A DNA stretch of 64,000 nt from Campylobacteraceae bacterium. Its GTDB lineage: Bacteria; Campylobacterota; Campylobacteria; Campylobacterales; Sulfurospirillaceae. Each line of letters starts with the position of its first letter. Position 1 is the first letter of the stretch. This document shows positions 1 through 64,000 of this stretch, in pieces. Made by a program: the position numbers and the translations under genes. The notes under the pieces were generated by a model that was given only the letters and a program-made list of their open reading frames with translations, did no database searches and was not told where the DNA came from. Where the stretch lies: NCBI GenBank assembly GCA_027050775.1, contig JALUBH010000046.1, positions 1 to 64,000 of the forward strand, written 5' to 3'.

Positions 1-2
1 AT

Positions 3-299
3 ATTACTGCTTCATGGCAGACACACTGGGATGAACTTTCTACTTTCTTCAAATATCCAGATGCTGTAAGAAGACTCATTTACACTACTAACCCTATTGA
101 GTCTTTAAACGCAACCATAAAGAGAAAAACAAAATCTAAAGGCTCATTTCCTACTGAAGCATCAGCATTTAAAGTTATGTACCTTGCCACACAGGAGCAG
201 CAAAATAAGTGGAATACGAACTGTATCAGGAATTGGTATGAAATTTATCCTCAACTTTGTATATTTTTCAGCGAAATTATGTCAAAATATACAAAGTGA
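3..299 (+). mobile_element. IS256-family (mutator) transposase, C-terminal part, cut by window edge
   Basis: An open frame runs in from the window edge and encodes 98 residues ending at a TGA. It contains WDELSTFFKYPDAVRRLIYT followed by TNPIESLNATIKRKTKSKG, the hallmark C-terminal stretch of IS256/MULE-type DDE transposases, with the final catalytic Glu in the NPIES segment. Upstream catalytic residues lie outside the window. The family moves by a cut-and-paste/copy-out route through a circular intermediate. The reading frame is uninterrupted in what can be seen, so the element may be intact. It ends just before a typical terminal repeat. Confidence 0.9.
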
Positions 300-312
300 T
301 TATTGGATAAGA

Positions 313-345
313 GGTGGGTTTACACAGTTTATTTTACGGTCTCTT
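313..345 (+). repeat. Right terminal inverted repeat of the IS256-type element
   Basis: Just after the transposase stop lies GGGTTTACACAG followed by an AT-rich stretch and ACGGTCTCT. IS256-family right ends have the same architecture (TTTACACA, a short AT spacer, ACGG then CTnT). The left end is outside the window, so the target-site duplication cannot be checked and the exact outer boundary is an estimate. The element ends some 20 bp from the stop codon of the GGDEF gene. Confidence 0.6.
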
Positions 346-364
346 AAAAGTTGTTCTAATTAAT

Positions 365-841
365 CTAGTTCAAAGAGATATTTTTCTTCTTGTTTTCGTA
401 CATCAATGAGTCTGCTTCTTTGAAAATTTTCCTAAAGTTATCTCCGCTTTCAAAGCCTGCAACACCAAAAGAAAATGTTATATTAAAGGTTTTGTTTTCG
501 TGTTTTAGATTTGTGGCTTTTAGATTTTTTCTTATTACTTCTAACAATTTTGTCAATTTGTTTTTATTGTGATTTTCGCTTACCAATATAAATTCATCTC
601 CTGCAAAACGAATTGCAAAAGTATCTTCAACTTTTTTTAGAAGTGAGCCAATCATCGAGAGTACCTTGTCTCCCGTTAAGTGCCCATAATTGTCATTTAC
701 ACTTTTAAATTTATCTATATCTACAAAAGCAAAAGTACCTTCTTTTTTAAATTTTTCCGAATCTAAATATTTTTCATATAGCCATCTTCTGTTATATATA
801 TTGGTCAATTCATCTATATACAAATTTTCTTGTAGGTGCAT
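365..841 (-). CDS. GGDEF domain (diguanylate cyclase) piece, downstream of an in-frame stop
   Basis: The 158 residues are essentially one GGDEF domain. DELTNIYNRRWL opens the domain at residues 10-21, DIDKFKSVNDNYGH at 41-54 holds the metal/substrate residues, and the signature is RFAGDEF with the core AGDEF at 80-84, so the first Gly is Ala. AGDEF proteins can still be active cyclases making c-di-GMP. No clear RxxD inhibitory site is present. The ATG at 839-841 is in the same frame as the preceding open frame (851-1156) and separated from it only by a TAA and three codons, so this is most likely the catalytic half of one interrupted gene. Re-initiation at this ATG, nine nucleotides after the stop, is possible. 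Confidence 0.75.
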   Translation of the reverse strand: MHLQENLYIDELTNIYNRRWLYEKYLDSEKFKKEGTFAFVDIDKFKSVNDNYGHLTGDKVLSMIGSLLKKVEDTFAIRFAGDEFILVSENHNKNKLTKLLEVIRKNLKATNLKHENKTFNITFSFGVAGFESGDNFRKIFKEADSLMYENKKKNISLN

Positions 842-850
842 TATCTTTCT

Positions 851-1156
851 TTATAGTGATATGACAGCTTCTTCTATCACTTTTAAATCATTGTCATTTT
901 TTTCAACTATAGCGGTTCTGGCTTTTTGTATATTTGTTTTGAGAAGCCTTGTTGATTTTTCGGTTTCATCTTTCATTTTTTGAATTTTATTCATAGCATA
1001 CATGAGTGCTTTTTCTTTCTCTTGTTCGTCGATTTTTATATTCAAATCATTTGCTTTTGTATAAAAAATATCATTATAAATTTCTGGTAAAACTATCTCT
1101 AGTTTTTGTATCTCTTTGATCGTTTCATCTGTTAATTCATGTAGTTTTTTATTCAT
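851..1156 (-). CDS. N-terminal helical half of the interrupted GGDEF protein
   Basis: These 101 residues are charged and predicted helical (for example EKEKALMYAMNKIQKMKDET), with no membrane segment. The stop TAA at 851-853 is followed in the same frame by AGA AAG ATA ATG and then the GGDEF domain. Campylobacterota have soluble GGDEF proteins with a helical N-terminal region of about this length; this is general family knowledge rather than an alignment. The start ATG is preceded by GAGAAAAT, a weak ribosome-binding site. Read through, the whole gene would give about 263 residues. The alternative, two separate proteins, is less likely because frame and spacing fit one gene. Confidence 0.6.
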   Translation of the reverse strand: MNKKLHELTDETIKEIQKLEIVLPEIYNDIFYTKANDLNIKIDEQEKEKALMYAMNKIQKMKDETEKSTRLLKTNIQKARTAIVEKNDNDLKVIEEAVISL

Positions 1157-1170
1157 ATTTTCTCTCTTTT

Positions 1171-1179
1171 TGCTATAAT
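1171..1179 (+). promoter_or_regulatory. Extended -10 promoter of cmoA
   Basis: TGCTATAAT is a perfect extended -10 with no recognisable -35, the common form of the housekeeping promoter in Campylobacterales. It lies 43 bp before the cmoA start. The cmoA ribosome-binding site AAGGTGA is at about 1212-1218. Confidence 0.55.
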
Positions 1180-1221
1180 GTTATCTGATAATTCTTGAAT
1201 TATATCCAAAAAAGGTGACAA

Positions 1222-1926
1222 ATGGATGAAATTTTTAAAAAACCTATAGAAAAACAGTTTGAGTTTGATGAAAAGGTAGCTTGTGTTTTTGATGATATGC
1301 TAAATCGCTCCATACCTTTTTATGAAGAGGTTATCTCTTTGGTTTGTGATATTATAGCTCTACATGTAGAGGATAATTCGACAGTTATAGATCTTGGGTG
1401 CTCTACTGCAAATATACTGCTTGCTTTGCATAGAAAGTGTGATTGCTCTATAAAAAGTATAGGTTATGATAATTCCGAGGCAATGTTGCTAAGAGCAAAA
1501 AGAAAGATAAGTGCTTTTGGTGCAGATATAAAACTAGAGCTCGCGGATATATTGGATGTTAAATTGCCAAATAGTGATGTGGTTATCGCAAATTATATGT
1601 TGCAGTTTATAAGACCTTTGCAAAGAGAAGTTTTTATAAAAAAGATTTTTAATTCACTAAAGGCTGACGGGTTATTTATCTTTAGTGAAAAAATTATTTA
1701 TGAAGATAAGAGATTAAATAAACAAATGATTGATATATACTATAGTTTTAAGAAAAATCAAGGATATAGTGAGTTTGAAATATCACAAAAAAGAGAAGCA
1801 TTAGAAAATGTGCTTGTACCATACAGCGAAAAAGAAAATAAAAACCTGATTTTAAAGTCAGGTTTTAAAAGTGTAGAAACTATATTTAAATGGGGAAATT
1901 TTGTGACCTTTCTAGCTGTTAAATAA
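1222..1926 (+). CDS. cmoA: Carboxy-S-adenosyl-L-methionine synthase CmoA
   Basis: The 234-residue protein is a class I SAM-dependent enzyme with the SAM-binding loop VIDLGCSTAN at residues 55-64, the acidic post-II region and the CmoA-type N-terminus (FDEKVACVFDDMLNRSIPFYEE). CmoA converts SAM and prephenate into carboxy-SAM, used by CmoB to build 5-oxyacetyl uridine at tRNA position 34. Length agrees with the family (about 235-247). It has its own promoter and ribosome-binding site and ends 15 bp inside the convergent small gene at 1912-2163. A 14-bp palindrome CTCTACATGTAGAG sits in codons for ALHVED around residue 47. Confidence 0.92.
   Translation: MDEIFKKPIEKQFEFDEKVACVFDDMLNRSIPFYEEVISLVCDIIALHVEDNSTVIDLGCSTANILLALHRKCDCSIKSIGYDNSEAMLLRAKRKISAFGADIKLELADILDVKLPNSDVVIANYMLQFIRPLQREVFIKKIFNSLKADGLFIFSEKIIYEDKRLNKQMIDIYYSFKKNQGYSEFEISQKREALENVLVPYSEKENKNLILKSGFKSVETIFKWGNFVTFLAVK
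1358..1371 (+). repeat. CTCTACATGTAGAG palindrome, copy 1 (perfect 14-mer)
   Basis: Perfect 14-bp palindrome inside cmoA, read as CTA CAT GTA GAG (Leu-His-Val-Glu). It is one of the recurrent copies in the window. Confidence 0.7.
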
Positions 1927-2163
1927 TTGAGGTTTTACATCCCTTATGTGGTTTATGAGAGTGATGATTTCATCTAAACCCATTTCGCCGTCATCGTCTT
2001 CTTCAAAAACTTCATCTATGGCATCAAGGTATGCGTCTACGGCTTCTTTTAGGTTTTCCTTTTTAACTCCCGCGAAAAATAGTGCAGCGTTCAGCATATC
2101 TGAAAGTTGTATTGCCAACTCTTCTATCTCTATTTCTACCTCTTGTATATCTTTTTCTAGCAT
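1912..2163 (-). CDS. Small acidic helical protein, unknown function
   Basis: An 83-residue, strongly acidic protein (EEDDDGEMG near residue 54), without cysteines or membrane segments. It is not recognised. Its ATG overlaps the last 7 bp of the upstream DHH phosphoesterase gene, so the two are probably co-translated. Its 3' end overlaps the convergent cmoA by 15 bp. A structural or regulatory partner of the phosphoesterase is possible, but this is context only. Confidence 0.6.
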   Translation of the reverse strand: MLEKDIQEVEIEIEELAIQLSDMLNAALFFAGVKKENLKEAVDAYLDAIDEVFEEDDDGEMGLDEIITLINHIRDVKPQLFNS

Positions 2164-3200
2164 TGTCTGTTCCTCTCCTTTTTTATTATAACATCTTCTA
2201 CCTGTTTTTTTATAGTGCCATATATAAAACTATCTTTAAAATTTCCGATGAGACCACCACTTGCATTTGGATGTCCACCTCCATTTGCAAGGTGTGCTGC
2301 CATCTTGCTAACATCTATCTTACCATTTGCTCTAAGAGATATTGTTTTTCTTGATGTAATATCCATAAAAAAATCAAAATCAGGGTTTGCCTTTAAAAAG
2401 TCGTTTCCAATCACCGAAACATTTCCTATGTTGTAAGTAAGTATCCCCTTGTGATTTGCATATTTGATTTGCATTTTATCTCTGTTTTCGGTCAGCATAT
2501 TTACATTTATTTTTGATATGAGATTGTTTAATGTATCGTCTTTATCTTGCCTAAAAATCTCTTTTTTAATTTTATGTATATTTTCATCAAGCGCTATATG
2601 TGGATTATCCATATCAAAATACGGTTGAATCTTTTCAAGCAATTTAAACAAGTAAAGACTATTTTCTCTTGGAAACATGATCCTATTTATCTCTTTGGCA
2701 CCACTTACTAGTCCGAGACAAACCTTTCCTAATTCAAACTCTTTTTTGTCATCAAGCCATATATCTACAGCATTTACAACATCAACAAATTTTGAAAGTT
2801 TTTCATCTTTTTCAAATATAGATGAAAAAAAGTCATAAGCAATTTTAGTAGCGCATCTTGAGTCATCAAGATAGTACCATTCAAAATCATTTGCACAGTT
2901 TTGTCCTGATTTATGATGATCTAAAAGTAAAATCATTATTTTTTCACCGGCAATTTTTACTCTTGAGTCAAAATCTTTTGCCTGTTCAGGGGTTAGGTTA
3001 AGATCTGTAATGAGTATGATATTTTTTTCGTTATCCCCACTGTTTATATTGCTGAAAATTTCTTCAAATCTTTCGTTAATCTCTTTACCGTAATTTGAAT
3101 TGTAAAATTCTATATTGTCAAAGTATCTATTTGTAACCATCTGGCATCCATATCCATCTAAATCTGTATGAGATAAATGGTATAGTTTATAATTGTTCAT
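2157..3200 (-). CDS. DHH/DHHA1 family phosphoesterase (RecJ/NrnB-like)
   Basis: This 347-residue protein begins with HTDLDGYG at residues 11-18, the metal-binding motif I of DHH phosphoesterases, followed by the motif proper in ILLLDHH. The C-terminal DHHA1 substrate-binding motif GGGHPNASGG lies near residue 308. Such proteins hydrolyse short oligoribonucleotides, pAp or cyclic (di)nucleotides; substrate cannot be told from sequence. There is no signal peptide, so it is cytoplasmic. It lies 14 bp downstream of flhA in the same direction and overlaps the small acidic gene behind it. A c-di-nucleotide link to the nearby GGDEF gene would be speculation. Confidence 0.85.
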   Translation of the reverse strand: MNNYKLYHLSHTDLDGYGCQMVTNRYFDNIEFYNSNYGKEINERFEEIFSNINSGDNEKNIILITDLNLTPEQAKDFDSRVKIAGEKIMILLLDHHKSGQNCANDFEWYYLDDSRCATKIAYDFFSSIFEKDEKLSKFVDVVNAVDIWLDDKKEFELGKVCLGLVSGAKEINRIMFPRENSLYLFKLLEKIQPYFDMDNPHIALDENIHKIKKEIFRQDKDDTLNNLISKINVNMLTENRDKMQIKYANHKGILTYNIGNVSVIGNDFLKANPDFDFFMDITSRKTISLRANGKIDVSKMAAHLANGGGHPNASGGLIGNFKDSFIYGTIKKQVEDVIIKKERNRQC

Positions 3201-3213
3201 ATATTTCCTTAAT

Positions 3214-5391
3214 TTATAAATTCTCTATTTCTATCGTTCCAACGACTTCAAATTTTGCATTTGTATCTATTTCCGCATGGCTTAACACAACAACATCAAG
3301 ATTAAATTTTTCAAAAATGTCATTTAACGACTTTCTTAAAAGTGGATCGACTACTATGATTACAGGTGCTATCCCTTTTTGCAAAGCCTTGCTTGCTTCA
3401 TCGCTAACTACATGCACAAGTTCATTTATTTGTCCTATATTTAATATCAAATCTCTCACTCCCTCTCTGTCATGAAGAGCGTCTAACATCTTTTGCTCTG
3501 TATTTGCATTAAAGGTTAGAAGTTTGATAAAGCCATCTTCGTCTTTATATATTTTGGTTATTATGCGAGAGAGGCGGGATCTGACCTGTTCTGTTATGAT
3601 TTCGACATTTCTTGTTATCTCAGCAACATCACTTATGGTTTCTAAGATACTCAACATATCTTTTATAGGTATTTTCTCGTGCAGGAGGGATTTTAAGACT
3701 TTTTGTATGAGTCCGATATTTGCAACTTTAAGACAATCTTCTACAACTACCGGAAAATTTTCTTTAGTTTTATCAACTAGAGATTGTACATCTTGTCTTG
3801 TCAATAATTCTTCAGAGTATTTTTTTATGAGCTCACTTAAATGTGTAGAGATTACAGTAGCAGGATCAACTATCGTGTAGCCTTTTATGATAGCATCCTC
3901 TTTTGTGTCGGCACTAATCCATAAAGCATCGAGTCCAAATGCCGGTTCTTTTGTAGGGATGCCGTCTATTTTATCTATAACCAGGCCACTATCCATAGCT
4001 AAAAATTTATCGGGATATATCTCTCCTGTGCCGATCTCTGCTCCTTTTAAAAGGAGTTGGTATTGGTTTGGTTGAAGATGCAGATTGTCTCTTATCCTTA
4101 CCTGCGGTATCAGATAACCGTAGTCAGTGGCTATCTTTCTTCTCATACTTTTAATTCTATCTAGCAAGTCTCCGCCTTGTGCCGGATCAGCTAATTTTAT
4201 GAGTTGATACCCCAAATCAAGCTCTAGAATTTCAATTTTAAGTATTTCATCCAAAGCTTTTTCTTCTTCAAGTTTGAGTTCTTGTGCAGATTTTTTTTGA
4301 GGTTTTGTTGTTTGGGAGTCGGCTTTTGTCCTCTGGTCTATAGGTTGATTTTGATTAAATAGATTTCTTATCGAAAAATCACCATGTGTAGTTTTTTTCA
4401 CTAAATACGCAAGCGTAAGAAAGATAAGTCCTACAAAACCCAATGATATAGTCGGAAGTCCGGGGACTAAAGCGAACAATATAAGTATTAGTCCAACTAT
4501 AAACAAGGTTTTATAATCACTAAAGAGTTGATTTATCGCTCCTGTTGCAAAATTTTCATCATCTTTATTTGCTCTTGTTATGATTATGCCTGTTGCAGTA
4601 GCTGTGATTAAGGCAGGAAGTTGAGAGACAAGTCCATCTCCTATGGTTAGGATAGTATATGTTTTTGCACTAGTGGCGAGATCAAGGTTATACTGGAATG
4701 CACCTATTAAAAAGCCGCCTATTATATTTATAATAGTGATGATTATTCCCGCTATCGCATCCCCTTTGACAAATTTGCTAGAACCATCCATTGCCCCATA
4801 AAAACTTGCTTCTTGAATGATGTCTTCTCTTCTTTTTCTGGCGGTTTTTTCATCGATCAAGCCAGCATTTAGGTCGGCATCTATTGCCATTTGTTTCCCC
4901 GGCATTGCATCTAATGTAAAACGAGCTGCTACCTCGGCAACTCTAGTTGAGCCTTTTGTTACAACCATAAAATTGATGATAACCAAGATGGAAAATACTA
5001 TAACACCGATGACATAGTTCCCTCCTACAACAAATTTGCCAAAACTTGCAATTATCTCACTAACTGCACTTGGACCTTCGTGTCCATGACTTAAAATCAT
5101 TCTTGTTGTAGCAATATTTAAAGAGAGCCTGTAGAGCGTGATGATTAATATTAAAGTAGGAAATGTAGTTAAATCTGTAGGTTTTGGTATGTATAGTGAT
5201 ATAAGGATAATTAAAACAGAGATAGATAGAGATATTGTTAGGAAAAAGTCAAGTGCGGAGCTTGGCAAAGGTACTATTATAATAGCAAGTATCGCTATTA
5301 TAAAAATTACCATTGTTAAATCTTTGGATTTTGAGATGGGCTTTAATATAAAGCCTAATGTTGCCAAGATGCTCTTAGTGTTTTTTGCCAT
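3214..5391 (-). CDS. flhA: Flagellar type III export gate protein FlhA
   Basis: The 725-residue protein has an N-terminal multi-spanning membrane region (about residues 25-325) and a large cytoplasmic domain. The FHIPEP family signature [20 protein letters not shown] is at residues 150-169, continuing DADLNAG. FlhA forms the nonameric export gate that drives secretion of flagellar subunits and, in Campylobacter, is needed for sigma-54-dependent flagellar gene expression. It follows the Rrf2-type regulator by 45 bp on the same strand; the order rpsO / Rrf2 / flhA is also that of C. jejuni. Length is normal and no defect is visible. Confidence 0.97.
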
Positions 5392-5436
5392 TTATTTAAT
5401 TGACCTTATGTACCGAGCTAATAACATAGTCAGTGT

Positions 5437-5841
5437 TCAATTTTCCACCATATCTTTTAATGTAATTTTACCTAAAAATAGATCTATTTTCATCTGCAAT
5501 TTGACTAAGACCGGTAGTATCTTGCAAAACTCCTCTTTGCCACTAGGACATTTTGTTTCAGGCAATGAACATTCAAAAACTTTCGTTGGTTTTTTTTCGG
5601 CAGACTCGATGATTCTTTTTAGACTCAATTCCTCAGGAGGAACTGCTAGCATAAAGCCGCCCTTTGTTCCTTTAAATGATTTTAGAATATTTTCTTTTGC
5701 TAAAGATTGCAAAATTTTTGCCAAGAAACTTTTAGATATACCTAATTGAGTAGAGAGAGTATCGACATCCTGAGGAGTATCTTTTTCTGATATCATAATC
5801 AGCGACAATAGTGCATATTCACTAGCTTTTGTTAATAGCAT
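5437..5841 (-). CDS. Rrf2 family transcriptional regulator
   Basis: A 134-residue winged-helix protein of the Rrf2 family: MLLTKASEYALLSLIMIS at the N-terminus, then a recognition helix in LGISKSFLAKILQSLAKENI and the wing with KGTKGGFML. Three cysteines (in FECSLPETKC and EEFC, residues about 89-106) are spaced as in iron-sulfur-binding relatives such as IscR/NsrR, so a redox- or iron-responsive cluster is plausible but unproven. It is directly upstream of flhA and divergent from rpsO. Confidence 0.9.
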   Translation of the reverse strand: MLLTKASEYALLSLIMISEKDTPQDVDTLSTQLGISKSFLAKILQSLAKENILKSFKGTKGGFMLAVPPEELSLKRIIESAEKKPTKVFECSLPETKCPSGKEEFCKILPVLVKLQMKIDLFLGKITLKDMVEN

Positions 5842-5934
5842 TAAATACCTTTATATTAAATAGGATAAATATTGTACTAAATATAAACTAGATTTTTCTT
5901 TAATTTTGATATTTAGCACTCGTATAATAAAAAG

Positions 5935-5964
5935 TTGGACTTGTTTGTGTTTTTTAGATATAAT
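5935..5964 (+). promoter_or_regulatory. Sigma-70 promoter of rpsO
   Basis: TTGGAC at 5935-5940 and TATAAT at 5959-5964 are separated by 18 bp. Transcription would start about 45 bp before the rpsO ATG. Confidence 0.65.
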
Positions 5965-6013
5965 ACAAGCCCTTTTTCTAGAGAAAAAGAAAATACCAAT
6001 CAAGGAGGTCATT

Positions 6014-6286
6014 ATGGCTTTAGGTTCGGCGGAAAAATTAGAAATCGTCAACAAATTTGGAAGAAAAGAGGGTGACACAGGATCACCAGAGGTTCAAATA
6101 GCACTTCTATCTAAAAGAATTTTAGATTTAACAGGGCATTTAAAGATAAATAAAAAAGATCACTCTTCAAGACTTGGACTTTTAAAACTAGTTGGACAAA
6201 GAAAAAGACTTTTGAGATATCTCAAAAAGACTAATTTTGTCAAATATAGTGAGGTTATCAAAGAGTTGTCAATTAGAGACAAATAA
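6014..6286 (+). CDS. rpsO: 30S ribosomal protein S15
   Basis: The 90-residue product shows the S15 core: [20 protein letters not shown], then [23 protein letters not shown]15 binds 16S rRNA at the h20-h22 junction early in small-subunit assembly. The ATG at 6014 is chosen over an in-frame upstream ATG because a strong AAGGAGG lies 6-12 bp before it and the N-terminus then matches the family in length. A hairpin terminator follows at once, so the gene is monocistronic. Confidence 0.97.
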
Positions 6287-6290
6287 ATCA

Positions 6291-6319
6291 ATAAAGAGTC
6301 TGCTTCGTAGACTCTTTAT
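6291..6319 (+). terminator. Hairpin terminator after rpsO
   Basis: ATAAAGAGTCT at 6291-6301 pairs perfectly (11 bp) with AGACTCTTTAT at 6309-6319 across a 7-nt loop, followed by a pyrimidine-rich CCCTTCTTTTC run. Confidence 0.8.
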
Positions 6320-6529
6320 CCCTTCTTTTCTTCTTCATACATCCATACATCAAAATTATACAAAAAACCGTATAAAAGTGTTACAATCTGATATAAAATT
6401 ACATTTATATAGATATATAATCTGGATAATGCCATAAAAATTTACTAAAAATGAATATTTTAGGTATAATACTTGATATTTTATCACTATTTAGGTGTTA
6501 TTAATTTTGTCTTGGTTAAAATAAACTCT

Positions 6530-6784
6530 ATGAAAACTAATGATATTTTTAATCTCCTTCATAATGCGATAGAGTCAAAATTTTTTGGCAAAAAAATCAG
6601 CCAAAGAGAGATGGCCGAAAGACTTGGTGTATCTATGCGAACATATCAAGATTGGAGGCTTGGAAATTCTAATCCGCAAGCTGCGATAGCTATCTTTAAA
6701 ATGCTAAGCGAGCTTGAAGATGAAGAGGTTTTGCGAATAACAAAACGAATCCGTTTAAGATTAAAGGAGGATTTGGATGAGTAG
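6530..6784 (+). CDS. Small helix-turn-helix protein
   Basis: From the ATG at 6530 the product is 84 residues. Residues about 23-55 form an XRE-like helix-turn-helix (KKISQREMAERLGVSMRTYQDW, positions 21-42), typical of a DNA-binding repressor. An upstream in-frame ATG would add 19 hydrophobic residues that do not belong to the domain. A -10-like TATAAT lies at 6465-6470. The gene overlaps the next small one by 8 bp. Targets are unknown; such pairs often regulate themselves or come from old mobile elements. Confidence 0.7.
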   Translation: MKTNDIFNLLHNAIESKFFGKKISQREMAERLGVSMRTYQDWRLGNSNPQAAIAIFKMLSELEDEEVLRITKRIRLRLKEDLDE

Positions 6785-6941
6785 TCTAACTAAAACCGAA
6801 AAACAGGCACTTAATGATTTGTTTGTTGCCCTTAAAGAAAAAAAGGATTTATCTCAACGAATTAAAAATATAAAAAGATCTTTTATCTTTGTTCTTAGCA
6901 CCCTTTTAAAATTTAAAAAAGTTAAAAATCCCTCAGCTTAA
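6777..6941 (+). CDS. 54-residue basic protein coupled to the HTH gene
   Basis: A small frame starting at ATG 6777, preceded by an excellent AAAGGAGG at 6763-6770. It overlaps the HTH gene by 8 bp, a translational-coupling arrangement. The product is lysine-rich with a helical first half (TKTEKQALNDLFVALKEKK) and a short hydrophobic stretch SFIFVLSTLL. It is not recognised. The strong ribosome-binding site is the main reason to call it real. Confidence 0.5.
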   Translation: MSSLTKTEKQALNDLFVALKEKKDLSQRIKNIKRSFIFVLSTLLKFKKVKNPSA

Positions 6942-7079
6942 TATTTTATACCAAATTTAACAGCATTTAGCTACTTTGTGAAATTTCTAATGCCATCAAA
7001 TCTTTTTCTAGGAACCCCTTACTTTTATATAAAAATATACACTAAATTAACTTTAGTCTATTAGACTCAAGAAGATTAC

Positions 7080-7109
7080 TTGACAAAACATCACTCAATG
7101 TTGTATAAT
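7080..7109 (+). promoter_or_regulatory. Consensus sigma-70 promoter of the hrcA-grpE-dnaK operon
   Basis: TTGACA at 7080-7085 and TATAAT at 7104-7109 are 18 bp apart, both perfect consensus. The predicted start falls inside the HrcA operator just downstream. Confidence 0.8.
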
Positions 7110-7113
7110 TCCA

Positions 7114-7140
7114 TCAGCAATTAAACAAACAGAGTGCTAA
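7114..7140 (+). promoter_or_regulatory. CIRCE operator for HrcA (one half degenerate)
   Basis: The right half GAGTGCTAA (7132-7140) is a perfect CIRCE half-site. Exactly 9 bp upstream lies TCAGCAATT (7114-7122), matching 6 of 9 positions of the canonical TTAGCACTC. The site covers the expected transcription start, and hrcA is the first gene, so the operon should be repressed by its own product and released at heat shock. Confidence 0.75.
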
Positions 7141-7166
7141 TCAACCAATTGAGGGAATTTAAGTAT

Positions 7167-7961
7167 ATGAAATTGTCCAAAAGAGAGATAATCTTGGAGT
7201 CAATCATAAAAGAGTATTTGAAGTCAAAAAGCCCAATAGGCTCAAATGAACTTCAAGAAAGAATGACTCTAGACATATCCCCCTCAACTATAAGAATTTA
7301 CTTTAAAAGACTCTCTGAAGAGGGATCATTGGTGCAGCTACATATAAGTAGCGGTAGAATCCCAACAGAAATGGCACTTAAGAATTATTGGGTAAATAAG
7401 ATAAAGCCTCAAAAAGCTATAGAGATTGATGATATACACAAGATTCAAAATGCTATAAGAGATTATGGGATGTATTGTATATTGAAAAAAAGCAAGAATT
7501 CTATATTTAGGGAGCTTATGAGTGCCGGCAAGCGTTTTTTAATTCTAGTGTTTGATGACGAAGAGATTGTGATTAAGTATCATCCGAAGATTGAAATCTT
7601 TTTAAATGATTTTATAGGATACAGCATGAGAGATTTGAAAAAGATATCTTCATCAGTCGGTTTGTTTGAATTGTACAGTAAACTAAATAATATTTTTTTA
7701 CAAGAAGCCCTGTTACAAGAGGGCATAAATGAGTTATATGATATAGCTCAAGAATTAAATGATGAAACATTTATACAAAGAGTTGTTGAACCTACATTTT
7801 TGGATTCACTAGGCGTTGGTGTATATTTTGATGATTTTGTACCAAGAGGATGTATGGCAGTTAAGCATAATGCAGTGATTGATGAAGAAGATTTGCAAAT
7901 GTTTTGTTTAGGTAGATTAGATAGTGATTTTGAAAGTTTTTTTAATGACACAAAGGAGTAA
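7167..7961 (+). CDS. hrcA: Heat-inducible transcription repressor HrcA
   Basis: From ATG 7167 the product has 264 residues. The N-terminal winged helix includes KREIILESIIKEYLKSKSPI and SPSTIRIYFKRLSEEG, followed by SSGRIPTEMALKNYW, the HrcA hallmark after the wing. The protein is shorter than the 340-residue Bacillus HrcA, as is usual in Campylobacterota. HrcA binds CIRCE and represses chaperone genes. An in-frame ATG at 7134 lies within the CIRCE half-site and was rejected; GAGGGA at 7151-7156 serves the chosen start. grpE follows after 2 bp. Confidence 0.9.
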   Translation: MKLSKREIILESIIKEYLKSKSPIGSNELQERMTLDISPSTIRIYFKRLSEEGSLVQLHISSGRIPTEMALKNYWVNKIKPQKAIEIDDIHKIQNAIRDYGMYCILKKSKNSIFRELMSAGKRFLILVFDDEEIVIKYHPKIEIFLNDFIGYSMRDLKKISSSVGLFELYSKLNNIFLQEALLQEGINELYDIAQELNDETFIQRVVEPTFLDSLGVGVYFDDFVPRGCMAVKHNAVIDEEDLQMFCLGRLDSDFESFFNDTKE

Positions 7962-7963
7962 AA

Positions 7964-8506
7964 ATGAGTGACGAAAAAGATTTGTCTGAAAATATTGAAG
8001 AAGAAGTGATAGAAAATGAAGAAGATCAAGGCACTAATGACACAAATGAGGTAGAGATTCTCGATCAAAAACTTCAGGAGTGCGAAGATAAATATCTTAG
8101 GATTCATGCGGATTTTGAAAATATAAAAAGAAGAATGGAAAAAGAAAAAACCGTAGCTATTAGTTATGCTCACGAACAGTTTGCAAGAGATTTGTTGCCA
8201 ATCATAGACTCACTTGATATGGCACTAAATATTTGTGAAAATGATGAGTGTGATGTGGGCAATGATCTTTTGGATAAAGTCAAGGAGGGAATTGATTTAA
8301 CGATAGAGCAATTTAAAAAAACATTTGAAAAGCATGGAGTTGAGTTGGTTGATATCGAAGAAGGTTTTAACCCTAATTTTCATGAAGCAGTTATGCAATT
8401 AGAGAGTGATGAAAAAAAATCGGGCGAGATACTAGAAGTTTTTCAAAAAGGTTACAAGATAAAAGACAGAGTGCTAAGACCGGCAATGGTAAGCATAGTG
8501 AAATAA
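7964..8506 (+). CDS. grpE: Nucleotide exchange factor GrpE
   Basis: The 180-residue protein has an acidic N-terminal tail, a long coiled coil (about residues 25-75, including YLRIHADFENIKRRMEKEK) and the C-terminal beta domain with the family end signature IKDRVLRPAMVSIVK. GrpE dimers release ADP from DnaK in the DnaK-DnaJ chaperone cycle. It lies 2 bp after hrcA and about 200 bp before dnaK; the gap carries a structured repeat instead of the usual short spacer. Confidence 0.96.
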   Translation: MSDEKDLSENIEEEVIENEEDQGTNDTNEVEILDQKLQECEDKYLRIHADFENIKRRMEKEKTVAISYAHEQFARDLLPIIDSLDMALNICENDECDVGNDLLDKVKEGIDLTIEQFKKTFEKHGVELVDIEEGFNPNFHEAVMQLESDEKKSGEILEVFQKGYKIKDRVLRPAMVSIVK

Positions 8507-8576
8507 GTTTTTGGCACACAAGTTAATAGTGCAAGTTTAAAGTTAGTGCAACCGAAAGGTTGTGCTTTAGTAGAGC

Positions 8577-8693
8577 AGGGGCTTTGCTCCTGAACAAGAT
8601 GACAGTTAAATAGCTTTCTTGGCGCAAGCCAAAGCTTCAGTAGAGCGTGAATTGTTTAGGGGCTTTGCTCCTGAACAAGATGACAGTTAAATA
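8577..8693 (+). repeat. Structured direct repeat between grpE and dnaK
   Basis: A 36-bp unit beginning AGGGGCTTTGCTCCTGAACA and ending CAGTTAAATA occurs twice without mismatch, at 8577-8612 and 8658-8693 (period 81 bp). Each copy is preceded by a related AGTAGAGC. Both units can fold through AGGGGC / GCTCCT. Two further GNRA-like hairpins are present: CAACC-GAAA-GGTTG near 8549-8562 and TTGGC-GCAA-GCCAA near 8619-8632. No open frame is present. It could be a REP-like element, an RNA-processing site that sets the grpE/dnaK ratio, or a duplicated leader. Confidence 0.75.
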
Positions 8694-8710
8694 AAAATAA
8701 AGGATAAAAA

Positions 8711-10588
8711 ATGGGAAAAGTAATAGGTATAGATTTAGGAACAACAAATTCATGTGTTGCTATTTTTGAGCACGGAGACAGCAAAGTTATCCCCAATAAA
8801 GAGGGAAAAAACACAACTCCATCAGTTGTAGCATATACTGATAAGGATGAAGTCTTAGTAGGCGATACTGCAAAAAGACAAGCAGTTACTAATCCAAAAA
8901 GGACCATATACTCCATAAAAAGAATTATGGGTTTAATGTGTGATGAAGACAAAGCAAAGCAAGCAAAAGATAGATTGCCTTATGAGGTAGTAGATAGAAA
9001 TGGAGCTTGTGCCATAGAGATAGACGGTAAAGTTTACACTCCTCAAGAGATAAGTGCAAAAGTTTTGATGAAGTTAAAAGAGGATGCAGAAGCATTTTTG
9101 GGTGAGGATGTTACAGATGCAGTTATCACAGTACCGGCTTATTTTAACGACTCTCAAAGAAAAGCAACAAAAGAAGCAGGTGTGATTGCGGGCTTAAATG
9201 TACTAAGAATTATAAATGAGCCTACAAGTGCTGCTCTCTCTTATGGATTAGAGAAGAAACATGCAGAAAAAATTGTAGTTTATGACTTAGGTGGTGGTAC
9301 ATTTGATGTTACCGTGCTTGAGACAGGTGATAGTGTTGTAGAAGTTCTTTCAACTGGCGGTGATGCCTTCTTGGGTGGCGATGATTTTGATAACAGACTT
9401 ATAGATTATCTTTCAAATGAATTTAAAAAAGACAATGGCATTGATTTAAAAGGTGATGTCATGGCACTCCAAAGGCTAAAAGAAGCTGCTGAAAATGCTA
9501 AAAAAGAGCTTTCAAGTTCAACTGAAACAGAGGTAAATCTTCCGTTTATCACTGCAGATGCAAGTGGTCCTAAGCACCTTGTTAAAAAAATTACAAGAGC
9601 TAAATTTGAAGCACTTATAGAAGATTTGGTTGAAAAGACCATAGTAAAAATCAAGGAAGTTGTCAAAGATTCTGATTTGGATAAAAATGAAATCAAAGAG
9701 ATTGTCATGGTTGGTGGAAGCACAAGAGTTCCTTTAGTCCAAGAAAAAGTGAAAGAATTTTTTGGAAAAGATTTGAACAAATCAGTAAACCCTGATGAAG
9801 TTGTTGCTATCGGTGCTGCAATCCAAGGTGCTGTTATAAAAGGCGATGTAAAAGATGTATTATTACTAGATGTGACACCATTAAGCCTTGGTATTGAGAC
9901 TTTGGGTGGTGTTATGACTAAGCTGATAGAAAAAGGTACAACTATCCCTGTTAAAAAAACACAGGTTTTTTCGACAGCCGAGGACAACCAGCCAGCAGTT
10001 ACTATTCACGCTCTTCAAGGTGAAAGAGAGTTTGCCAGAGACAATAAATCTCTAGGACAGTTTAATCTTGAAAATATCTCTCCTGCTCCAAGAGGTGTGC
10101 CACAGATTGAAGTTGCATTTGATATAGATGCAAATGGTATATTGACAGTTAGCGCAACTGATAAAGCGACAGGTAAGATTCAAGAGATTAAAATCACCGG
10201 TTCAAGCGGACTAGATGAAAATGAAATAGAAAAAATGGTAAAAGATGCGGAGCTTCATAAAGAAGAAGATGAAAAAAGAAAGAAAACAGTAGAGGCTAGA
10301 AATCAGGCTGATGCACTTGCGCACCAAACAGAAAAATCTCTTGAGGAGATGGGTGACAAAGTTGATGCTAGTGAAAAAGCCAAGATAGAAGATGCTCTAA
10401 AGGCACTTAAAGATGTTTTAGCTAATGATTCTGCTACTAAAGAGCAAATTGATGAAAAAGTTAAGGCATTAACAGAAGTAAGCCATAAATTAGCAGAAGC
10501 TATGTATAAAAAAGATGATACCAAGGGTGCTGAACCTAAAAAAGATTCTAAAGAAGATGATGAAATCATAGATGCAGAAGTAGAATAA
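8711..10588 (+). CDS. dnaK: Chaperone DnaK (Hsp70)
   Basis: The 625-residue protein carries the Hsp70 signatures in order: [14 protein letters not shown] at residues 5-18, [15 protein letters not shown] near 190, and [20 protein letters not shown] near 335, then the substrate-binding domain, the helical lid and the acidic tail ending [10 protein letters not shown]. DnaK binds exposed hydrophobic segments in an ATP-driven cycle with DnaJ and GrpE. It is last in the heat-shock operon and is followed by a strong hairpin terminator. AGGAT (8701-8705) is the ribosome-binding site. Confidence 0.98.
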
Positions 10589-10596
10589 TTTGCAAT

Positions 10597-10624
10597 AGGA
10601 ACCGACTAAAACAGGTCGGTTCCT
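10597..10624 (+). terminator. Hairpin terminator after dnaK
   Basis: AGGAACCGAC (10597-10606) pairs with GTCGGTTCCT (10615-10624) over an 8-nt loop; a short T-rich stretch follows. Confidence 0.8.
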
Positions 10625-10650
10625 CGATTTTAGAAATATTTACTTAGTTT

Positions 10651-10659
10651 TGGTAAAAT
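10651..10659 (+). promoter_or_regulatory. Probable extended -10 of the dsbD operon
   Basis: TGGTAAAAT, an extended -10 with one departure from TATAAT, lies 28 bp before the dsbD ATG, and AAAGG follows as a ribosome-binding site. Confidence 0.4.
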
Positions 10660-10686
10660 AACGAAATTTTATCAAAAGGTTTCTTT

Positions 10687-12486
10687 ATGACATATCTGTC
10701 GTTCAAAAAAATAGTGAGAGTATTTATATTATTATTGTCTATAAATATAGCTCTATTTGCTGCATTTCCAAAACAAAATATTTTAACACCACAAGAAGCA
10801 TTTAGGGTTACTTCTGTTCAAACAGATAAAGGTGTTGATATAAAAATCAAACTTGGCGATAAGATGTATGCTTACGATAATAAGCTACATGTAGAGATGG
10901 TTTCACCAAAAAAAGTTTTACTTGACAAAGAGTCGACTCGCCCAAAACCTATAAAATTTCACGGATTTATAGTTCATAAAAAAAACATAAATATCCATAT
11001 ACCGATGGATGTAATTAGAAAATATGTAAAAAGTGGAAAATATAAAATAAAAGTTTTATATCAAGGTTGTTCTGAGCTCGGGCTATGCTATGCACCCATG
11101 AGTAATACTTATGAATTTACACTACTGAAGAAAATTAAAAAGATTGAAAAGCCACAAACTAGTAAGATTGTCACCGATGTTTCTCAGGAAGACACTATCG
11201 CCAACAGTATAAAAAATAGTAGTTTTTTTATGGTTCTGTTAACATTTTTTGGTTTTGGTTTGCTACTTTCGTTGACACCTTGTGTTTTTCCTATGATACC
11301 GATACTCTCTTCTGTCATAGTTTCTCAATCTGATAAAAATATGAATGTCAAAAAAGCTTTTTTTCTCTCTTTGATCTATGTTTTAGCCATGTCATTAGCA
11401 TATACGATAGCGGGAGTTATGGCGGGTCTGTTTGGTGCAAATATACAAACAGCACTTCAAGATCCTTGGGTATTGTCTATTTTTAGCCTTATATTCGTTC
11501 TTTTAGCACTTTCCATGTTTGGATTTTATGATATACAAATGCCCTCTTTTATACAATCAAAGTTATCCAAAAGCAGTAGCAATAAAAATGGAATCATCGG
11601 CGTAGCAGTCATGGGTTTTTTATCTGCCCTGATAGTCGGACCTTGTGTAGCTGCGCCATTAGCAGGTGCACTTATCTATATAGGTCAGAGTGGAGATGCA
11701 CTTTTGGGAGGAGCCGCACTATTTGTTATGAGCCTTGGCATGGGAATTCCATTGTTGATTATTGGAGCAGGTGCAGGTAAGTTTATGCCTCGTCCAGGAG
11801 CATGGATGGATAATATAAAGGCGATGTTTGGTGTCTTGATGCTAGCTGTAGCTATTTATATGCTTTCTCGAATACTAAATGCTCAAATTACTATGCTTTT
11901 ATGGATGACATTGTTATTGATCACTTCTATATATATGGGAGCTCTTGATTCTTTGGGGGCAAACTCCCCCGGTTGGTCGAAATTTTTTAAGGGTGTGGGA
12001 GTTATAGCTTTTATATATTCCGTATTTTTATTTATTGGGGCGATGAGAGGTGTGACAAATCCACTAAATCCATTGGAACAAAAGGATATTCAAACAATCC
12101 AAGTTCAAAATTCAAATGTTATAGCACAACATGCTGTATTTAAAACAGTAAAAACACTAGACAAGTTAAATAAAATTGTAAAAAATTCAAAAAAGCCTAT
12201 TATGATTGATTTTTACGCTGATTGGTGTATAAGCTGCAAAGAGTTAGATGAAAAAACTTTCAAAAATGCTCAAGTCAGAAAAAGAATGGATAGATTTAAC
12301 TTAATAAGAATAGATGTTACGAAAAATGATAAAGAAGATAAAAAGCTCTTAAAAAGATTTAATGTTTTTGGTCCACCGGCAATGATATTTTTCAAAAACG
12401 GCAAGGAGTTAAAATCTTTAAAAGTTGTAGGATATAAGAATGCCCAAGAATTTGCACCTCAATTAGATAAGGTTTTGAGAAAATGA
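10687..12486 (+). CDS. dsbD: Thiol:disulfide interchange protein DsbD
   Basis: The 599-residue protein has a signal peptide (residues about 8-26), a periplasmic alpha domain with Cys128 and Cys134 (YQGCSELGLC), a membrane beta domain with the redox pair in LTPCVFPMIP (Cys199) and VGPCVAAPLAG, and a C-terminal thioredoxin-like gamma domain with the CxxC in YADWCISCKEL at 514-517. All three redox pairs are present. DsbD carries electrons from cytoplasmic thioredoxin to periplasmic isomerases and cytochrome c maturation. Its stop overlaps the next gene by 4 bp (ATGA). Confidence 0.95.
   Translation: MTYLSFKKIVRVFILLLSINIALFAAFPKQNILTPQEAFRVTSVQTDKGVDIKIKLGDKMYAYDNKLHVEMVSPKKVLLDKESTRPKPIKFHGFIVHKKNINIHIPMDVIRKYVKSGKYKIKVLYQGCSELGLCYAPMSNTYEFTLLKKIKKIEKPQTSKIVTDVSQEDTIANSIKNSSFFMVLLTFFGFGLLLSLTPCVFPMIPILSSVIVSQSDKNMNVKKAFFLSLIYVLAMSLAYTIAGVMAGLFGANIQTALQDPWVLSIFSLIFVLLALSMFGFYDIQMPSFIQSKLSKSSSNKNGIIGVAVMGFLSALIVGPCVAAPLAGALIYIGQSGDALLGGAALFVMSLGMGIPLLIIGAGAGKFMPRPGAWMDNIKAMFGVLMLAVAIYMLSRILNAQITMLLWMTLLLITSIYMGALDSLGANSPGWSKFFKGVGVIAFIYSVFLFIGAMRGVTNPLNPLEQKDIQTIQVQNSNVIAQHAVFKTVKTLDKLNKIVKNSKKPIMIDFYADWCISCKELDEKTFKNAQVRKRMDRFNLIRIDVTKNDKEDKKLLKRFNVFGPPAMIFFKNGKELKSLKVVGYKNAQEFAPQLDKVLRK
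10885..10896 (+). repeat. CTACATGTAGAG motif, copy 2
   Basis: Exact 12-mer in dsbD, read as CTA CAT GTA GAG (LHVE). Confidence 0.65.
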
Positions 12487-12773
12487 AAGTAATTTTGATA
12501 ATAGATGCTAAGAATTTAAATGAAAAGAGAGTTTTTGATAAACATCTCAAAAGAGAGGGTTTTGATGAGATAGAAGGAGAAGAGTTTGCTTATGAGGGCG
12601 AAGCTCATACACATCTGTTCAATACAAGAGCCTATATATTGGAGGTTGTGACTAAAGCTTTAGCCAAGACATCTTTTGATGCTTGCAAGATAATCTTTCA
12701 AATTGGTGAAAACCCAATGGAGGCATATATCTTTGAATCGAATAAAAAAGGTTTTTTTGAGACAAAAGTTTGA
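12483..12773 (+). CDS. Small conserved-looking protein of unknown function
   Basis: A 96-residue soluble protein overlapping dsbD by 4 bp (ATGA), so translationally coupled to it. The sequence alternates strands and helices (VILIIDAKNL, RAYILEVVTKALAKTSFDA, KIIFQIGENPMEAYIFE) like a small alpha/beta fold. It has one cysteine and no signal peptide. It is not recognised. Coupling to dsbD may be incidental. Confidence 0.7.
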   Translation: MKVILIIDAKNLNEKRVFDKHLKREGFDEIEGEEFAYEGEAHTHLFNTRAYILEVVTKALAKTSFDACKIIFQIGENPMEAYIFESNKKGFFETKV

Positions 12774-12777
12774 TTTA

Positions 12778-12793
12778 TGGAACTTTTTTTGCT
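12778..12793 (+). promoter_or_regulatory. Sigma-54 promoter of flgH
   Basis: TGGAACTTTTTTTGCT has GG at 12779-12780 and GC at 12791-12792, exactly 10 bp apart, with the -12 TTGCT box; this fits TGGCAC-N5-TTGCW. It lies 38 bp before flgH. Hook and basal-body genes of Campylobacterales are known to be RpoN-dependent, and rpoN is in this window. Confidence 0.75.
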
Positions 12794-12831
12794 TTAATAA
12801 GTAGTAAAAGAATTCAACAAATGAGAAAAAT

Positions 12832-13542
12832 ATGAAAAAAACTCTAGTATTAAGCTTTTTGGCGTTGTTTATCGCTGGTTGTTCAGTCCATCCTGCTGAT
12901 CCTAAAATCACTATGAAAGCTCCTGTGTATGTTGATCAGCTTCCTTCAAAAGTAAATGATACACCAAGATCAAATCCTGGAAGCCTTTTTGGCCAGGGGG
13001 ATAATCCTCTTTTTGCAGACTTAAAAGCCATGCATATAAATGACATCGTTACAGTTATAATTAGTGAAAACATAGCTCAAAGCTCAAATGCAAAAAGAAA
13101 TCTTACAAAAGACAGCAAAGATTCACTAGGGGGTGGATTGGTTACAGGCGGTGGCTCAAACGCTGCGGTAAATAGTATCGCAAACAAAATAAACGGTATA
13201 ACAAATATTGGATTTCAAACAGGCTCTACAAACTCATTTTCAGGAACTGGTACAAGCAGTAGAGATGAACAGTTTACAACAACTATCTCTGCGAGAATCA
13301 TCAAAATATTGAATAATGGAGATTATTTTATAGAAGGAAGTAGACAACTTCTGCTTAATGGTGAAAAACAGATTATTGAAATTAGCGGTGTTATAAGACC
13401 ATATGATATAGACCAGACAAATAAGATAGACTCTAAATATATAGCAGATGCAAAGATACTATATAAAACACAAGGCGAGATAGATCAAAATATGAAGAAA
13501 CCATGGGGTTCAAGGTTTATAGAGTCAATTTGGCCTTTTTGA
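12832..13542 (+). CDS. flgH: Flagellar L-ring protein FlgH
   Basis: The 236-residue protein is a lipoprotein with signal peptide and lipobox ending LFIAGC (Cys17). Family motifs include LFADLKAMHINDIVTVII, the ARIIKILNNGDYFIEGSRQL region and the NGEKQIIEISGVIRPYDID strand. FlgH forms the outer-membrane ring around the flagellar rod. Length is normal. It stands alone behind a sigma-54 promoter; no other ring gene is adjacent. Confidence 0.95.
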   Translation: MKKTLVLSFLALFIAGCSVHPADPKITMKAPVYVDQLPSKVNDTPRSNPGSLFGQGDNPLFADLKAMHINDIVTVIISENIAQSSNAKRNLTKDSKDSLGGGLVTGGGSNAAVNSIANKINGITNIGFQTGSTNSFSGTGTSSRDEQFTTTISARIIKILNNGDYFIEGSRQLLLNGEKQIIEISGVIRPYDIDQTNKIDSKYIADAKILYKTQGEIDQNMKKPWGSRFIESIWPF

Positions 13543-13547
13543 AAACT

Positions 13548-13901
13548 TTATGCACTTATTACTAGTAGCCAAATGACAGCAACAATAAAGTAAGCCATAA
13601 AAACCATCGCGGCACCTGCATCTTTTGCTTTTTTTGCAAGCTCATTGTGCTCTAGTGTGACCAAATCTACAGTTCTTTCTATCGCACTGTTTGCTATTTC
13701 ACAAAGAAGAGGCAAGAGTAGTGAAACCACTAGTATAGATGTTTTTACATAACTAAGGCCTAGAAAAAATGCTACAATTGAAAGTAAAAAAAATGCTAAT
13801 AACTGAGCTTTAAATGAAGATTCATTTTTATATATATCTTTTAATCCGGCAATTGCATAATTTGTATTTTTAAAAAGATTGTATTTTGGCTTATTAAACA
13901 T
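13548..13901 (-). CDS. dgkA: Diacylglycerol kinase DgkA
   Basis: The 117-residue protein has three predicted membrane helices and the DgkA signature EIANSAIERTVDLV followed by KDAGAAMVFMA. It phosphorylates diacylglycerol to phosphatidic acid in the inner membrane, recycling lipid released in envelope synthesis. It lies 13 bp downstream of the ctsF-type gene on the same strand and converges with flgH, leaving only 5 bp between the two stops. Confidence 0.93.
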   Translation of the reverse strand: MFNKPKYNLFKNTNYAIAGLKDIYKNESSFKAQLLAFFLLSIVAFFLGLSYVKTSILVVSLLLPLLCEIANSAIERTVDLVTLEHNELAKKAKDAGAAMVFMAYFIVAVIWLLVISA

Positions 13902-13914
13902 ATTTTATTTTGCT

Positions 13915-15156
13915 TTAATTTTTTACGGCTTTTGCAAGATCCCACATCGGCATAAAGATACCAAGTGCCATCAATAGAACCATACCTGCTATAAATCCAA
14001 GTAGTATAGGTTCTATATAGCTCGAGATGTTGTCAATAATTTCATTAAACCTTGATTTAAAATAGTTTGTTACCTTCTCCAGCATTTTATCAAGTGTACC
14101 ACTCTGTTCACCGGCTTGAATCATTTGGATGAGCATTCCTTCAAATAGATTTGTTTCTCTAAATGCCTCGGTAAGTGAAATTCCTCTTTGTACTGAGATA
14201 TTGACGCTTGATAACTTTTGTTTTAAATGCATATTATCCAGGGTTAGCAAAGATGTATCAAGTGCATCAGCTATTGGGATACCTGAACGAATCAGCTCAG
14301 TAAAAACCAGTGTAAATCTCGTCATTGTTGCGTAAAATACGATGTTTCCAATCAAATATACTTTTAAAATATACTTGTCATATTTTTTCTTAAACTGTTC
14401 GCTATTTGCCAACATATACTTGAAGAAAACTATAGTTAAGACTATAAAGCCAAGAAGGTAAAAACCATAATTATGTATGATGTTTTCTAAAAATAGAAGA
14501 ATTTTAGTTGGAAGAGGAAGCTCTGTTTTGAATTTTGAGAAGATCTCTTTGAACTTTGGAACAACATATACCATCAAAATCGTAAAAGCTATTGCAATTG
14601 CTACCATCACTGTGATAGGATATCTCATAGCTTTTTTAAATTTCTGACGATTTTCTTCCATCTCTTCAAGTATTTCTGACAGCTTTTCTAAAGACTCGGA
14701 CATATTGCCCGTACTCTCTCCAAGTTCAACCATGGCGAGAGTGACATCTCCTAAATCTTGCCTAAAAGGCATCATTGCTTGTGTAAGACTAAGACCAGAG
14801 TTCAAGTCGTCATTTACGCTATCAAAAATATCCTTGAGTGTTTTATCAACACTAGCAGTTGCAACTTCTTTGATGCTGTCATGTATGGATATACCAGCAT
14901 TTGTCATAACTGCTAATTGCCTAATAGCTGCTATTAAAGATTTTATATTGATTTTTTTCTTGATTATTGATTTCACAAATTTATCTTTGAATTGCGAAAA
15001 TTGATCTTCGATAGGAGCTGAAGTAACTTTGATATTTAAGAGAATTCCGGGAATTTTTGTTTTTGCAATTGTTATAGCATCTTTTTTATTTGGTGCCTTA
15101 ATTATTTTTGTCTCTTTCTTACCCTTAAATAGTGATGTTACTTCAAAATAATTCAT
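13915..15156 (-). CDS. ctsF: Inner-membrane platform protein, GspF/PilC/CtsF family
   Basis: The 413-residue protein has two T2SSF domains, each with the AVMTNAGISIHDSI / FTELIRSGIPIADAL type motif, and three hydrophobic segments (near residues 180-200, 225-250 and 385-405). GspF-type proteins form the membrane platform turned by the assembly ATPase. It overlaps the ATPase gene by 4 bp. The order secretin-ATPase-TPR-GspE-GspF corresponds to the C. jejuni cts operon needed for natural transformation and to MSHA pilus clusters; which role applies here is inferred. Confidence 0.88.
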   Translation of the reverse strand: MNYFEVTSLFKGKKETKIIKAPNKKDAITIAKTKIPGILLNIKVTSAPIEDQFSQFKDKFVKSIIKKKINIKSLIAAIRQLAVMTNAGISIHDSIKEVATASVDKTLKDIFDSVNDDLNSGLSLTQAMMPFRQDLGDVTLAMVELGESTGNMSESLEKLSEILEEMEENRQKFKKAMRYPITVMVAIAIAFTILMVYVVPKFKEIFSKFKTELPLPTKILLFLENIIHNYGFYLLGFIVLTIVFFKYMLANSEQFKKKYDKYILKVYLIGNIVFYATMTRFTLVFTELIRSGIPIADALDTSLLTLDNMHLKQKLSSVNISVQRGISLTEAFRETNLFEGMLIQMIQAGEQSGTLDKMLEKVTNYFKSRFNEIIDNISSYIEPILLGFIAGMVLLMALGIFMPMWDLAKAVKN

Positions 15157-16901
15157 CCTTTTGCCACCCTTATAACTTCTTCTATGGTTGTAATGCCTTT
15201 GGCTGCCCTCAAAATGCCATCTTTATACATGTCAACGAAACCTTCTTCGAGAGCTTGTTTTTTTATCTCTTCTTTACTTTTTCCCTGTGCTATCATGCTA
15301 GATATCTTTTCGCTTACTATTAGAATCTCAGAGAGCATCTCTCTTCCCATATATCCTGTTTGTGAACATTTCTCACATCCGTTATGCTTATAAAATTGAA
15401 AATCATTTGGCAGAATTTTTTTGATGTCTTCATAGGCTGTTTTTGGCAAAGTTATCTTGGTTTTGCAGTGTGTGCATAGTTTTCTCACTAATCTTTGTGC
15501 TTCTATAGCAACTAGCGAACCGCTAAGTAGGTATGGCTCAATTCCCATATCCATAACTCTTGTAACAGCACTTATGGCATCATTTGTATGGAGTGTAGAA
15601 AATACTAAGTGACCTGTCAGTGCTGCTTGAACAGCAATTCTTAAAGTTTCTTGATCTCTAACCTCACCAATCATTATGATATCGGGATCTTGCCTTAATA
15701 TGGATCTAAGAGCTGAGGCGAAAGTTAGATTTGCTTTTTCATTTACCTGAACTTGTTGTATGAGATTTAATTGATATTCAACAGGATCTTCAACAGTTAA
15801 AATTTTAGTTTCTACACTTTTTATGGCATTTAGTGCAGCATAGAGCGTGGTTGTTTTACCACTACCTGTAGGACCAGTAACAAAAATTATACCAAAAGGA
15901 GCTCTCATAGATAGACTAAATTTATCAAAATTATTTTTATGCATACCAAGTGATTCGAGTTTGATCATAACTTTCGACTTATCTAAGATACGCATTACTA
16001 TAGATTCACCATGCAATATAGGTAATGTAGAAATTCTAAAATCATACTCTTTTCCGAGAATTGTTGCTGAAAATCTACCATCTTGAGGCTTTCTTTTCTC
16101 TGCAATATCCATATTCGAAAGAAGTTTGAGTCTAGATGCGAGAGGTGGATATATATCTTTGTCAAAGATAAAGGTTTCTGTGAGCATACCGTCAATCCTA
16201 CTTCTTACAACACAATTATTTACAGTTGGCTCTACATGTATATCACTTGCGCGAGATAAAATCGAAGTTTTTAGTATAACTTCTATCAGTTTTAAAATTC
16301 CCGATGATTCTTGGGGGTTTTCACTTGCACTTGAAGTTATCTCTTTTCTTATCTCTGCTATTAGTTCTTTTATGCTGTCACCAAGTTCTATCTTGTTTAG
16401 GTATTTTTCTATAAGAGATGGCTCACTAATGACAGTTTTTACAAGTTTTCTAGGAAAAATTCTTTGAATTGCTTCTTGTGCATTTAAATCTATAGGATCT
16501 TTAAATGCTACATAAACATTAATCTCATCTTCCCTTACCGGTAGAGCATGAAATTTTCTTAATTGTGCAAACGGGAGCTTTGAAACCATCCTGTGGTTTA
16601 TATCTATGGAGTCTAGATCAATATATGTTGCATTAAGATTTTTTGCCAATTCTTTTAAGAAGTCTTCAATATTAATTGCAAAATATTTATTTATGTCTTC
16701 TATTTGAATATTGCCTTTTTTGTAAAATTCTATAACCAATAGTAGAAGATCTGCTTTTTCAAAAAGGTGTCTGTCTAAAAGAATTTCATAAACATCTTTA
16801 CTTTTTTCTTCTGATTCATTTTTGATGATAGATGCTGTATTTTCATCTAAGATTCTGTTGTTAATTAAGTAGTCCAATAATGATAGATTCATATTACTCA
16901 T
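15153..16901 (-). CDS. ctsE: Assembly ATPase, GspE/PilB/CtsE family
   Basis: The 582-residue hexameric ATPase has an N-terminal GspE domain, the conserved DIHVEP at 220-225, Walker A GPTGSGKTT at 343-351, the Asp box and Walker B (DIIMIGEVRD), a His box and the tetracysteine zinc site (LCTHCKT and CEKCSQTG, about residues 475-515). It powers pseudopilus or pilus subunit insertion. All catalytic motifs are intact, which argues the machine is functional. Confidence 0.93.
   Translation of the reverse strand: MSNMNLSLLDYLINNRILDENTASIIKNESEEKSKDVYEILLDRHLFEKADLLLLVIEFYKKGNIQIEDINKYFAINIEDFLKELAKNLNATYIDLDSIDINHRMVSKLPFAQLRKFHALPVREDEINVYVAFKDPIDLNAQEAIQRIFPRKLVKTVISEPSLIEKYLNKIELGDSIKELIAEIRKEITSSASENPQESSGILKLIEVILKTSILSRASDIHVEPTVNNCVVRSRIDGMLTETFIFDKDIYPPLASRLKLLSNMDIAEKRKPQDGRFSATILGKEYDFRISTLPILHGESIVMRILDKSKVMIKLESLGMHKNNFDKFSLSMRAPFGIIFVTGPTGSGKTTTLYAALNAIKSVETKILTVEDPVEYQLNLIQQVQVNEKANLTFASALRSILRQDPDIIMIGEVRDQETLRIAVQAALTGHLVFSTLHTNDAISAVTRVMDMGIEPYLLSGSLVAIEAQRLVRKLCTHCKTKITLPKTAYEDIKKILPNDFQFYKHNGCEKCSQTGYMGREMLSEILIVSEKISSMIAQGKSKEEIKKQALEEGFVDMYKDGILRAAKGITTIEEVIRVAKG
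16230..16240 (-). repeat. TACATGTAGAG motif, copy 3 (11 of 14)
   Basis: CTCTACATGTA on the plus strand. On the coding strand it encodes the invariant DIHVEP of the ATPase, so protein conservation alone could explain this copy. Confidence 0.4.
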
Positions 16902-16905
16902 ATTT

Positions 16906-17457
16906 TTACCAATATACTCTTACTTTTATTATTTTACCATTTTTATATGTTCTTAGATACATTTTTTTTATATGGTTTCTCCCTTCAATGGAAAGTTTGT
17001 ACTTGATAGCAACATTTTTGTCATTGCTAAACCAATATGAACTATCTTTTAAATCGTATTCACCTTTTACAAATTTATCAAAAATTTTGGATAAGATATA
17101 ATTAGTTTTTGGAAGATTTATATACGATATATCTATATTGTCGCATAGTGCATAATATAACATTTTTTTCTCGTACAATATGGTTGAAAAATATGCAGCA
17201 TTTTCTCTTGCCTGCTTTGTTTTGTAGAGTTTTACTATCGGCAGAACCATTTTACTGATCATATCTGATTTCAGACAAGAATCAGCAAACATATTTAGAA
17301 AATTTTCATCGTTTTTAAATGCAACATACATATTTCCGCAGAGTGAACATACTCTTGTATATTTTTTGTTTGTATATAGTTTTTTAATATCATTCAATGT
17401 GTAGGCAAATGAGATATTTATAAAAATAAAACATAAAATAAAGATTTTTTTAATCAT
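16906..17457 (-). CDS. Exported cysteine-containing protein of the transformation/pilus operon
   Basis: A 183-residue protein with a clear signal peptide (IFILCFIFINISFA) and at least four cysteines in the mature part, including CSLCGNM. No domain is recognised. It sits between the TPR gene and the ATPase and overlaps the TPR gene by 8 bp, so it is part of the operon. MSHA clusters have no gene at this point, which makes it a lineage-specific addition. It could be a periplasmic factor. Confidence 0.65.
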   Translation of the reverse strand: MIKKIFILCFIFINISFAYTLNDIKKLYTNKKYTRVCSLCGNMYVAFKNDENFLNMFADSCLKSDMISKMVLPIVKLYKTKQARENAAYFSTILYEKKMLYYALCDNIDISYINLPKTNYILSKIFDKFVKGEYDLKDSSYWFSNDKNVAIKYKLSIEGRNHIKKMYLRTYKNGKIIKVRVYW

Positions 17458-18331
17458 TCATAACCCCATTAATTATATCATTCAAAAGAGATTTTACATT
17501 TTCTGAACTATTTGATTCTAGAAAAGATCTAAGTGCTTTTATTGCATCCTTTTTTTGATGCAATCTGTACTTTGATTTTGCAAACCAAATCCAACTTCTT
17601 TCGCTACTACTATCTATATCGTTAGCGATAATCGACCACTTCAAAGAGTTTTTATAATCTTTTTGTTTATAATAGCTTTCACAAAGCATTAGAGCAAAAA
17701 CAATATCGTGCGTCTTTTTAAATTTATCATTAAGATATTTTATCGAGTCAATATCTTTCATCTCTATATTGATTTTTGGCTTTTTATTGTCCTTGTTTGT
17801 TATTGTAGCATTTTTATTTGTATTTTTAGCTATATTTTGTTGTGTTTTTATAATCTTTGTTGGCGTTTTATCTTTTTGGGAGGAAGAAAAAACCAATATT
17901 TTTGTGTTTGAGCGATCTGCTGCAAAAGTTCTGGATGGATAAATCTTAAAGATCAGATTATTTTTTGTAACATTATTTTCTTTTGTTATGACCTTTTTAT
18001 TTAAATCTTTTCTAGGAGTATTGTTGTTTTTGGTTATGGATGATTTTTTTATAGTTTTTATAATTTGTGGTGATATTATAGCTTTTTTCTTTAAACTTTT
18101 ATTTCTATCTTTATTTGAAAATAAAATACTGATAGTCTCATCGCTTACATTTGCTTTTGGTTCAATTTTTTTGACTATAACCGCTGTTTTATAGAGGTAA
18201 AGAAAATAGTATGTAGTAGATGAGGCAAGCAAAATAAATATAAAAAGAAAAAGAAAAGATTTAAATCTTTTCTTCATGATATATCTTGAATATTTTTTTT
18301 CTAAATCAGCTATATCTTTTGGACTAAGCAT
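17450..18331 (-). CDS. Membrane-anchored TPR protein (MshN-like)
   Basis: The 293-residue protein has a short cytoplasmic tail, one membrane helix (about residues 24-46), a lysine/asparagine-rich linker and C-terminal TPR-like helices (about residues 205-285: FALMLCESYYKQKDYKNSL, then RSWIWFAKSKYRLHQKKDAI). Position between the AAA ATPase and the assembly ATPase corresponds to mshN and to the unnamed gene of the C. jejuni cts operon. It overlaps both neighbours by 8 bp. A scaffold role is likely. Confidence 0.7.
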   Translation of the reverse strand: MLSPKDIADLEKKYSRYIMKKRFKSFLFLFIFILLASSTTYYFLYLYKTAVIVKKIEPKANVSDETISILFSNKDRNKSLKKKAIISPQIIKTIKKSSITKNNNTPRKDLNKKVITKENNVTKNNLIFKIYPSRTFAADRSNTKILVFSSSQKDKTPTKIIKTQQNIAKNTNKNATITNKDNKKPKINIEMKDIDSIKYLNDKFKKTHDIVFALMLCESYYKQKDYKNSLKWSIIANDIDSSSERSWIWFAKSKYRLHQKKDAIKALRSFLESNSSENVKSLLNDIINGVMND

Positions 18332-19136
18332 TAATCATCCCTTGTGAAATTCCAGCCATCGCCAGATATTTTATTTGCAGGGATCTTTGGTTTAATTTGG
18401 ATGGATTTGAGGTATCATAATACTCCAATATCTCAAATAGTTTAAACAAAAGTTTGTTTATGGTTCTTAGATTCCCATCCGTAATTTTCATAATAAGTTT
18501 AAAATGCTTCTCCTTAAATAGTGATAAATATTCAAATTTATTGTGAAAAATCAGCTTTTTTTCTATGTATGTTTTCACTTCTTGGAAGTTTGAGTTTTCT
18601 AACTCTATACTTTCCCATATGCGAGTTTTAAAATAGTCTTTTGCGAGTATATCTTCTTCATCTGTTTTATGCACGGTAAATAAAAATTTAAATTTTCTGG
18701 AATCTGCCATAAGTCTGATTTTTTCTATCAAATCTTCCGGATAAAGTTGAGATTCATCTATAAGAACAGTTGTTGCTACTCTATTTTTATCTATTTTTTT
18801 TGTGACAATTGACAAAAATTCATCGTATCCGCTAAATTTTGGAGCTGTCTCTTTAAAAGTTTTTTTATATAAAAATTTCAGAAACTCCATCTCATCGAAA
18901 AAAGGTCTTGGTAAAAAGATGATATTCCTCTTCTTTTTAAAATCATTATATATCTTTTGCAAAAGAAAAGTTTTTCCTGTTCCTGGTTTGCCGTAAAACA
19001 ATATAAGCTTTAGTGGTTTATCTATAGCCTGTATAAGCTTGTCATATGCAACTGATGATTTGTCAAGATTTACATAATCAAAGACTTCACCATCAAGAAA
19101 AATATCTTTTAAATCAGAATATTGACTTCTATTCAT
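18324..19136 (-). CDS. ctsP: AAA ATPase, ExeA/MshM/CtsP type
   Basis: The 270-residue protein has Walker A (FYGKPGTGKTF, about residues 45-55), Walker B TTVLIDESQLYP and sensor motifs, as in ExeA and MshM. ExeA-type ATPases help secretin assembly; CtsP is required for DNA uptake in C. jejuni. It has no peptidoglycan-binding extension and no membrane segment, so it is cytoplasmic. It overlaps the secretin gene by 8 bp. Confidence 0.85.
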   Translation of the reverse strand: MNRSQYSDLKDIFLDGEVFDYVNLDKSSVAYDKLIQAIDKPLKLILFYGKPGTGKTFLLQKIYNDFKKKRNIIFLPRPFFDEMEFLKFLYKKTFKETAPKFSGYDEFLSIVTKKIDKNRVATTVLIDESQLYPEDLIEKIRLMADSRKFKFLFTVHKTDEEDILAKDYFKTRIWESIELENSNFQEVKTYIEKKLIFHNKFEYLSLFKEKHFKLIMKITDGNLRTINKLLFKLFEILEYYDTSNPSKLNQRSLQIKYLAMAGISQGMINA

Positions 19137-20610
19137 ACATTCTCTTGGAAAATCCTAGCTCTCTTAAAGAGGTTTTTGTCACACCTCTTACTCCAATTAT
19201 TTTAGGAGTGATAACAAAAATTAACTCTTGTGAAGTTAAGCTGTCTCCTGTATGTTTAAAAGCATTGCCCAAAATTGGAATATCACTGAGTAAGGGTACG
19301 CTAGAGTTATCCTTTCCTTTTGAATTTGTTATTAAGCCGCCCAAGATTATCGTACTGCCATTTTTCACTCTGACGACTGTTGAGAGTTTTTTCTCTGAAG
19401 TGTCAGGTGCAATTTCTCTTGGAACAGTTTGTTTGCCATCATCTTCAGTGTATTTAAAGTTACTCACAGAAGGGTTAATTCTAAGTATTATTTCACCATT
19501 GTCTGAAATTTCTGGTGTTATATTTAGGAGCACTCCTATAAATATGGAGTAGTTTTTATAAGTTGTGACTGTCGGCGCATTTGAGGTATTGCTTGTTGAG
19601 TCTTCAGGTACACGATAGTTTATATTGTCTCCAACGGTGATTAGCGCTTGTTGATTGTTCAAAGTCAATACTTTGGGACTAGAGACTGTTTTTGTGTTGC
19701 CGTAAGTTGATAAAAAGTCGATTAAGCCACTCATGGAAAAGATGTTATCACTTATCACGGTATATGTATTTGTGTAGTTTAATGCCTTTAACGGATTTGT
19801 ACCGGTACCGACTGAATTAAAGTTAGCAGAATTGTTTAAAGATAGATTGAACTTACTCCAGTCTATGCCTGTTGAACTTTTATTTTCCAAGCTTACAGAG
19901 AGTATTGATACATTGATTAAAACTTGTTTGTGAAGTCTTTTTCTGAGAATTTTTATGTATTTATCAACTCTGTCTAGCTGTTTTTTGGTGGCGGTTATAG
20001 TCACAATTCCCGCACTTGGATTTATGATTGGTTTGTCGGCTTTGTATTTGTCTTCGGCTGTATTTAACACAGCGGTTAATTCATTTGATATCTTTGCCCA
20101 AAAATCAAATTTATCATTTGATGTGATTTTATTATCACCATTTATGCTTCTTGTGCCACCTTCTTCTGTTGGTGTGGCATCAACCGAAGCATTCAATACA
20201 GCTGTTCCGTTTCTTACGGATGTTATATAATCTATATTAAATATTCTTGTGTTTAAAGAGGAGATTCTAAGAAAATTTTGATTAAATTTATAGTACAGAT
20301 CGTTTTCTCCTATCAAAAGCTTAAAAATTTCATCCAAAGAAAGGTCTTTTATATTTACACTATCTAGATTTTTTTTCAAGATTTCTTTTGCAAAATCATC
20401 TTTTGTGATGATAGTAAAATTGCATGAATCAGCAAGTTGAGACAAGATGTCCATATTGCTTACTTTATCATTTGTTTTTATACTAAATGTTCTGTATTCA
20501 CAAGATTTATTATTTTTTGCAGCATATAGGGGGAAAACTGCAAAGTAAGCTAAAACTACTAATACAAATAGCCTCTTGTTATTTTGATGAAAATTTAATC
20601 TTAGACTCAT
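19129..20610 (-). CDS. ctsD: Secretin, GspD/MshL/CtsD family
   Basis: The 493-residue protein has a signal peptide (RLFVLVVLAYFAVFPLYA), a short N-terminal secretin/TonB-like domain (SQLADSCNFTIITKDD), one N-domain (KPIINPSAGIVTITATKKQL) and the C-terminal secretin pore domain with VPLLSDIPILGNAFKHT near residue 450. It would form the outer-membrane channel. No lipobox is present, so it may need a pilotin. The gene start overlaps the upstream PilP/MshK-like gene by 32 bp. Confidence 0.9.
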   Translation of the reverse strand: MSLRLNFHQNNKRLFVLVVLAYFAVFPLYAAKNNKSCEYRTFSIKTNDKVSNMDILSQLADSCNFTIITKDDFAKEILKKNLDSVNIKDLSLDEIFKLLIGENDLYYKFNQNFLRISSLNTRIFNIDYITSVRNGTAVLNASVDATPTEEGGTRSINGDNKITSNDKFDFWAKISNELTAVLNTAEDKYKADKPIINPSAGIVTITATKKQLDRVDKYIKILRKRLHKQVLINVSILSVSLENKSSTGIDWSKFNLSLNNSANFNSVGTGTNPLKALNYTNTYTVISDNIFSMSGLIDFLSTYGNTKTVSSPKVLTLNNQQALITVGDNINYRVPEDSTSNTSNAPTVTTYKNYSIFIGVLLNITPEISDNGEIILRINPSVSNFKYTEDDGKQTVPREIAPDTSEKKLSTVVRVKNGSTIILGGLITNSKGKDNSSVPLLSDIPILGNAFKHTGDSLTSQELIFVITPKIIGVRGVTKTSLRELGFSKRMYE

Positions 20611-21031
20611 TGTCTTTCCTTATAAAAAGTTCTTTTGATGTGTTTGGGCTTCTTAATAAAACACTTCTGTTTTTTATCTTTATCAATTTGTACACTCCAA
20701 TTTTTGTATATTTTTTATACCATTTCCCATTTATCATAGCTCTTCTATTGAAAATAGCATCTAATTTATATACAATTTTTGGTTTTTTGGTTTTATTGCC
20801 ATCTTTTGTTTTTTTATATATGACTATAAAAGGATTTTTGATTTTGTTTATTGTTTTAGTATCAACGCCGACTCTAGTTTCGCTGATTTTTTCAAATATC
20901 TTATCATATTGTTTTGTGTCATTACCTAGATTTAATCCTGTTGCAGAAAGTAAAAAATTTGGAAAAAAAAGCATAAAAATTAAAAATATTTTTGCGTGAT
21001 TAAGTAATTTTTTCAATATTTCATCCCCCAT
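20579..21031 (-). CDS. Periplasmic PilP/MshK-like protein
   Basis: The 150-residue protein has an N-terminal hydrophobic segment (IFLIFMLFFPNFLLSA) and a C-terminal strand-rich region with VYKLDAIFNRRAMINGKWYK then IKIKNRSVLL. This pattern (a conserved INGKWY followed by a turn and a hydrophobic strand) is that of MshK/PilP/GspC homology regions, which link the platform to the secretin. Position just before the secretin agrees. In C. jejuni the transformation protein CtsR lies at this place; identity was not tested. Confidence 0.7.
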   Translation of the reverse strand: MGDEILKKLLNHAKIFLIFMLFFPNFLLSATGLNLGNDTKQYDKIFEKISETRVGVDTKTINKIKNPFIVIYKKTKDGNKTKKPKIVYKLDAIFNRRAMINGKWYKKYTKIGVYKLIKIKNRSVLLRSPNTSKELFIRKDNESKIKFSSK

Positions 21032-21660
21032 ACGCCAATATCTACATAGCCATCTATTCCAGTGGCACCTTTGAGTTGCATTTCGTAAATATCTACTACA
21101 AGCTTACTTTCTTCAATAGCATTTATAAATTTCATTATGTTTTTAAATCTGCCGTTAAATTCAACTTTAAGATTCAAAATTTGTTCTATCTTTTGTAGGC
21201 TTGGTTTATTTATTTTGTTTTCAATAATTTTTATCTTTACATGATTTTTTGCTGCCATAAGTGTAATGGAATTAAGAAATTTTGCCCAATTTTGATTGTT
21301 GAACAAAAGATAGGATAAATCTTTTAGTTTATTGTCAACATAAGTATTGGTATAAGTTATTTTTTCCAATAAAATCTTTTCACCTTCAATTTCACTTTTG
21401 GCTTTTTTTATGTAAAAGTGTTCATCTCCATTTCGGGTAACAGACCTTAGATATCCTTTCTCGTTTTGAACCTTTTTATTCATGGAAATTAGATTTCTTT
21501 TTGTGATTTTTAATCTCTTTTCTGTTATTGGAAATACATACGAATATACGATAAATCCAATAAATACAAATATCATTAGAAATATCAGAGCGAGTTCACT
21601 CTCTTTTTTTCCAGATAAAGAAGCATCTATTTTTTCAAATATATTTTCTGAACTACTCAT
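21013..21660 (-). CDS. PilO-like bitopic membrane protein
   Basis: The 215-residue protein has one membrane helix (residues about 25-45, LIFLMIFVFIGFIVYSYVF), a coiled coil and a C-terminal ferredoxin-like half ending in NAIEESKLVVDIYEMQLKG, as in PilO/MshJ proteins that form the periplasmic alignment complex. It overlaps both neighbours (19 bp and 8 bp). Very AT-rich, like the whole operon. Confidence 0.7.
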   Translation of the reverse strand: MSSSENIFEKIDASLSGKKESELALIFLMIFVFIGFIVYSYVFPITEKRLKITKRNLISMNKKVQNEKGYLRSVTRNGDEHFYIKKAKSEIEGEKILLEKITYTNTYVDNKLKDLSYLLFNNQNWAKFLNSITLMAAKNHVKIKIIENKINKPSLQKIEQILNLKVEFNGRFKNIMKFINAIEESKLVVDIYEMQLKGATGIDGYVDIGVWGMKY

Positions 21661-23176
21661 TGATTAATCCTATGGTTACTTTTGATATATATTTTTGTTT
21701 TTTATCAACCTTTTCGATTTTATCAGTATTTATATTGTATTTATCGAGTTTTGTCAGATTTTTTATAAATTCTGTAATTTTTTTATCGCTCCTATTTTGA
21801 ATATTAAATATGAATTCGTTGTCCTTGAACTCAATGTCATCAATTTTTGAATTATATTTATTTGAGATTTTAAAAAATTCAGCCAAAATAAGTGCTTTCA
21901 TAGGATAAGATATCTTTTTATTATAAATCTCTGTAAGCAATTTTTTTCTAAATTCAAATTTATTTTTCTTTTTTTTCAAAAAACCGTCTATTCTGTTTTT
22001 CTCTTGTTTTAAAGAAGCAAGTCTATTTTTGATTGCAGATGTTTTTTTATGAAGTTTAATAAATGTTTTTGTCTGTTTGTTAAGTTTTAGTTGTAAAAAA
22101 TAGCTATATCCAATTTGATATGTTGGATAACTTAGAGAGAGGACAATGCTAGCAGCCAATACCCCAAGCAATTTTCCTAAAGGTCTTTTTGAAAGAGGAG
22201 GAGGGCGCCTAAAGGGAGAAAAGTTTAGACTGTCATCTTTCTCTTCAAAGTATGACTGCACAGCTAAGATCATAAGTATATGTATTTGATCTATATACCA
22301 CTCTTTTGAGTTAATGGCTATGCTGAAGTTGAAATCGTGCGACTCTAAACCTAGATAACTTTGCGCATACTCTTCGATACCGAGCAATTCACCAATTTCA
22401 GAACCGATATATAATTTGTCTATCGACTCTAGTGAATATGATCTTTTGGCGTATATGATTACATCATTGATATATAAAAAAATCTCTCCAAAAAGTTTCA
22501 TAAGGTGTTGCTGATAATCTAGATTAGTGCCTTTGAGTCCTTCTCTTGTTAAAAGATTATCAAAATCTTTATCTTCAATTCTTTCACCTATTAATTCACA
22601 AAATTTTTCGTTAATTTGTGTTAATGAATAGTGCAAAGATTTGGAGTATATATACTCACCCTCCCTATAGATTGCAAGGAAAGCATCATCTTTTTGGAAG
22701 TATACAAAACAATCGATGCCCTCAGGCTCTATAAAAGCCTTTTCGTAAAGGGATTGCATCAAAAATGGAGCACCTGTAGCATAATCTATATATTTTGTAT
22801 GTTTCTTTATGGGGGATAGTCTCTCTTCGACAGATGACGCATCTATAACAAAGACATTAAATGTTCTATTTTTTGTATCGTTTGTTTCAGTTTCCAGATA
22901 TGTTATTGAGTAGTTTACAGCAGAATCCAGTCCAAGTTCATCATATACTTTTATCTCGATAGCATCTTTCAAATCGTTATCAGGTATGTTTCTGCTCATG
23001 TCGATTGTTGCAGATATGATGTCTTTAGATGGAATATAAGATATAGTGAAAGAGTCTTTTTTGCTCTTTTCTAATTTATTTATTTTTATTTCATTTTTGA
23101 AGTATTCGTAGGAATTGAGAGTTATCGGATCAACAGAGATAATGCTTGAAAAGTTCTTGTTTTTGTTTGTCGCCAT
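21653..23176 (-). CDS. PilM-PilN-like fusion protein of the transformation/pilus operon
   Basis: From the ATG at 23174-23176 (AGGAG 9 bp upstream; an upstream in-frame TTG is less likely) the product has 507 residues. The first ~300 resemble a PilM/MshI-type actin-like fold (IYREGEYIYSKSLHYSLTQI and KLYIGSEIGELLG). A proline-rich linker, one membrane helix (about 330-350) and a PilN-like coiled coil and periplasmic domain follow. PilM and PilN are usually separate and bind tightly, so a fusion makes sense. First gene of the operon, behind a -10-like TACAAT. Confidence 0.65.
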   Translation of the reverse strand: MATNKNKNFSSIISVDPITLNSYEYFKNEIKINKLEKSKKDSFTISYIPSKDIISATIDMSRNIPDNDLKDAIEIKVYDELGLDSAVNYSITYLETETNDTKNRTFNVFVIDASSVEERLSPIKKHTKYIDYATGAPFLMQSLYEKAFIEPEGIDCFVYFQKDDAFLAIYREGEYIYSKSLHYSLTQINEKFCELIGERIEDKDFDNLLTREGLKGTNLDYQQHLMKLFGEIFLYINDVIIYAKRSYSLESIDKLYIGSEIGELLGIEEYAQSYLGLESHDFNFSIAINSKEWYIDQIHILMILAVQSYFEEKDDSLNFSPFRRPPPLSKRPLGKLLGVLAASIVLSLSYPTYQIGYSYFLQLKLNKQTKTFIKLHKKTSAIKNRLASLKQEKNRIDGFLKKKKNKFEFRKKLLTEIYNKKISYPMKALILAEFFKISNKYNSKIDDIEFKDNEFIFNIQNRSDKKITEFIKNLTKLDKYNINTDKIEKVDKKQKYISKVTIGLINE

Positions 23177-23221
23177 AGTCCACAACTCCTATTTTTAAAT
23201 GAAAAAGTTAATCTAAAATTA

Positions 23222-23227
23222 ATTGTA
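23222..23227 (-). promoter_or_regulatory. Probable -10 of the transformation/pilus operon
   Basis: On the minus strand TACAAT lies about 45 bp before the first gene, in the only non-coding gap between era and the operon. The -35 is not clear. Confidence 0.4.
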
Positions 23228-23244
23228 CCATAAAATTTTCATTT

Positions 23245-24165
23245 TTAGTCTAAATTATACCCCATTTTTTTCAAAAGTTCCCTATTCTGGCTCCATCCAG
23301 GCTTAATTGTGACAAAAATCTTTAAAAAAGCCTGCTTATCTATGATTTTTTCTATCTTTTGTCTTGCGCGTTTTCCTATTCTTTTTAGTGTCTGCCCGTC
23401 TCTACCTATAATGATGCCTTTTTGGCTCTTTTTTTCAACTATTATGTTGGCAAATATACGCTCTATCTCTTCACTCTCCTCGACACTGTCGATAACTACA
23501 TCGGCAAAATATGGAATCTCTTCACTTGTGTTTTCAAAAATGGACTCTCTTATATACTCTTTGTAAATATCTCTCATATTTTCTGTTGTTAAAATTTCAG
23601 GATCATACAAATACGGATGTTTTGGTATATACTTTGAAACCTCTTCAAGTATATAGCCCTGAGTTACACCTTTTTTTATAGAGATAGGAATCAAAGATAA
23701 AAAATTGTCTTGGTATTTGCTAAATTCCATTATTTTTTTGAGAACTTTTTCATTTTTAACCTGATCAGTTTTTGTGAGTAAAATGATATGCGGTGTTTTT
23801 TTGCTATTTTTTTCTAAAAAATCAAGATAATAGTCTATCTTGTCTGTGACGGGAGAGAGAAAAAGTATTAAATCACAATCTCCCATGGCTTTTAGTGCCT
23901 CTTCAAGCATGAATTGGTTCAGAAGTCTTTCTTGCTCATGTATGCCCGGGGTATCGATGAAAATAATCTGAGTTTTTTTATGCAGTGCTATTATCTTTGA
24001 TCTTCTTCTTGTGGCATTTGCTTTATGTGAGACCATAGCTATCTTTTCACCAACCAACCAGTTTAAAAGAGAGCTTTTGCCTGCATTTGGTCTACCTACA
24101 ACTGCTACGAATCCAGACTTTGTATCGCAATTTTCCTGATTTGATTTTTTCTTTTCATTTTTCAT
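23245..24165 (-). CDS. era: GTPase Era
   Basis: The 306-residue protein has G1 VGRPNAGKSS at 23-32, the switch II motif IDTPGIHEQ, the LLTKTDQV G4 motif, and a C-terminal KH domain with the RDGQTLKRIGKRARQKIE signature. Era binds the 3' end of 16S rRNA in small-subunit maturation. Its ATG overlaps the hslU stop (TGATG). The order rplI-hslV-hslU-era is that of C. jejuni. Confidence 0.97.
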   Translation of the reverse strand: MKNEKKKSNQENCDTKSGFVAVVGRPNAGKSSLLNWLVGEKIAMVSHKANATRRRSKIIALHKKTQIIFIDTPGIHEQERLLNQFMLEEALKAMGDCDLILFLSPVTDKIDYYLDFLEKNSKKTPHIILLTKTDQVKNEKVLKKIMEFSKYQDNFLSLIPISIKKGVTQGYILEEVSKYIPKHPYLYDPEILTTENMRDIYKEYIRESIFENTSEEIPYFADVVIDSVEESEEIERIFANIIVEKKSQKGIIIGRDGQTLKRIGKRARQKIEKIIDKQAFLKIFVTIKPGWSQNRELLKKMGYNLD

Positions 24166-25490
24166 CAGAGTATATACCTACTGCTATCTTCATCTTCTAC
24201 TATGGAGTCTAGTTTTTCATGTACTAGCTCCTCTGTTACTCTTATCTCTTCACCTGCATGTTCGTCCGCGCTAAAGCTGATATCTTCAAGTATCTTTTCT
24301 ATGACTGTGTGAAGTCGTCTAGCTCCTATATCTTCTGTTTTTTCATTTGTAAGATGTGAAATTTTAGCGATTGCTCGAACTGCACCATCATCAAAGACAA
24401 GATCTACGCTTTCTGTTTTTAGAAGCTCGGTATACTGTTTAAGAAGAGAGTTTTTAGGCTGAGTTAGTATTTTGTATAAAATCTCCTCGCTTAGAGAGTT
24501 TAACTCAACTCTGAGTGGAAATCTTCCTTGAAGTTCAGGAATCAAATCACTAGGTTTACTAAGGTGAAAAGCACCGGCAGAGATAAAGAGTACATGATCG
24601 GTTTTTACTACACCGTATTTTGTATTTACATCACTTCCTTCAACTATAGGGAGTAAGTCTCTTTGCACGCCCTCTTTGCTCGGGTCACTTCTGTTGCCTG
24701 CATGTGAGCTTACAGCAACTTTATCTATCTCGTCGATAAAAATTATACCGCCATTTTCAGCTCTGTCTTTTGCTTCCACTTTTATTGCTTCAAAATCGAG
24801 CAATTTCTCGCTCGCTTCATTTTTCAGTGCCTCTTTTGCCTCTTTTACTTTGAGTGTTTTTTTGATATTTTTTTGATTAGAACCGAGTATTTTTATGAAA
24901 GACTCTTGAACTTTTATGACTTCAGGAGGCAGTGATGAATCAGATAAATCACTGCTGCTGTTTGAAATCTCTATCTCTATCTCTAGATCATCAAGCTCAC
25001 CGTCGCGAAACTTTTGTCTCATCTTCCCATAGCTTCTTTGATAGTCACTTTTTTTCTCCTTACTAGCACCCTTTGGTAGAGGAGGTAGGATTTTTTCTAT
25101 GATTTGTTTCTCTACATGTAGAGCTATATGATCAGCATTTTTCTCTTTATGCTGAGCCCTTACAAGATTTACGGATGCCATCATCAAATCTCTCACCATA
25201 GACTCTACATCCCTTCCTACAAATCCAACTTCAGTGTATTTGCTAGCTTCCACCTTTACAAATGGAAGCCCCATCATTTTTGCCATTCTTCTTGCTATTT
25301 CTGTTTTTCCTACACCGGTTGAACCAATCATGAGGATATTTTTTGGCATGATTTCTTCTTGCATCTCAGTGGAGAGTTGCATCCTTCTATGCCTGTTTCT
25401 CAATGCAACGGCGATGGATTTTTTTGCTTCTAGTTGTCCTATTATGTATTCGTCAAGGTATTTAACTATCTCTTTTGGAGTTAAATTCAT
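24165..25490 (-). CDS. hslU: HslUV protease ATPase subunit HslU
   Basis: The 441-residue AAA+ protein has Walker A GSTGVGKT at 56-63, Walker B IIFIDEIDKVA, the insertion I-domain in the middle (about 110-240) and the C-terminal small domain ending in SSRYIL, the tail that docks into HslV. HslU unfolds substrates and feeds them to HslV. It starts right after the hslV stop. Confidence 0.97.
   Translation of the reverse strand: MNLTPKEIVKYLDEYIIGQLEAKKSIAVALRNRHRRMQLSTEMQEEIMPKNILMIGSTGVGKTEIARRMAKMMGLPFVKVEASKYTEVGFVGRDVESMVRDLMMASVNLVRAQHKEKNADHIALHVEKQIIEKILPPLPKGASKEKKSDYQRSYGKMRQKFRDGELDDLEIEIEISNSSSDLSDSSLPPEVIKVQESFIKILGSNQKNIKKTLKVKEAKEALKNEASEKLLDFEAIKVEAKDRAENGGIIFIDEIDKVAVSSHAGNRSDPSKEGVQRDLLPIVEGSDVNTKYGVVKTDHVLFISAGAFHLSKPSDLIPELQGRFPLRVELNSLSEEILYKILTQPKNSLLKQYTELLKTESVDLVFDDGAVRAIAKISHLTNEKTEDIGARRLHTVIEKILEDISFSADEHAGEEIRVTEELVHEKLDSIVEDEDSSRYIL
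25110..25123 (+). repeat. CTCTACATGTAGAG palindrome, copy 4 (perfect 14-mer)
   Basis: Perfect 14-bp palindrome inside hslU, read on the coding strand as GCT CTA CAT GTA GAG (ALHVE) in the variable I-domain, where protein conservation is weak. Confidence 0.7.
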
Positions 25491-26033
25491 CTATTTTGTT
25501 TCCTCTAAAGTATAAATTTTTATATGGTCATTTGTATATATACAAAGTTCACTTGCTATCTTTAAGCTCTCTTTTACAAGGATTTCTTCATCTAGATCTG
25601 AGTGTCTCTGAAGTGCTCTTGCAGCTGAAATCGCAAAGTTTCCACCGCTTCCTATGGCGGCTATCATCTCATCTTCAGGCTCTACAACATCACCGTTTCC
25701 ACTAAGGATAAAGATATGCTTTTTATTTAGCACTATCATCATGGCTTCAAGTCTGCGAAGCATTTTGTCTTTTCTCCACTCTTTTGAAAACTCTATGACA
25801 GATTTGTACAAATCGCCTTTTTTCTGTCCTAAAATTCCCTCAAACATATCAAAGAGGTTAAAAGCATCGGCCGTGCTTCCTGCAAATCCTGCTAAAATCT
25901 TGCCATTATAGAGTCGCCTTATCTTTGTGGCATTGTTTTTTAGTACGCTATTGCCAAATGTTACTTGACCATCCCCGCCTATGACGGCTTTGTTTTTGCC
26001 TTTATAAGCAAGTATAGTTGTGGCTTCAAACAT
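25491..26033 (-). CDS. hslV: HslUV protease proteolytic subunit HslV
   Basis: From the ATG at 26031-26033 the product has 180 residues beginning MFEATTIL; processing would expose the catalytic Thr of [18 protein letters not shown] and the later [15 protein letters not shown] stretch are typical. A TTG four codons upstream is also in frame but would overlap rplI; GGAGAG sits at proper distance from the ATG. HslV is the proteasome-like peptidase of the HslUV complex. Confidence 0.95.
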
Positions 26034-26034
26034 C

Positions 26035-26481
26035 TTACTCTCCAACTATCTCGACAGTTAATTTGGCATGTATTCCATGCCCTAGTTTAACAGATATGTC
26101 AAACTCACCTGTCATTTTTATGGCTTTATCTATCTCGACAGTTTTTTTATCTATCTCTATAGCATATTGGTTTTGTAATTCGTGTGCTATTTCATCTTTA
26201 GTGACAGCCCCGAAAAGACTGCCGTTTGCACCCAATTTTCTTTTGATAGTAAGTTTAATATCTGCCAATTTTTTTTCTACACCCTGTAGCCTGACAAGTT
26301 CATTAGCAGCCTCTTTGGCTTTTCTTTTTTGCTCTGCCTCATATTTTTTTATGACTCCATTTGTTGCATGTAGTGCAAAACCCTTGCCTATCAGAAAATT
26401 TCTTCCGTAGCCGTCTTTTACATCTTTTATCTCGCCTTTTTTGCCGAGTGACTTTACATCTTTTATTAATAAAACTTTCAT
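26035..26481 (-). CDS. rplI: 50S ribosomal protein L9
   Basis: The 148-residue protein has the L9 N-terminal RNA-binding domain ([33 protein letters not shown]), the long connecting helix and a C-terminal domain. Length matches the family. It is 9 bp after the rhodanese gene and 1 bp before hslV. Confidence 0.97.
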
Positions 26482-26490
26482 TTTTTTCTC

Positions 26491-26883
26491 CTATATATTT
26501 TTTGGTAATTTTGCATTTTTACTGGTTTTACCAGTATATGCAACTATTCCTTCACTAAGATGGGCGATTTTGTCAAATCCCATTCTTTTGAGTATCATCA
26601 AAACTTGTGCCGTCCTGTTTCCTGTTCTACAATAGATAAGTATATGCTTATCTTTGATACTTTCAAGATTTTCTATGTATTTATGTAAAAGTGTTGTCGG
26701 ATATAGCAGATCGGTCTCGTCTATACTTTTGTCACTATATTCATAAATTTCACGAATATCTATCAACTGAAAATCAAATTTCCCCTCTTCTTTGTACTTA
26801 AGCAGTGCTTGCAAATCTTCATCTTTTGCTTCACCACTTGAAAATACTCTTTCCTTGATTTTCTCCAAATTATGCATCGCCAT
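26491..26883 (-). CDS. Rhodanese-domain protein
   Basis: The 130-residue single-domain protein has [15 protein letters not shown] and the active-site loop IYCRTGNRT with the catalytic Cys, followed by [16 protein letters not shown]. Rhodaneses carry persulfide sulfur. The CRTGNR loop has six residues like sulfurtransferases, not seven as in Cdc25-type phosphatases. No signal peptide. Its start overlaps the argG 3' end by 14 bp. Substrate unknown. Confidence 0.88.
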
Positions 26884-28101
26884 AGAATTTTTTATTTTTT
26901 CCGCTGATTATAAATCTTAGAGCATTTAGTTTGATAAATCCCTCTGCATCTTTTTGGTTGTAAACTTCGTCTTCTTCAAAAGTACAAAACTCTGCATTAA
27001 AAAGATTGTTTTTTGCTGAATCTCTTCCTATCACAGTTACATTTCCTTTGTATAGTTCTAGTTTGACGGTACCGTTTACATTTTCTTGAGATTTGTCAAT
27101 AGCAGCTTGCATCATCTCTCTTTCCGGTGAGAACCAAAATCCATTGTATATAGTTTTTGCATATCTTGGCATCAGTTCATCTTTGAAGTGTGCTGCTTCT
27201 CTATCTAACGCTATACTCTCTATGGCTCTATGGGCCTTTAGCATTATGGTTCCACCTGGGGTCTCATAGCAGCCTCTACTCTTCATACCTACAAAACGAT
27301 TCTCCACTATATCAATCCTTCCTATACCATTTCTACCACCTATCTCATTTAAGGACTCTAGCATTTTTGCAGGGCTTAGCCTGACACCATTTAGTGCGAC
27401 AGGATCTCCTTTTTCATACTCTATTTCTATGGTTTCTACACTATCTGGTGCTTCTTGCGGACTTTTTGTCCATCTCCACATCTCTTCTTCAGGTTTTGCG
27501 TTCGGATCTTCGAGGACTAATCCCTCGTATGATATATGAAGTAAGTTGGCATCCATGGAATATGGTGATTTATTGCCTTTTTTTTCTATCTTTATATTAT
27601 GTTTTTTTGCGTAGGCCATAAGTTTTTCACGAGAGTTCAAATCCCATTCTCTCCAAGGGGCTATGATGGTTAGGTTGGAGTTTATCCCAAGATATCCCAG
27701 CTCAAATCTTACTTGGTCATTTCCTTTTCCTGTGGCTCCATGGCTTACAGAATCAGCTCCCGTAAGAGCAGCTATCTCTGCTTGTCTCTTTGCGATGAGC
27801 GGTCTTGCTATGGAAGTCCCAAGGAGGTATTCGCCCTCATATATGGCATTTGCTCTAAACATAGGGAAAACATAATCTTTTACAAACTCCTCTTTCAAGT
27901 CTTCTATAAAGATATTTTCAGGTTTTATGCCTAACTCTATAGCTTTTTTTCGAGCTGGTTCTAATTCTTCACCTTGTCCTACATCAGCCGTAAATGTAAC
28001 TACTTCACAGTTGAATTCATCCTGAAGCCATTTTAAGATTATACTTGTATCTAGTCCGCCTGAGTAAGCAAGGACTACTTTTTTAATATTTCGTTTGATG
28101 A
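26870..28101 (-). CDS. argG: Argininosuccinate synthase ArgG, with a damaged 5' end
   Basis: ArgG joins citrulline and aspartate in arginine synthesis. The reading frame contains the ATP-binding [38 protein letters not shown] and the rest of the enzyme. However the frame is open only from 28084: a TAA at 28085-28087 precedes KKVV, and no ATG, GTG or TTG exists before the TTG at 27898, far inside the domain. Upstream in another frame lies AAAGGA, six bases, then ATC AAA CGA AAT ATT and a run of eight A (28079-28086). A run of six or nine A would join the frames to give a family-like N-terminus, but starting at ATC. Either an assembly error, a non-standard start or a broken gene. Confidence 0.85.
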
Positions 28102-28253
28102 TATATCCTTTGTAATCTGATAAAGATGAGGTATTTTAGCAAAAAATAGTAAAAAATTAGCTTATTTATTTAAATGCCTAGTGCAAAAACTGTTCCTTGC
28201 AATTTGTATTTAAAATTCTTTTTGCTACAATTTGACAAAAATAAGGAAATATT

Positions 28254-28499
28254 TTGAGGATAGATAAATTTTTAAATTGTGTAAACATAACAAAACGAAG
28301 AGCGATTTCGGAAGATATGTGCAAAAGTGGAGTTGTGAGTATAAATGAGATTATAGTAAAGCCGGCAAAAGTAGTTAAAGTTGGTGACATAATCACAATA
28401 AAATATCTCAAACATAGTTCTAATTACGAAGTTTTAGAAATTCCAACTACAAAAACTATCCCAAAAACTATGCAGTCAAAATATGTGAAGGAGTTGTAG
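28254..28499 (+). CDS. S4-domain RNA-binding protein (RqcP/Hsp15-like)
   Basis: The 81-residue protein is one S4 domain: MRIDKFLNCVNITKRRAISE, then CKSGVVSINEIIVKPAKVVKVGD. RqcP/Hsp15-type proteins bind 23S rRNA or tRNA on obstructed 50S subunits. The start is TTG at 28254, with AAGGAA upstream. The C. jejuni counterpart lies at the same place before tsaE-lptB-rpoN. Its TAG overlaps the trpD GTG by one base. Confidence 0.85.
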   Translation: MRIDKFLNCVNITKRRAISEDMCKSGVVSINEIIVKPAKVVKVGDIITIKYLKHSSNYEVLEIPTTKTIPKTMQSKYVKEL

Positions 28500-29479
28500 T
28501 GTTTGATATAGCAAAAGAGAAGTTTCAAAAGATATTTGAAGATAAAATTTCAGCAGATGAGGCAACGAAATATCTTGTTGAGCTGTATGAAAGAGGTGAA
28601 AGTGCTGAAGAAATAGCGGCTGCTACAGAGGTGATGAGAGAACATAGTATCAAACTTGTTATCCCTGATGCCCTAAGAGAAAAACTCATAGATGTAGTAG
28701 GGACAGGTGGCGATAAAAGTAACAGTTTTAATATATCAAGTACGGTTTCTTTACTTTTACCGAGTCTTGGTTGCTCTGTTGCAAAACACGGAAACAGAGC
28801 TATAACTAGCAATTCGGGTAGTGCAGATATGCTTGAAGCGCTAGGTGTAAATCTGAGTCTAAAACCAGAGCTTCAGTCGAAAATGCTCCAAGAGTGTGGT
28901 TTTACATTTTTATTTGCTATCAATCATCATCCTGCCATGAAGTATATAATGCCTATAAGAAAGAGTTTGACTCATCGTACTATCTTTAATATGCTAGGAC
29001 CTTTGACAAATCCTGCCGGTGCCAAAAAATATCTCATAGGTGTCTTTAGCGCGGAATTTTTAAATAGAATCATAGTCGGACTTAGCTTATTAGATACTAA
29101 AAATGCCATAGCGGTTAGCAGTAGAGATGGCATGGATGAGATAAGTATATCTGATATAACCTATGCAACTATGCTTAAAGATAAAAGAACTACTGATTTT
29201 ATAATAGATCCTCAGGAGTATGGTCTCAAGCTTGCGCCAAAGGAGGCAATTTTAGGTGGAAATGCAAAAGAAAATTCAAAGATAACATATTCGATTTTAA
29301 AAGCAGAAGAGGGTGGGGCAAAGAAAGATATAGTTCTCATAAATACAGCTGTTGCACTTTTTATTGACGGTAAAGCAAGAGATATAAAAGAGGGTATAGA
29401 GATGGCAAAAGATGCGATTGATAGTAAAAAGGCTTTTAAAAAGTTGCAAGAGATCATAAAGGTTTCAAACTCACTATGA
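28499..29479 (+). CDS. trpD: Anthranilate phosphoribosyltransferase TrpD
   Basis: The 326-residue protein has the signature VVGTGGDKSNSFNISS, the KHGNRAITSNSGSADMLEAL stretch and the HPAMKYIMPIRKSLTHRTIF region. It transfers phosphoribose to anthranilate in tryptophan synthesis. It starts with GTG, overlaps the S4 gene by one base and tsaE by four. No other trp gene is adjacent, so the gene is separated from its pathway; in C. jejuni the S4 protein is next to tsaE. Confidence 0.95.
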   Translation: MFDIAKEKFQKIFEDKISADEATKYLVELYERGESAEEIAAATEVMREHSIKLVIPDALREKLIDVVGTGGDKSNSFNISSTVSLLLPSLGCSVAKHGNRAITSNSGSADMLEALGVNLSLKPELQSKMLQECGFTFLFAINHHPAMKYIMPIRKSLTHRTIFNMLGPLTNPAGAKKYLIGVFSAEFLNRIIVGLSLLDTKNAIAVSSRDGMDEISISDITYATMLKDKRTTDFIIDPQEYGLKLAPKEAILGGNAKENSKITYSILKAEEGGAKKDIVLINTAVALFIDGKARDIKEGIEMAKDAIDSKKAFKKLQEIIKVSNSL

Positions 29480-29898
29480 CAGAGAGAATTTGTACCCTAG
29501 ACGAATTAGAAGATTTTGCAAAAGAGGTTATAGAGCTAGCAAAAGAGTATAAAATTATCCTATTAAGAGGTGATTTGGCTAGTGGAAAGACAACATTTGT
29601 AAAATATGTCTCAAATGCTTTAAGTATTGATGAAAATGTGGTATCTCCTACATTTTCTGTTCAAAATAGATATGGCGAGCATCTATATCATTATGATTTA
29701 TATCAAAATGGTATAGAGGGGTTTTTATCTTTGGGTTTACTTGAAGAGTTAGATAAAGATGGATACCATCTTATCGAATGGGGAGATGAAAAACTAGAGA
29801 GTATTTTAAAAAAGTTTTTTATAGATTATATTGTTGTAAATATAGAAAAAAATGATGAAAGCAGTAGAATATACAAGGTTAGAAAATGCACAAACTGA
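29476..29898 (+). CDS. tsaE: tRNA threonylcarbamoyladenosine ATPase TsaE
   Basis: The 140-residue P-loop protein has [26 protein letters not shown] and HYDLYQNG, with the conserved LIEWGDEK near the end. TsaE powers the TsaBDE complex that makes t6A37 in tRNA. It overlaps trpD by 4 bp and lptB by 13 bp. Confidence 0.93.
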
Positions 29899-30608
29899 AA
29901 GTTGATAACTTAAAAAAAACAATCAAAAAAACAAATATAATAAACGGTGTTTCACTAGAAGTCAAGAGCGGTGAGATAGTCGGACTTCTCGGTCCCAATG
30001 GTGCAGGAAAAACTACTATGTTTTATATGATATGTGGCATTATTTCTCCAAATAGTGGTGAGATATATCTTGATAATAAAAATATAACAAAAATGCCTCT
30101 GCATAAAAGAGCAAAGGAGGGGTTGGGGTATCTTCCTCAAGAGTCTAGTATATTTAAAGAATTGAGCGTCGAAGAGAATCTCTTGTTGTCAGCACAGATT
30201 GTTTATGAAGATGAAGAAGAGGTGCAGCAAAGAGTGGAGAAACTGCTTGAGCTTTTAAATATCGAACCTATAAGAAAAAGAAAAGGTATAAGTCTTAGTG
30301 GTGGAGAGAGAAGGAGATGTGAAATAGCAAGATCTTTGGCAAATTTTCCAAAGTTTTTGCTTCTTGATGAACCTTTTGCAGGGGTTGATCCTATCGCGGT
30401 AACTGACATACAATCCATCGTCAAAGACCTCTCAAAGTTAAATATAGGTGTGCTTATCACCGACCATAATGTCAGGGAAACTCTAGGTATATGTGATAGG
30501 GCTTATGTCATGAAAGACGGAGCTTTGCTTGCTAGTGGAAAGTCAGAAGATGTGGCAAACAATAAGTTAGTAAAAACACACTATCTCGGAGTAGATTTTA
30601 AATTTTGA
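29886..30608 (+). CDS. lptB: LPS export ABC transporter ATPase LptB
   Basis: The 240-residue ABC protein has Walker [10 protein letters not shown] at 36-44, the signature [16 protein letters not shown], Walker [14 protein letters not shown] and the LptB-type H-loop [10 protein letters not shown]. LptB drives lipopolysaccharide extraction with LptFG. It lies directly upstream of rpoN, as in most proteobacteria. Confidence 0.95.
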
Positions 30609-30623
30609 CAAGGAGCTTAATCT

Positions 30624-31895
30624 GTGAAGCTAAGGACTAGGACTGAACAAAATACCAAACAAAAACTCTCTTCTACGCTAAGGAGCTGGTTGCCTATACT
30701 TCAGTCTGATTTAGAGTCCTTACAAGAGGTGTTGGAGCCTTTTGCCAAAGAAAACCCCTTTATAGAGATAAAAGTTGGTAATGAAAAAGTTGAGAAAAAG
30801 TTTGAGAAAAAGAGCTTTTTTCAGCAAGTTTCAAAAGACTCGGTTTCTAGCGTTATCGAGGCACTGACGATAGATAAAAAATCCCTATATGATGTTCTAT
30901 ATGAGCAGATAAATCCTCCTCTTTTTCCTACTTCAAAATCCCAAGAGATAGCTTATGAAATCATAGAAAATCTTGATGACGAAGGATACTTTTGTGAAGA
31001 TGCTTTTGAGAGAATTTCACAAAAACTATCTTGTAAATTTGAAGATATTGATAAGATACGAAAAAGGTTTTCAAACCTCTTGCCTAGCGGTATTTGTGCA
31101 CTTGATTTTAAAGAGTCTTTTCTGTTTCAATTGGATGATTTTGACTTAGATGATGAGTTATATCTATTTATTGTAGAGTTGATTGAAAACTTTGAATCTT
31201 TGGAATCTTATGCATCCACTTCTATGTTCTTGGACGCACTTAAGATCATCAAGAAATTCAAAAATCCTCCGGCTATTGAATATCTTGAGGATAATAGGCA
31301 GGTTATTCCCGATATCTTTATTTTTAAAACAGGTGGAAATATAGAGGTAAAACTAAACGATGCCTACTACCCTGATATTATATTGGATACGGATGGTTTG
31401 GATGATAAGCATGAATTTGTATCAAAAAAGATAAAAGATGCAAAAGATTTGATAGATGCACTAGAGATGAGAAAAGCAACTCTTTACAAGATTGGACTTT
31501 TGATAGTAGAGTATCAATATGATTTTTTCTTTGGCAGAGCTATTGCTCCCATGAAACTAAAAGATTTAGCGACAGAATTAGACAGAAATCCATCTACGAT
31601 TTCAAGAGCAATCTCGGGTAAATACATATCTTGCAACAGAGGGATAATCCCACTCAAGAGTTTTTTTGCAACAGCCTTGGATACCGATGTGTCAAATAGT
31701 GCGATAAAAGAGTATATGTGTGAATTGGTCAAATATGAAGACAGAAAGAAACCTCTTAGCGATGTTAAAATACTTGGTAGCATTGAGGAAAAATTTGGTA
31801 TAAAACTAGTCAGAAGAACTATAACCAAGTACAGACAGCAGTGCAATATAGCAGGCTCAAGTGAGAGGAAAAAACTATATTTACTCAAAAATTAG
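30624..31895 (+). CDS. rpoN: RNA polymerase sigma-54 factor RpoN
   Basis: From GTG 30624 (AAGGAG at 30610-30615) the product has 423 residues. Region I begins RTEQNTKQKLSSTLRSWLPIL, followed by an acidic segment, the core-binding region, the helix-turn-helix LKDLATELDRNPSTISRAI and an RpoN box VRRTITKYRQQ. Sigma-54 needs an enhancer-binding ATPase (FlgR in Campylobacterales) and controls rod/hook genes; flgH in this window has a fitting promoter. It ends 4 bp inside the convergent J-domain gene. Confidence 0.95.
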   Translation: MKLRTRTEQNTKQKLSSTLRSWLPILQSDLESLQEVLEPFAKENPFIEIKVGNEKVEKKFEKKSFFQQVSKDSVSSVIEALTIDKKSLYDVLYEQINPPLFPTSKSQEIAYEIIENLDDEGYFCEDAFERISQKLSCKFEDIDKIRKRFSNLLPSGICALDFKESFLFQLDDFDLDDELYLFIVELIENFESLESYASTSMFLDALKIIKKFKNPPAIEYLEDNRQVIPDIFIFKTGGNIEVKLNDAYYPDIILDTDGLDDKHEFVSKKIKDAKDLIDALEMRKATLYKIGLLIVEYQYDFFFGRAIAPMKLKDLATELDRNPSTISRAISGKYISCNRGIIPLKSFFATALDTDVSNSAIKEYMCELVKYEDRKKPLSDVKILGSIEEKFGIKLVRRTITKYRQQCNIAGSSERKKLYLLKN

Positions 31896-32746
31896 GCTAC
31901 TGAGATTCTCTTTTTTTCGTATGTATGGTGGATTTTTAACATCTCGTATGCGTATTGAATTTCTTTAAATTTTTCATTATAGTGAGAAATCAAAGAGAGA
32001 TTTGATGAGTCGATTCTATCAGGATGATACTGCTTGACAAGTTTTAGATATTTTTCTCTAATCACACTAAATGTATCGGCTTTTTTGCATCCCAAAACAT
32101 TATAATAATCCTCCAAAAGATTGAAAAGCGCAAAATACCTGTTTTTCCTGATTTTTTTCTCATTTAGTACAGTTTTATATGAGTCTATTTCGCTTTTATT
32201 AAACTCAAAATTTACAAAAGAACCAAGTAGCTCTTTTTGTGCTAGTAAATTTTCCAATAATTCAACGGTTTTTGAAGAGTTTGGATATATCGTCATAATT
32301 CTAGTCTTGCTTCTATACGATATTAGGTGATTTTTAAAGTAATTTTTTAGATATGTGATAAGAATAGAAAAATTTGTTTCAAAGTCAAGAAGTATGACAT
32401 AGTTGTCTTCTACTCTTACTTTTATGCTGATGTGCTGAGTGATTTGATTTGATTTCAGAAGTGAAAGCTTTATATTTTTATTGTATGAATTTTTGATTTT
32501 TTCTAGCTCTTTTTTATTTGTATTGCTATTTCTTCTTCTGTATATCTTACTTATTAGTTTTAGAAAGTATCTTCTTTGTACCTTTTCGTCATTTTGTCTA
32601 AAGATTATGATTTTTTCTTTTTTGCCTATTTTTTTATTAAAATTTTTATCTATAAGATTTTGTAAAAAATAAAATGTCTTACTATCCTCTTGAATAGTTA
32701 TTGCTATCATATCTCTAGAGTAAGAAATCTGCATTTTTTCTCCCAA
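31892..32746 (-). CDS. DnaJ-domain protein with C-terminal J domain
   Basis: The 284-residue protein has its J domain at the C-terminus (about residues 214-275): DYYNVLGCKKADTFSVIREK, the HPD motif in VKQYHPDRID and YNEKFKEIQYAYEML. The first 200 residues are basic, without a recognised domain (for example ILLDFETNFSILITYLKNYF). A J domain recruits DnaK; the N-terminal part presumably binds a specific client. No G/F or zinc region, so not the housekeeping DnaJ. Confidence 0.85.
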   Translation of the reverse strand: MGEKMQISYSRDMIAITIQEDSKTFYFLQNLIDKNFNKKIGKKEKIIIFRQNDEKVQRRYFLKLISKIYRRRNSNTNKKELEKIKNSYNKNIKLSLLKSNQITQHISIKVRVEDNYVILLDFETNFSILITYLKNYFKNHLISYRSKTRIMTIYPNSSKTVELLENLLAQKELLGSFVNFEFNKSEIDSYKTVLNEKKIRKNRYFALFNLLEDYYNVLGCKKADTFSVIREKYLKLVKQYHPDRIDSSNLSLISHYNEKFKEIQYAYEMLKIHHTYEKKRISVA

Positions 32747-32810
32747 AATTTTAATATATCGTCCAATAGTTGGCTTAATTAAAGCAATTTTTATTCCATA
32801 GTATCAGCTT

Positions 32811-33542
32811 TTAGCCCCAAATCTCCTTTTCAAAATCATTTGGATTGTTTTGTAAAATCTCAAATGGCTTAAATCTGTCTTTATAGTTTAAACTTGGGCA
32901 GTCTTTCACATAATAACCAAGATAAATCCATCTTAGATTGAAATTCTTAGCCAATTGAATTTGCATATATATGGAGTATCGTCCAAGTGAGTACTTTGCA
33001 TAATCAGGGTCATAAAAAAAGTAAATCGAAGAGATACCATCATCCATAAAATCCACCAAATCAATCCCTACAAGTCTGTCATCAATATAATATAAAATCT
33101 CTTTTCCAAACTTTTGTGTTCCCGCGATATAAAGCTCATAATAGCTTTTTGGTTTGATGCCATAAGTCTTCCATCCTTTTTTCAATTCCATATATTTATG
33201 GTATTTTTCATATATTTCTAAATGCTCGTTGGATATAGTAGGTTTTTGGATGGTAAACACAGTATTTATATTTTTTTTGATTGTTCTTCTTGCATTCTTG
33301 CTAAAAGTAAAATTTTTTGCATCAATTCTTAGGCTTTTGCACTCGCTACATGTAGAGCATTGCGGTCTAGAGTAGTAATTTCCAAATCGTCTCCACCCTT
33401 TTTGGATTAAACCATCATTTAGTAAACTAGGGCAATTTTCTATATATTTGTATTGCATTCTGACGGTTCTATTTTTTAGATAAGAGCACCCTGAGTCTAA
33501 TGTTGAAAACTCTATGATTTTTGGTCTTATTCTATTTGTCAA
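32811..33542 (-). CDS. bpt: Aspartate/glutamate leucyltransferase Bpt
   Basis: The 243-residue protein has the ATE N-terminal domain (FSTLDSGCSYLKNRTVRMQY and RPQCSTCSECKSLRIDAKNF) and the C-terminal GNAT-like domain (GRYSIYMQIQLAKNFNLRWI, YLGYYVKDCPSLNYKDRF). It transfers leucine to N-terminal Asp/Glu, marking proteins for ClpS-ClpAP. The apparent start is TTG, overlapping the small upstream gene by 11 bp. Confidence 0.93.
   Translation of the reverse strand: MTNRIRPKIIEFSTLDSGCSYLKNRTVRMQYKYIENCPSLLNDGLIQKGWRRFGNYYSRPQCSTCSECKSLRIDAKNFTFSKNARRTIKKNINTVFTIQKPTISNEHLEIYEKYHKYMELKKGWKTYGIKPKSYYELYIAGTQKFGKEILYYIDDRLVGIDLVDFMDDGISSIYFFYDPDYAKYSLGRYSIYMQIQLAKNFNLRWIYLGYYVKDCPSLNYKDRFKPFEILQNNPNDFEKEIWG
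33346..33357 (+). repeat. CTACATGTAGAG motif, copy 5
   Basis: Exact 12-mer inside bpt. Here the coding strand reads TCT ACA TGT AGC (STCS), a different frame from the LHVE copies, so the DNA word is kept rather than a peptide. Confidence 0.7.
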
Positions 33543-33717
33543 GTTTTTTTATACCGCCTTCTTCTAGAAAATTAATAAACTCATCTTTTAGTCTTTCTTC
33601 TTTCTTAACTTTTATCTCACTTGCTCTTTTTTCATTTTCTTTTTTCTCTTTTTGTGCCATCTCTCTTTTTAAATCTTTTAATTCGTCAAATAATACATTT
33701 TGCATTGTTTTCACCAT
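33532..33717 (-). CDS. Small charged coiled-coil protein upstream of bpt
   Basis: A 61-residue, highly charged helical protein (KEKKENEKRASEIKVKKEER), with a second in-frame ATG at residue 5. It overlaps bpt by 11 bp in the same direction, suggesting coupling. Not recognised; low sequence complexity limits confidence. Confidence 0.5.
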   Translation of the reverse strand: MVKTMQNVLFDELKDLKREMAQKEKKENEKRASEIKVKKEERLKDEFINFLEEGGIKKLDK

Positions 33718-33789
33718 AATATTTTATTTATTCTAATTGGAATATCTGTATTATACCAAAAAAAATAGTTATATAAATTTTTGTAAAAG

Positions 33790-33798
33790 TGCTATAAT
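33790..33798 (+). promoter_or_regulatory. Extended -10 before the MoaD-like gene
   Basis: TGCTATAAT at 33790-33798. The predicted start falls almost at the ribosome-binding site AAGGAGG (33805-33811), so the leader would be extremely short. Confidence 0.5.
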
Positions 33799-33816
33799 TT
33801 TAACAAGGAGGTTTTT

Positions 33817-34110
33817 ATGAAGATTGTATTTAATGCATTTAGCTTTTTGAGGAAGAAACTAAAAGAGCAAAACATCCCCTATGTTGAGGCTTTGTTGGAG
33901 TTTCCAGAAGAATTTACTCCTCAAAAAATAATAGAAAAATTTGGCTTTGAGGATGAAGAGGTAGAGGCGGTATTTATAAATAGAAAAGTACAGCCTAAAG
34001 ATACTGTTTTGCACGATGGAGATAGGATAGCCCTTTTACCCCCGGGTACTCCTGGTTCTTACAGGTTAATTTTAGGCATAAAAAAATTAAAAGATTCAGA
34101 AGAAAAGTGA
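33817..34110 (+). CDS. MoaD/ThiS-type beta-grasp protein with extended C-terminus
   Basis: The 97-residue protein has a ubiquitin-like fold pattern: an N-terminal strand-helix, VEAVFINRKVQPKDTVLHDG and DRIALLPPGTPGSYRL. True sulfur carriers end in Gly-Gly; this one has PGTPGSYRLILGIKK and a charged tail instead, so thiocarboxylation at the usual terminus is not possible without processing. It converges on the moaD-AOR pair. A tungsten/molybdenum cofactor role is inferred from position. Confidence 0.65.
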   Translation: MKIVFNAFSFLRKKLKEQNIPYVEALLEFPEEFTPQKIIEKFGFEDEEVEAVFINRKVQPKDTVLHDGDRIALLPPGTPGSYRLILGIKKLKDSEEK

Positions 34111-34111
34111 G

Positions 34112-34137
34112 TGGAGGAGGGATTAACCCCCTCCAAC
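34112..34137. terminator. Possible two-way terminator between the MoaD-like genes
   Basis: TGGAGGAGGG, then ATTAA, then CCCCCTCCA form an imperfect GC-rich hairpin flanked by A-rich and T-rich ends, covering the 13-bp gap and the stop of the minus-strand moaD. Confidence 0.4.
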
Positions 34138-34365
34138 TTTTGGAAAAATTGCAAGTATCTGTGCATCTTTCAAAACACAATCTTCTTGCATATGCCTTCC
34201 ATTGACCATCAAAACTCCGATTGGCAGTTTTGCCAAATCTAACCCAATGTCATCAAGCACATCTTTTATAGTGGAGTTTTTTGTATAACTTCTTTGCTCC
34301 ACTTTAAATTTGCCTTCTCTGTATTGGGCAAAGAGTTTGACTGTTATATTGATCATCTCTGACAT
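34123..34365 (-). CDS. MoaD-type sulfur carrier paired with the AOR enzyme
   Basis: From the ATG overlapping the AOR stop (TGATG) the product has 80 residues. It is a ubiquitin-like beta-grasp protein (INITVKLFAQYREGKFKV ... VNGRHMQEDCVLKDAQIL) ending in FPKVGGG, with the terminal Gly-Gly needed for thiocarboxylation. MoaD supplies sulfur to the pterin dithiolene. Coupling to an AOR gene is a known arrangement for tungsten enzymes, suggesting a dedicated copy. Confidence 0.85.
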   Translation of the reverse strand: MSEMINITVKLFAQYREGKFKVEQRSYTKNSTIKDVLDDIGLDLAKLPIGVLMVNGRHMQEDCVLKDAQILAIFPKVGGG

Positions 34366-36101
34366 CAAAAATTCCAGAACTCGTCTATTTCTTCATTTGT
34401 AAAATCCCAAATAGCACCTGTTGGTGGTAAAGTCTCATATTTCATAAACTCAGGAATTCTGTCATCTGCAGCACTTAATCCGGCTTTTAGGTTAAATTCA
34501 TGCTCAATTTTGAGTATATTTTTACCTAGATTTGTTACATCATCACCTGTTAGATTTGCACCGAATCTTGCATTTATCATGTCTATTAGCGCAGGAAGAC
34601 ATTTTGGATCATCAAGTGCAGGAAATGCGACAAATATACACATACCGGTACTATCAACAGCAGCAGAGGCAATTTGCAAGTTACGAGAAAGCTCAACTTG
34701 TCCATCTTTTTTAAGAGGATCTATATATCCGCCACTATTTAGTATATTTGTAGCAACTGCATAGCCGGCTGTGTGGTCTGCTCCCATAGGGGTTGTTACA
34801 TATGTGATACCCTGACCTTTGACGGCTCTTGGCTCATAAGCAGGGATTGATTGATTTTTAACAACAGGAACCCTTACTAAGCCGTAAAGCTTACCTAGAT
34901 TTCCTGCGCCTGCTCCTATGATTCTGCCAAGAGGAGTTCCGTTTGCAACATCATTAGCAAGAATCTCATAAGCTCTAACACCATCACCAAATTTGATAAG
35001 TCCAGCATCTACAGCTACACCAAAAGTCACTCCGGTTTCGATAGCATCAACACCCAGATCATCCATCAAGTGGTCGATTTTTGCTATTTGATCCAAATCT
35101 TTGATACCAAAGTTCGCACCAAATGCCCAAATCATCTCGTACTCAAATCCAGAAGCTAGATAGTTTCCCTCTTTGTCGTTATATGTTTGTGAGCACTGGA
35201 TAACACAACCTGCATGACATCCATGAGTTGTGTTGCCACCTCTTTCTTTGATATTTTCCGCCATAGTCTCACCACAGATATCCTCCGCATTTTCAGAGTT
35301 ACCGGTTCTAAAGTTATGAGATGGTAAAGCTCCAGCTTCATTGATGATATTTACAAGTACATTTGTTCCAAATGCCGGTAAACCTTCACCACTGATAGGG
35401 TTTTCCTTGAGGGCTTTTGTAAATATTTTACTTGCCTCTTTAAATTTTTCAGGATCTGCTATATGGGTCTCTTTGTATTTTTCTGCATCTACTGTTATGC
35501 ACTTTATCTTTTTAGAGCCCATAACTGCACCCAATCCACCACGACCATGGCTTCTTAGTTTACCTTGAGGGTCTTTTACCGATATATTTGATATAAGCAT
35601 TTTTTGCTCACCCGGTCGTCCTATACTCATAACGGCTACTTTTTTATTGTATTTTTCCATCATGGCATCAAGAACAGCAAAGTTATCTTTACCGACCAAC
35701 TCAGGGACAGCTTCAATCAAAACTTTTTCTTTTGTTACATGTAAGTGGTAAAAAGTGGAGTCATCCTCAGGAATACCCTCTATTATAAGAGCTTTGACAC
35801 CTAATTTTGCCATTATTCCTGCGCTTGTGCCACCAACATTACTCTCTTTGATACCGCCTGTCAAAGGGCTTTTTGCACCAAGTGAGTTTCTCCCACTGTT
35901 TGCCGCGCTTGTGCCTGAGAGTAGTCCTGGAGCAAATACCATTTTATTGTTTGGTCCAAGAGGATGACATTCAGGGTCAACTTCTGCAGCTACGACTGTA
36001 GAAGTTAGCGCTCTACCTCCAAGTCCTAACCACTCAGATGGCACATCCTCTATCTTATAAGTTAGATTGGACATATCTACTCTGTAAATTTTGTCTGACA
36101 T
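34365..36101 (-). CDS. AOR-family tungsten (aldehyde:ferredoxin) oxidoreductase
   Basis: The 578-residue protein has the AOR N-terminal domain with the bis-pterin binding pattern (LGLGGRALTST, FAPGLLSGTSAANSGRNSLG) and the [4Fe-4S] ligands CHAGCVIQC with a fourth Cys in DSTGMCIF. AOR-family enzymes oxidise aldehydes or reduce carboxylates with a ferredoxin partner and W- or Mo-bispyranopterin. No signal peptide. Substrate unknown; aldehyde detoxification or carboxylate reduction are possible. GAAGGAG precedes the ATG. Confidence 0.9.
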   Translation of the reverse strand: MSDKIYRVDMSNLTYKIEDVPSEWLGLGGRALTSTVVAAEVDPECHPLGPNNKMVFAPGLLSGTSAANSGRNSLGAKSPLTGGIKESNVGGTSAGIMAKLGVKALIIEGIPEDDSTFYHLHVTKEKVLIEAVPELVGKDNFAVLDAMMEKYNKKVAVMSIGRPGEQKMLISNISVKDPQGKLRSHGRGGLGAVMGSKKIKCITVDAEKYKETHIADPEKFKEASKIFTKALKENPISGEGLPAFGTNVLVNIINEAGALPSHNFRTGNSENAEDICGETMAENIKERGGNTTHGCHAGCVIQCSQTYNDKEGNYLASGFEYEMIWAFGANFGIKDLDQIAKIDHLMDDLGVDAIETGVTFGVAVDAGLIKFGDGVRAYEILANDVANGTPLGRIIGAGAGNLGKLYGLVRVPVVKNQSIPAYEPRAVKGQGITYVTTPMGADHTAGYAVATNILNSGGYIDPLKKDGQVELSRNLQIASAAVDSTGMCIFVAFPALDDPKCLPALIDMINARFGANLTGDDVTNLGKNILKIEHEFNLKAGLSAADDRIPEFMKYETLPPTGAIWDFTNEEIDEFWNF

Positions 36102-36194
36102 ATATACTCCTTCGTGTTAATTTTTATATATTATATGTTAAATGATTTAAAAGGATATAAAAGTTGCAGAAAAATTGTAAAAATACGATGTGCA

Positions 36195-36203
36195 ATTTTA
36201 GCA
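36195..36203 (-). promoter_or_regulatory. Probable extended -10 of the AOR operon
   Basis: On the minus strand TGCTAAAAT with TTGAAA immediately upstream, about 95 bp before the AOR start. The remaining leader shows no riboswitch-like fold that I recognise. Confidence 0.4.
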
Positions 36204-36233
36204 TATTTCAATTTTACACACAATTTATTTTTT

Positions 36234-37274
36234 TTAGTAAATATCTGTTGCCCTTTTTAGTTTCTCCTTGTCAAAATGAGTGTAAATTCTAGATGTATTT
36301 ATATCTGCATGACCGAGTGATTCTTGTACAAGTATAAGATCATGACTTTTTTGATAAAGCATGGTTGCAAAAGTATGCCTTAACATATGGGCACCATTTT
36401 TCTCTTTTTTTATGCCGGCACTCAGCAAAATCTTCTCTACAATTCTACTTATATACGCTTGAGTCAGCTTGTTGCCAAATTTATTACAAAAGAGCAGGGT
36501 ACTTTTACAAGTTCTTATATGTAGCCACTCTTGCAAATCATGCTCTATTATGCTTTTTTTAACCATCACTACACGGGGTTTGTTTCCTTTTCCTCTGACT
36601 TGTATCGTATAAAAATCATCTTCTGCAAAGATATCCTTGAGACAAATTCCCAATGCTTCTCCGACGCGAATGCCAGTATATAGTATGATTTTTATGATCA
36701 ACCTGTTTCTGTTTATAGTTTTTTGGTTAAACGCATAAGAATCTATCTTCTCGATAAATCTTTTTACTTCATCTTTTTTCATATAAGATGGCAATTTTTC
36801 TCCACTTTTGCCACTAAGTCCGCCCCAATTTTTTAATTCAATCAAAAAGCTATGTTTTTCATCATTTTGTTTGTCTAAATACCCAAAAAATCCCAAGAGT
36901 GCAATTCGATAATTTTTTTTGGTTGCATCTGAGAGAGTTGAAGTTTCTACTGCCAAAAATTCGCTCAAAAACTCTTCATCTATCTCTTTTAAAGATTTTG
37001 CACCATAATTTGATATATATTTGAAGAGTTTTTCAAGTGGTATGAAATATAGGTGTATGCCACTTATACCGACATTTCTTATCTGTTTTACCAATGCTTT
37101 TAACTCTTTTAAACTCCGTACATGTAGAGTCAAATCTTGAAGAAGTTTTGCTAGCATCTCCTTATTATTTACTTGGCGATTAGATAGAGTCGTAACTTTA
37201 TATTTGATAAAACGACTAATCCAAAAAAGTAGAGATTTTTCGATACTATTTTCTATGTCTATTGTATATCTCAT
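36234..37274 (-). CDS. xerH: Tyrosine recombinase XerH
   Basis: The 346-residue protein has the catalytic Arg in LYTGIRVGEALG, the HMLRHTFATMLY box (His-x-x-Arg) and the nucleophile Tyr in LGHADINTSRIYTHFD. Campylobacterota use a single recombinase, XerH, with dif-type sites for chromosome dimer resolution. The N-terminal SAM-like domain is present. Possible alternative: a mobile-element integrase, but no element ends or tRNA are nearby. Confidence 0.88.
   Translation of the reverse strand: MRYTIDIENSIEKSLLFWISRFIKYKVTTLSNRQVNNKEMLAKLLQDLTLHVRSLKELKALVKQIRNVGISGIHLYFIPLEKLFKYISNYGAKSLKEIDEEFLSEFLAVETSTLSDATKKNYRIALLGFFGYLDKQNDEKHSFLIELKNWGGLSGKSGEKLPSYMKKDEVKRFIEKIDSYAFNQKTINRNRLIIKIILYTGIRVGEALGICLKDIFAEDDFYTIQVRGKGNKPRVVMVKKSIIEHDLQEWLHIRTCKSTLLFCNKFGNKLTQAYISRIVEKILLSAGIKKEKNGAHMLRHTFATMLYQKSHDLILVQESLGHADINTSRIYTHFDKEKLKRATDIY
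37119..37129 (-). repeat. TACATGTAGAG motif, copy 6 (11-mer)
   Basis: GTACATGTAGAG on the plus strand inside xerH; the coding strand reads ACT CTA CAT GTA CGG (TLHVR). Confidence 0.5.
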
Positions 37275-37294
37275 AACAAACTATCCTTTTAGTA

Positions 37295-37314
37295 TTGGAA
37301 ACTATAATTTCCAA
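37295..37314. repeat. Inverted repeat in the xerH leader
   Basis: TTGGAAA-CTATAA-TTTCCAA: 7-bp perfect arms with a 6-bp centre, located between the xerH promoter and its ribosome-binding site. Could be an operator or a Xer-type site (11-bp arms are only partly symmetric beyond the core). Confidence 0.5.
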
Positions 37315-37321
37315 ACTATTA

Positions 37322-37355
37322 ATTATAGCATAAATTTAATACTATATGCTATAAT
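37322..37355. promoter_or_regulatory. Mirror-image divergent promoters for xerH and hisG
   Basis: ATTATAGCAT (37322-37331) and ATGCTATAAT (37346-37355) are exact inverted copies. Each carries the extended -10 TGCTATAAT, one facing xerH and one facing hisG, 14 bp apart. The two polymerases would interfere, so the genes may be expressed alternately. Confidence 0.6.
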
Positions 37356-37383
37356 CTTGATATTTTTTTAGGAGTTTTGAAAT

Positions 37384-38250
37384 ATGGAATTAAAGTTAGG
37401 TATACCCAAAGGAAGTTTGCAAGATGCAACTATTGCTATATTTAAACAAGCCGGTTATGATATAAGTGTGAAATCGAGAAATTACTATCCAGACATTGAT
37501 GACCCTGAGATATCCTGTATGCTCATAAGAGCTCAGGAGATGGCAAGATATGTTGAAGGTGGTCAACTAGATTGTGGGCTTACTGGGCTTGATTGGATAC
37601 GAGAAAACAGAGCAGATGTTGTAGAGCTTAGTGAGCTTATATATGCAAAAGCGAGTTTTAAGCCCATAAAGTGGGTTTTGGCTGTCAAAGAGAATTCCGA
37701 CATAAAAAGTGTCAGAGATTTAGAAGGCAAAACCATAGCCACAGAAGTTGTTAATCTTACTACAGATTATCTTGCTAAACATGGTGTAAAGGCAAATGTA
37801 GAGTTTAGCTGGGGAACTACGGAAGTTAAAGTTCCTGAGCTGGCAGATGCTATCGTAGAGATTACGGAAACTGGCTCAAGCCTCAGGGCGAATAATCTTA
37901 AGATTTTGGATACAGTTTTAGAAACCACAACCAGATTTATAGCAAATAAGGATGCTTATAAAGATCCAATAAAGAGAAAAAAGATGGAAAATATAATCAG
38001 AATGCTTCAATCTGTCATAGATGCCAAGCCAAAAGTTTGCATCATGATGAATGTTCCTCAGGATGGATTGGATGATGTGCTTGAAATTTTACCTTCAAAA
38101 AACCCTACAGTTTCAAATCTTGCAAAAGGTGAATGGATAGATGTTATAGCTGTCATGGATAAAAAAACACTAAGAGATGTACTTCCAAAATTAAAAGACA
38201 TAGGTGCAAAATCGATAGTTGAGCTTCCTATAAATAAAATCATAGAGTAA
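37384..38250 (+). CDS. hisG: ATP phosphoribosyltransferase HisG, long form
   Basis: The 288-residue protein has the catalytic core ([34 protein letters not shown], and the PRPP loop in [18 protein letters not shown]) plus the C-terminal regulatory ACT-like domain ([20 protein letters not shown]), which makes it the long, histidine-inhibited form that needs no HisZ. It starts histidine synthesis. AGGAG lies 9 bp before the ATG. No other his gene is adjacent. Confidence 0.95.
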
Positions 38251-38254
38251 CTAC

Positions 38255-38282
38255 AATATGCCCATTTTAAAATGGGCATATT
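38255..38282. terminator. Bidirectional terminator between hisG and tpsA
   Basis: AATATGCCCATTTT is followed directly by its perfect complement AAAATGGGCATATT (14-bp arms), with A/T runs on both sides, between two convergent genes. Confidence 0.85.
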
Positions 38283-38293
38283 CTTAAAAAAGA

Positions 38294-41200
38294 TCAAAAT
38301 AGTTGTACGATTTTCTCAGCCTTTTTTGCAGGTGTAATCGGTATGAAAAATAGTTGTCGCATGTTTTTATATCTTTGAGCGGAGTTATTGTAGATAGATT
38401 GCAAAAACTCTTCTATTTTTGTTCCGCTTATAGGTCTGTTGTTAAATGTTGCAAGTTCAGGATCAGTATAGAAATTTGTTGGCGAGACAACACCTCTGAT
38501 ATATACTGATAGAAAATCTTCTGCATCTTTTGTTGCTATATGTACTCCTTGTGTCCCCTCTTGTATGTCTATGATATTTTGAGGTGTACCAACAAAGCCG
38601 TTATATGCTAAAAGTGTTATCTTTCTTCCGCCACTTAAATTTGGCGCTACTTCACTTTTTGCTAGTATATTGCCGTTGGTTGATTCGAGTGATATATCTC
38701 TTGTAGCTTTCAAGTTTACCGCAAATATATCTCCTATGGAGCTTACTGATATATCCCTTTTTGATAAAACTACAGTATTTGCCTGCTGGGTAAAATCACC
38801 TGATGTTGTGACTTTGATATCCCCTCCTCCATTGTAGAGTGCATATCCATCAGCATCAAGGTCTCCTGCGAGCAAATTACCTTCATTTGAAATAACTAGG
38901 TTGTTTGCATTTTGATTGTAGGCATCAAGTATATTGACTTTTGTATCTATTCCTTTTTCGTTTGTGCCATCATCACCTATGCCATTTTTAGCTTTTAAAA
39001 GTACTTCATTTGCAGTGATATCTGTAGCGCTTCCGCCGTTTTGGTATATTCCTCCATTTGTTGAGAGAGTCAATTTGTTTGGAGTTTGAATGGAGTCTAT
39101 AATGATATTGTTGTTTGACGCCATATTTATACTGCCGATACTGCTTCTTGCATTTAGCAAATTTGACGAGATTGTAAGCGGAGCATTATCGCTGCCTATA
39201 TCATTAACGGCATTAAGAACCAGATTGTTTGCAGATACAGTAGGAATGTTTTGGGACAAATCCAAAATATTTTTGTCACTTTGGATAAATACATCGCTGC
39301 CTGTAATTTTACTAAGAGCCAAATCATTTAATGAATTGATAAAAACATTACCCGAAGTTTGTGCTGTAATTTCTCCCGTTAGATTTACCGGCGAGGATGA
39401 ACTACCTATATTGATATTTCTTCCTTGCAGATTTTGAATGTCTACAGCCCCGTTACTGTAGCCTGTAGTATTGAAAGATTTTGGAACTCCGTTGACAATG
39501 AAACTTCCATTTGTTATTTCTCCCATTTTGATATAGTCTGTATTTAGATTTTTAGGTGTATTGTTTTGAATATTTAGATGCATATGACCGTTCAGTACGG
39601 TGGCTGTGCCACCACCGGAGAATAAACCTTTATTTAAGTTTATGCTTATATGTCCGCCTCTAGTTGTTATGGGGTTAAGGTAAATGTCATTAGGAGTAAT
39701 GCTTCTTATGTATTCTGAAGTTGTTATGGAAGGGTCGGTATTGTTTATGACTATACCCAAATCTTTTTGTCCGCTTTGCATTGTGCCGTCAAATAAGATA
39801 CTGTTTCCTGCTTCACCGTTTACAGCAATATCATCATTTGAATAAATATTATTTATGGCATACAGTGCTTGAGTGTTTACTTTTACAAAGTCGTCCGCAA
39901 CTGCGTCATAGTAAGTGTAGGTTGGAGTATGCAGTGTTATGCCTATCTTGCCGTTTGCATGTATATTATTTAAGACTGCTTTATCTATTGTATAGTTTGA
40001 AGCTGGCTGAGAGTTTAAAAGCTGAGAGAGTTTTAGGCCGAAATATATGCTCCGAAAGCTATCTATGTTTACTGTCGGATTTTCGCTATTGCTCTTTGTA
40101 AGTTCAACTTCTAAAGGAGCATTGAGTAAACCTATTGATCCTCTTTGAGAAATAAAGTTTACATTTTTACTCTTTATTAAAGCACCATTATTTGCAAGGA
40201 TACTACCATAACTGTTTGCAACGGTTGTATCACCTCCATAATTATCTACAAGGTTATTGAAAACTATGTTTCCGTTTCCACTGTTTTGGATATTTATGGT
40301 ATGAGGAAGTACAACAGGCTGTATGTTGAAGTTTGATAAGTCTCCTCCGTTGTTAGTAAATATCTCTAAATTCGGCTTGTTTGCATTATCACTTATCATT
40401 GTGATTTTGTTTATCAAAAGATTTTTATTTGTTTGGTTTGTGATATCAATAGAAGGGTAGGAGTTGCTTAAATATATATTGGCATTACCGCTTAGCTGAT
40501 CGCTCGCATCGAGTGTTATCTTTCCTATATCATGGTTTATAATATCATTTACCACTATATTGTTTGTCCCCACATTGGCACTTATAGAGCCTTGAGAGCT
40601 TATCGTGCCGTCAGGTGCTATACTCAACCTTTGCGGAGAAGAGGAGAGTTGATATACATTACCGTTTAATGATATATCACCATTTGATACATATTTTCCC
40701 AACATATCACTTGAAGCATCAGAGTGAAGTATGTGTTTGACCCACTCTTTTACTTTGTGCCATACCCATTTTACAAACCATCCTATGATAGGAATATGTG
40801 AAACTTTTTTTACAAGTTTGTCAACAGTAGTCAAAACCCAATATACGACAGTATTTGATTTTGCTTCTGCATTTAGTTTGTAGATATTTTTACTTTTATC
40901 AGGTGCGCTTGATTTGATATTTAAATTTCTTGTATATATATTTGAGCCACTTTCAACATTGACATTTGAGTTGATAGTAGGATTATTTTTAACTTTTGCA
41001 TAAGTGGTTCCTGTAAGTCCTGCTTTTATTTCTACTTTTGCATATGTGCTAAAATATACATTGTTCTGTAAAGCGTTGATATTTACACTGTTGTATCCTG
41101 TCAGTCTTGCCTGCGGTTTTATATTAATCTTTGCATTCGAATTGACATTCAAGATAGAGTAAGCTTTTGATGTAGAATTGGCTGCAATTGTGTGTGACAA

Positions 41201-44200
41201 AGAGCTTAGCACCGCATGCAAATATAAACTTTTGGCATTTATATTGATATTTTTGGCTTCAAGTTGACTCAAATTATTTACAGTAACTCCTATGTTTTGA
41301 TTTATATTTATATTTGATTCGCTCTCGTTTATGGTTATCCCCCCGGCAGTAGTTATTGAAGTATCTGCAGATGTGTCGATATATCCTTGGGCATTTAAGT
41401 TGATATCTCCTTTTTTCGCATAAAGGTTGTTGTTTTTGCCTATATTTATGTTTGAATTATTTGTAATATCGACTTTTGAGAGTGTTCCGGCTCCGGCAAT
41501 TAATCCTCCTGCTCCTCCTGTTGTCGAAGCGGATGCTTTGATTTTTGAATAACTGTACATATTTAGATCTGAATTTGTTGATTCTATTTTGTTTTGAGTG
41601 CCGGTATTTACAGCAGTATCGGAGTAATTTTCAGATTTTGCATGAGTGGAGCCGGCTGCAAGTACTCCATAATTATTTCCACTGCTGTTTGTAACTGTAT
41701 TTGAAAAAGATTTTGCCTGAAAGTTTGAGTCAAGATTTGTTGTTATTGTATTTGAATTGCCTATATTAACTTTTACGACAGCATTACTTTTGGCATATGA
41801 ACTTGAACCCGAGCCACCTACTAAAGCACCTGCTGCCGAAAATGATGATGACTTGATTTCATTTGACTCTTTATAATTTCCAAGAGTGTCTGTATTTTCA
41901 AAAGCATTTGCAAACAAATTGTTTGAGTTTAGTTGGACATGATTTTGAATATTGGTATATATGACCGGTGTCCAATATGATTTTGCATCAGAAATACCTA
42001 CGGTAAGTTCTCCTATGCTGACTCCCTCAGCATTGCTGGAGAGTGCTCCGTTTCCTATGGATGTAAGATTAATATTACCCAATGTATACAATGCTACATA
42101 ATCTTGCAAAGTAGTAAAAATATATGGTGATATATCAGTTGTGCTTACTGAACCTGCCCTGCTATATATACCTCCCGCAGCAGCTTGAGAAAGGGAGGAA
42201 ATAGTTGAAGGTGTATCAAAAACAGAGTTAAGAGCTATATTACCGTTTGCACTCAAATGAGAGTTTGTTCCTATGTATGTACCTGTAGTTCCGTTTATAT
42301 TTGTTTTGGACATAACAACTCCGACTGCTGTAGCACCTACTGCAGCTCCAAGAGCTTTTGTATATACGGTCGGATTTGTTTCACTTTTTATGTTAATGCT
42401 TCCCGAACTGTTTATCAAGGAGTTTGCACCGATAAACGCAAGAGTTGTATAATCTTTTATATAGAGTTGAGAAACTGCCGCACCAAGCCCTACTAGACCG
42501 GCGGCTGCGGCATAGCTTTTGATATTGGTATCATTTACATTAAACTCGCTTGTTACATATAAATTTCTTGTATCAAGCTTCACTCCTCTATTTATAAATG
42601 CCTGAGTGTTAGAACCTATCTCGCCTATGCCTACAGCTCCTCCCGCGCCTACTATGCCTGCACCCAAAGCGCCTGTAAGACTTTGGTATTTTACTGTGTC
42701 GGCTGCTTGGACGGTTGTATCAAGTCCTGTATTGATGATGGCATTGTTTGCAATATTCGCAAAAGTAGAGCTGCTTGGCTGAGTAGTGCTAAATGCACCG
42801 TCTATATTGGTAGGAGTATTACTTTGTATGTCACTGTCAGCTTCATTTGCCTGTGAAGTATCTCCTACCCTGCCCTTTACATTATCTTTACTGACTATGG
42901 TATTCGACTGTGATTTTGTATTGTCATAGCTGTTTACTTGATCGCCATTTAGGGCTTTGTTGATATTTGTTATGCTTACGGCTCCGGCAACACCGCCTAG
43001 ACCTGCACTAAATGCTCCGACTTTGTCCTGAACAGTTTTTGAAGAATCTGCATTTACCAAAAGAGCTCCTCCAGCATCGACTTTGTTGCCGGAGCCTATT
43101 TGAGCTAAAACAGTATCTTTTATATTTGTAACATTTACCGAACCTCCCACTCCAACCAGTCCGGCAGAAACAGACCCTACGGTTGTATCAACGGCACTGC
43201 TACTTTTACCTGTTATATCAACATTTTGGGAAGAAGTTTTGAAACTGTCGTCTTGATTGATATTGGTTGAGCCTGTCGTATAAGCTTGTGAAAGTGCTTG
43301 GAGGCCGTTTACCACCACAGAAGCTGATAAAGAAACGCCGGCTGAAACGCCTATATTTGTGATGTATGATAACACATCAAAAGATGAATTGGTTTTGATA
43401 TTGGTTGAGCCTTTTGCATTTAATGTGGAGTTATCAACATAAGCTTTTACCGTATGTTTTGCACTGTTTACAAATACCGCTCCTCCGAGACTTGCTGCTA
43501 CACTTCCTTGGATACCTCCAGCTATGATACCACTTTTGGTTCCATCTTTTTTAGTTCCGTAAATACTGCTGTCATTTGATAGCACATCTAAATCTTTATT
43601 GCTTGAGAGTAAAGAATTTTGTACATACGCTTCATTTGTATTGTCAAGTATGATTGTTTCAACTGATCCCGCAAGAGCTACTGTAGATCCAGCTCCACTG
43701 GCAGCTATGGCATTTAGTCTCTCCAAGCCGTCACTTTTGACTTGAATAAGATTATTTGCTTTAATATTGGAATTGTCTGTAATGTATGATTTTGTACTGT
43801 TTTTTATGATAGATGTATCCACGCTTGCTCCTATACCGGCATCCCCACTAAGTGCAACAGCGCCTATAATATTGTAAAGATTGGTATACGCAAAAGATCT
43901 GACTCTTGCATCTTGGAGAGAGTTGGCATTTGAAGCTTGGTTAATCTGAGAATTGTCTATGTATGCCGATATAATATTTTTGATTATATTTGTTGAAACG
44001 GTTGCAGCCAAAGAACCTGTTCCGCCGATACCTATTGTTCCTTCATAGTTTTCTATATTACTTCTTCCGCTTGCAAATATATCTAAACCTCTTACATCCT
44101 CTTTATCACCGTTTTCATTACCGCTTAGTACTGAAAGAAAATCATTTCCAAGAGCATTAATGATAGAATTGTTATTAATGTATGCCAAGATACTGTTTTG

Positions 44201-47200
44201 GATATTATTAACTATAGCTGTACCTCCTATACCTACGGTACCGGCACCTGAGCCTGTTCCTCCGTAGTTGGATATAGCGCTGTTGTCTATAGCACTTAAA
44301 GAAAGTGTTCCACCGATATTAGCCTGAGTGCCTGAAATATACGAAGATGTATGATTTTTAATAGTATTTATCACCACACTTCCGGCAAGAGATACATCAC
44401 CGGCTCCGGCTCCTCCTACTGATATGGCTTGTATGGTTTTGTCGCTTTTTGCTCTTACTATCATATTGCCGTTAGTTGATATATCGGTGTTATTCAAATA
44501 TGATAAGAGAGTATTTTTTATAACATTATACAAAACGGAAGCCCCGATACTTGCCGCACTTGCTCCACTTATTCCTCCGCTTATAATGTTTATATTTGAA
44601 GTGTCATCTGAACTTACTTGTGTGTTACCGTCTGCGTGTATGCCTGCTGATGTTTTTTTACCATCAATATATGAAGTGATATCATTTGCGATATTGTTTA
44701 AAGAAACCGAAATACCTGCTGCCATTCCCGATAGCGCTGCTCCTGCTGAGGTTGCAAGCAATTTAATACTGCCTGAAAAAACAGATGTTATTTTCAAGTC
44801 ACCTTTGGATGAAAGATCGCTTGAAGATAAGTATGATAAAATTGTATCTGTTATATTATTCTTGGCAAAAGATGCTCCAATACCTGCTTTTCCGCCTACT
44901 GAGACAGCTCCTGCGAGTGCTTTTATAGAAGAGGTGTCGTCTGAGCTAAGAGTAACATCAGAATTTGCCGTAATATCCGAAGAGTTTTGGATATAAGCTT
45001 TTGTAGTGGCTGCAACAGAGTTGATAGAAACTGATCCGGCTATACTGCCTGAATTAGATGTTGGTGCAGCACTACCGCTTATACTGGCACTTTGTATATC
45101 ATTGTCATTTGAAGCTGATAAAGAAACTTTGTTGGCAGTAGCAGTTGAACTGTCGATATAACTTTGTGCAGAATCGGTTATACTGTTTTGAGAGTATGAG
45201 CCTGCAAGTCCGACAGATTTTGACGATGTGGTTATAGCCGCAGAACCAGTAAAGCTTTTTATTTCACTGCTATTTTTAGCTTTAATATTTAGATTACTGT
45301 TTTGATTAGTCAGTGTTGTATTTTTTATATGTGCATCAGCATCATCACTTATGGTGTTTATAGATACATCACCCGATACTCCTATACCAAAATTACCTGC
45401 TCCGTTTGGTGCAGAAGAGGCATCAGGAGTGGGAGCACCTGGTGCGGCAATCGCTGCCGCTAGAGAGTACGCATCTATTACTCCGCTGTTTAGGGCATAT
45501 ATATAGTTTTGACCTTTTGTTGCGATTTGCGAATTTTCTATAGAAGCGAGAGTGTTTCTGTTTATTTCATTGAGCGATACAGATACCCCTATACCTACAT
45601 TTTTAGCTTTTGCAACACCTCCGCCAAGATTGAAAATTTTGGCATAATTATTTGCTTCAACCAAAAGATTGCTGTTTCTTCCGCCCTTGTAAAACCTATT
45701 ATCAACTGCCCCAAGTGTTGTGTCTATGGTAGCACCGTCAACAGTAGCAGATGTTGTATCATTTGTTCTAAGATACGAAAGACTTCCTGCTACTCCGTAT
45801 TTGCCTGACATGGCTCCTGCTTCAGCTATAGAGATATTTTTTGTACTACTGTCGGCTATCGCAGAAAATGAGGAAGCTTTTATCTTTGATCCGTTTTTTA
45901 CTTTTGCCGTAGCTGTATCATTATATAGTATATCAAGATATGAGCCTCCTACTCCCCCCTTGCCGCCAGAGCTTCCTGCTCCTTTTAGTCCGAAAACTCC
46001 TGAAAGATTTAGAGTTTGTACATCATTTTGAGCAATCACTCTCATCTTGCCGTAGGAAGCTATTCTTTGATTTATTTGTGCAGAATTATCTACATAGGAG
46101 TTTGTATTGTTTGTTAAGTGAAATATATTGACTGAGCCCGCTAGTCCAACTTTTTTGCCTTTAGAGTTACTTTGTGCCCAAGTGGTGAAAAAACCGTTTT
46201 GAATACCGGCATTCGAATTTATTTTATCGGTTATGTCTCCGACTCCTTGTATATTTGCCCAGAGGATTTCATAAGGAAGATAAGTTTTAGCAAACAGATC
46301 TATATCTCCTCCACTATTCAATACTGCATTTTGCCCTATGAAAGCCTCTGTATAGTTTGATATATCACTAAAAAGCAATGCACCGGCAACTGATTTGTCT
46401 TTTGAAGCATCTTTGTTGCTATCTACTGTTGCAATAGCACTTGACTTTATGCCTTTTGCACCGTTTATATTGTCCATAGGGTAATTTGTTGTTGAATGTA
46501 TCTGTGTATCTTGTGCGATATTTGCATTTGAGTTGCTGGCAAGATATGCTTTTGTAGTTGTTGAGTGTTTTGAATATGAAAATGCCGCAGATATAGCCGT
46601 ACCTGTACTGCTACTTCCGCTTCTTGCAGCAGGAACTTTGCTAGTAAATTTTGATAATTGATTTAGTGCTACATTTGCCGCTTTTACAATCCTGCCTGAA
46701 ACAAAGCCGCTTCCTACTGCAGCACTTGCTGCTGTTTTTACAAGGTTGTTGTTAGTAGTTGCATCGATGTAAAGGTTTTTGGCATTTAAAGTGCCTCCCG
46801 CTTCGGTAACAGAATTTGAAGTTGAAGATGTTATGGCAACACCTGCTCCTAAAGTTCCATCATCATAAGAGCCTGCCAAAGCTGACGACGAGATACTTTT
46901 ATCTACTGTAGAGTTTATAGTGATATCTCCTTGTTGGCTTGTCAAAGTTGCTCCGTTTTGGATCTGTGTTTTTGAATCTACAACAGAATGTGCATATCCC
47001 AAAGTAAGATTTGCCTTGGCTCCTCTTGAGCCTCCGAGATTTACCGTATAGGCTGAAACTTTGTTGGATGAGTTTATTGTGCTTCCTATGCTTATATCAT
47101 TTTTTGCATTTAATGTAGCGCCTTTTTCTATGGTAGTATATGCTTTTGCTGTAGATTCTCCCCAGCCGGCTGCAACACCTTTGAATACAGTAAAAACTTT

Positions 47201-48826
47201 ACTTGCAGCATTTGCAGTTGAATTTATATTTATACTGTTTGCTTCTATATTTGATCCGTTTTTTATATCTATGGTTGAAAGTGCATCACTGTGACTATAG
47301 CCTACAGGTGAAACAGGTGAGTTAGCTAAAAATGTCAAAGCTCTTGAGCCTACACTTAAACTTCCGTCAGGATCATAAAACTCGTTATCCGATGTTGCAG
47401 TAGAAGTTATTTTGACACTGTTGCCTTTTAATGTTGCTCCATCAAGCAAGATATTTGAAGATGCCTGATTAATAATAGTATGATCTGTTTGAATGGCATT
47501 TAGTGTAATATCGCCTGTACCTGCTAAAAGCTCGGAATTTGTTTGCAAGCTAATTGAAGGTGCATTAAAATCAATATTGCCACCGTTTGTAGATATAACA
47601 ATACCGGCTAGTAATACTATCGAATTATCGGCATTTGCTGTATAGCTTCCGGTCATTGTAACATCTTTGTTGATTTGCAAGTCAGTAGGATCTACCAAAA
47701 AAGTGCCATCTTTGCCATAATTGGAAGATAAGTTTATCATGCCACCATTTAGTAAAACTCTGCCTTTCGCGCTTACTTCTGTAAAACCTCCATCACCAGA
47801 TATCTTGCCACCTTTTGCTATATAAGATACTTTCTTGCCTGAATATGTCAAATGATTGGCATATATGTTTATCTTGCCACCATTTCCACTATTTTGTGCA
47901 TTTGTTTGGAGTTTTGCATTGTTTAGTATAAAGGCATTTTTTTGAGCTTTTACTTCTATAGATCCGGCCTTGCCTGAGTTTGAGGCATCTGTGTTTAAGG
48001 AGCCCGAAACCATAGCAGTTCCACTTGCGCCTTGGAGTTCTATTTTGTCTCCATTTTTGACTATTTTGATGGCATTTTGGAGGGAATCTGTGTTTAGGAC
48101 ACTATCGACTATGCTATTTGCATGATCTTTTGATATGACTATGGGCTTGTCGTTTTGTTGCATAGGTTTATAGTCGTATTTGATAAATCCTGAGGGATCA
48201 AACTGCATGTAGTAGTTGTCTGTAGCTCCTATGACGATATGACCTGATTTTGCTATTATCTCTCCTTGATTGCTTACAAATGGTGATGCAAGGACTACAA
48301 ATCCATTGTTTGAGACTGAGATAGAGCCTTTTTGTATGATGTATGAGTTTGCTCTGTTTTTAATTTGGTTAAATTGGTAGTTTCCGTTTAGAAAATCGCT
48401 GTCTTTTATGTTTAGGGTTGTTGCTATAAAGCTGTTTGCGTTGATTGCTGAATTTGCACCAAAAAATATACCCGCAGGATTTACTAAAAAAACCTTACCG
48501 TTTGCATTTAAGCTACCTAAGATTGAAGATGGATTTGCCTGTATGACTCTATTTAAAACGACAGAGTTTGAAGATGGTTGCAAGAAACGAACACCCTCTT
48601 TAAGACCAATATTAAAGCTTTTGTAGTTGATGATTGCTCTATTTGATGCATTTATAAGCATATTTTTAGCATTTTGTGATATTTGTACGGAGCCAGCTGC
48701 TACTTGAGCGCCAATAGGTAGAGCATTTAGAGGAAGAGTTATCAGTAAAAGACTTAAAGACAGGGCTAAAAGTGGCTTGGATTGGTTGTATTTTTTGTAT
48801 GCGCGAAAAATATGCTTGGATTTCAT
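38294..48826 (-). CDS. Giant two-partner secretion adhesin (TpsA, filamentous haemagglutinin type)
   Basis: The 3510-residue protein has a long signal peptide (residues 1-36), the TPS secretion domain (about 37-170, with FLQPSSNSVVLNRV and VNPAGIFFGANS), then a beta-helical shaft. From about residue 500 to 2300 many degenerate units of about 70 residues recur (AYI-N-S then an A/G-rich GIGASV-type strand, for example KAYIQNSSDITANSDVTLSS), like Fusobacterium LktA-type adhesins. A tryptophan-rich hydrophobic stretch near residue 2660-2690 breaks the pattern. No cysteine was seen. TpsA proteins cross the outer membrane through TpsB and mediate adhesion or aggregation. Sampled lines are about 40-48% GC against about 30% in flanking genes, suggesting acquisition. 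Frame fully open. Confidence 0.92.
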   Translation of the reverse strand: MKSKHIFRAYKKYNQSKPLLALSLSLLLITLPLNALPIGAQVAAGSVQISQNAKNMLINASNRAIINYKSFNIGLKEGVRFLQPSSNSVVLNRVIQANPSSILGSLNANGKVFLVNPAGIFFGANSAINANSFIATTLNIKDSDFLNGNYQFNQIKNRANSYIIQKGSISVSNNGFVVLASPFVSNQGEIIAKSGHIVIGATDNYYMQFDPSGFIKYDYKPMQQNDKPIVISKDHANSIVDSVLNTDSLQNAIKIVKNGDKIELQGASGTAMVSGSLNTDASNSGKAGSIEVKAQKNAFILNNAKLQTNAQNSGNGGKINIYANHLTYSGKKVSYIAKGGKISGDGGFTEVSAKGRVLLNGGMINLSSNYGKDGTFLVDPTDLQINKDVTMTGSYTANADNSIVLLAGIVISTNGGNIDFNAPSISLQTNSELLAGTGDITLNAIQTDHTIINQASSNILLDGATLKGNSVKITSTATSDNEFYDPDGSLSVGSRALTFLANSPVSPVGYSHSDALSTIDIKNGSNIEANSININSTANAASKVFTVFKGVAAGWGESTAKAYTTIEKGATLNAKNDISIGSTINSSNKVSAYTVNLGGSRGAKANLTLGYAHSVVDSKTQIQNGATLTSQQGDITINSTVDKSISSSALAGSYDDGTLGAGVAITSSTSNSVTEAGGTLNAKNLYIDATTNNNLVKTAASAAVGSGFVSGRIVKAANVALNQLSKFTSKVPAARSGSSSTGTAISAAFSYSKHSTTTKAYLASNSNANIAQDTQIHSTTNYPMDNINGAKGIKSSAIATVDSNKDASKDKSVAGALLFSDISNYTEAFIGQNAVLNSGGDIDLFAKTYLPYEILWANIQGVGDITDKINSNAGIQNGFFTTWAQSNSKGKKVGLAGSVNIFHLTNNTNSYVDNSAQINQRIASYGKMRVIAQNDVQTLNLSGVFGLKGAGSSGGKGGVGGSYLDILYNDTATAKVKNGSKIKASSFSAIADSSTKNISIAEAGAMSGKYGVAGSLSYLRTNDTTSATVDGATIDTTLGAVDNRFYKGGRNSNLLVEANNYAKIFNLGGGVAKAKNVGIGVSVSLNEINRNTLASIENSQIATKGQNYIYALNSGVIDAYSLAAAIAAPGAPTPDASSAPNGAGNFGIGVSGDVSINTISDDADAHIKNTTLTNQNSNLNIKAKNSSEIKSFTGSAAITTSSKSVGLAGSYSQNSITDSAQSYIDSSTATANKVSLSASNDNDIQSASISGSAAPTSNSGSIAGSVSINSVAATTKAYIQNSSDITANSDVTLSSDDTSSIKALAGAVSVGGKAGIGASFAKNNITDTILSYLSSSDLSSKGDLKITSVFSGSIKLLATSAGAALSGMAAGISVSLNNIANDITSYIDGKKTSAGIHADGNTQVSSDDTSNINIISGGISGASAASIGASVLYNVIKNTLLSYLNNTDISTNGNMIVRAKSDKTIQAISVGGAGAGDVSLAGSVVINTIKNHTSSYISGTQANIGGTLSLSAIDNSAISNYGGTGSGAGTVGIGGTAIVNNIQNSILAYINNNSIINALGNDFLSVLSGNENGDKEDVRGLDIFASGRSNIENYEGTIGIGGTGSLAATVSTNIIKNIISAYIDNSQINQASNANSLQDARVRSFAYTNLYNIIGAVALSGDAGIGASVDTSIIKNSTKSYITDNSNIKANNLIQVKSDGLERLNAIAASGAGSTVALAGSVETIILDNTNEAYVQNSLLSSNKDLDVLSNDSSIYGTKKDGTKSGIIAGGIQGSVAASLGGAVFVNSAKHTVKAYVDNSTLNAKGSTNIKTNSSFDVLSYITNIGVSAGVSLSASVVVNGLQALSQAYTTGSTNINQDDSFKTSSQNVDITGKSSSAVDTTVGSVSAGLVGVGGSVNVTNIKDTVLAQIGSGNKVDAGGALLVNADSSKTVQDKVGAFSAGLGGVAGAVSITNINKALNGDQVNSYDNTKSQSNTIVSKDNVKGRVGDTSQANEADSDIQSNTPTNIDGAFSTTQPSSSTFANIANNAIINTGLDTTVQAADTVKYQSLTGALGAGIVGAGGAVGIGEIGSNTQAFINRGVKLDTRNLYVTSEFNVNDTNIKSYAAAAGLVGLGAAVSQLYIKDYTTLAFIGANSLINSSGSINIKSETNPTVYTKALGAAVGATAVGVVMSKTNINGTTGTYIGTNSHLSANGNIALNSVFDTPSTISSLSQAAAGGIYSRAGSVSTTDISPYIFTTLQDYVALYTLGNINLTSIGNGALSSNAEGVSIGELTVGISDAKSYWTPVIYTNIQNHVQLNSNNLFANAFENTDTLGNYKESNEIKSSSFSAAGALVGGSGSSSYAKSNAVVKVNIGNSNTITTNLDSNFQAKSFSNTVTNSSGNNYGVLAAGSTHAKSENYSDTAVNTGTQNKIESTNSDLNMYSYSKIKASASTTGGAGGLIAGAGTLSKVDITNNSNINIGKNNNLYAKKGDINLNAQGYIDTSADTSITTAGGITINESESNININQNIGVTVNNLSQLEAKNININAKSLYLHAVLSSLSHTIAANSTSKAYSILNVNSNAKINIKPQARLTGYNSVNINALQNNVYFSTYAKVEIKAGLTGTTYAKVKNNPTINSNVNVESGSNIYTRNLNIKSSAPDKSKNIYKLNAEAKSNTVVYWVLTTVDKLVKKVSHIPIIGWFVKWVWHKVKEWVKHILHSDASSDMLGKYVSNGDISLNGNVYQLSSSPQRLSIAPDGTISSQGSISANVGTNNIVVNDIINHDIGKITLDASDQLSGNANIYLSNSYPSIDITNQTNKNLLINKITMISDNANKPNLEIFTNNGGDLSNFNIQPVVLPHTINIQNSGNGNIVFNNLVDNYGGDTTVANSYGSILANNGALIKSKNVNFISQRGSIGLLNAPLEVELTKSNSENPTVNIDSFRSIYFGLKLSQLLNSQPASNYTIDKAVLNNIHANGKIGITLHTPTYTYYDAVADDFVKVNTQALYAINNIYSNDDIAVNGEAGNSILFDGTMQSGQKDLGIVINNTDPSITTSEYIRSITPNDIYLNPITTRGGHISINLNKGLFSGGGTATVLNGHMHLNIQNNTPKNLNTDYIKMGEITNGSFIVNGVPKSFNTTGYSNGAVDIQNLQGRNINIGSSSSPVNLTGEITAQTSGNVFINSLNDLALSKITGSDVFIQSDKNILDLSQNIPTVSANNLVLNAVNDIGSDNAPLTISSNLLNARSSIGSINMASNNNIIIDSIQTPNKLTLSTNGGIYQNGGSATDITANEVLLKAKNGIGDDGTNEKGIDTKVNILDAYNQNANNLVISNEGNLLAGDLDADGYALYNGGGDIKVTTSGDFTQQANTVVLSKRDISVSSIGDIFAVNLKATRDISLESTNGNILAKSEVAPNLSGGRKITLLAYNGFVGTPQNIIDIQEGTQGVHIATKDAEDFLSVYIRGVVSPTNFYTDPELATFNNRPISGTKIEEFLQSIYNNSAQRYKNMRQLFFIPITPAKKAEKIVQLF
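40725..40865 (-). other. Tryptophan-rich hydrophobic insert in TpsA
   Basis: Within the beta-helical adhesin, about residues 2655-2700 read VVYWVLTTVDKLVKK, then IPIIGWFVKWVWHKVKEWVK. It is amphipathic/hydrophobic with five Trp, unlike the Ser/Asn/Thr-rich repeats around it. It could be a membrane-interacting element or a folding boundary. Confidence 0.6.
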
Positions 48827-48855
48827 GATTTTATCCTTTTTATTTATCTTGAATG

Positions 48856-50378
48856 TTAAAATTTAGCTCCTACAATAAAATATATATGTGTTCTATTGTC
48901 GCTTATGCTAACCGAATTATATACCGGTATTCCTACTGTAAAATTTGCAAAATATCTTTTTTTTATGTTTGCATTTATATCGAAACCGGCACCTGTTAAT
49001 CTGACAATCTTCTCTTCTCCTGGGACAGGGCTATTTGCAAAAGCTACGCCGTGGTCTAAAAAGAGACCAAATTGTAAAGAATCTTTCAGCCACTTGTAGT
49101 TGATTTTTGGTTTATAATTCCACTCTATGGATGCCAAAAATCCAGAATCTCCAAGTTTGGCGGATGGTTCAAAGCCCCTGACACTTGAGAGACCACCTAG
49201 TGAAAACATCTCTGCAACAGGAAGTTTGTCCGATGTGTATTGTCCGTTTGCTATTAATCGTATGCTGTTTTTATCATTTATAAATCTTTGGTAGCTAGAG
49301 TTAAGGTTGTACTTTAAGAAGTTTATATCTTCATTTAGTCTGCTACCAAAAGATCCATCACCACTAAAACCTTTTGATACGGAAAAATTGAATGAAGTTG
49401 TATCAAATATACCTGTTCTTTGCCAAGAAAGATTTGCATTTAGTGCATTTATTTGATCTTTTGATGATAAGGAGCCAAGAAGAAAGTTTTTAAATTCTTT
49501 TCTCTCATAAGTCAGTGATACGTCAAGTCTGTTTTTAAATGAACGCAAAATAGGTTGAGTCAAACCTAATGTATATATAAGTGTTTCCTTTCATATCCAA
49601 TACACTAAAATCACCCGCAGCCACATAGTTTGCATATAAAAATCCAAAGTCGATTTTTGTTTTGTTTTTGCCAAGATTTAGTGCATAGTCACTTCTAAAA
49701 AGTTTCGTATTTGCAGAAGATGTACCTATGATGGTATTTAATGATATTTCGTCTCCTTCTTTGATTAAGTTTCCATACGAAAGATTCGCGGAGAGTCTAT
49801 ATCTTGAAGTACCACTTGAGCCAAGATTGTCAAGTGAAGTGCTCATATGAAAAGGTTTTTTGTCTTGAACCTTTAAAATTACATCTGTAGTTGCAAATTT
49901 ACTGCCTTTTTTTAAAAGAGATTTTACCTTCAAGTCACTATATTCATTTAAAAGAAGTAAGGATTTTATAAAAGCACTATAGTCTAAAAAATCTCCTGTT
50001 TTTAAAGCAAAATTTCTTTTTATGAAGTTCGTTGAGTAGTATTTGTTTCCATCTATAGTGATTTTACCTACTTTTCCTCTTGTCAATGAAAACTTAAGCA
50101 ATCTGTTTTTTTAGTGTTTGTGGCGGTAAGATAACTTTAGTAAACAGTCTATTAGTTTTTTTGTAATAATCGCTCACCTTGTTTTTTAAAATACCAATTT
50201 GTCTCATATCTAGATTGCGATTTAGGTATGGAGATATTATCTTGTGAATTGGTGCTATATCTTTTGCCTGTATGCCTGCGATGTCAATTTTTTTGATAAA
50301 AATGCTCTGGAGGTTTGTTGCAAATAAGACAGATATGAAGAGAAATATAATCAAAACTTTCAAAAATTTATTATTCAC
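48856..50378 (-). pseudogene. TpsB outer-membrane transporter (ShlB/FhaC family), split by two frameshifts
   Basis: Three overlapping frames make up one transporter: 50378-50094 (signal peptide and start of POTRA), 50101-49535 (POTRA KFSLTRGKVGKITIDGNKYY and first strands) and 49563-48856 (barrel, including the VRGFEPSAKL motif and the terminal FIVGAKF). Six instead of seven A at 50106-50112 would join the first two to read TLKNRLLKFSLTRG. One extra TA in the (TA)4 at 49572-49579 would join the last two to read TYIYTLGLTQPIL. TpsB proteins export the neighbouring TpsA. As written no functional transporter would be made. Slips in simple repeats may be assembly errors, phase variation or decay. 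Confidence 0.85.
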
Positions 50379-50412
50379 CGTAACTCCTTTTTAGTAATCT
50401 AATCAACTATGG

Positions 50413-50422
50413 TATAATTATA
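50413..50422. promoter_or_regulatory. Shared divergent promoter of tpsB and the AraC gene
   Basis: TATAATTATA is a symmetric double -10: TATAAT reads in both directions from the same ten bases in the 108-bp gap between the two genes, so the two transcription units must compete. Confidence 0.55.
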
Positions 50423-50486
50423 ATCAAAAATAAGCAGAAGCGATATGACATTTGAGCCCAAATAATTTTTAAATGAAAGAGATACT

Positions 50487-51536
50487 ATGGTGATGATTGA
50501 TAGTTTTTCGAAAACAGACATAAAATTTCTTTTTACGGGATTTTCCATATCATCACTCTTCTATAACTTTTTGCTAGAAACTATACCAAAAATCGGCGTT
50601 GACAAGAAGGTGCTTGAAGCCTATATACACCAAAAAATTGAGCCTGTACCAAATGGGGAAAGAGTTTCATTTATAAAAACATTCAGAATTTGGAATGGGA
50701 TTGAGAAAGTATCAAATCGTTCAGATATAGGTTTATTGATAGCTGATCAATTTACTTTGGAAAAAGCCGGAATTATCGGTAAACTTTTTATAGGAACAAA
50801 CAACCTGAGGGAGTCTGTAGATATAATAAAGAGATTCTTAACACTGATGATTAGCAATATATCTATAAGATATGAAGAACTAGACGATGAAGTTTTGTTT
50901 TATTTTGATATTGTGCCTAGATTTATCATGCCCTTTAGTATAATCGAATGTTATGCAAAGATTTGCCATAATTGGGTGAAGGAGTACAGTGGTTTATCGT
51001 CACTACCCATAGTTGAAATAAATTTTTTCCCCCCTAAGCCAAAACATTTTGAGTATTATACATCGAAATTTCCTGATGCAAAAGTATCTTTTTCCGAATT
51101 AGAAAATTTTATAGTCTTAAAAAAAGATATTTTCTATAAAAAAAACATGTCTAACCCGATTGTTTCATACGATTATATTCTTAAACATGCCAAAAAGATA
51201 AAATCCAATCTATTAAACTCATCACAATGCACGAGAAAAATAGTAAATCAAATCTTAATTGATATGCCTAAAGGAGAGTGTGCAATTTACAGCATTGCAG
51301 AAAAATTCCATATAAGTGCAAGTACTGTAAAAAGAAGACTAAGATCTGAGCAGACGAGTTTTAAGAAGCTTTTGGAGTACACAAGAAAAGAGCTGTCAAT
51401 TTCGATGCTTAAAGATAAAAATCTAACCTGTGAAGAAGTATCTTATCTGCTTGGTTATTCGGAGTATAGTCCTTTTTTTAGGGCATTTAAAAAGTGGTAC
51501 CATTGTTCTCCGTCGAAATATAGAGAAAATTTATAG
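50487..51536 (+). CDS. AraC-family transcriptional regulator
   Basis: The 349-residue protein has an N-terminal arabinose-binding-like effector domain typical of OruR/ArgR-type AraC proteins (residues about 20-210) and a C-terminal double helix-turn-helix (about 255-345: YSIAEKFHISASTVKRRLRS, then CEEVSYLLGYSEYSPFFRAFKKW). It is divergent from the tps operon with a shared promoter, so control of the adhesin is likely. Ligand unknown. Confidence 0.88.
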   Translation: MVMIDSFSKTDIKFLFTGFSISSLFYNFLLETIPKIGVDKKVLEAYIHQKIEPVPNGERVSFIKTFRIWNGIEKVSNRSDIGLLIADQFTLEKAGIIGKLFIGTNNLRESVDIIKRFLTLMISNISIRYEELDDEVLFYFDIVPRFIMPFSIIECYAKICHNWVKEYSGLSSLPIVEINFFPPKPKHFEYYTSKFPDAKVSFSELENFIVLKKDIFYKKNMSNPIVSYDYILKHAKKIKSNLLNSSQCTRKIVNQILIDMPKGECAIYSIAEKFHISASTVKRRLRSEQTSFKKLLEYTRKELSISMLKDKNLTCEEVSYLLGYSEYSPFFRAFKKWYHCSPSKYRENL

Positions 51537-51540
51537 GCAC

Positions 51541-52044
51541 TTATATGTTTGTTTTGTGTTTTTTAGGATAGTCAAAAAAGAGGATTTTTCCACTGCCCTC
51601 TTCTATCTCTTTGAAGTTTTTTATATCAAACTCTATACAAATTATAGAACATGTTGGCATATTTGTAAGAATCGCTCCGCTCAAAATTTCTCCAACTTCT
51701 GTTATGGTTGGATTGTGCGCAACTATAAAAACAGAATCTATGTTTTTGTCAAGAGAGTCGAGGATATATCTATAAGTTTGGTAAGAACTCTCGTATAAAG
51801 AGTCTATATATGATATATCTGATTTGTCATAGCCTATGGTTTTTGCTATCTCTTTGGCTGTTGTTTTTGCTCTTTTGGCAGGGCTTGAGAGTATAAGATC
51901 TGGCATAACAGCAAAAAATTTCAGTCTCTTTGCCATAAATTCTAAATCGCTCTTTCCTCTTTTGTTTAGAGGTCTCTGAAAATCACTCAAGTCCATCTCT
52001 TTCCAGCTTGACTTGGCATGTCTTACAAGATATATCTTTTTCAT
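51541..52044 (-). CDS. SixA-type phosphohistidine phosphatase
   Basis: The 167-residue histidine-phosphatase-superfamily protein has the catalytic RHA motif (YLVRHAKSSW), SSPAKRAKTTAKEIAK and the second His in VAHNPTITEVG. SixA removes phosphate from histidine on phosphotransfer or PTS proteins in E. coli; the target here is unknown. It converges on the AraC gene with 4 bp between stops. Confidence 0.88.
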   Translation of the reverse strand: MKKIYLVRHAKSSWKEMDLSDFQRPLNKRGKSDLEFMAKRLKFFAVMPDLILSSPAKRAKTTAKEIAKTIGYDKSDISYIDSLYESSYQTYRYILDSLDKNIDSVFIVAHNPTITEVGEILSGAILTNMPTCSIICIEFDIKNFKEIEEGSGKILFFDYPKKHKTNI

Positions 52045-52115
52045 AGTGTAATTTTAGCATTTAATATATAAAATTTTCCAAAACCCATTTTTTACCGTGA
52101 TTTTTTACAATTTTG

Positions 52116-52127
52116 CTACATGTAGAG
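52116..52127 (+). repeat. CTACATGTAGAG motif, copy 7 (intergenic)
   Basis: Exact 12-mer in the non-coding gap between sixA and the ligase gene, free of any coding constraint, upstream of the -10-like TATAAT at 52155-52160. Confidence 0.7.
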
Positions 52128-52195
52128 CTGTTTTTAACCTTATGATATAATATGTATAATTTGGTGATTACACAAAAACTATTGCTGAGGAGTCT

Positions 52196-53284
52196 ATGAT
52201 GTATTTTAAGAAGTGGAAAGACCACAAGGGGTACACCCTAGGGGCGGAATTAGAAGCGAGGATCCAAGATAAGAGCAGTTTTGAGCTGAAAAACTACTCT
52301 TCTGTTATTAGAAAAAGATTTAGCAAAGAGTATGAGCAAAAGATACATCAAGAGTTTCTCGAATGTATGGTGGAGTTTGTCAGTCCTGTTTGCGATACTT
52401 CATTTGAAGTTATGAGTGAGCTAAAAAAACAGATATTATATCTGAAAGATGTGGTTAAAGATGATGATATTACCATAGCTACTTCAGGCTCACACTCTTA
52501 CAAGATAGGTGTTTTAGAGCATGTCAATGAGAAGAGATATGACGATTTTGCGGATGAGTACGGTATACTTCTCTCAAGATTTCATATATGCGGTTTTCAT
52601 ATACATGTAGCACTTGAATCATCTGTCGAAGCTATGAGGGCATATAATTTTTCATTGGAGTTTTTGCCTATATTTTTGGCTTTAAGTGCAAATTCACCAT
52701 ATTTTAATGGAGAAGATGCGAGACTTTTGTCATATCGTGCAAAAATCTTTGAGCAACTTCCTCGCGCCGGGCAATCAAGCTACTTTGAAAATTTTACAAA
52801 AATGCAAGAGTTATATGAAAAGATGAATGAAGCCGGCAGTGTAAAAACCGCCAAAGATATTTGGTGGGATGTGCGAATCAGTCCAAAATTTGGTACTTTG
52901 GAGATAAGGATTTGTGACGCAAGTAATGATTTTGAAAGACTCAGGCTTTTAATAGTTCTTTTTCAGGCTTTGTGTCTTTTTGCACAAAATCAAGAGCTAA
53001 AAAGGATACCTCATCAAATTTTACTTCAAAACAGATGGAATGCCCTGCGACACGGACTTGACGGCACATTTCAAAACAATGATGTCATCACTACCGTTAG
53101 AAATCATTTTTTAAATTTAGTAAATCGTATGGAAAAAAGTGGTATATTTTCAAAATTAAATTCTCAAAATGACATAAAAAAATTGAAAGATTTGGCATAT
53201 CAGGATGAGTTGGCAAAAAAACAGATAAAAGTCTATGAAAAATCAAAAGATTTTAAAGATGTGGAAAAACTAGGGGTATTATGA
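52196..53284 (+). CDS. Glutamate-cysteine-ligase-type (GCS2/YbdK) carboxylate-amine ligase
   Basis: The 362-residue protein belongs to the GCS2 family: LGAELEARI near the N-terminus (metal/glutamate site), GFHIHVALES and DIWWDVRISPKFGTLEIRIC, the conserved catalytic strand. Such enzymes join the gamma-carboxyl of glutamate to an amine, often cysteine. GAGGAG lies 4-9 bp before the ATG. The stop overlaps the following gamma-glutamyltransferase gene (ATGA), pointing to a shared gamma-glutamyl substrate. Whether the product is gamma-glutamylcysteine is not known. Confidence 0.88.
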   Translation: MMYFKKWKDHKGYTLGAELEARIQDKSSFELKNYSSVIRKRFSKEYEQKIHQEFLECMVEFVSPVCDTSFEVMSELKKQILYLKDVVKDDDITIATSGSHSYKIGVLEHVNEKRYDDFADEYGILLSRFHICGFHIHVALESSVEAMRAYNFSLEFLPIFLALSANSPYFNGEDARLLSYRAKIFEQLPRAGQSSYFENFTKMQELYEKMNEAGSVKTAKDIWWDVRISPKFGTLEIRICDASNDFERLRLLIVLFQALCLFAQNQELKRIPHQILLQNRWNALRHGLDGTFQNNDVITTVRNHFLNLVNRMEKSGIFSKLNSQNDIKKLKDLAYQDELAKKQIKVYEKSKDFKDVEKLGVL

Positions 53285-54816
53285 ACAAAAAAAATTTACT
53301 AGGTGTCATAAGTGCAGGAGATATAAATACAGCACGAGCCGGTGAAGAGATTCTAAAAATTGGTGGCAATGCCTATGATGCTATGGTAGCTTGTTTATTG
53401 GCTGCTCCTCTTTGTGAGCCAATTCTCACAAGTCTTGGTGGCGGAGGTTTTATGCTCAGTACGCAAGACTCTAGGGAGCCTGTGGTTTATGATTTTTTTG
53501 TGGATGTTCCTCCTAAAAATATACAAAATCCTGAATTTTTTCCTATAGATGTTGACTTTGGCGCTACCGTACAGGAGTTTCACATCGGTTGTGGTGCAGT
53601 TGCGGTTCCAGGAGTCATCAAAGGAATTTGGCAGATATATAAAGACCTCTGCTCTTTACCTATGGAAGAGATTATAAAACCGGCTTGCAGATATGCAAGC
53701 GAGGGACTCTATATCACCAAAATGCAAGCTGATTTTTTGAAGCTTTTGACTCCTATATTTACTTCTACTCAAGGTTCACGAGATTTGTATGTCAGAGATG
53801 AAAAGCTGATAGATGAAACACATCTTTTCAAAAATCAAGATTATGCCGATTTTTTAAAAAAGTTTGCAAAAGAGGGTTCAGATATATTTTATAAAGGTGA
53901 AGTTGCAAAGAGTATAGAGAATTTATGTCAAAAAAACAATGGACTTCTAAATATGGAAGTTTTAGAAAATTATAAAGTTATAAAAAAAGCTCCGTTGAAG
54001 TTCAAATATAAAGATTTTGATATCTATACCAACCCTCCCCCTTCGAGTGGTGGTATATTGAGTGCATTTAGTCTGCTTTTGCTCGAAGATGAAAAACTAG
54101 GAGGCTACAGAACACAGAAGTATTTTGAAGAACTCATAGAAGCCCAAAAGATTACGAGTGATTTTCGCTCTCAATATGTAGATGAGTTTTTGCATACAAA
54201 CAACCTAAGAGATGTGCTCAAAAACAACAGATTAATGGATAGTTTTCGAGACAAGTTTAAGCAAAGAGTGAATATGTGGGGAAATACAACACATATTAGC
54301 ATCATAGATGCCTTTGGAAATGGTGCGAGTACAACCACGACAAATGGCGAAGCATGCGGGCATATAGTACCGGATACCGGCATCATGCTAAACAATATGT
54401 TAGGAGAAGAAGATCTAAATCCTCATGGATTTTTTGGCTGGGATAGCGGCATAAGACTCCCTTCCATGATGGCACCAACCGCAGTACTAAAAGATGAAAA
54501 ACTATTGCTTTTGTTAGGAAGTGCAGGAAGCAACCGCATACGAAGCGCCCTACTCCAAACTATCATCAACTATACACATTTTGGTATGTCAGTCCAAGAA
54601 GCCATAGATGAGCCTAGAGTGCACTTTGAAAATAGCACAATCTTTACAGAACCACCTCTGCATGTAGAGCTAAAAAATATGTCAAAAACTTATGAGCTAA
54701 AAGAGTTTGATAAGCTCAATCTCTTCTTTGGAGGAGTCCAAGCAGTTAGTGGCGATATGGACGCGGGAGCAGACCCAAGACGAGGTGCTTGTGTGCTAAA
54801 AGTGATAGCTAAGTAA
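53281..54816 (+). CDS. Gamma-glutamyltransferase family protein without signal peptide
   Basis: The 511-residue protein has the GGT fold markers: GGNAYDAMVACLLA, LGGGGFML, the PPPSSGGI strand and the Thr-nucleophile site GNTTHISIIDAFGNG, where autocleavage would occur before the catalytic Thr, then LLLGSAGSNRIRSALL near the C-terminus. Classical GGT is exported; this one begins MNKKNLLGVISAGDINTARA, with no signal sequence, so it should act in the cytoplasm. It is translationally coupled to the GCS2-type ligase. Confidence 0.88.
   Translation: MNKKNLLGVISAGDINTARAGEEILKIGGNAYDAMVACLLAAPLCEPILTSLGGGGFMLSTQDSREPVVYDFFVDVPPKNIQNPEFFPIDVDFGATVQEFHIGCGAVAVPGVIKGIWQIYKDLCSLPMEEIIKPACRYASEGLYITKMQADFLKLLTPIFTSTQGSRDLYVRDEKLIDETHLFKNQDYADFLKKFAKEGSDIFYKGEVAKSIENLCQKNNGLLNMEVLENYKVIKKAPLKFKYKDFDIYTNPPPSSGGILSAFSLLLLEDEKLGGYRTQKYFEELIEAQKITSDFRSQYVDEFLHTNNLRDVLKNNRLMDSFRDKFKQRVNMWGNTTHISIIDAFGNGASTTTTNGEACGHIVPDTGIMLNNMLGEEDLNPHGFFGWDSGIRLPSMMAPTAVLKDEKLLLLLGSAGSNRIRSALLQTIINYTHFGMSVQEAIDEPRVHFENSTIFTEPPLHVELKNMSKTYELKEFDKLNLFFGGVQAVSGDMDAGADPRRGACVLKVIAK
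54656..54669 (+). repeat. CTCTgCATGTAGAG motif, copy 8 (one mismatch)
   Basis: 13 of 14 positions match; again CTG CAT GTA GAG reads LHVE in the transferase gene. Confidence 0.5.
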
Positions 54817-54838
54817 ATGAAAAAAAGGAAAAAATATA

Positions 54839-55869
54839 ATGTCTTCATATATCTTGATAACAGGTGGTGCCGGGTATATAGCTAGCCACACCTTAGTGGA
54901 GTTGTCACATGCCGGATATGATTTTGTCGTTTATGACAATCTCTGCAACTCTTCATCCGAGTCTCTGAAAAGAGTAGAAAAGATTATAGGGAAGTCTGTA
55001 GCATTTCATCAAGGTGACATAAGAGACAAAGAGTCTCTAAAGGCTTTGTTTAAAACTTATCATATAGACTCAGTCATACACTTTGCAGGACTCAAAGCTG
55101 TGGGTGAAAGCGTAGAAAAACCACTAAAATACTACGACAACAATGTCTCAGGAACTATCAAACTACTTGAAGTGATGAGCGAGTACAACTGCAAAAGATA
55201 GTATTTAGCTCATCCGCCACAGTGTATGGAGACCCCGTATCTGTGCCTATCAGGGAAGATTTTCCAGTTGGAGCCACCACAAATCCTTATGGCACTTCAA
55301 AATACATGATAGAGCGAATCTTGCAAGATCTTTGCATCAGCGATGAGAAATGGAAAGTTGTGATTTTGAGATACTTTAACCCAGTTGGTGCGCATGTGAG
55401 TGGAACCATAGGCGAAGATCCAAACGGCATACCAAATAACCTCATGCCGTTTATCTCTCAAGTTTCCGTAGGCAAGAGAGAGTTTTTGAGTGTATTTGGA
55501 GATGATTATGATACCAAGGATGGAACAGGAGTGAGAGATTATATCCATGTGGTGGATCTTGCAAATGCTCATGTAAAGGCACTAAACTATCTAAACTCTG
55601 AAAAATTCAACATTAAAAATTCAACATTTAACATCGGCACCGGCATCGGATACTCTGTTTTAGATATGGTAAAAGTATACGAAAAAGCAAGTGGCAGACA
55701 AGTCCCATACAAGATAGTAAACACAAGAGCGGGAGATATAGCAAAGTGCTACGCAGATCCAAGCCTAGCAAAAGAAATCTTAGACTGGAAAGCCCATAAA
55801 ACCATAGAGGACATGTGTAAAGACAGCTACAAATGGCAATCAAAAAATCCAAATGGATACGATGCATAA
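54839..55869 (+). pseudogene. galE: UDP-glucose 4-epimerase GalE, frameshifted once
   Basis: The two frames 54839-55201 and 55195-55869 together make one GalE of about 343 residues: NAD-binding TGGAGYIASHT, then [24 protein letters not shown] (at the join), the YGTSKYMIE catalytic Tyr/Lys box and [14 protein letters not shown]. The frame breaks at AAAA 55193-55196: a fifth A restores [15 protein letters not shown] without other change. GalE interconverts UDP-glucose and UDP-galactose for surface polysaccharides, which fits the genes downstream. Likely an assembly error or a recent mutation, as the rest is conserved. Confidence 0.9.
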
Positions 55870-56021
55870 TCGCAACGCCGACTTTAGTTGGTATGATAAT
55901 TTTCTACTTCAGCCAAGAGCAATCTAGATTTTTTATGCTGTGCGGTGGCCTTTTAAATTTTAAAGTAAGTAAAATTTAGATATCATAGTAGTTTCTAAAT
56001 TATAAAAGAAGATATTATCAT
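55870..56021. other. Gap between galE and the glycosyl transferase gene
   Basis: Nothing certain is seen. One open stretch (VGMIIFYFSQEQSRFFM and so on) lacks a ribosome-binding site. AAATTTTA / TAAAATTT near 55956-55978 could form a weak hairpin. Confidence 0.3.
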
Positions 56022-57059
56022 ATGATTGTTTTAAAGTTACTTTTTACCGTTTTTTTATCCTATATTCTTGTAAAAAGTATGATTCGTTTTGCATATAATT
56101 TAAATTTTTTAGATATACCAAATGAGCGAAGCTATCATGTTGATGCTACACCTAGAGCCGGCGGTATAGGTTTCGTACTTTCTTTCTTTATGTCTATTTT
56201 ACTCTTTAATTTTTCTTTATTTTTGGAAAACTGGTATCTTTTTGTATCTGTTTTTATCGTATTTTTGGTTGGGGTTGTTGACGACAAGTATGAAGTATCT
56301 GCAAAATTAAAATTTATCGTTATCTTTTTTGCTGTTTTTTTACTTTGGTTTTACGGTCTGAGTATAGATACTATAGGATATTGGTTTGGACAACAAATAA
56401 ATCTTGTTTGGTGGATAGCACTTCCTTTCAGTATGTTTGCACTAGCTGGTTTTACAAACGCTCTAAATCTTGTAGACGGTTTGGACGGTTTGGCTTCTTG
56501 TATATCTGTCGTTATTATCATCTTTTTTGGACTCATAGGTTTAGACCATCAAGACGCGCTTATGATTGATATCTCCTTGTACACCATCGCTTCTCTTGTG
56601 GGTTTTTTGTTTTTAAATTGGAATCCTGCTAAAATTTTTATGGGAGACAGCGGGAGTTTGACTCTTGGTTTCATCATAAGTGTACTTGCTGTTTTGAGTC
56701 TAAAGTATATCCACCCTGTATTTATTCTGTATCTTGCGGCTTTGCCTATTTTAGACACTCTTATAGTGATGCTAAGGCGTATCCGAAGAGGAAAGTCTCC
56801 ATTTTCTCCGGATAAGACTCATATACACCATATACTTGTAAAGTTTTTTGAAAATGACATTAAGAGGACAGTAGCTTTTTTGGTTGTTTTACAGACGATA
56901 TTTAGTAGTATCGGTTATATGTTGTTAGAGATAGAGATTAGTAAAAGAGGTAGTGTTATTCCATTTTTTGCATTGTTTATATTTGTGATGATGTTTTTGC
57001 TGTTTTATATGATATTTACCGGTATGAAAAAACGACAAAAGTTATTAGATATAAGATAG
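56022..57059 (+). CDS. WecA/MraY-type undecaprenyl-phosphate sugar-1-phosphate transferase
   Basis: The 345-residue protein has about ten membrane helices and the family's cytoplasmic motifs: GVVDDKYEV, ALNLVDGLDGLAS, FMGDSGSLTLGF and KTHIHHIL. It loads a sugar-1-phosphate onto undecaprenyl phosphate, the first step of O-antigen or exopolysaccharide synthesis. Sugar specificity is not clear; the HIHH motif is seen in WecA-type (HexNAc-1-P) enzymes. It sits between galE and the export genes. Confidence 0.92.
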   Translation: MIVLKLLFTVFLSYILVKSMIRFAYNLNFLDIPNERSYHVDATPRAGGIGFVLSFFMSILLFNFSLFLENWYLFVSVFIVFLVGVVDDKYEVSAKLKFIVIFFAVFLLWFYGLSIDTIGYWFGQQINLVWWIALPFSMFALAGFTNALNLVDGLDGLASCISVVIIIFFGLIGLDHQDALMIDISLYTIASLVGFLFLNWNPAKIFMGDSGSLTLGFIISVLAVLSLKYIHPVFILYLAALPILDTLIVMLRRIRRGKSPFSPDKTHIHHILVKFFENDIKRTVAFLVVLQTIFSSIGYMLLEIEISKRGSVIPFFALFIFVMMFLLFYMIFTGMKKRQKLLDIR

Positions 57060-57144
57060 CGTTGAATTTGGTGTCTCTAATATAAATTTATGTAAATATT
57101 TAGATATTATACTGTCTTATTTTATTTTTAAAGAAGGTGTTCGT

Positions 57145-59901
57145 ATGTTTAAAAAAAGTTTTTTGTTTATCACTCTGTTTTCGAGCTTGGTTTTAGCCGG
57201 AGTTTCTCAAACTCAAGTTATAAATGCCGTTAAAGCAAATCCTGCTCTTTTAAATACACCTCAGGCAAAAGCCGAGATGGCAAAAAGAGGCATAAGCAAA
57301 AGTGAAGTACTCTCCAAGATAAACAACGCAACCACGGTAAATAAAAATAATACAGATGCAAATCATGCAAAAAACAAGGTTGATTTAAAAGATAATTCAA
57401 GCCAAAACAAAGTGATTCCAAAAAAACTTTTTAATAGCAGTGCCTCCATAAACCCACTAAAATATAAAGAAAGCTATACACTCCTAGAAGAGATAAAATC
57501 AAAACAATCCATCAAAAAAAGAACAAAACTCACAAGATATGGTTTGAACTTTTTTAGAAATAAAAACAGCACAAATATAGAGTCTTTGCCGGTTCCTAGC
57601 TACTATGTTCTAAGTTTCGGTGATAGTGTATCCATATGGATTTATGGTACTAAAAATGAAAATTATACTCTCAAAATTGACAATAACGGCAATATAAATC
57701 TACCAAAATTCGGACCTCTACATGTAGAGGGTAAGCAGTTTGGTGATGTGCAAAACTACATAAAAGAGAAGCTCAAAAACTTCTACTCAAACTCTGATGT
57801 AATTGTAAATATTTCCAGTTATTCTACTATACAAGTAAACCTAGTTGGAGATGTTGTTGCACCGGGAGTCTATAACATAAATGCACTATCAACTGTCAAA
57901 AATCTTCTCATAGCTTCGCACGGTGTAAAAAATACAGGAAGCCTTAGAAATATATTTATCAAAAGAGATGGTAAGATTCTAGATAGCATAGATTTTTACA
58001 AACTTTTACAAGACGGTGATGACTCGCTAGGTATAATCCTAAGGTCAAACGATACTATCTTCGTACCAAAAGCAAATAAGATAGTATCGATAGACGGAGA
58101 GGTAAATAACCCTGCAAAGTTTGAGCTAAAATCAAGTGAAACACTAGCAAACCTCGTAAAATACGCAGGTGGCATAAAAGCAAATGCAAGTAAGTATGGA
58201 TTTATAGTCAACAGATACTTAAAAAATGAAAAAATGAAAACCATAGAAGTTGATTATAACAAGATAAAAAACTTCAGACTTCTAAACGGAGATAGTGTTT
58301 ATGTATATAATATAGATAAAATTCACAAAGAGAGTGTGTACCTCTATGGCAATGTTGTAAGACCAGGTGAAAAAGAACTCACAAAAAGTAAAAGCCTAAG
58401 GGATTTGTTTAAAAATGAGATTTCAAAAGTTGGATTAAAAGGCCTGTTTTTGGGTGATACCCTATTCTCTTATGCTCTCATAAAAAGTAAAACGAAAAAT
58501 CTTGGGAGCAAAATCAAAAGTTTCAATATCTCTGAAGTTCTAAGTGGTAAAACAGATGTAAAACTAAATAACGATGACGAGATATATGTGTTTAACAAAT
58601 ACAACAGCAGTATAGTGCCATATGTTTCCATCAGTGGAACTCCAGTCATAAACCAGGGAAAATATAGATATTTTAATGGCATAAAGATATCGGATGTTCT
58701 AGCACAAGCAGGAACTACTTCTAGTTTTAGAAACCTTAGTGAGATTAAAGTTACAACTTATAACACTAAAAACTATATGCCAAAAATCTCTATCTTAACA
58801 GGAGAAGAGGCACAAGACTACAAGCTCTCACCTTTTGATGAGATAGAAGTTTATGATTATTACATACAGCATCATATAAAAACCATAAAGATATCCGGAG
58901 AAGTGAATTTTCCTAAACAATATAGTTTAAATGACCACATGACTTTATCAGAGGCCATAAAGATAGCCGGAGGTTTTACTCCTAAGGCATATAAGAGTTA
59001 TTTTGAAGTATTGAGATACTATATAAGAGATGGTAAAAGAGAGAAAAAACTTATAAAAGTGCCATATAGCAAAATAGGCACTTTTTTACTAAAAGATTAT
59101 GATGAGATTAGTGTGCATATCATACCAAATTGGAGAGAGAGGGAGATTGTTACCGTAAAAGGTGAAGTAAACTTTCCGGGTACTTATGTCATAGAGACAG
59201 GTGATAGACTATCTGATATCATAAAAAGAGCCGGTGGATATACCAACAAAGCTTTTTTGCAAGGTGCGATTTTTACAAGAGAATCTATAAAAAAACTCCA
59301 AAGACAAAGGCTTAGACAGTCTATTGTGGAGTTAAAACAAAAAGCCCTCTCTCTTAGTGTAGCTCCAAATGGTGTTGGACAAGGAAAATCAAAAGTTAAC
59401 TTTATAGAGCTTACAAGTGCGATAGACAAAATCTCAGCTGAAGCACAAAGCTTGCAACCCATAGGAAGAATTTCGATAGCACTAGATAACAACATGAGCA
59501 AATTTTTGCAGAGTAGATCAAATATAGTCTTAAAAAACGGAGATACACTAACCATACCATCAAAAAATGACACCATACTTGTAGTAGGTCAAGTCATGAG
59601 CCCAACAGCCATAGTTTATGCAAGTAATGATGTAAACTACTACATAAACAAAGCAGGTGGACTTTCACCAAGAGCTGAAAAAAATAGAATCTTTGTAGTG
59701 CATGCAGATGGAAGTGCCGAGAGATTGAGTACGGGTTGGTTTAGTGACAAAACCACGCATATAGTCCGAAGAGGCGATACTATAGTGGTGCCACAAGAGC
59801 TAGTAACTCTCTCAGGGCTTCAAATCACAAAAGATATATCTTCTATATTTTATCAATTTGCTTTGACAGCAGCAGCGATGAGTGCAGTAGGAGCTCTATA
59901 A
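57145..59901 (+). CDS. Polysaccharide export protein with several SLBB domains (Wza/OPX-like)
   Basis: The 918-residue protein has a signal peptide (SFLFITLFSSLVLAG), an N-terminal low-complexity linker, the Poly_export domain (YYVLSFGDSVSIWIYG at about 150) and at least five SLBB repeats (for example VNLVGDVVAPGVYNIN, ISGEVNFPKQYSLNDHM, VKGEVNFPGTYVIETG, VVGQVMSPTAIVYAS). It ends in a hydrophobic helix. It is longer than E. coli Wza (379) and lacks a lipobox, resembling the large KpsD-like OPX proteins. It should carry polysaccharide across the periplasm and outer membrane. Confidence 0.9.
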   Translation: MFKKSFLFITLFSSLVLAGVSQTQVINAVKANPALLNTPQAKAEMAKRGISKSEVLSKINNATTVNKNNTDANHAKNKVDLKDNSSQNKVIPKKLFNSSASINPLKYKESYTLLEEIKSKQSIKKRTKLTRYGLNFFRNKNSTNIESLPVPSYYVLSFGDSVSIWIYGTKNENYTLKIDNNGNINLPKFGPLHVEGKQFGDVQNYIKEKLKNFYSNSDVIVNISSYSTIQVNLVGDVVAPGVYNINALSTVKNLLIASHGVKNTGSLRNIFIKRDGKILDSIDFYKLLQDGDDSLGIILRSNDTIFVPKANKIVSIDGEVNNPAKFELKSSETLANLVKYAGGIKANASKYGFIVNRYLKNEKMKTIEVDYNKIKNFRLLNGDSVYVYNIDKIHKESVYLYGNVVRPGEKELTKSKSLRDLFKNEISKVGLKGLFLGDTLFSYALIKSKTKNLGSKIKSFNISEVLSGKTDVKLNNDDEIYVFNKYNSSIVPYVSISGTPVINQGKYRYFNGIKISDVLAQAGTTSSFRNLSEIKVTTYNTKNYMPKISILTGEEAQDYKLSPFDEIEVYDYYIQHHIKTIKISGEVNFPKQYSLNDHMTLSEAIKIAGGFTPKAYKSYFEVLRYYIRDGKREKKLIKVPYSKIGTFLLKDYDEISVHIIPNWREREIVTVKGEVNFPGTYVIETGDRLSDIIKRAGGYTNKAFLQGAIFTRESIKKLQRQRLRQSIVELKQKALSLSVAPNGVGQGKSKVNFIELTSAIDKISAEAQSLQPIGRISIALDNNMSKFLQSRSNIVLKNGDTLTIPSKNDTILVVGQVMSPTAIVYASNDVNYYINKAGGLSPRAEKNRIFVVHADGSAERLSTGWFSDKTTHIVRRGDTIVVPQELVTLSGLQITKDISSIFYQFALTAAAMSAVGAL
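57716..57729 (+). repeat. CTCTACATGTAGAG palindrome, copy 9 (perfect; 16 bp with flanks)
   Basis: CCTCTACATGTAGAGG is a perfect 16-bp palindrome at 57715-57730 inside the export gene; reads PLHVEG. Confidence 0.75.
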
Positions 59902-59902
59902 T

Positions 59903-60835
59903 ATGCAAGATACAAATTCAAACTATAATTGCGTAGAAGAGGATGAGATAGATTTGAGAGAGCTTTTCGCAACTATCTGGAATCACAAATTTAAGATCAT
60001 AATCTTTACATTTATCATGACTTCGCTCACCATAATATACACCTTATATCTTCCAAACAGTTACAAATCTTCTGTGGTTCTAGTGCCACAGGAGCAAAGC
60101 AAGGGAGTAAATCTAGGTGGTCTCTCAGCCTTGGCAGGGATGGCAGGCATCAATCTAGGCGGAAGCAGCATGGACGCATATAGTTCCATGAATACTATCC
60201 TAAATAATGATGCCTTTGAAGAGATGATTATCAAAAAATATAATCTTGATAAAAAACTAACCCCAAAATATATGAATAAAAATCTAGTCTTTGCTTTGGG
60301 ATACAGAGGTATATATGATCTATTTAAATCAAAAGCTAAAAAAGATAAAAGCAAAGATGAGATTATCTACGATACTATAAAGAAGCTAAAAAAGATAGTT
60401 TCCCTAAGTGATGATAAGAAAAGTGGAGCCATAACACTGAGTGTAGAGTTGCCAGATAGATTTTTAGCCCAAAAACTTTTAAAAATATATCTAAATGAAA
60501 CCACAACTTATCTGCGAAAACTAGATATGCAAGATATAAACAAAAAACTAAAATACTACAAAAATGAACTATCAAATATAAGCGATATAGAACTAAAAAC
60601 ACAAATCAGTCAGCTAATATCTTCACTAATACAAAAAAAGGTCCTCTCATCTGCAAGCGAATACTACAATGTAAGACTGATGACGAAGCCTTATGTGCCT
60701 TTTATCAAAGATAAATCAAAGCCAAAAAGAGCACTTATAGTTATAGTGGCTTTCATCACTTCTATTATCTTGAGTATCTTTGGTGTATTTTTCCTCGAAT
60801 TTTTACGAAACGAAGAAAAGGAGACCAAGGACTAG
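59903..60835 (+). CDS. Wzz-type chain-length determinant / polysaccharide co-polymerase
   Basis: The 310-residue protein has two membrane helices (about 33-52 and 276-300) around a periplasmic domain, the typical Wzz topology, with the proline-rich KPYVPFIKDKSKPKRALIVIV entry to the second helix. It lacks a tyrosine kinase domain. Wzz proteins set polymer length and pair with OPX exporters such as the upstream gene, 1 bp away. Its stop overlaps the convergent gene by 4 bp. Confidence 0.9.
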   Translation: MQDTNSNYNCVEEDEIDLRELFATIWNHKFKIIIFTFIMTSLTIIYTLYLPNSYKSSVVLVPQEQSKGVNLGGLSALAGMAGINLGGSSMDAYSSMNTILNNDAFEEMIIKKYNLDKKLTPKYMNKNLVFALGYRGIYDLFKSKAKKDKSKDEIIYDTIKKLKKIVSLSDDKKSGAITLSVELPDRFLAQKLLKIYLNETTTYLRKLDMQDINKKLKYYKNELSNISDIELKTQISQLISSLIQKKVLSSASEYYNVRLMTKPYVPFIKDKSKPKRALIVIVAFITSIILSIFGVFFLEFLRNEEKETKD

Positions 60836-62331
60836 TTGATAGTCCTAAACTTGTAAGAAAAACCTACATCTATAGCCGTGGTGTCTAGATTACCATCCAT
60901 GGCTTTTACTTTACCAAATGATGTTTGAACTCCAAAACTATTGTTTATCTTGTACTCTACTCCCATCATAGGCTGATACACCATGCCATTTCCTGTGGCT
61001 ACACTTCCCCCACCCGCTACTCCTACTGACATCTGTGCGAAAAGATTTACTTTTGTACCCATAGGAACCCTAGCGCCCAAACCAACAAGCCCGACTGCAT
61101 ATCCTCCTGAATTTCCGCTATATGCACCTAGTGCTTGTCCACTTATGTAGAAGTGCTTATCTAGATACTTGTCTATCTTGAATCCTATGAGACTCAAAGA
61201 GGAGTCATTTGAGTTTTTTCTTATACTTTTGTCACTCATATAGTATTGGTTCGAGATTTCAAAATTCCATTCATAGTCTCCAAAGCTTTGGTAGCTTTCA
61301 AGTGGCTGAAGATTTTTACCTACAGACAGAGACTTAAGTCTATAATTAAAACCAAGCTCTAGTGTGGTTGCTTTGAAATTACCGTCAAATGCACCGATAT
61401 GACCAAGCTCAAGGCTTAAAGAGAATTTTGTATTTAGCTTTGCATATAAGCCGGCAGTTTCTTTATGTATGAGACCTCCTGCGGTATCCACCTTACCTCC
61501 TCCTGATGCACCCAAAGAGGCTTTTACAAAAGCACCAAAATGTTGAGTAAAGGGCTTTTTGTATCCGATTCCACCAAGCACTTCAGCGTATCCATCAGCT
61601 CCTCCTCCTGCAGCACCGGCTGCTTGGGCAAATATAAAAAACTTTTTGCTCAAATCATAGCCGTATTCAAATCCTATCAAACTCATATCTCTTTTTACTT
61701 TGTTCCCGACTCTGTCTTTAACACTGCTTGGTATCAAATATCTTTGTATGGTTACAGAAAAGTATGTGTCGCTCCAGCCCATCTCTTCACCGCTTGATTT
61801 CATAAAGTCTGTTATGTCGTCCAAGATCATCGGTGAGTTTATATTTTTTTTATGAACAGTTTCAAAAGGTATAGATAGTTGCAAAAAGACTTGATCACTG
61901 TCTATACCACCGTTTGGAAATTTAACCTTACTATAGCCGAGTCCAAGTTTATAGTCATATATATCGTACATCAGCCCTATATGAGGTCTCAGCATAAGTC
62001 CACCGCCTTGAGGTGCAGATCCACCTCCACCTCCACCTGCAAATACTCCTGTGTCAAGAGAAAAGTTATGGCCTAAGCCAAATCTATACCCCGCTTCCAC
62101 TCCTCCTGTGAAAAATCCACCTCTTTTTCCTGAAACTGCGCTATAAACCCCAAGTCCTAGATACGCAGAGTCAAAGTCATACAGATAACTTGTGCCCAAT
62201 AAGCCTAATTTTTCATTTGCTGGTAGTGTTAAATTGTCATAACTTATAGAATAGTGCCCTTTTTGTATAAATAGATCATTAGAGTATAGTGATAAAGTAA
62301 GAGCAAAAATAAATAGAAAAATTTTTTTCAT
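60832..62331 (-). CDS. Outer-membrane beta-barrel-like protein with three internal repeats
   Basis: The 499-residue protein has a signal peptide (IFLFIFALTLSLYS) and alternating amphipathic strands rich in Gly and aromatic residues. Three related segments of about 60 residues recur: one with AGGGGGGSAPQGGGL leading to KLGLGYSKVKFPNGGID, one with GASGGGKVDTAGGL leading to LSLELGHIGAFDGNF, and one with GVAGGGSVATGNGM leading to FGVQTSFGKVKAMDGN. No known family is recognised. It converges on the Wzz gene, so a link to surface polysaccharide is possible. Confidence 0.65.
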   Translation of the reverse strand: MKKIFLFIFALTLSLYSNDLFIQKGHYSISYDNLTLPANEKLGLLGTSYLYDFDSAYLGLGVYSAVSGKRGGFFTGGVEAGYRFGLGHNFSLDTGVFAGGGGGGSAPQGGGLMLRPHIGLMYDIYDYKLGLGYSKVKFPNGGIDSDQVFLQLSIPFETVHKKNINSPMILDDITDFMKSSGEEMGWSDTYFSVTIQRYLIPSSVKDRVGNKVKRDMSLIGFEYGYDLSKKFFIFAQAAGAAGGGADGYAEVLGGIGYKKPFTQHFGAFVKASLGASGGGKVDTAGGLIHKETAGLYAKLNTKFSLSLELGHIGAFDGNFKATTLELGFNYRLKSLSVGKNLQPLESYQSFGDYEWNFEISNQYYMSDKSIRKNSNDSSLSLIGFKIDKYLDKHFYISGQALGAYSGNSGGYAVGLVGLGARVPMGTKVNLFAQMSVGVAGGGSVATGNGMVYQPMMGVEYKINNSFGVQTSFGKVKAMDGNLDTTAIDVGFSYKFRTIN

Positions 62332-62369
62332 ATAAAGACCTAGTGTAAAAATATATAATCAAGATATTT

Positions 62370-62375
62370 ATTATA
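62370..62375 (-). promoter_or_regulatory. -10 of the barrel-protein gene
   Basis: TGATATAAT on the minus strand, about 40 bp before its start. Confidence 0.4.
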
Positions 62376-62407
62376 TCAGAATATAATGAGAAGCTGTTTA
62401 AAAAGAC

Positions 62408-62436
62408 TTGACATATTAATATATATATGATAGAAT
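62408..62436 (+). promoter_or_regulatory. Sigma-70 promoter of the metal operon
   Basis: TTGACA at 62408-62413 and TAGAAT at 62431-62436, spacing 17 bp. The start falls inside the ArsR-type operator. Confidence 0.75.
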
Positions 62437-62439
62437 CTT

Positions 62440-62461
62440 CATATGAAAAAAATATCATATG
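62440..62461 (+). promoter_or_regulatory. ArsR/SmtB-type operator
   Basis: CATATGA-N8-TCATATG, perfect 7-bp arms. ATATGA...TCATAT is the usual half-site of ArsR/SmtB repressors, and an ArsR gene is in the operon. It spans the transcription start, so bound repressor would block the promoter. Confidence 0.75.
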
Positions 62462-62473
62462 AAAGGTTATGAA

Positions 62474-62680
62474 ATGAAAAAAATTTTTAAAGCAAAAAAC
62501 ATTAGTTGCATCAATTGTGCCAATCTTATAAAAGGCTCTTTGGAGGATGATTTTGGCGAGATAGAAGTAAATCTTGATGTAAACCCCAAAGAAGTTACTC
62601 TAGAAATCCCAAATAAGGAGGCTGATGATAAGTTTAAAGCCGAAATGGAAGATTTGGGATATGGTGTGATAGAAGAGTGA
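62474..62680 (+). CDS. Heavy-metal-associated (HMA) domain protein, CopZ-like
   Basis: From ATG 62474 (AAAGG upstream) the product is a 68-residue HMA domain with the metal-binding AKNISCINCANLIKG (CxxC) near residues 10-13. An in-frame ATG at 62459 lies within the operator and is unlikely. Such chaperones hand copper to P-type ATPases. A second HMA domain is found in the ATPase downstream. Confidence 0.85.
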   Translation: MKKIFKAKNISCINCANLIKGSLEDDFGEIEVNLDVNPKEVTLEIPNKEADDKFKAEMEDLGYGVIEE

Positions 62681-62681
62681 C

Positions 62682-63053
62682 ATGAAAAACTCACAAAAAC
62701 TCATAAGGTCATGTTGTGAAGGTGTCAGCTATATATGTGATATAGACAAAACTCTACCGAGTGATGATGAAATCGTAAAACTGACCAAAATTTTTAAAGC
62801 GCTTAGCGATCCTATGCGAGCAAAGATGCTCTTTGCATTGCTAGATTATGAGATATGTGTAGGCGAGATGTCAAATCTACTTGGCGTCTCCCAATCACAT
62901 GTGTCGCACCAGTTTAAAATTCTGCGCAGATATGAGATAGTAACATTTACCAAAGATAAAAAGATGTCCTTTTACAGGATCATAAACGAAGAAGTCAAAG
63001 ATTTGCTTCATACAGCATTAAAAAGTATAAAATTATGTCAAAAGAAAAAATAA
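62682..63053 (+). CDS. ArsR/SmtB-family metal-responsive repressor
   Basis: The 123-residue winged-helix protein has the ArsR core: IFKALSDPMRAKMLFALLDY, then EICVGEMSNLLGVSQSHVSH at 57-76 (helix alpha-3 and recognition helix). Metal candidates are Cys11, Cys12, Cys19 (RSCCEGVSYICD) and Cys59, a cadmium/lead-sensor-like N-terminal cysteine cluster. It begins 1 bp after the HMA gene and overlaps the ATPase by 19 bp. Confidence 0.9.
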   Translation: MKNSQKLIRSCCEGVSYICDIDKTLPSDDEIVKLTKIFKALSDPMRAKMLFALLDYEICVGEMSNLLGVSQSHVSHQFKILRRYEIVTFTKDKKMSFYRIINEEVKDLLHTALKSIKLCQKKK

Positions 63054-64000
63054 ACCTAAATATATCGGGTATGACTTGTGTAAACTGTTCAAACGGTATA
63101 CAAAAAGTAGTAAACAAATTAGATGGTCTTGAGAGTTCAAAAGTCAACTTTGCCTCAAATAGTGGCGAGTTTGTCATTGACTCAAATCTCTTAAACAAAG
63201 ATAAATTGATAAAAAAGATAAGAACACTAGGTTATGGCGTCGAAGAGGATATAAAAGCACTAGAGTTAGCAAAGAAAAAGGCATACCAAAAACTAAGAAG
63301 ACTTTTCGTAGTCTCTTTGGTTTTGAGTATTGCCATCTTTTTCTTTATGTTTTTTCCGGTACCTGATATAAATCTTTACATCATATTTGCTATAGGCTCT
63401 ATCGTGCAGTTTTATCCGGGTGGGAGATTTTATTCACTAGCATTTAAGGCCGTCAGTCATAAAAATTTTGATATGAATGTTTTGGTGGCATTAGGAACAA
63501 GTGCGGCATACTTTTATTCTGCTACTGTTGTTCTTTTTCCAGCCCTCTTCCCTCCTCATCTGAGATTTATATACTTTGATGGAGCGAGTGTAATCATTAC
63601 ATTTATCATCCTAGGCCGTCTTTTAGAAGAGAGAAGTAAGGCAAAAGCTACTGATTTTTTGAAAAATCTGATGAATTTAGCACCTCTAAATGCTCAAAAG
63701 ATAGAATCAAATGGAGATATCATCCAAGTTCTTGCAAAAGAGTTGGATATAGGCGACATAGTATTAGTAAAACAAGGCGAGAAAATCTCAGCCGATGGAG
63801 TCGTTATAGAAGGTGGTGCTGAGATAGATACCTCTATGATCACAGGTGAATCTTTACCCGTGTATAAAACCGTGGATGAAGAGGTGATAGCAGGTACTAT
63901 AAATATGGCAGGTTTGTTGAAAGTGCAAGTTACAAAACTAGCAAATGATACCACTCTTTCAAAGATCATAGCTTTATTAAACGAGGCACAAAGCAAAAGC
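63035..64000 (+). CDS. Heavy-metal P1B-type ATPase, 3' truncated by window end
   Basis: Visible are 322 residues: an HMA domain with ISGMTCVNCSNG (Cys15, Cys18), membrane helices, and the actuator domain with ISADGVVIEGGAEIDTSMIT followed by the TGES motif. The phosphorylation (DKTGT) and CPx parts lie beyond the edge, so copper versus cadmium/zinc cannot be decided. Overlaps arsR by 19 bp. The window ends mid-gene. Confidence 0.92.
   Translation, partial: MSKEKINLNISGMTCVNCSNGIQKVVNKLDGLESSKVNFASNSGEFVIDSNLLNKDKLIKKIRTLGYGVEEDIKALELAKKKAYQKLRRLFVVSLVLSIAIFFFMFFPVPDINLYIIFAIGSIVQFYPGGRFYSLAFKAVSHKNFDMNVLVALGTSAAYFYSATVVLFPALFPPHLRFIYFDGASVIITFIILGRLLEERSKAKATDFLKNLMNLAPLNAQKIESNGDIIQVLAKELDIGDIVLVKQGEKISADGVVIEGGAEIDTSMITGESLPVYKTVDEEVIAGTINMAGLLKVQVTKLANDTTLSKIIALLNEAQSKS

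Follow-up and report, generated by a model that had tools for sequence, protein, structure and literature searches.

Sequence comparison places the repeat between grpE and dnaK in a large family of structured repeats, bound to start codons in Campylobacterales, of which it represents a single site. The repeat lies in a window, the whole stretch of DNA analysed, of 64,000 nucleotides. At most sites in its own genome and in others, the element contains or abuts a sense-strand Shine-Dalgarno (SD) word and a start codon. We favour, with somewhat better than even confidence, a dispersing two-hairpin repeat that inserts at gene starts and is retained there as a module which either adjoins the ribosome-binding site (RBS) or includes it.

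The grpE-dnaK spacer covers positions 8507–8710 and, measured from the ORF ends, is 204 nt long, in agreement with the preliminary description; hrcA, grpE and dnaK were named by NCBIfam. The two 36-bp copies on which that description rested are 100% identical and constitute the sole direct-repeat family in 8300–8900. Their reported separation of 81 bp is a start-to-start distance, and the gap between them is 45 bp. The GNRA-tetraloop hairpins were likewise found, as AGTGCAACC-GAAA-GGTTGTGCT and TTGGC-GCAA-GCCAA (Table 1). The 36-bp copies are only the 3' parts of two units of about 75 nt. Unit 1 lacks 11 nt (GTGAATTGTTT) of the linker and of the 5' arm of the second hairpin that are present in unit 2, and the starts of the units in the covariance model are therefore 70 nt apart, against 81 nt for the 36-bp copies. 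The fold of the whole spacer beats those of shuffled sequences (z −3.5, 0 of 200 as good) and, at minimum energy, pairs one repeat with the other. When each unit is folded by itself, unit 2 forms both of its hairpins, H1 and H2, and unit 1 forms H1 and a shortened H2. Both units belong to the SD-less class defined below, and dnaK likely uses its own AAGGA, within a AAAGGATAAAAA stretch before the ATG that is also found in relatives with an empty site. The internal promoter that had been suggested for the spacer received no support from a scan of 8450–8760, which was confined to the simple sigma-70 consensus, with other promoter types outside its reach, and gave 0 matches with 0.7 expected by shuffling. 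A terminator scan of the same interval found none. Protection or processing of the dnaK message, which had also been suggested, would be compatible with the sequence.

Table 1. Features of the grpE-dnaK region in window coordinates, and exceptions to the start-codon rule in the same genome (positions with a contig prefix).
Feature	Position	Strand	Basis
grpE, upstream gene	7964–8506	+	ORF; NCBIfam GrpE
Unit 1, SD-less class, 11 nt missing from the linker and the 5' arm of H2	8546–8609	+	Covariance model R1, 54.5 bits, E 4.8e-9; sequence
H1 of unit 1, GAAA tetraloop	8545–8566	+	Single-unit fold
Shortened H2 of unit 1	8576–8592	+	Single-unit fold
36-bp direct repeat, first copy	8577–8612	+	Repeat search
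Unit 2, SD-less class, complete	8616–8690	+	R1, 92.7 bits, E 4.1e-18, the top match in this genome
H1 of unit 2, GCAA tetraloop	8619–8632	+	Single-unit fold
Linker of unit 2, conserved (GCTTCAGTAGAGCGTGAATT; GAATT preceded by T)	8634–8653	+	Alignment A1; sequence
H2 of unit 2, 12 pairs, foot TT/AA overlapping the linker end	8652–8678	+	Single-unit fold; helix covariation in A1
36-bp direct repeat, second copy	8658–8693	+	Repeat search
SD-less tail GATGACAGTTAAATA of unit 2	8679–8693	+	Sequence; tail class
AAGGA, likely dnaK Shine-Dalgarno, outside the element	8700–8704	+	Sequence
dnaK, downstream gene	8711–10588	+	ORF; NCBIfam DnaK
Exception, between tRNA genes	C7:60871, C7:105365, C7:105638
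Exception, facing contig start	C7:128
Exception, only a short ORF behind	C31:44213

The spacer, used as a DNA query, matched 30 places in its own genome and 23 of 41 genomes, its own included. The search for further copies that had been proposed was extended with R1, which gave 96 matches in the own genome at E ≤ 0.1 and 89 at E ≤ 0.01. These 89 units, which rule out local tandem duplication as the sole origin of the repeat, make up 57 clusters (32 single, 18 double and 7 triple) and are mostly spaced 80–84 nt within arrays. With strict filters (E ≤ 0.01), R1 matches 90 of 298 genomes and 28 of the 81 genera of the order. A draw of 249 genomes from the phylum, whose listing does not make the presence of other orders evident, contained 32 with a match at E ≤ 1e-4, all from this order. 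The exact SD-less pattern was found in 48 stretches of the GTDB collection, a search that may omit records of the own genome, and their titles name only Campylobacterota, Campylobacterales, Campylobacteraceae or Sulfurospirillum. Because the repeat is dispersed and multi-copy, the objection that there might be no other copies or conservation falls away. Searches against Rfam found nothing in the window, nothing in 8450–8760 even at E ≤ 10, and only a single tRNA in 16 unit-bearing loci. Two exact fused-class patterns had no match in the viral collection. No description of the family was recognised in a literature search of titles and the beginnings of abstracts that covered few subscription papers, so an earlier account may exist.

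Units consist, in order, of H1 with its tetraloop, a linker GCTTYAGT-(4–7 nt)-GAATT, H2 and a tail, over about 75 nt. The alignment from which R1 was built (A1) comprises 64 of 67 rows found by regular expression, with L002:253 (partial), L082:2815 (false) and L023:69 excluded. In A1 the linker and tail are nearly fixed, and the stems vary yet remain paired: 86.7% of 1216 stem cells are paired, with changes on both sides in 262 cells. The covariance analysis that had been called for thus shows covarying stems, with a score of 0.566 versus 0.209 in shuffled alignments (0 of 500) and at most 0.195 with a slid partner. The number of pairs changed on both sides is 15, a value that 26 of 500 shuffles reach; since the units are related copies, the changes in the stems are not independent events. 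H2 is the better helix, with 93.9% of its cells paired versus 74.3% in H1, whose outer pairs often fail. Among 960 consensus-structure cells of A1, taken without a pairing filter, there are 76 G.U pairs versus 14 A.C mispairs, an excess that suggests folding of the mRNA-sense strand. The larger set of 220 distinct units has 161 G.T versus 33 A.C, a ratio that leans toward G.T because the set was filtered at no fewer than 7 of 10 pairs with G.T allowed. Folded singly, L167 forms both hairpins and L203 only H2, and L173 (the leuA unit) and L145 refold. Pairing of the H2 loop with the linker or H1, judged by eye, was set aside.

Several variants were seen beside the main family. One carries, in place of the 25-nt H2, a palindrome of about 70 nt (TGCCCATAAA..TTTATGGGCA) between GAGGAATC and AGGGGACA/AGGAGA; it occurs at several unrelated genes (L308, L309, L319, L332, L333 and L348) and, in the own genome (G000), upstream of the array at C31:27974 (L190). 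Half units, in which H1-GCTTTAGT is followed by an A/T-rich stretch that ends near TAGTAAT instead of by H2, directly precede a full unit in L175, L180, L189, L191, L198 and L205. Short frames (MKLYRASARALVARNFCGIHFRKKGTIK-like) whose TGA overlaps the ATG of the gene are frequent in fused units, as in the own genome at C28:58636-58877 (L189), C20:18134, C20:52975, C25:12769-13010 and C31:27974-28209.

A same-strand SD and start codon lie just 3' of the element in 52 of the 57 own clusters, the start falling within −1 to +2 of the element 3' end in 40 of these 52, and none of the 57 has such a pair at the opposite side on the opposite strand. The rule applied requires that an SD-like word and the start codon of an ORF no shorter than 60 codons lie at −4 to +40 nt from the element 3' end, and is satisfied by 579 of 11400 random positions and 883 of 6780 random non-coding positions at the same loci. 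Positions were taken from the SD and start codon in place of the first gene calls, which mislabelled several starts. The five exceptions are listed in Table 1. Three of them are units in the spacers of two tRNA arrays (L161, L162), one on the tRNA strand and two opposite, and these are the only clear exceptions to the start-codon rule. In 29 other genomes, a start was found by the rule for 45 of 53 units and on the other side for 0; of the remaining 8, 3 precede a further unit and 5 have neither. The 53 are part of the loci supplied by the searches of other genomes, with L129 and L130 of the same genus (start 26 nt on; following unit) omitted. The downstream genes are unrelated, and those confirmed by NCBIfam include rpoZ, rplL, rplK, infA, guaA, leuA, aroC, glmM, mreB, purS, soxZ, purE, gcvH, pdxA, ddl, rbfA and nadC; hemN, mtn, argS, serA and ACT are names given by eye.

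Two classes are distinguished by their tails. In the fused class, the tail (AAGGGGACA or AAGGAGA, with AAGGGG/AAGGAG) runs into the ATG and is therefore itself the SD, which makes the element belong to the region where translation is initiated. Tails of the SD-less class read AAGATGACA, AAGAAGACA or AAGAAAACA (AAGATG/AAGAAG/AAGAAA), and the gene, in the own genome, starts 12–31 nt further on with an SD of its own. The class is foretold on the other side of H2, where the base before GAATT predicts the second base of the tail in 215 of 220 distinct units (T with A in 116, G with G in 99, and five others), a correspondence that is not simple base complementarity. The same base goes with position: own clusters are G and fused (38), T and separate (9) or T and fused (1), the other 9 of 57 having no classified base or no called start, and other genomes have G fused in 23, T separate in 17, G separate in 3, T fused in 1 and one unclassified. 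One class has a resemblance to the SD in its linker (GAGAGGA, CGCGAGGA) as well as in its tail (AAGGAG, AAGGGG), and the other has it in neither. Further linker letters differ among variants (GAG, GCA, CGCG, AGMGYG), so a repeated origin of the T/A state is possible. At the level of DNA, the coupling can be read by analogy with IS200/IS605, as a guide 5' of a palindrome that would select a site 3' of it; at the level of RNA, it looks as if one partner read both linker and tail.

Occupancy differs between close relatives. At the grpE-dnaK site, a unit scored by R1 is present in 10 of 30 loci, the own included, from four genera. G003 and G004, in which a 180-residue stretch of DnaK is 99% identical to that of the window, have a 23-nt spacer with AAAGGATAAAAA before the ATG and no unit. 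A chosen subset of 20 of the 57 own sites was compared with five sister genomes, which gives 100 cells; of the 79 that were scored, 41 carry a unit and 38 are empty, the rest being not found or at a contig edge. Empty here means no R1 match, which diverged units can escape; four weak matches (E 0.0045–0.048) were left unused, and one of them (L339, rbfA of G003) could flip one empty cell. Sites most often filled are rplL (5/5) and infA, hemN and soxZ (4/5 each), and those found empty are ACT (filled in 0/4) and rbfA (0/3 scored). The number of units per site also varies among species. The leuA site has kept its native RBS and start on the 5' side of the element, and AATAAAATGAATAAT is found again on the 3' side. 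The grpE-dnaK spacers of G012, G015 and G018 (L268, L270 and L274) hold hairpins and GCTTTAG-like pieces that R1 leaves unscored, perhaps decayed or further variants of the element. Sister species manage without the element at the same genes, which counts against the favoured explanation.

Under the favoured explanation, the element would insert itself at the starts of genes, probably in the form of a folded single strand. The tail of a fused unit would rebuild the RBS, and an SD-less unit would leave it intact behind the hairpin. A stable hairpin upstream of the RBS could keep the SD free of pairing with upstream sequence, and it could also shield the 5' side of the downstream cistron. The element would be tolerated or kept because the RBS is rebuilt or left intact with a hairpin upstream of it. 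At some sites, loss from an ancestral state would look like insertion. As neither a general target duplication nor a partner enzyme was found, we infer insertion from presence and absence only.

A more committed form of this explanation can be held tentatively. It takes the element as a mobile translation-initiation cassette that folds as a single strand, the linker of which would be a guide that sets both the right end and the landing place, so that a version carrying the SD lands on start codons and an SD-less version lands upstream of an SD already there. Such a cassette would spread within a bacterial order by replacing or flanking RBSs, not by breaking genes.

A doubtful but serious alternative is that the element is non-autonomous and wholly selfish, of no function to the host, and is mobilised in trans by an IS200/IS605 or RAYT-type single-strand transposase. 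Location at gene starts would then reflect target choice together with the loss of inserts that do harm, and guide and cleavage site would be what is coupled across H2. Guides have precedents in IS200/IS605, with GAAT in IS608, and in REPs, with GTAG (PMC5934647 and PMC8266576). In the units GAATT abuts H2 and its preceding base foretells the tail; tandem arrays and presence/absence fit as well, although GAAT beside a hairpin can be chance. That mechanism also predicts no general target duplication, and none emerged over 43 fused places: prefixes match by 3.07 letters at the same site versus 3.12 across sites, the longest shared flank stretch shows a slight excess (7.6 versus 6.6 across sites), and stretches of at least 12 nt are shared in 4 of 43 same-site comparisons versus 2.1% of cross-site ones. 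Two places, leuA (AATAAAATGAATAAT on both sides) and C18:43174, have clear direct repeats, but target duplication was rejected as a general feature. Start-like [AG]TG[AG]A words occur in 16 of 43 flanks versus 8.1 in shuffles; with the shared stretches, this makes it possible that some flanks hold older copies or remnants.

The selfish alternative fares less well with regard to the enzyme. Over 41 genomes, Y1 transposases (PF01797) do not track the repeat: G003, G004 and G021 gave 20, 15 and 17 DNA matches but no Y1, and a DNA match is lacking in six g3 genomes that do have Y1. Among 12 Y1 loci searched with R1, a clear unit is present only at L093, about 0.8 kb from the Y1 gene, and no shared ends with the unit were shown there. 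The own genome has five PF01797 matches; no unit was found near the four that were searched. Y1 transposase-like genes of about 260–350 aa, with no unit nearby, stand at L206, L207, L208 and L209 in the own genome (L206 and L207 read). Target choice alone, moreover, hardly explains why one class has a tail that functions as an SD.

An element of RNA processing or stability, in which an endonucleolytic cut at the hairpins or a block of decay by H2 would raise the downstream cistron (dnaK over grpE, rplL over rplJ) and spread would be secondary, appears unlikely. Hairpins directly before single cistrons within operons, same-strand upstream genes in many clusters and the high occupancy of rplL, infA, hemN and soxZ in sisters are consistent with it. 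Against it stand the many other sites that are empty in sisters and a mixed set of genes that includes low-demand ones such as leuA, ddl and pdxA, and the coupling of linker and tail is left unexplained.

Leader-peptide cassettes, in which fused units encode a short frame whose TGA overlaps the ATG of the gene (ATGA) and so couple translation, are very improbable and were rejected as a general principle. An ATG- or GTG-started frame of at least 26 codons runs through that TGA in 19 of 49 own ATGA-ending units, including three consecutive ones ahead of purS and three that share a frame at C25:12769-13010; no such frame exists in the other 30, SD-less units end otherwise, and an open frame may be inherited by chance because the copies are related. 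A ligand-sensing, riboswitch-like leader, suggested by a linker that is conserved and unpaired and by stems that covary ahead of genes, is the least credible reading, disfavoured by the unrelated downstream genes, tandem arrays, presence/absence between sisters and the lack of an Rfam match.

If the element is indeed kept as a module at gene starts, dozens of genes, here including dnaK, rplL, infA and rpoZ, would be translated from or beside a repeat that varies between sister species. The evolution of RBSs via inserted modules would become open to testing, because filled and empty sites coexist in close relatives. Annotators would gain a family that marks start codons and is missing from Rfam, and the coupling of two blocks across a hairpin would call for an enzyme or RNA partner.

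Among known systems, the REP/MITE-like element that the preliminary description had put forward is the closest of its guesses; the dispersed, multi-copy and palindromic character of the repeat agrees with it, and the defining REP and MITE features that were tested do not. MITEs are short, non-coding, multi-copy and present or absent between relatives. The element is likewise short, non-coding, multi-copy and variably present, but its units have neither visible terminal inverted repeats nor a general target duplication. BOX, RUP, Correia/NEMIS, ERIC and Rickettsia palindromic elements are transcribable palindromic repeats near or in genes. We know of none whose 3' end is an SD fused to the start, as in the fused class described here.

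REPs are high-copy palindromic extragenic repeats that fold as single strands, have conserved letters 5' of the hairpin and are cleaved following a GTAG guide, according to PMC8266576. The element resembles the REP/REPtron system (TnpA-REP, RAYT) in being high-copy, palindromic and outside genes with conserved letters 5' of the hairpin; it differs in having two different hairpins per unit of about 75 nt, direct arrays, no GTAG foot, one orientation to start codons and no link to Y1. REPs conserve a tetranucleotide, mostly GTAG, at the 5' foot of the palindrome. In the units GTAG is absent from the hairpin foot: in SD-less AGTAG.. linkers it stands about 10 nt before the H2 foot, and fused linkers (CGCGAG, GAGAG) have none. 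No inverted, BIME-like pairs were found, the nearest opposite-strand neighbours (C7:105365/105638) being about 200 nt apart; all 25 multi-unit clusters are direct by the way clusters were joined. Membership in REP/RAYT was thus rejected on the GTAG, orientation and Y1 tests. In IS200/IS605, guides 5' of a palindrome choose the cleavage sites, and the right-end guide of IS608 is GAAT, as given in PMC5934647. A likeness to the ends of IS608, an element with TTAC and TCAA sites, lies in the hairpin whose guide-like letters on the 5' side are coupled with letters on its 3' side. The element departs from IS200/IS605 ends in that no transposase with element ends was found among the Y1 loci searched, and in being placed strictly at start codons.
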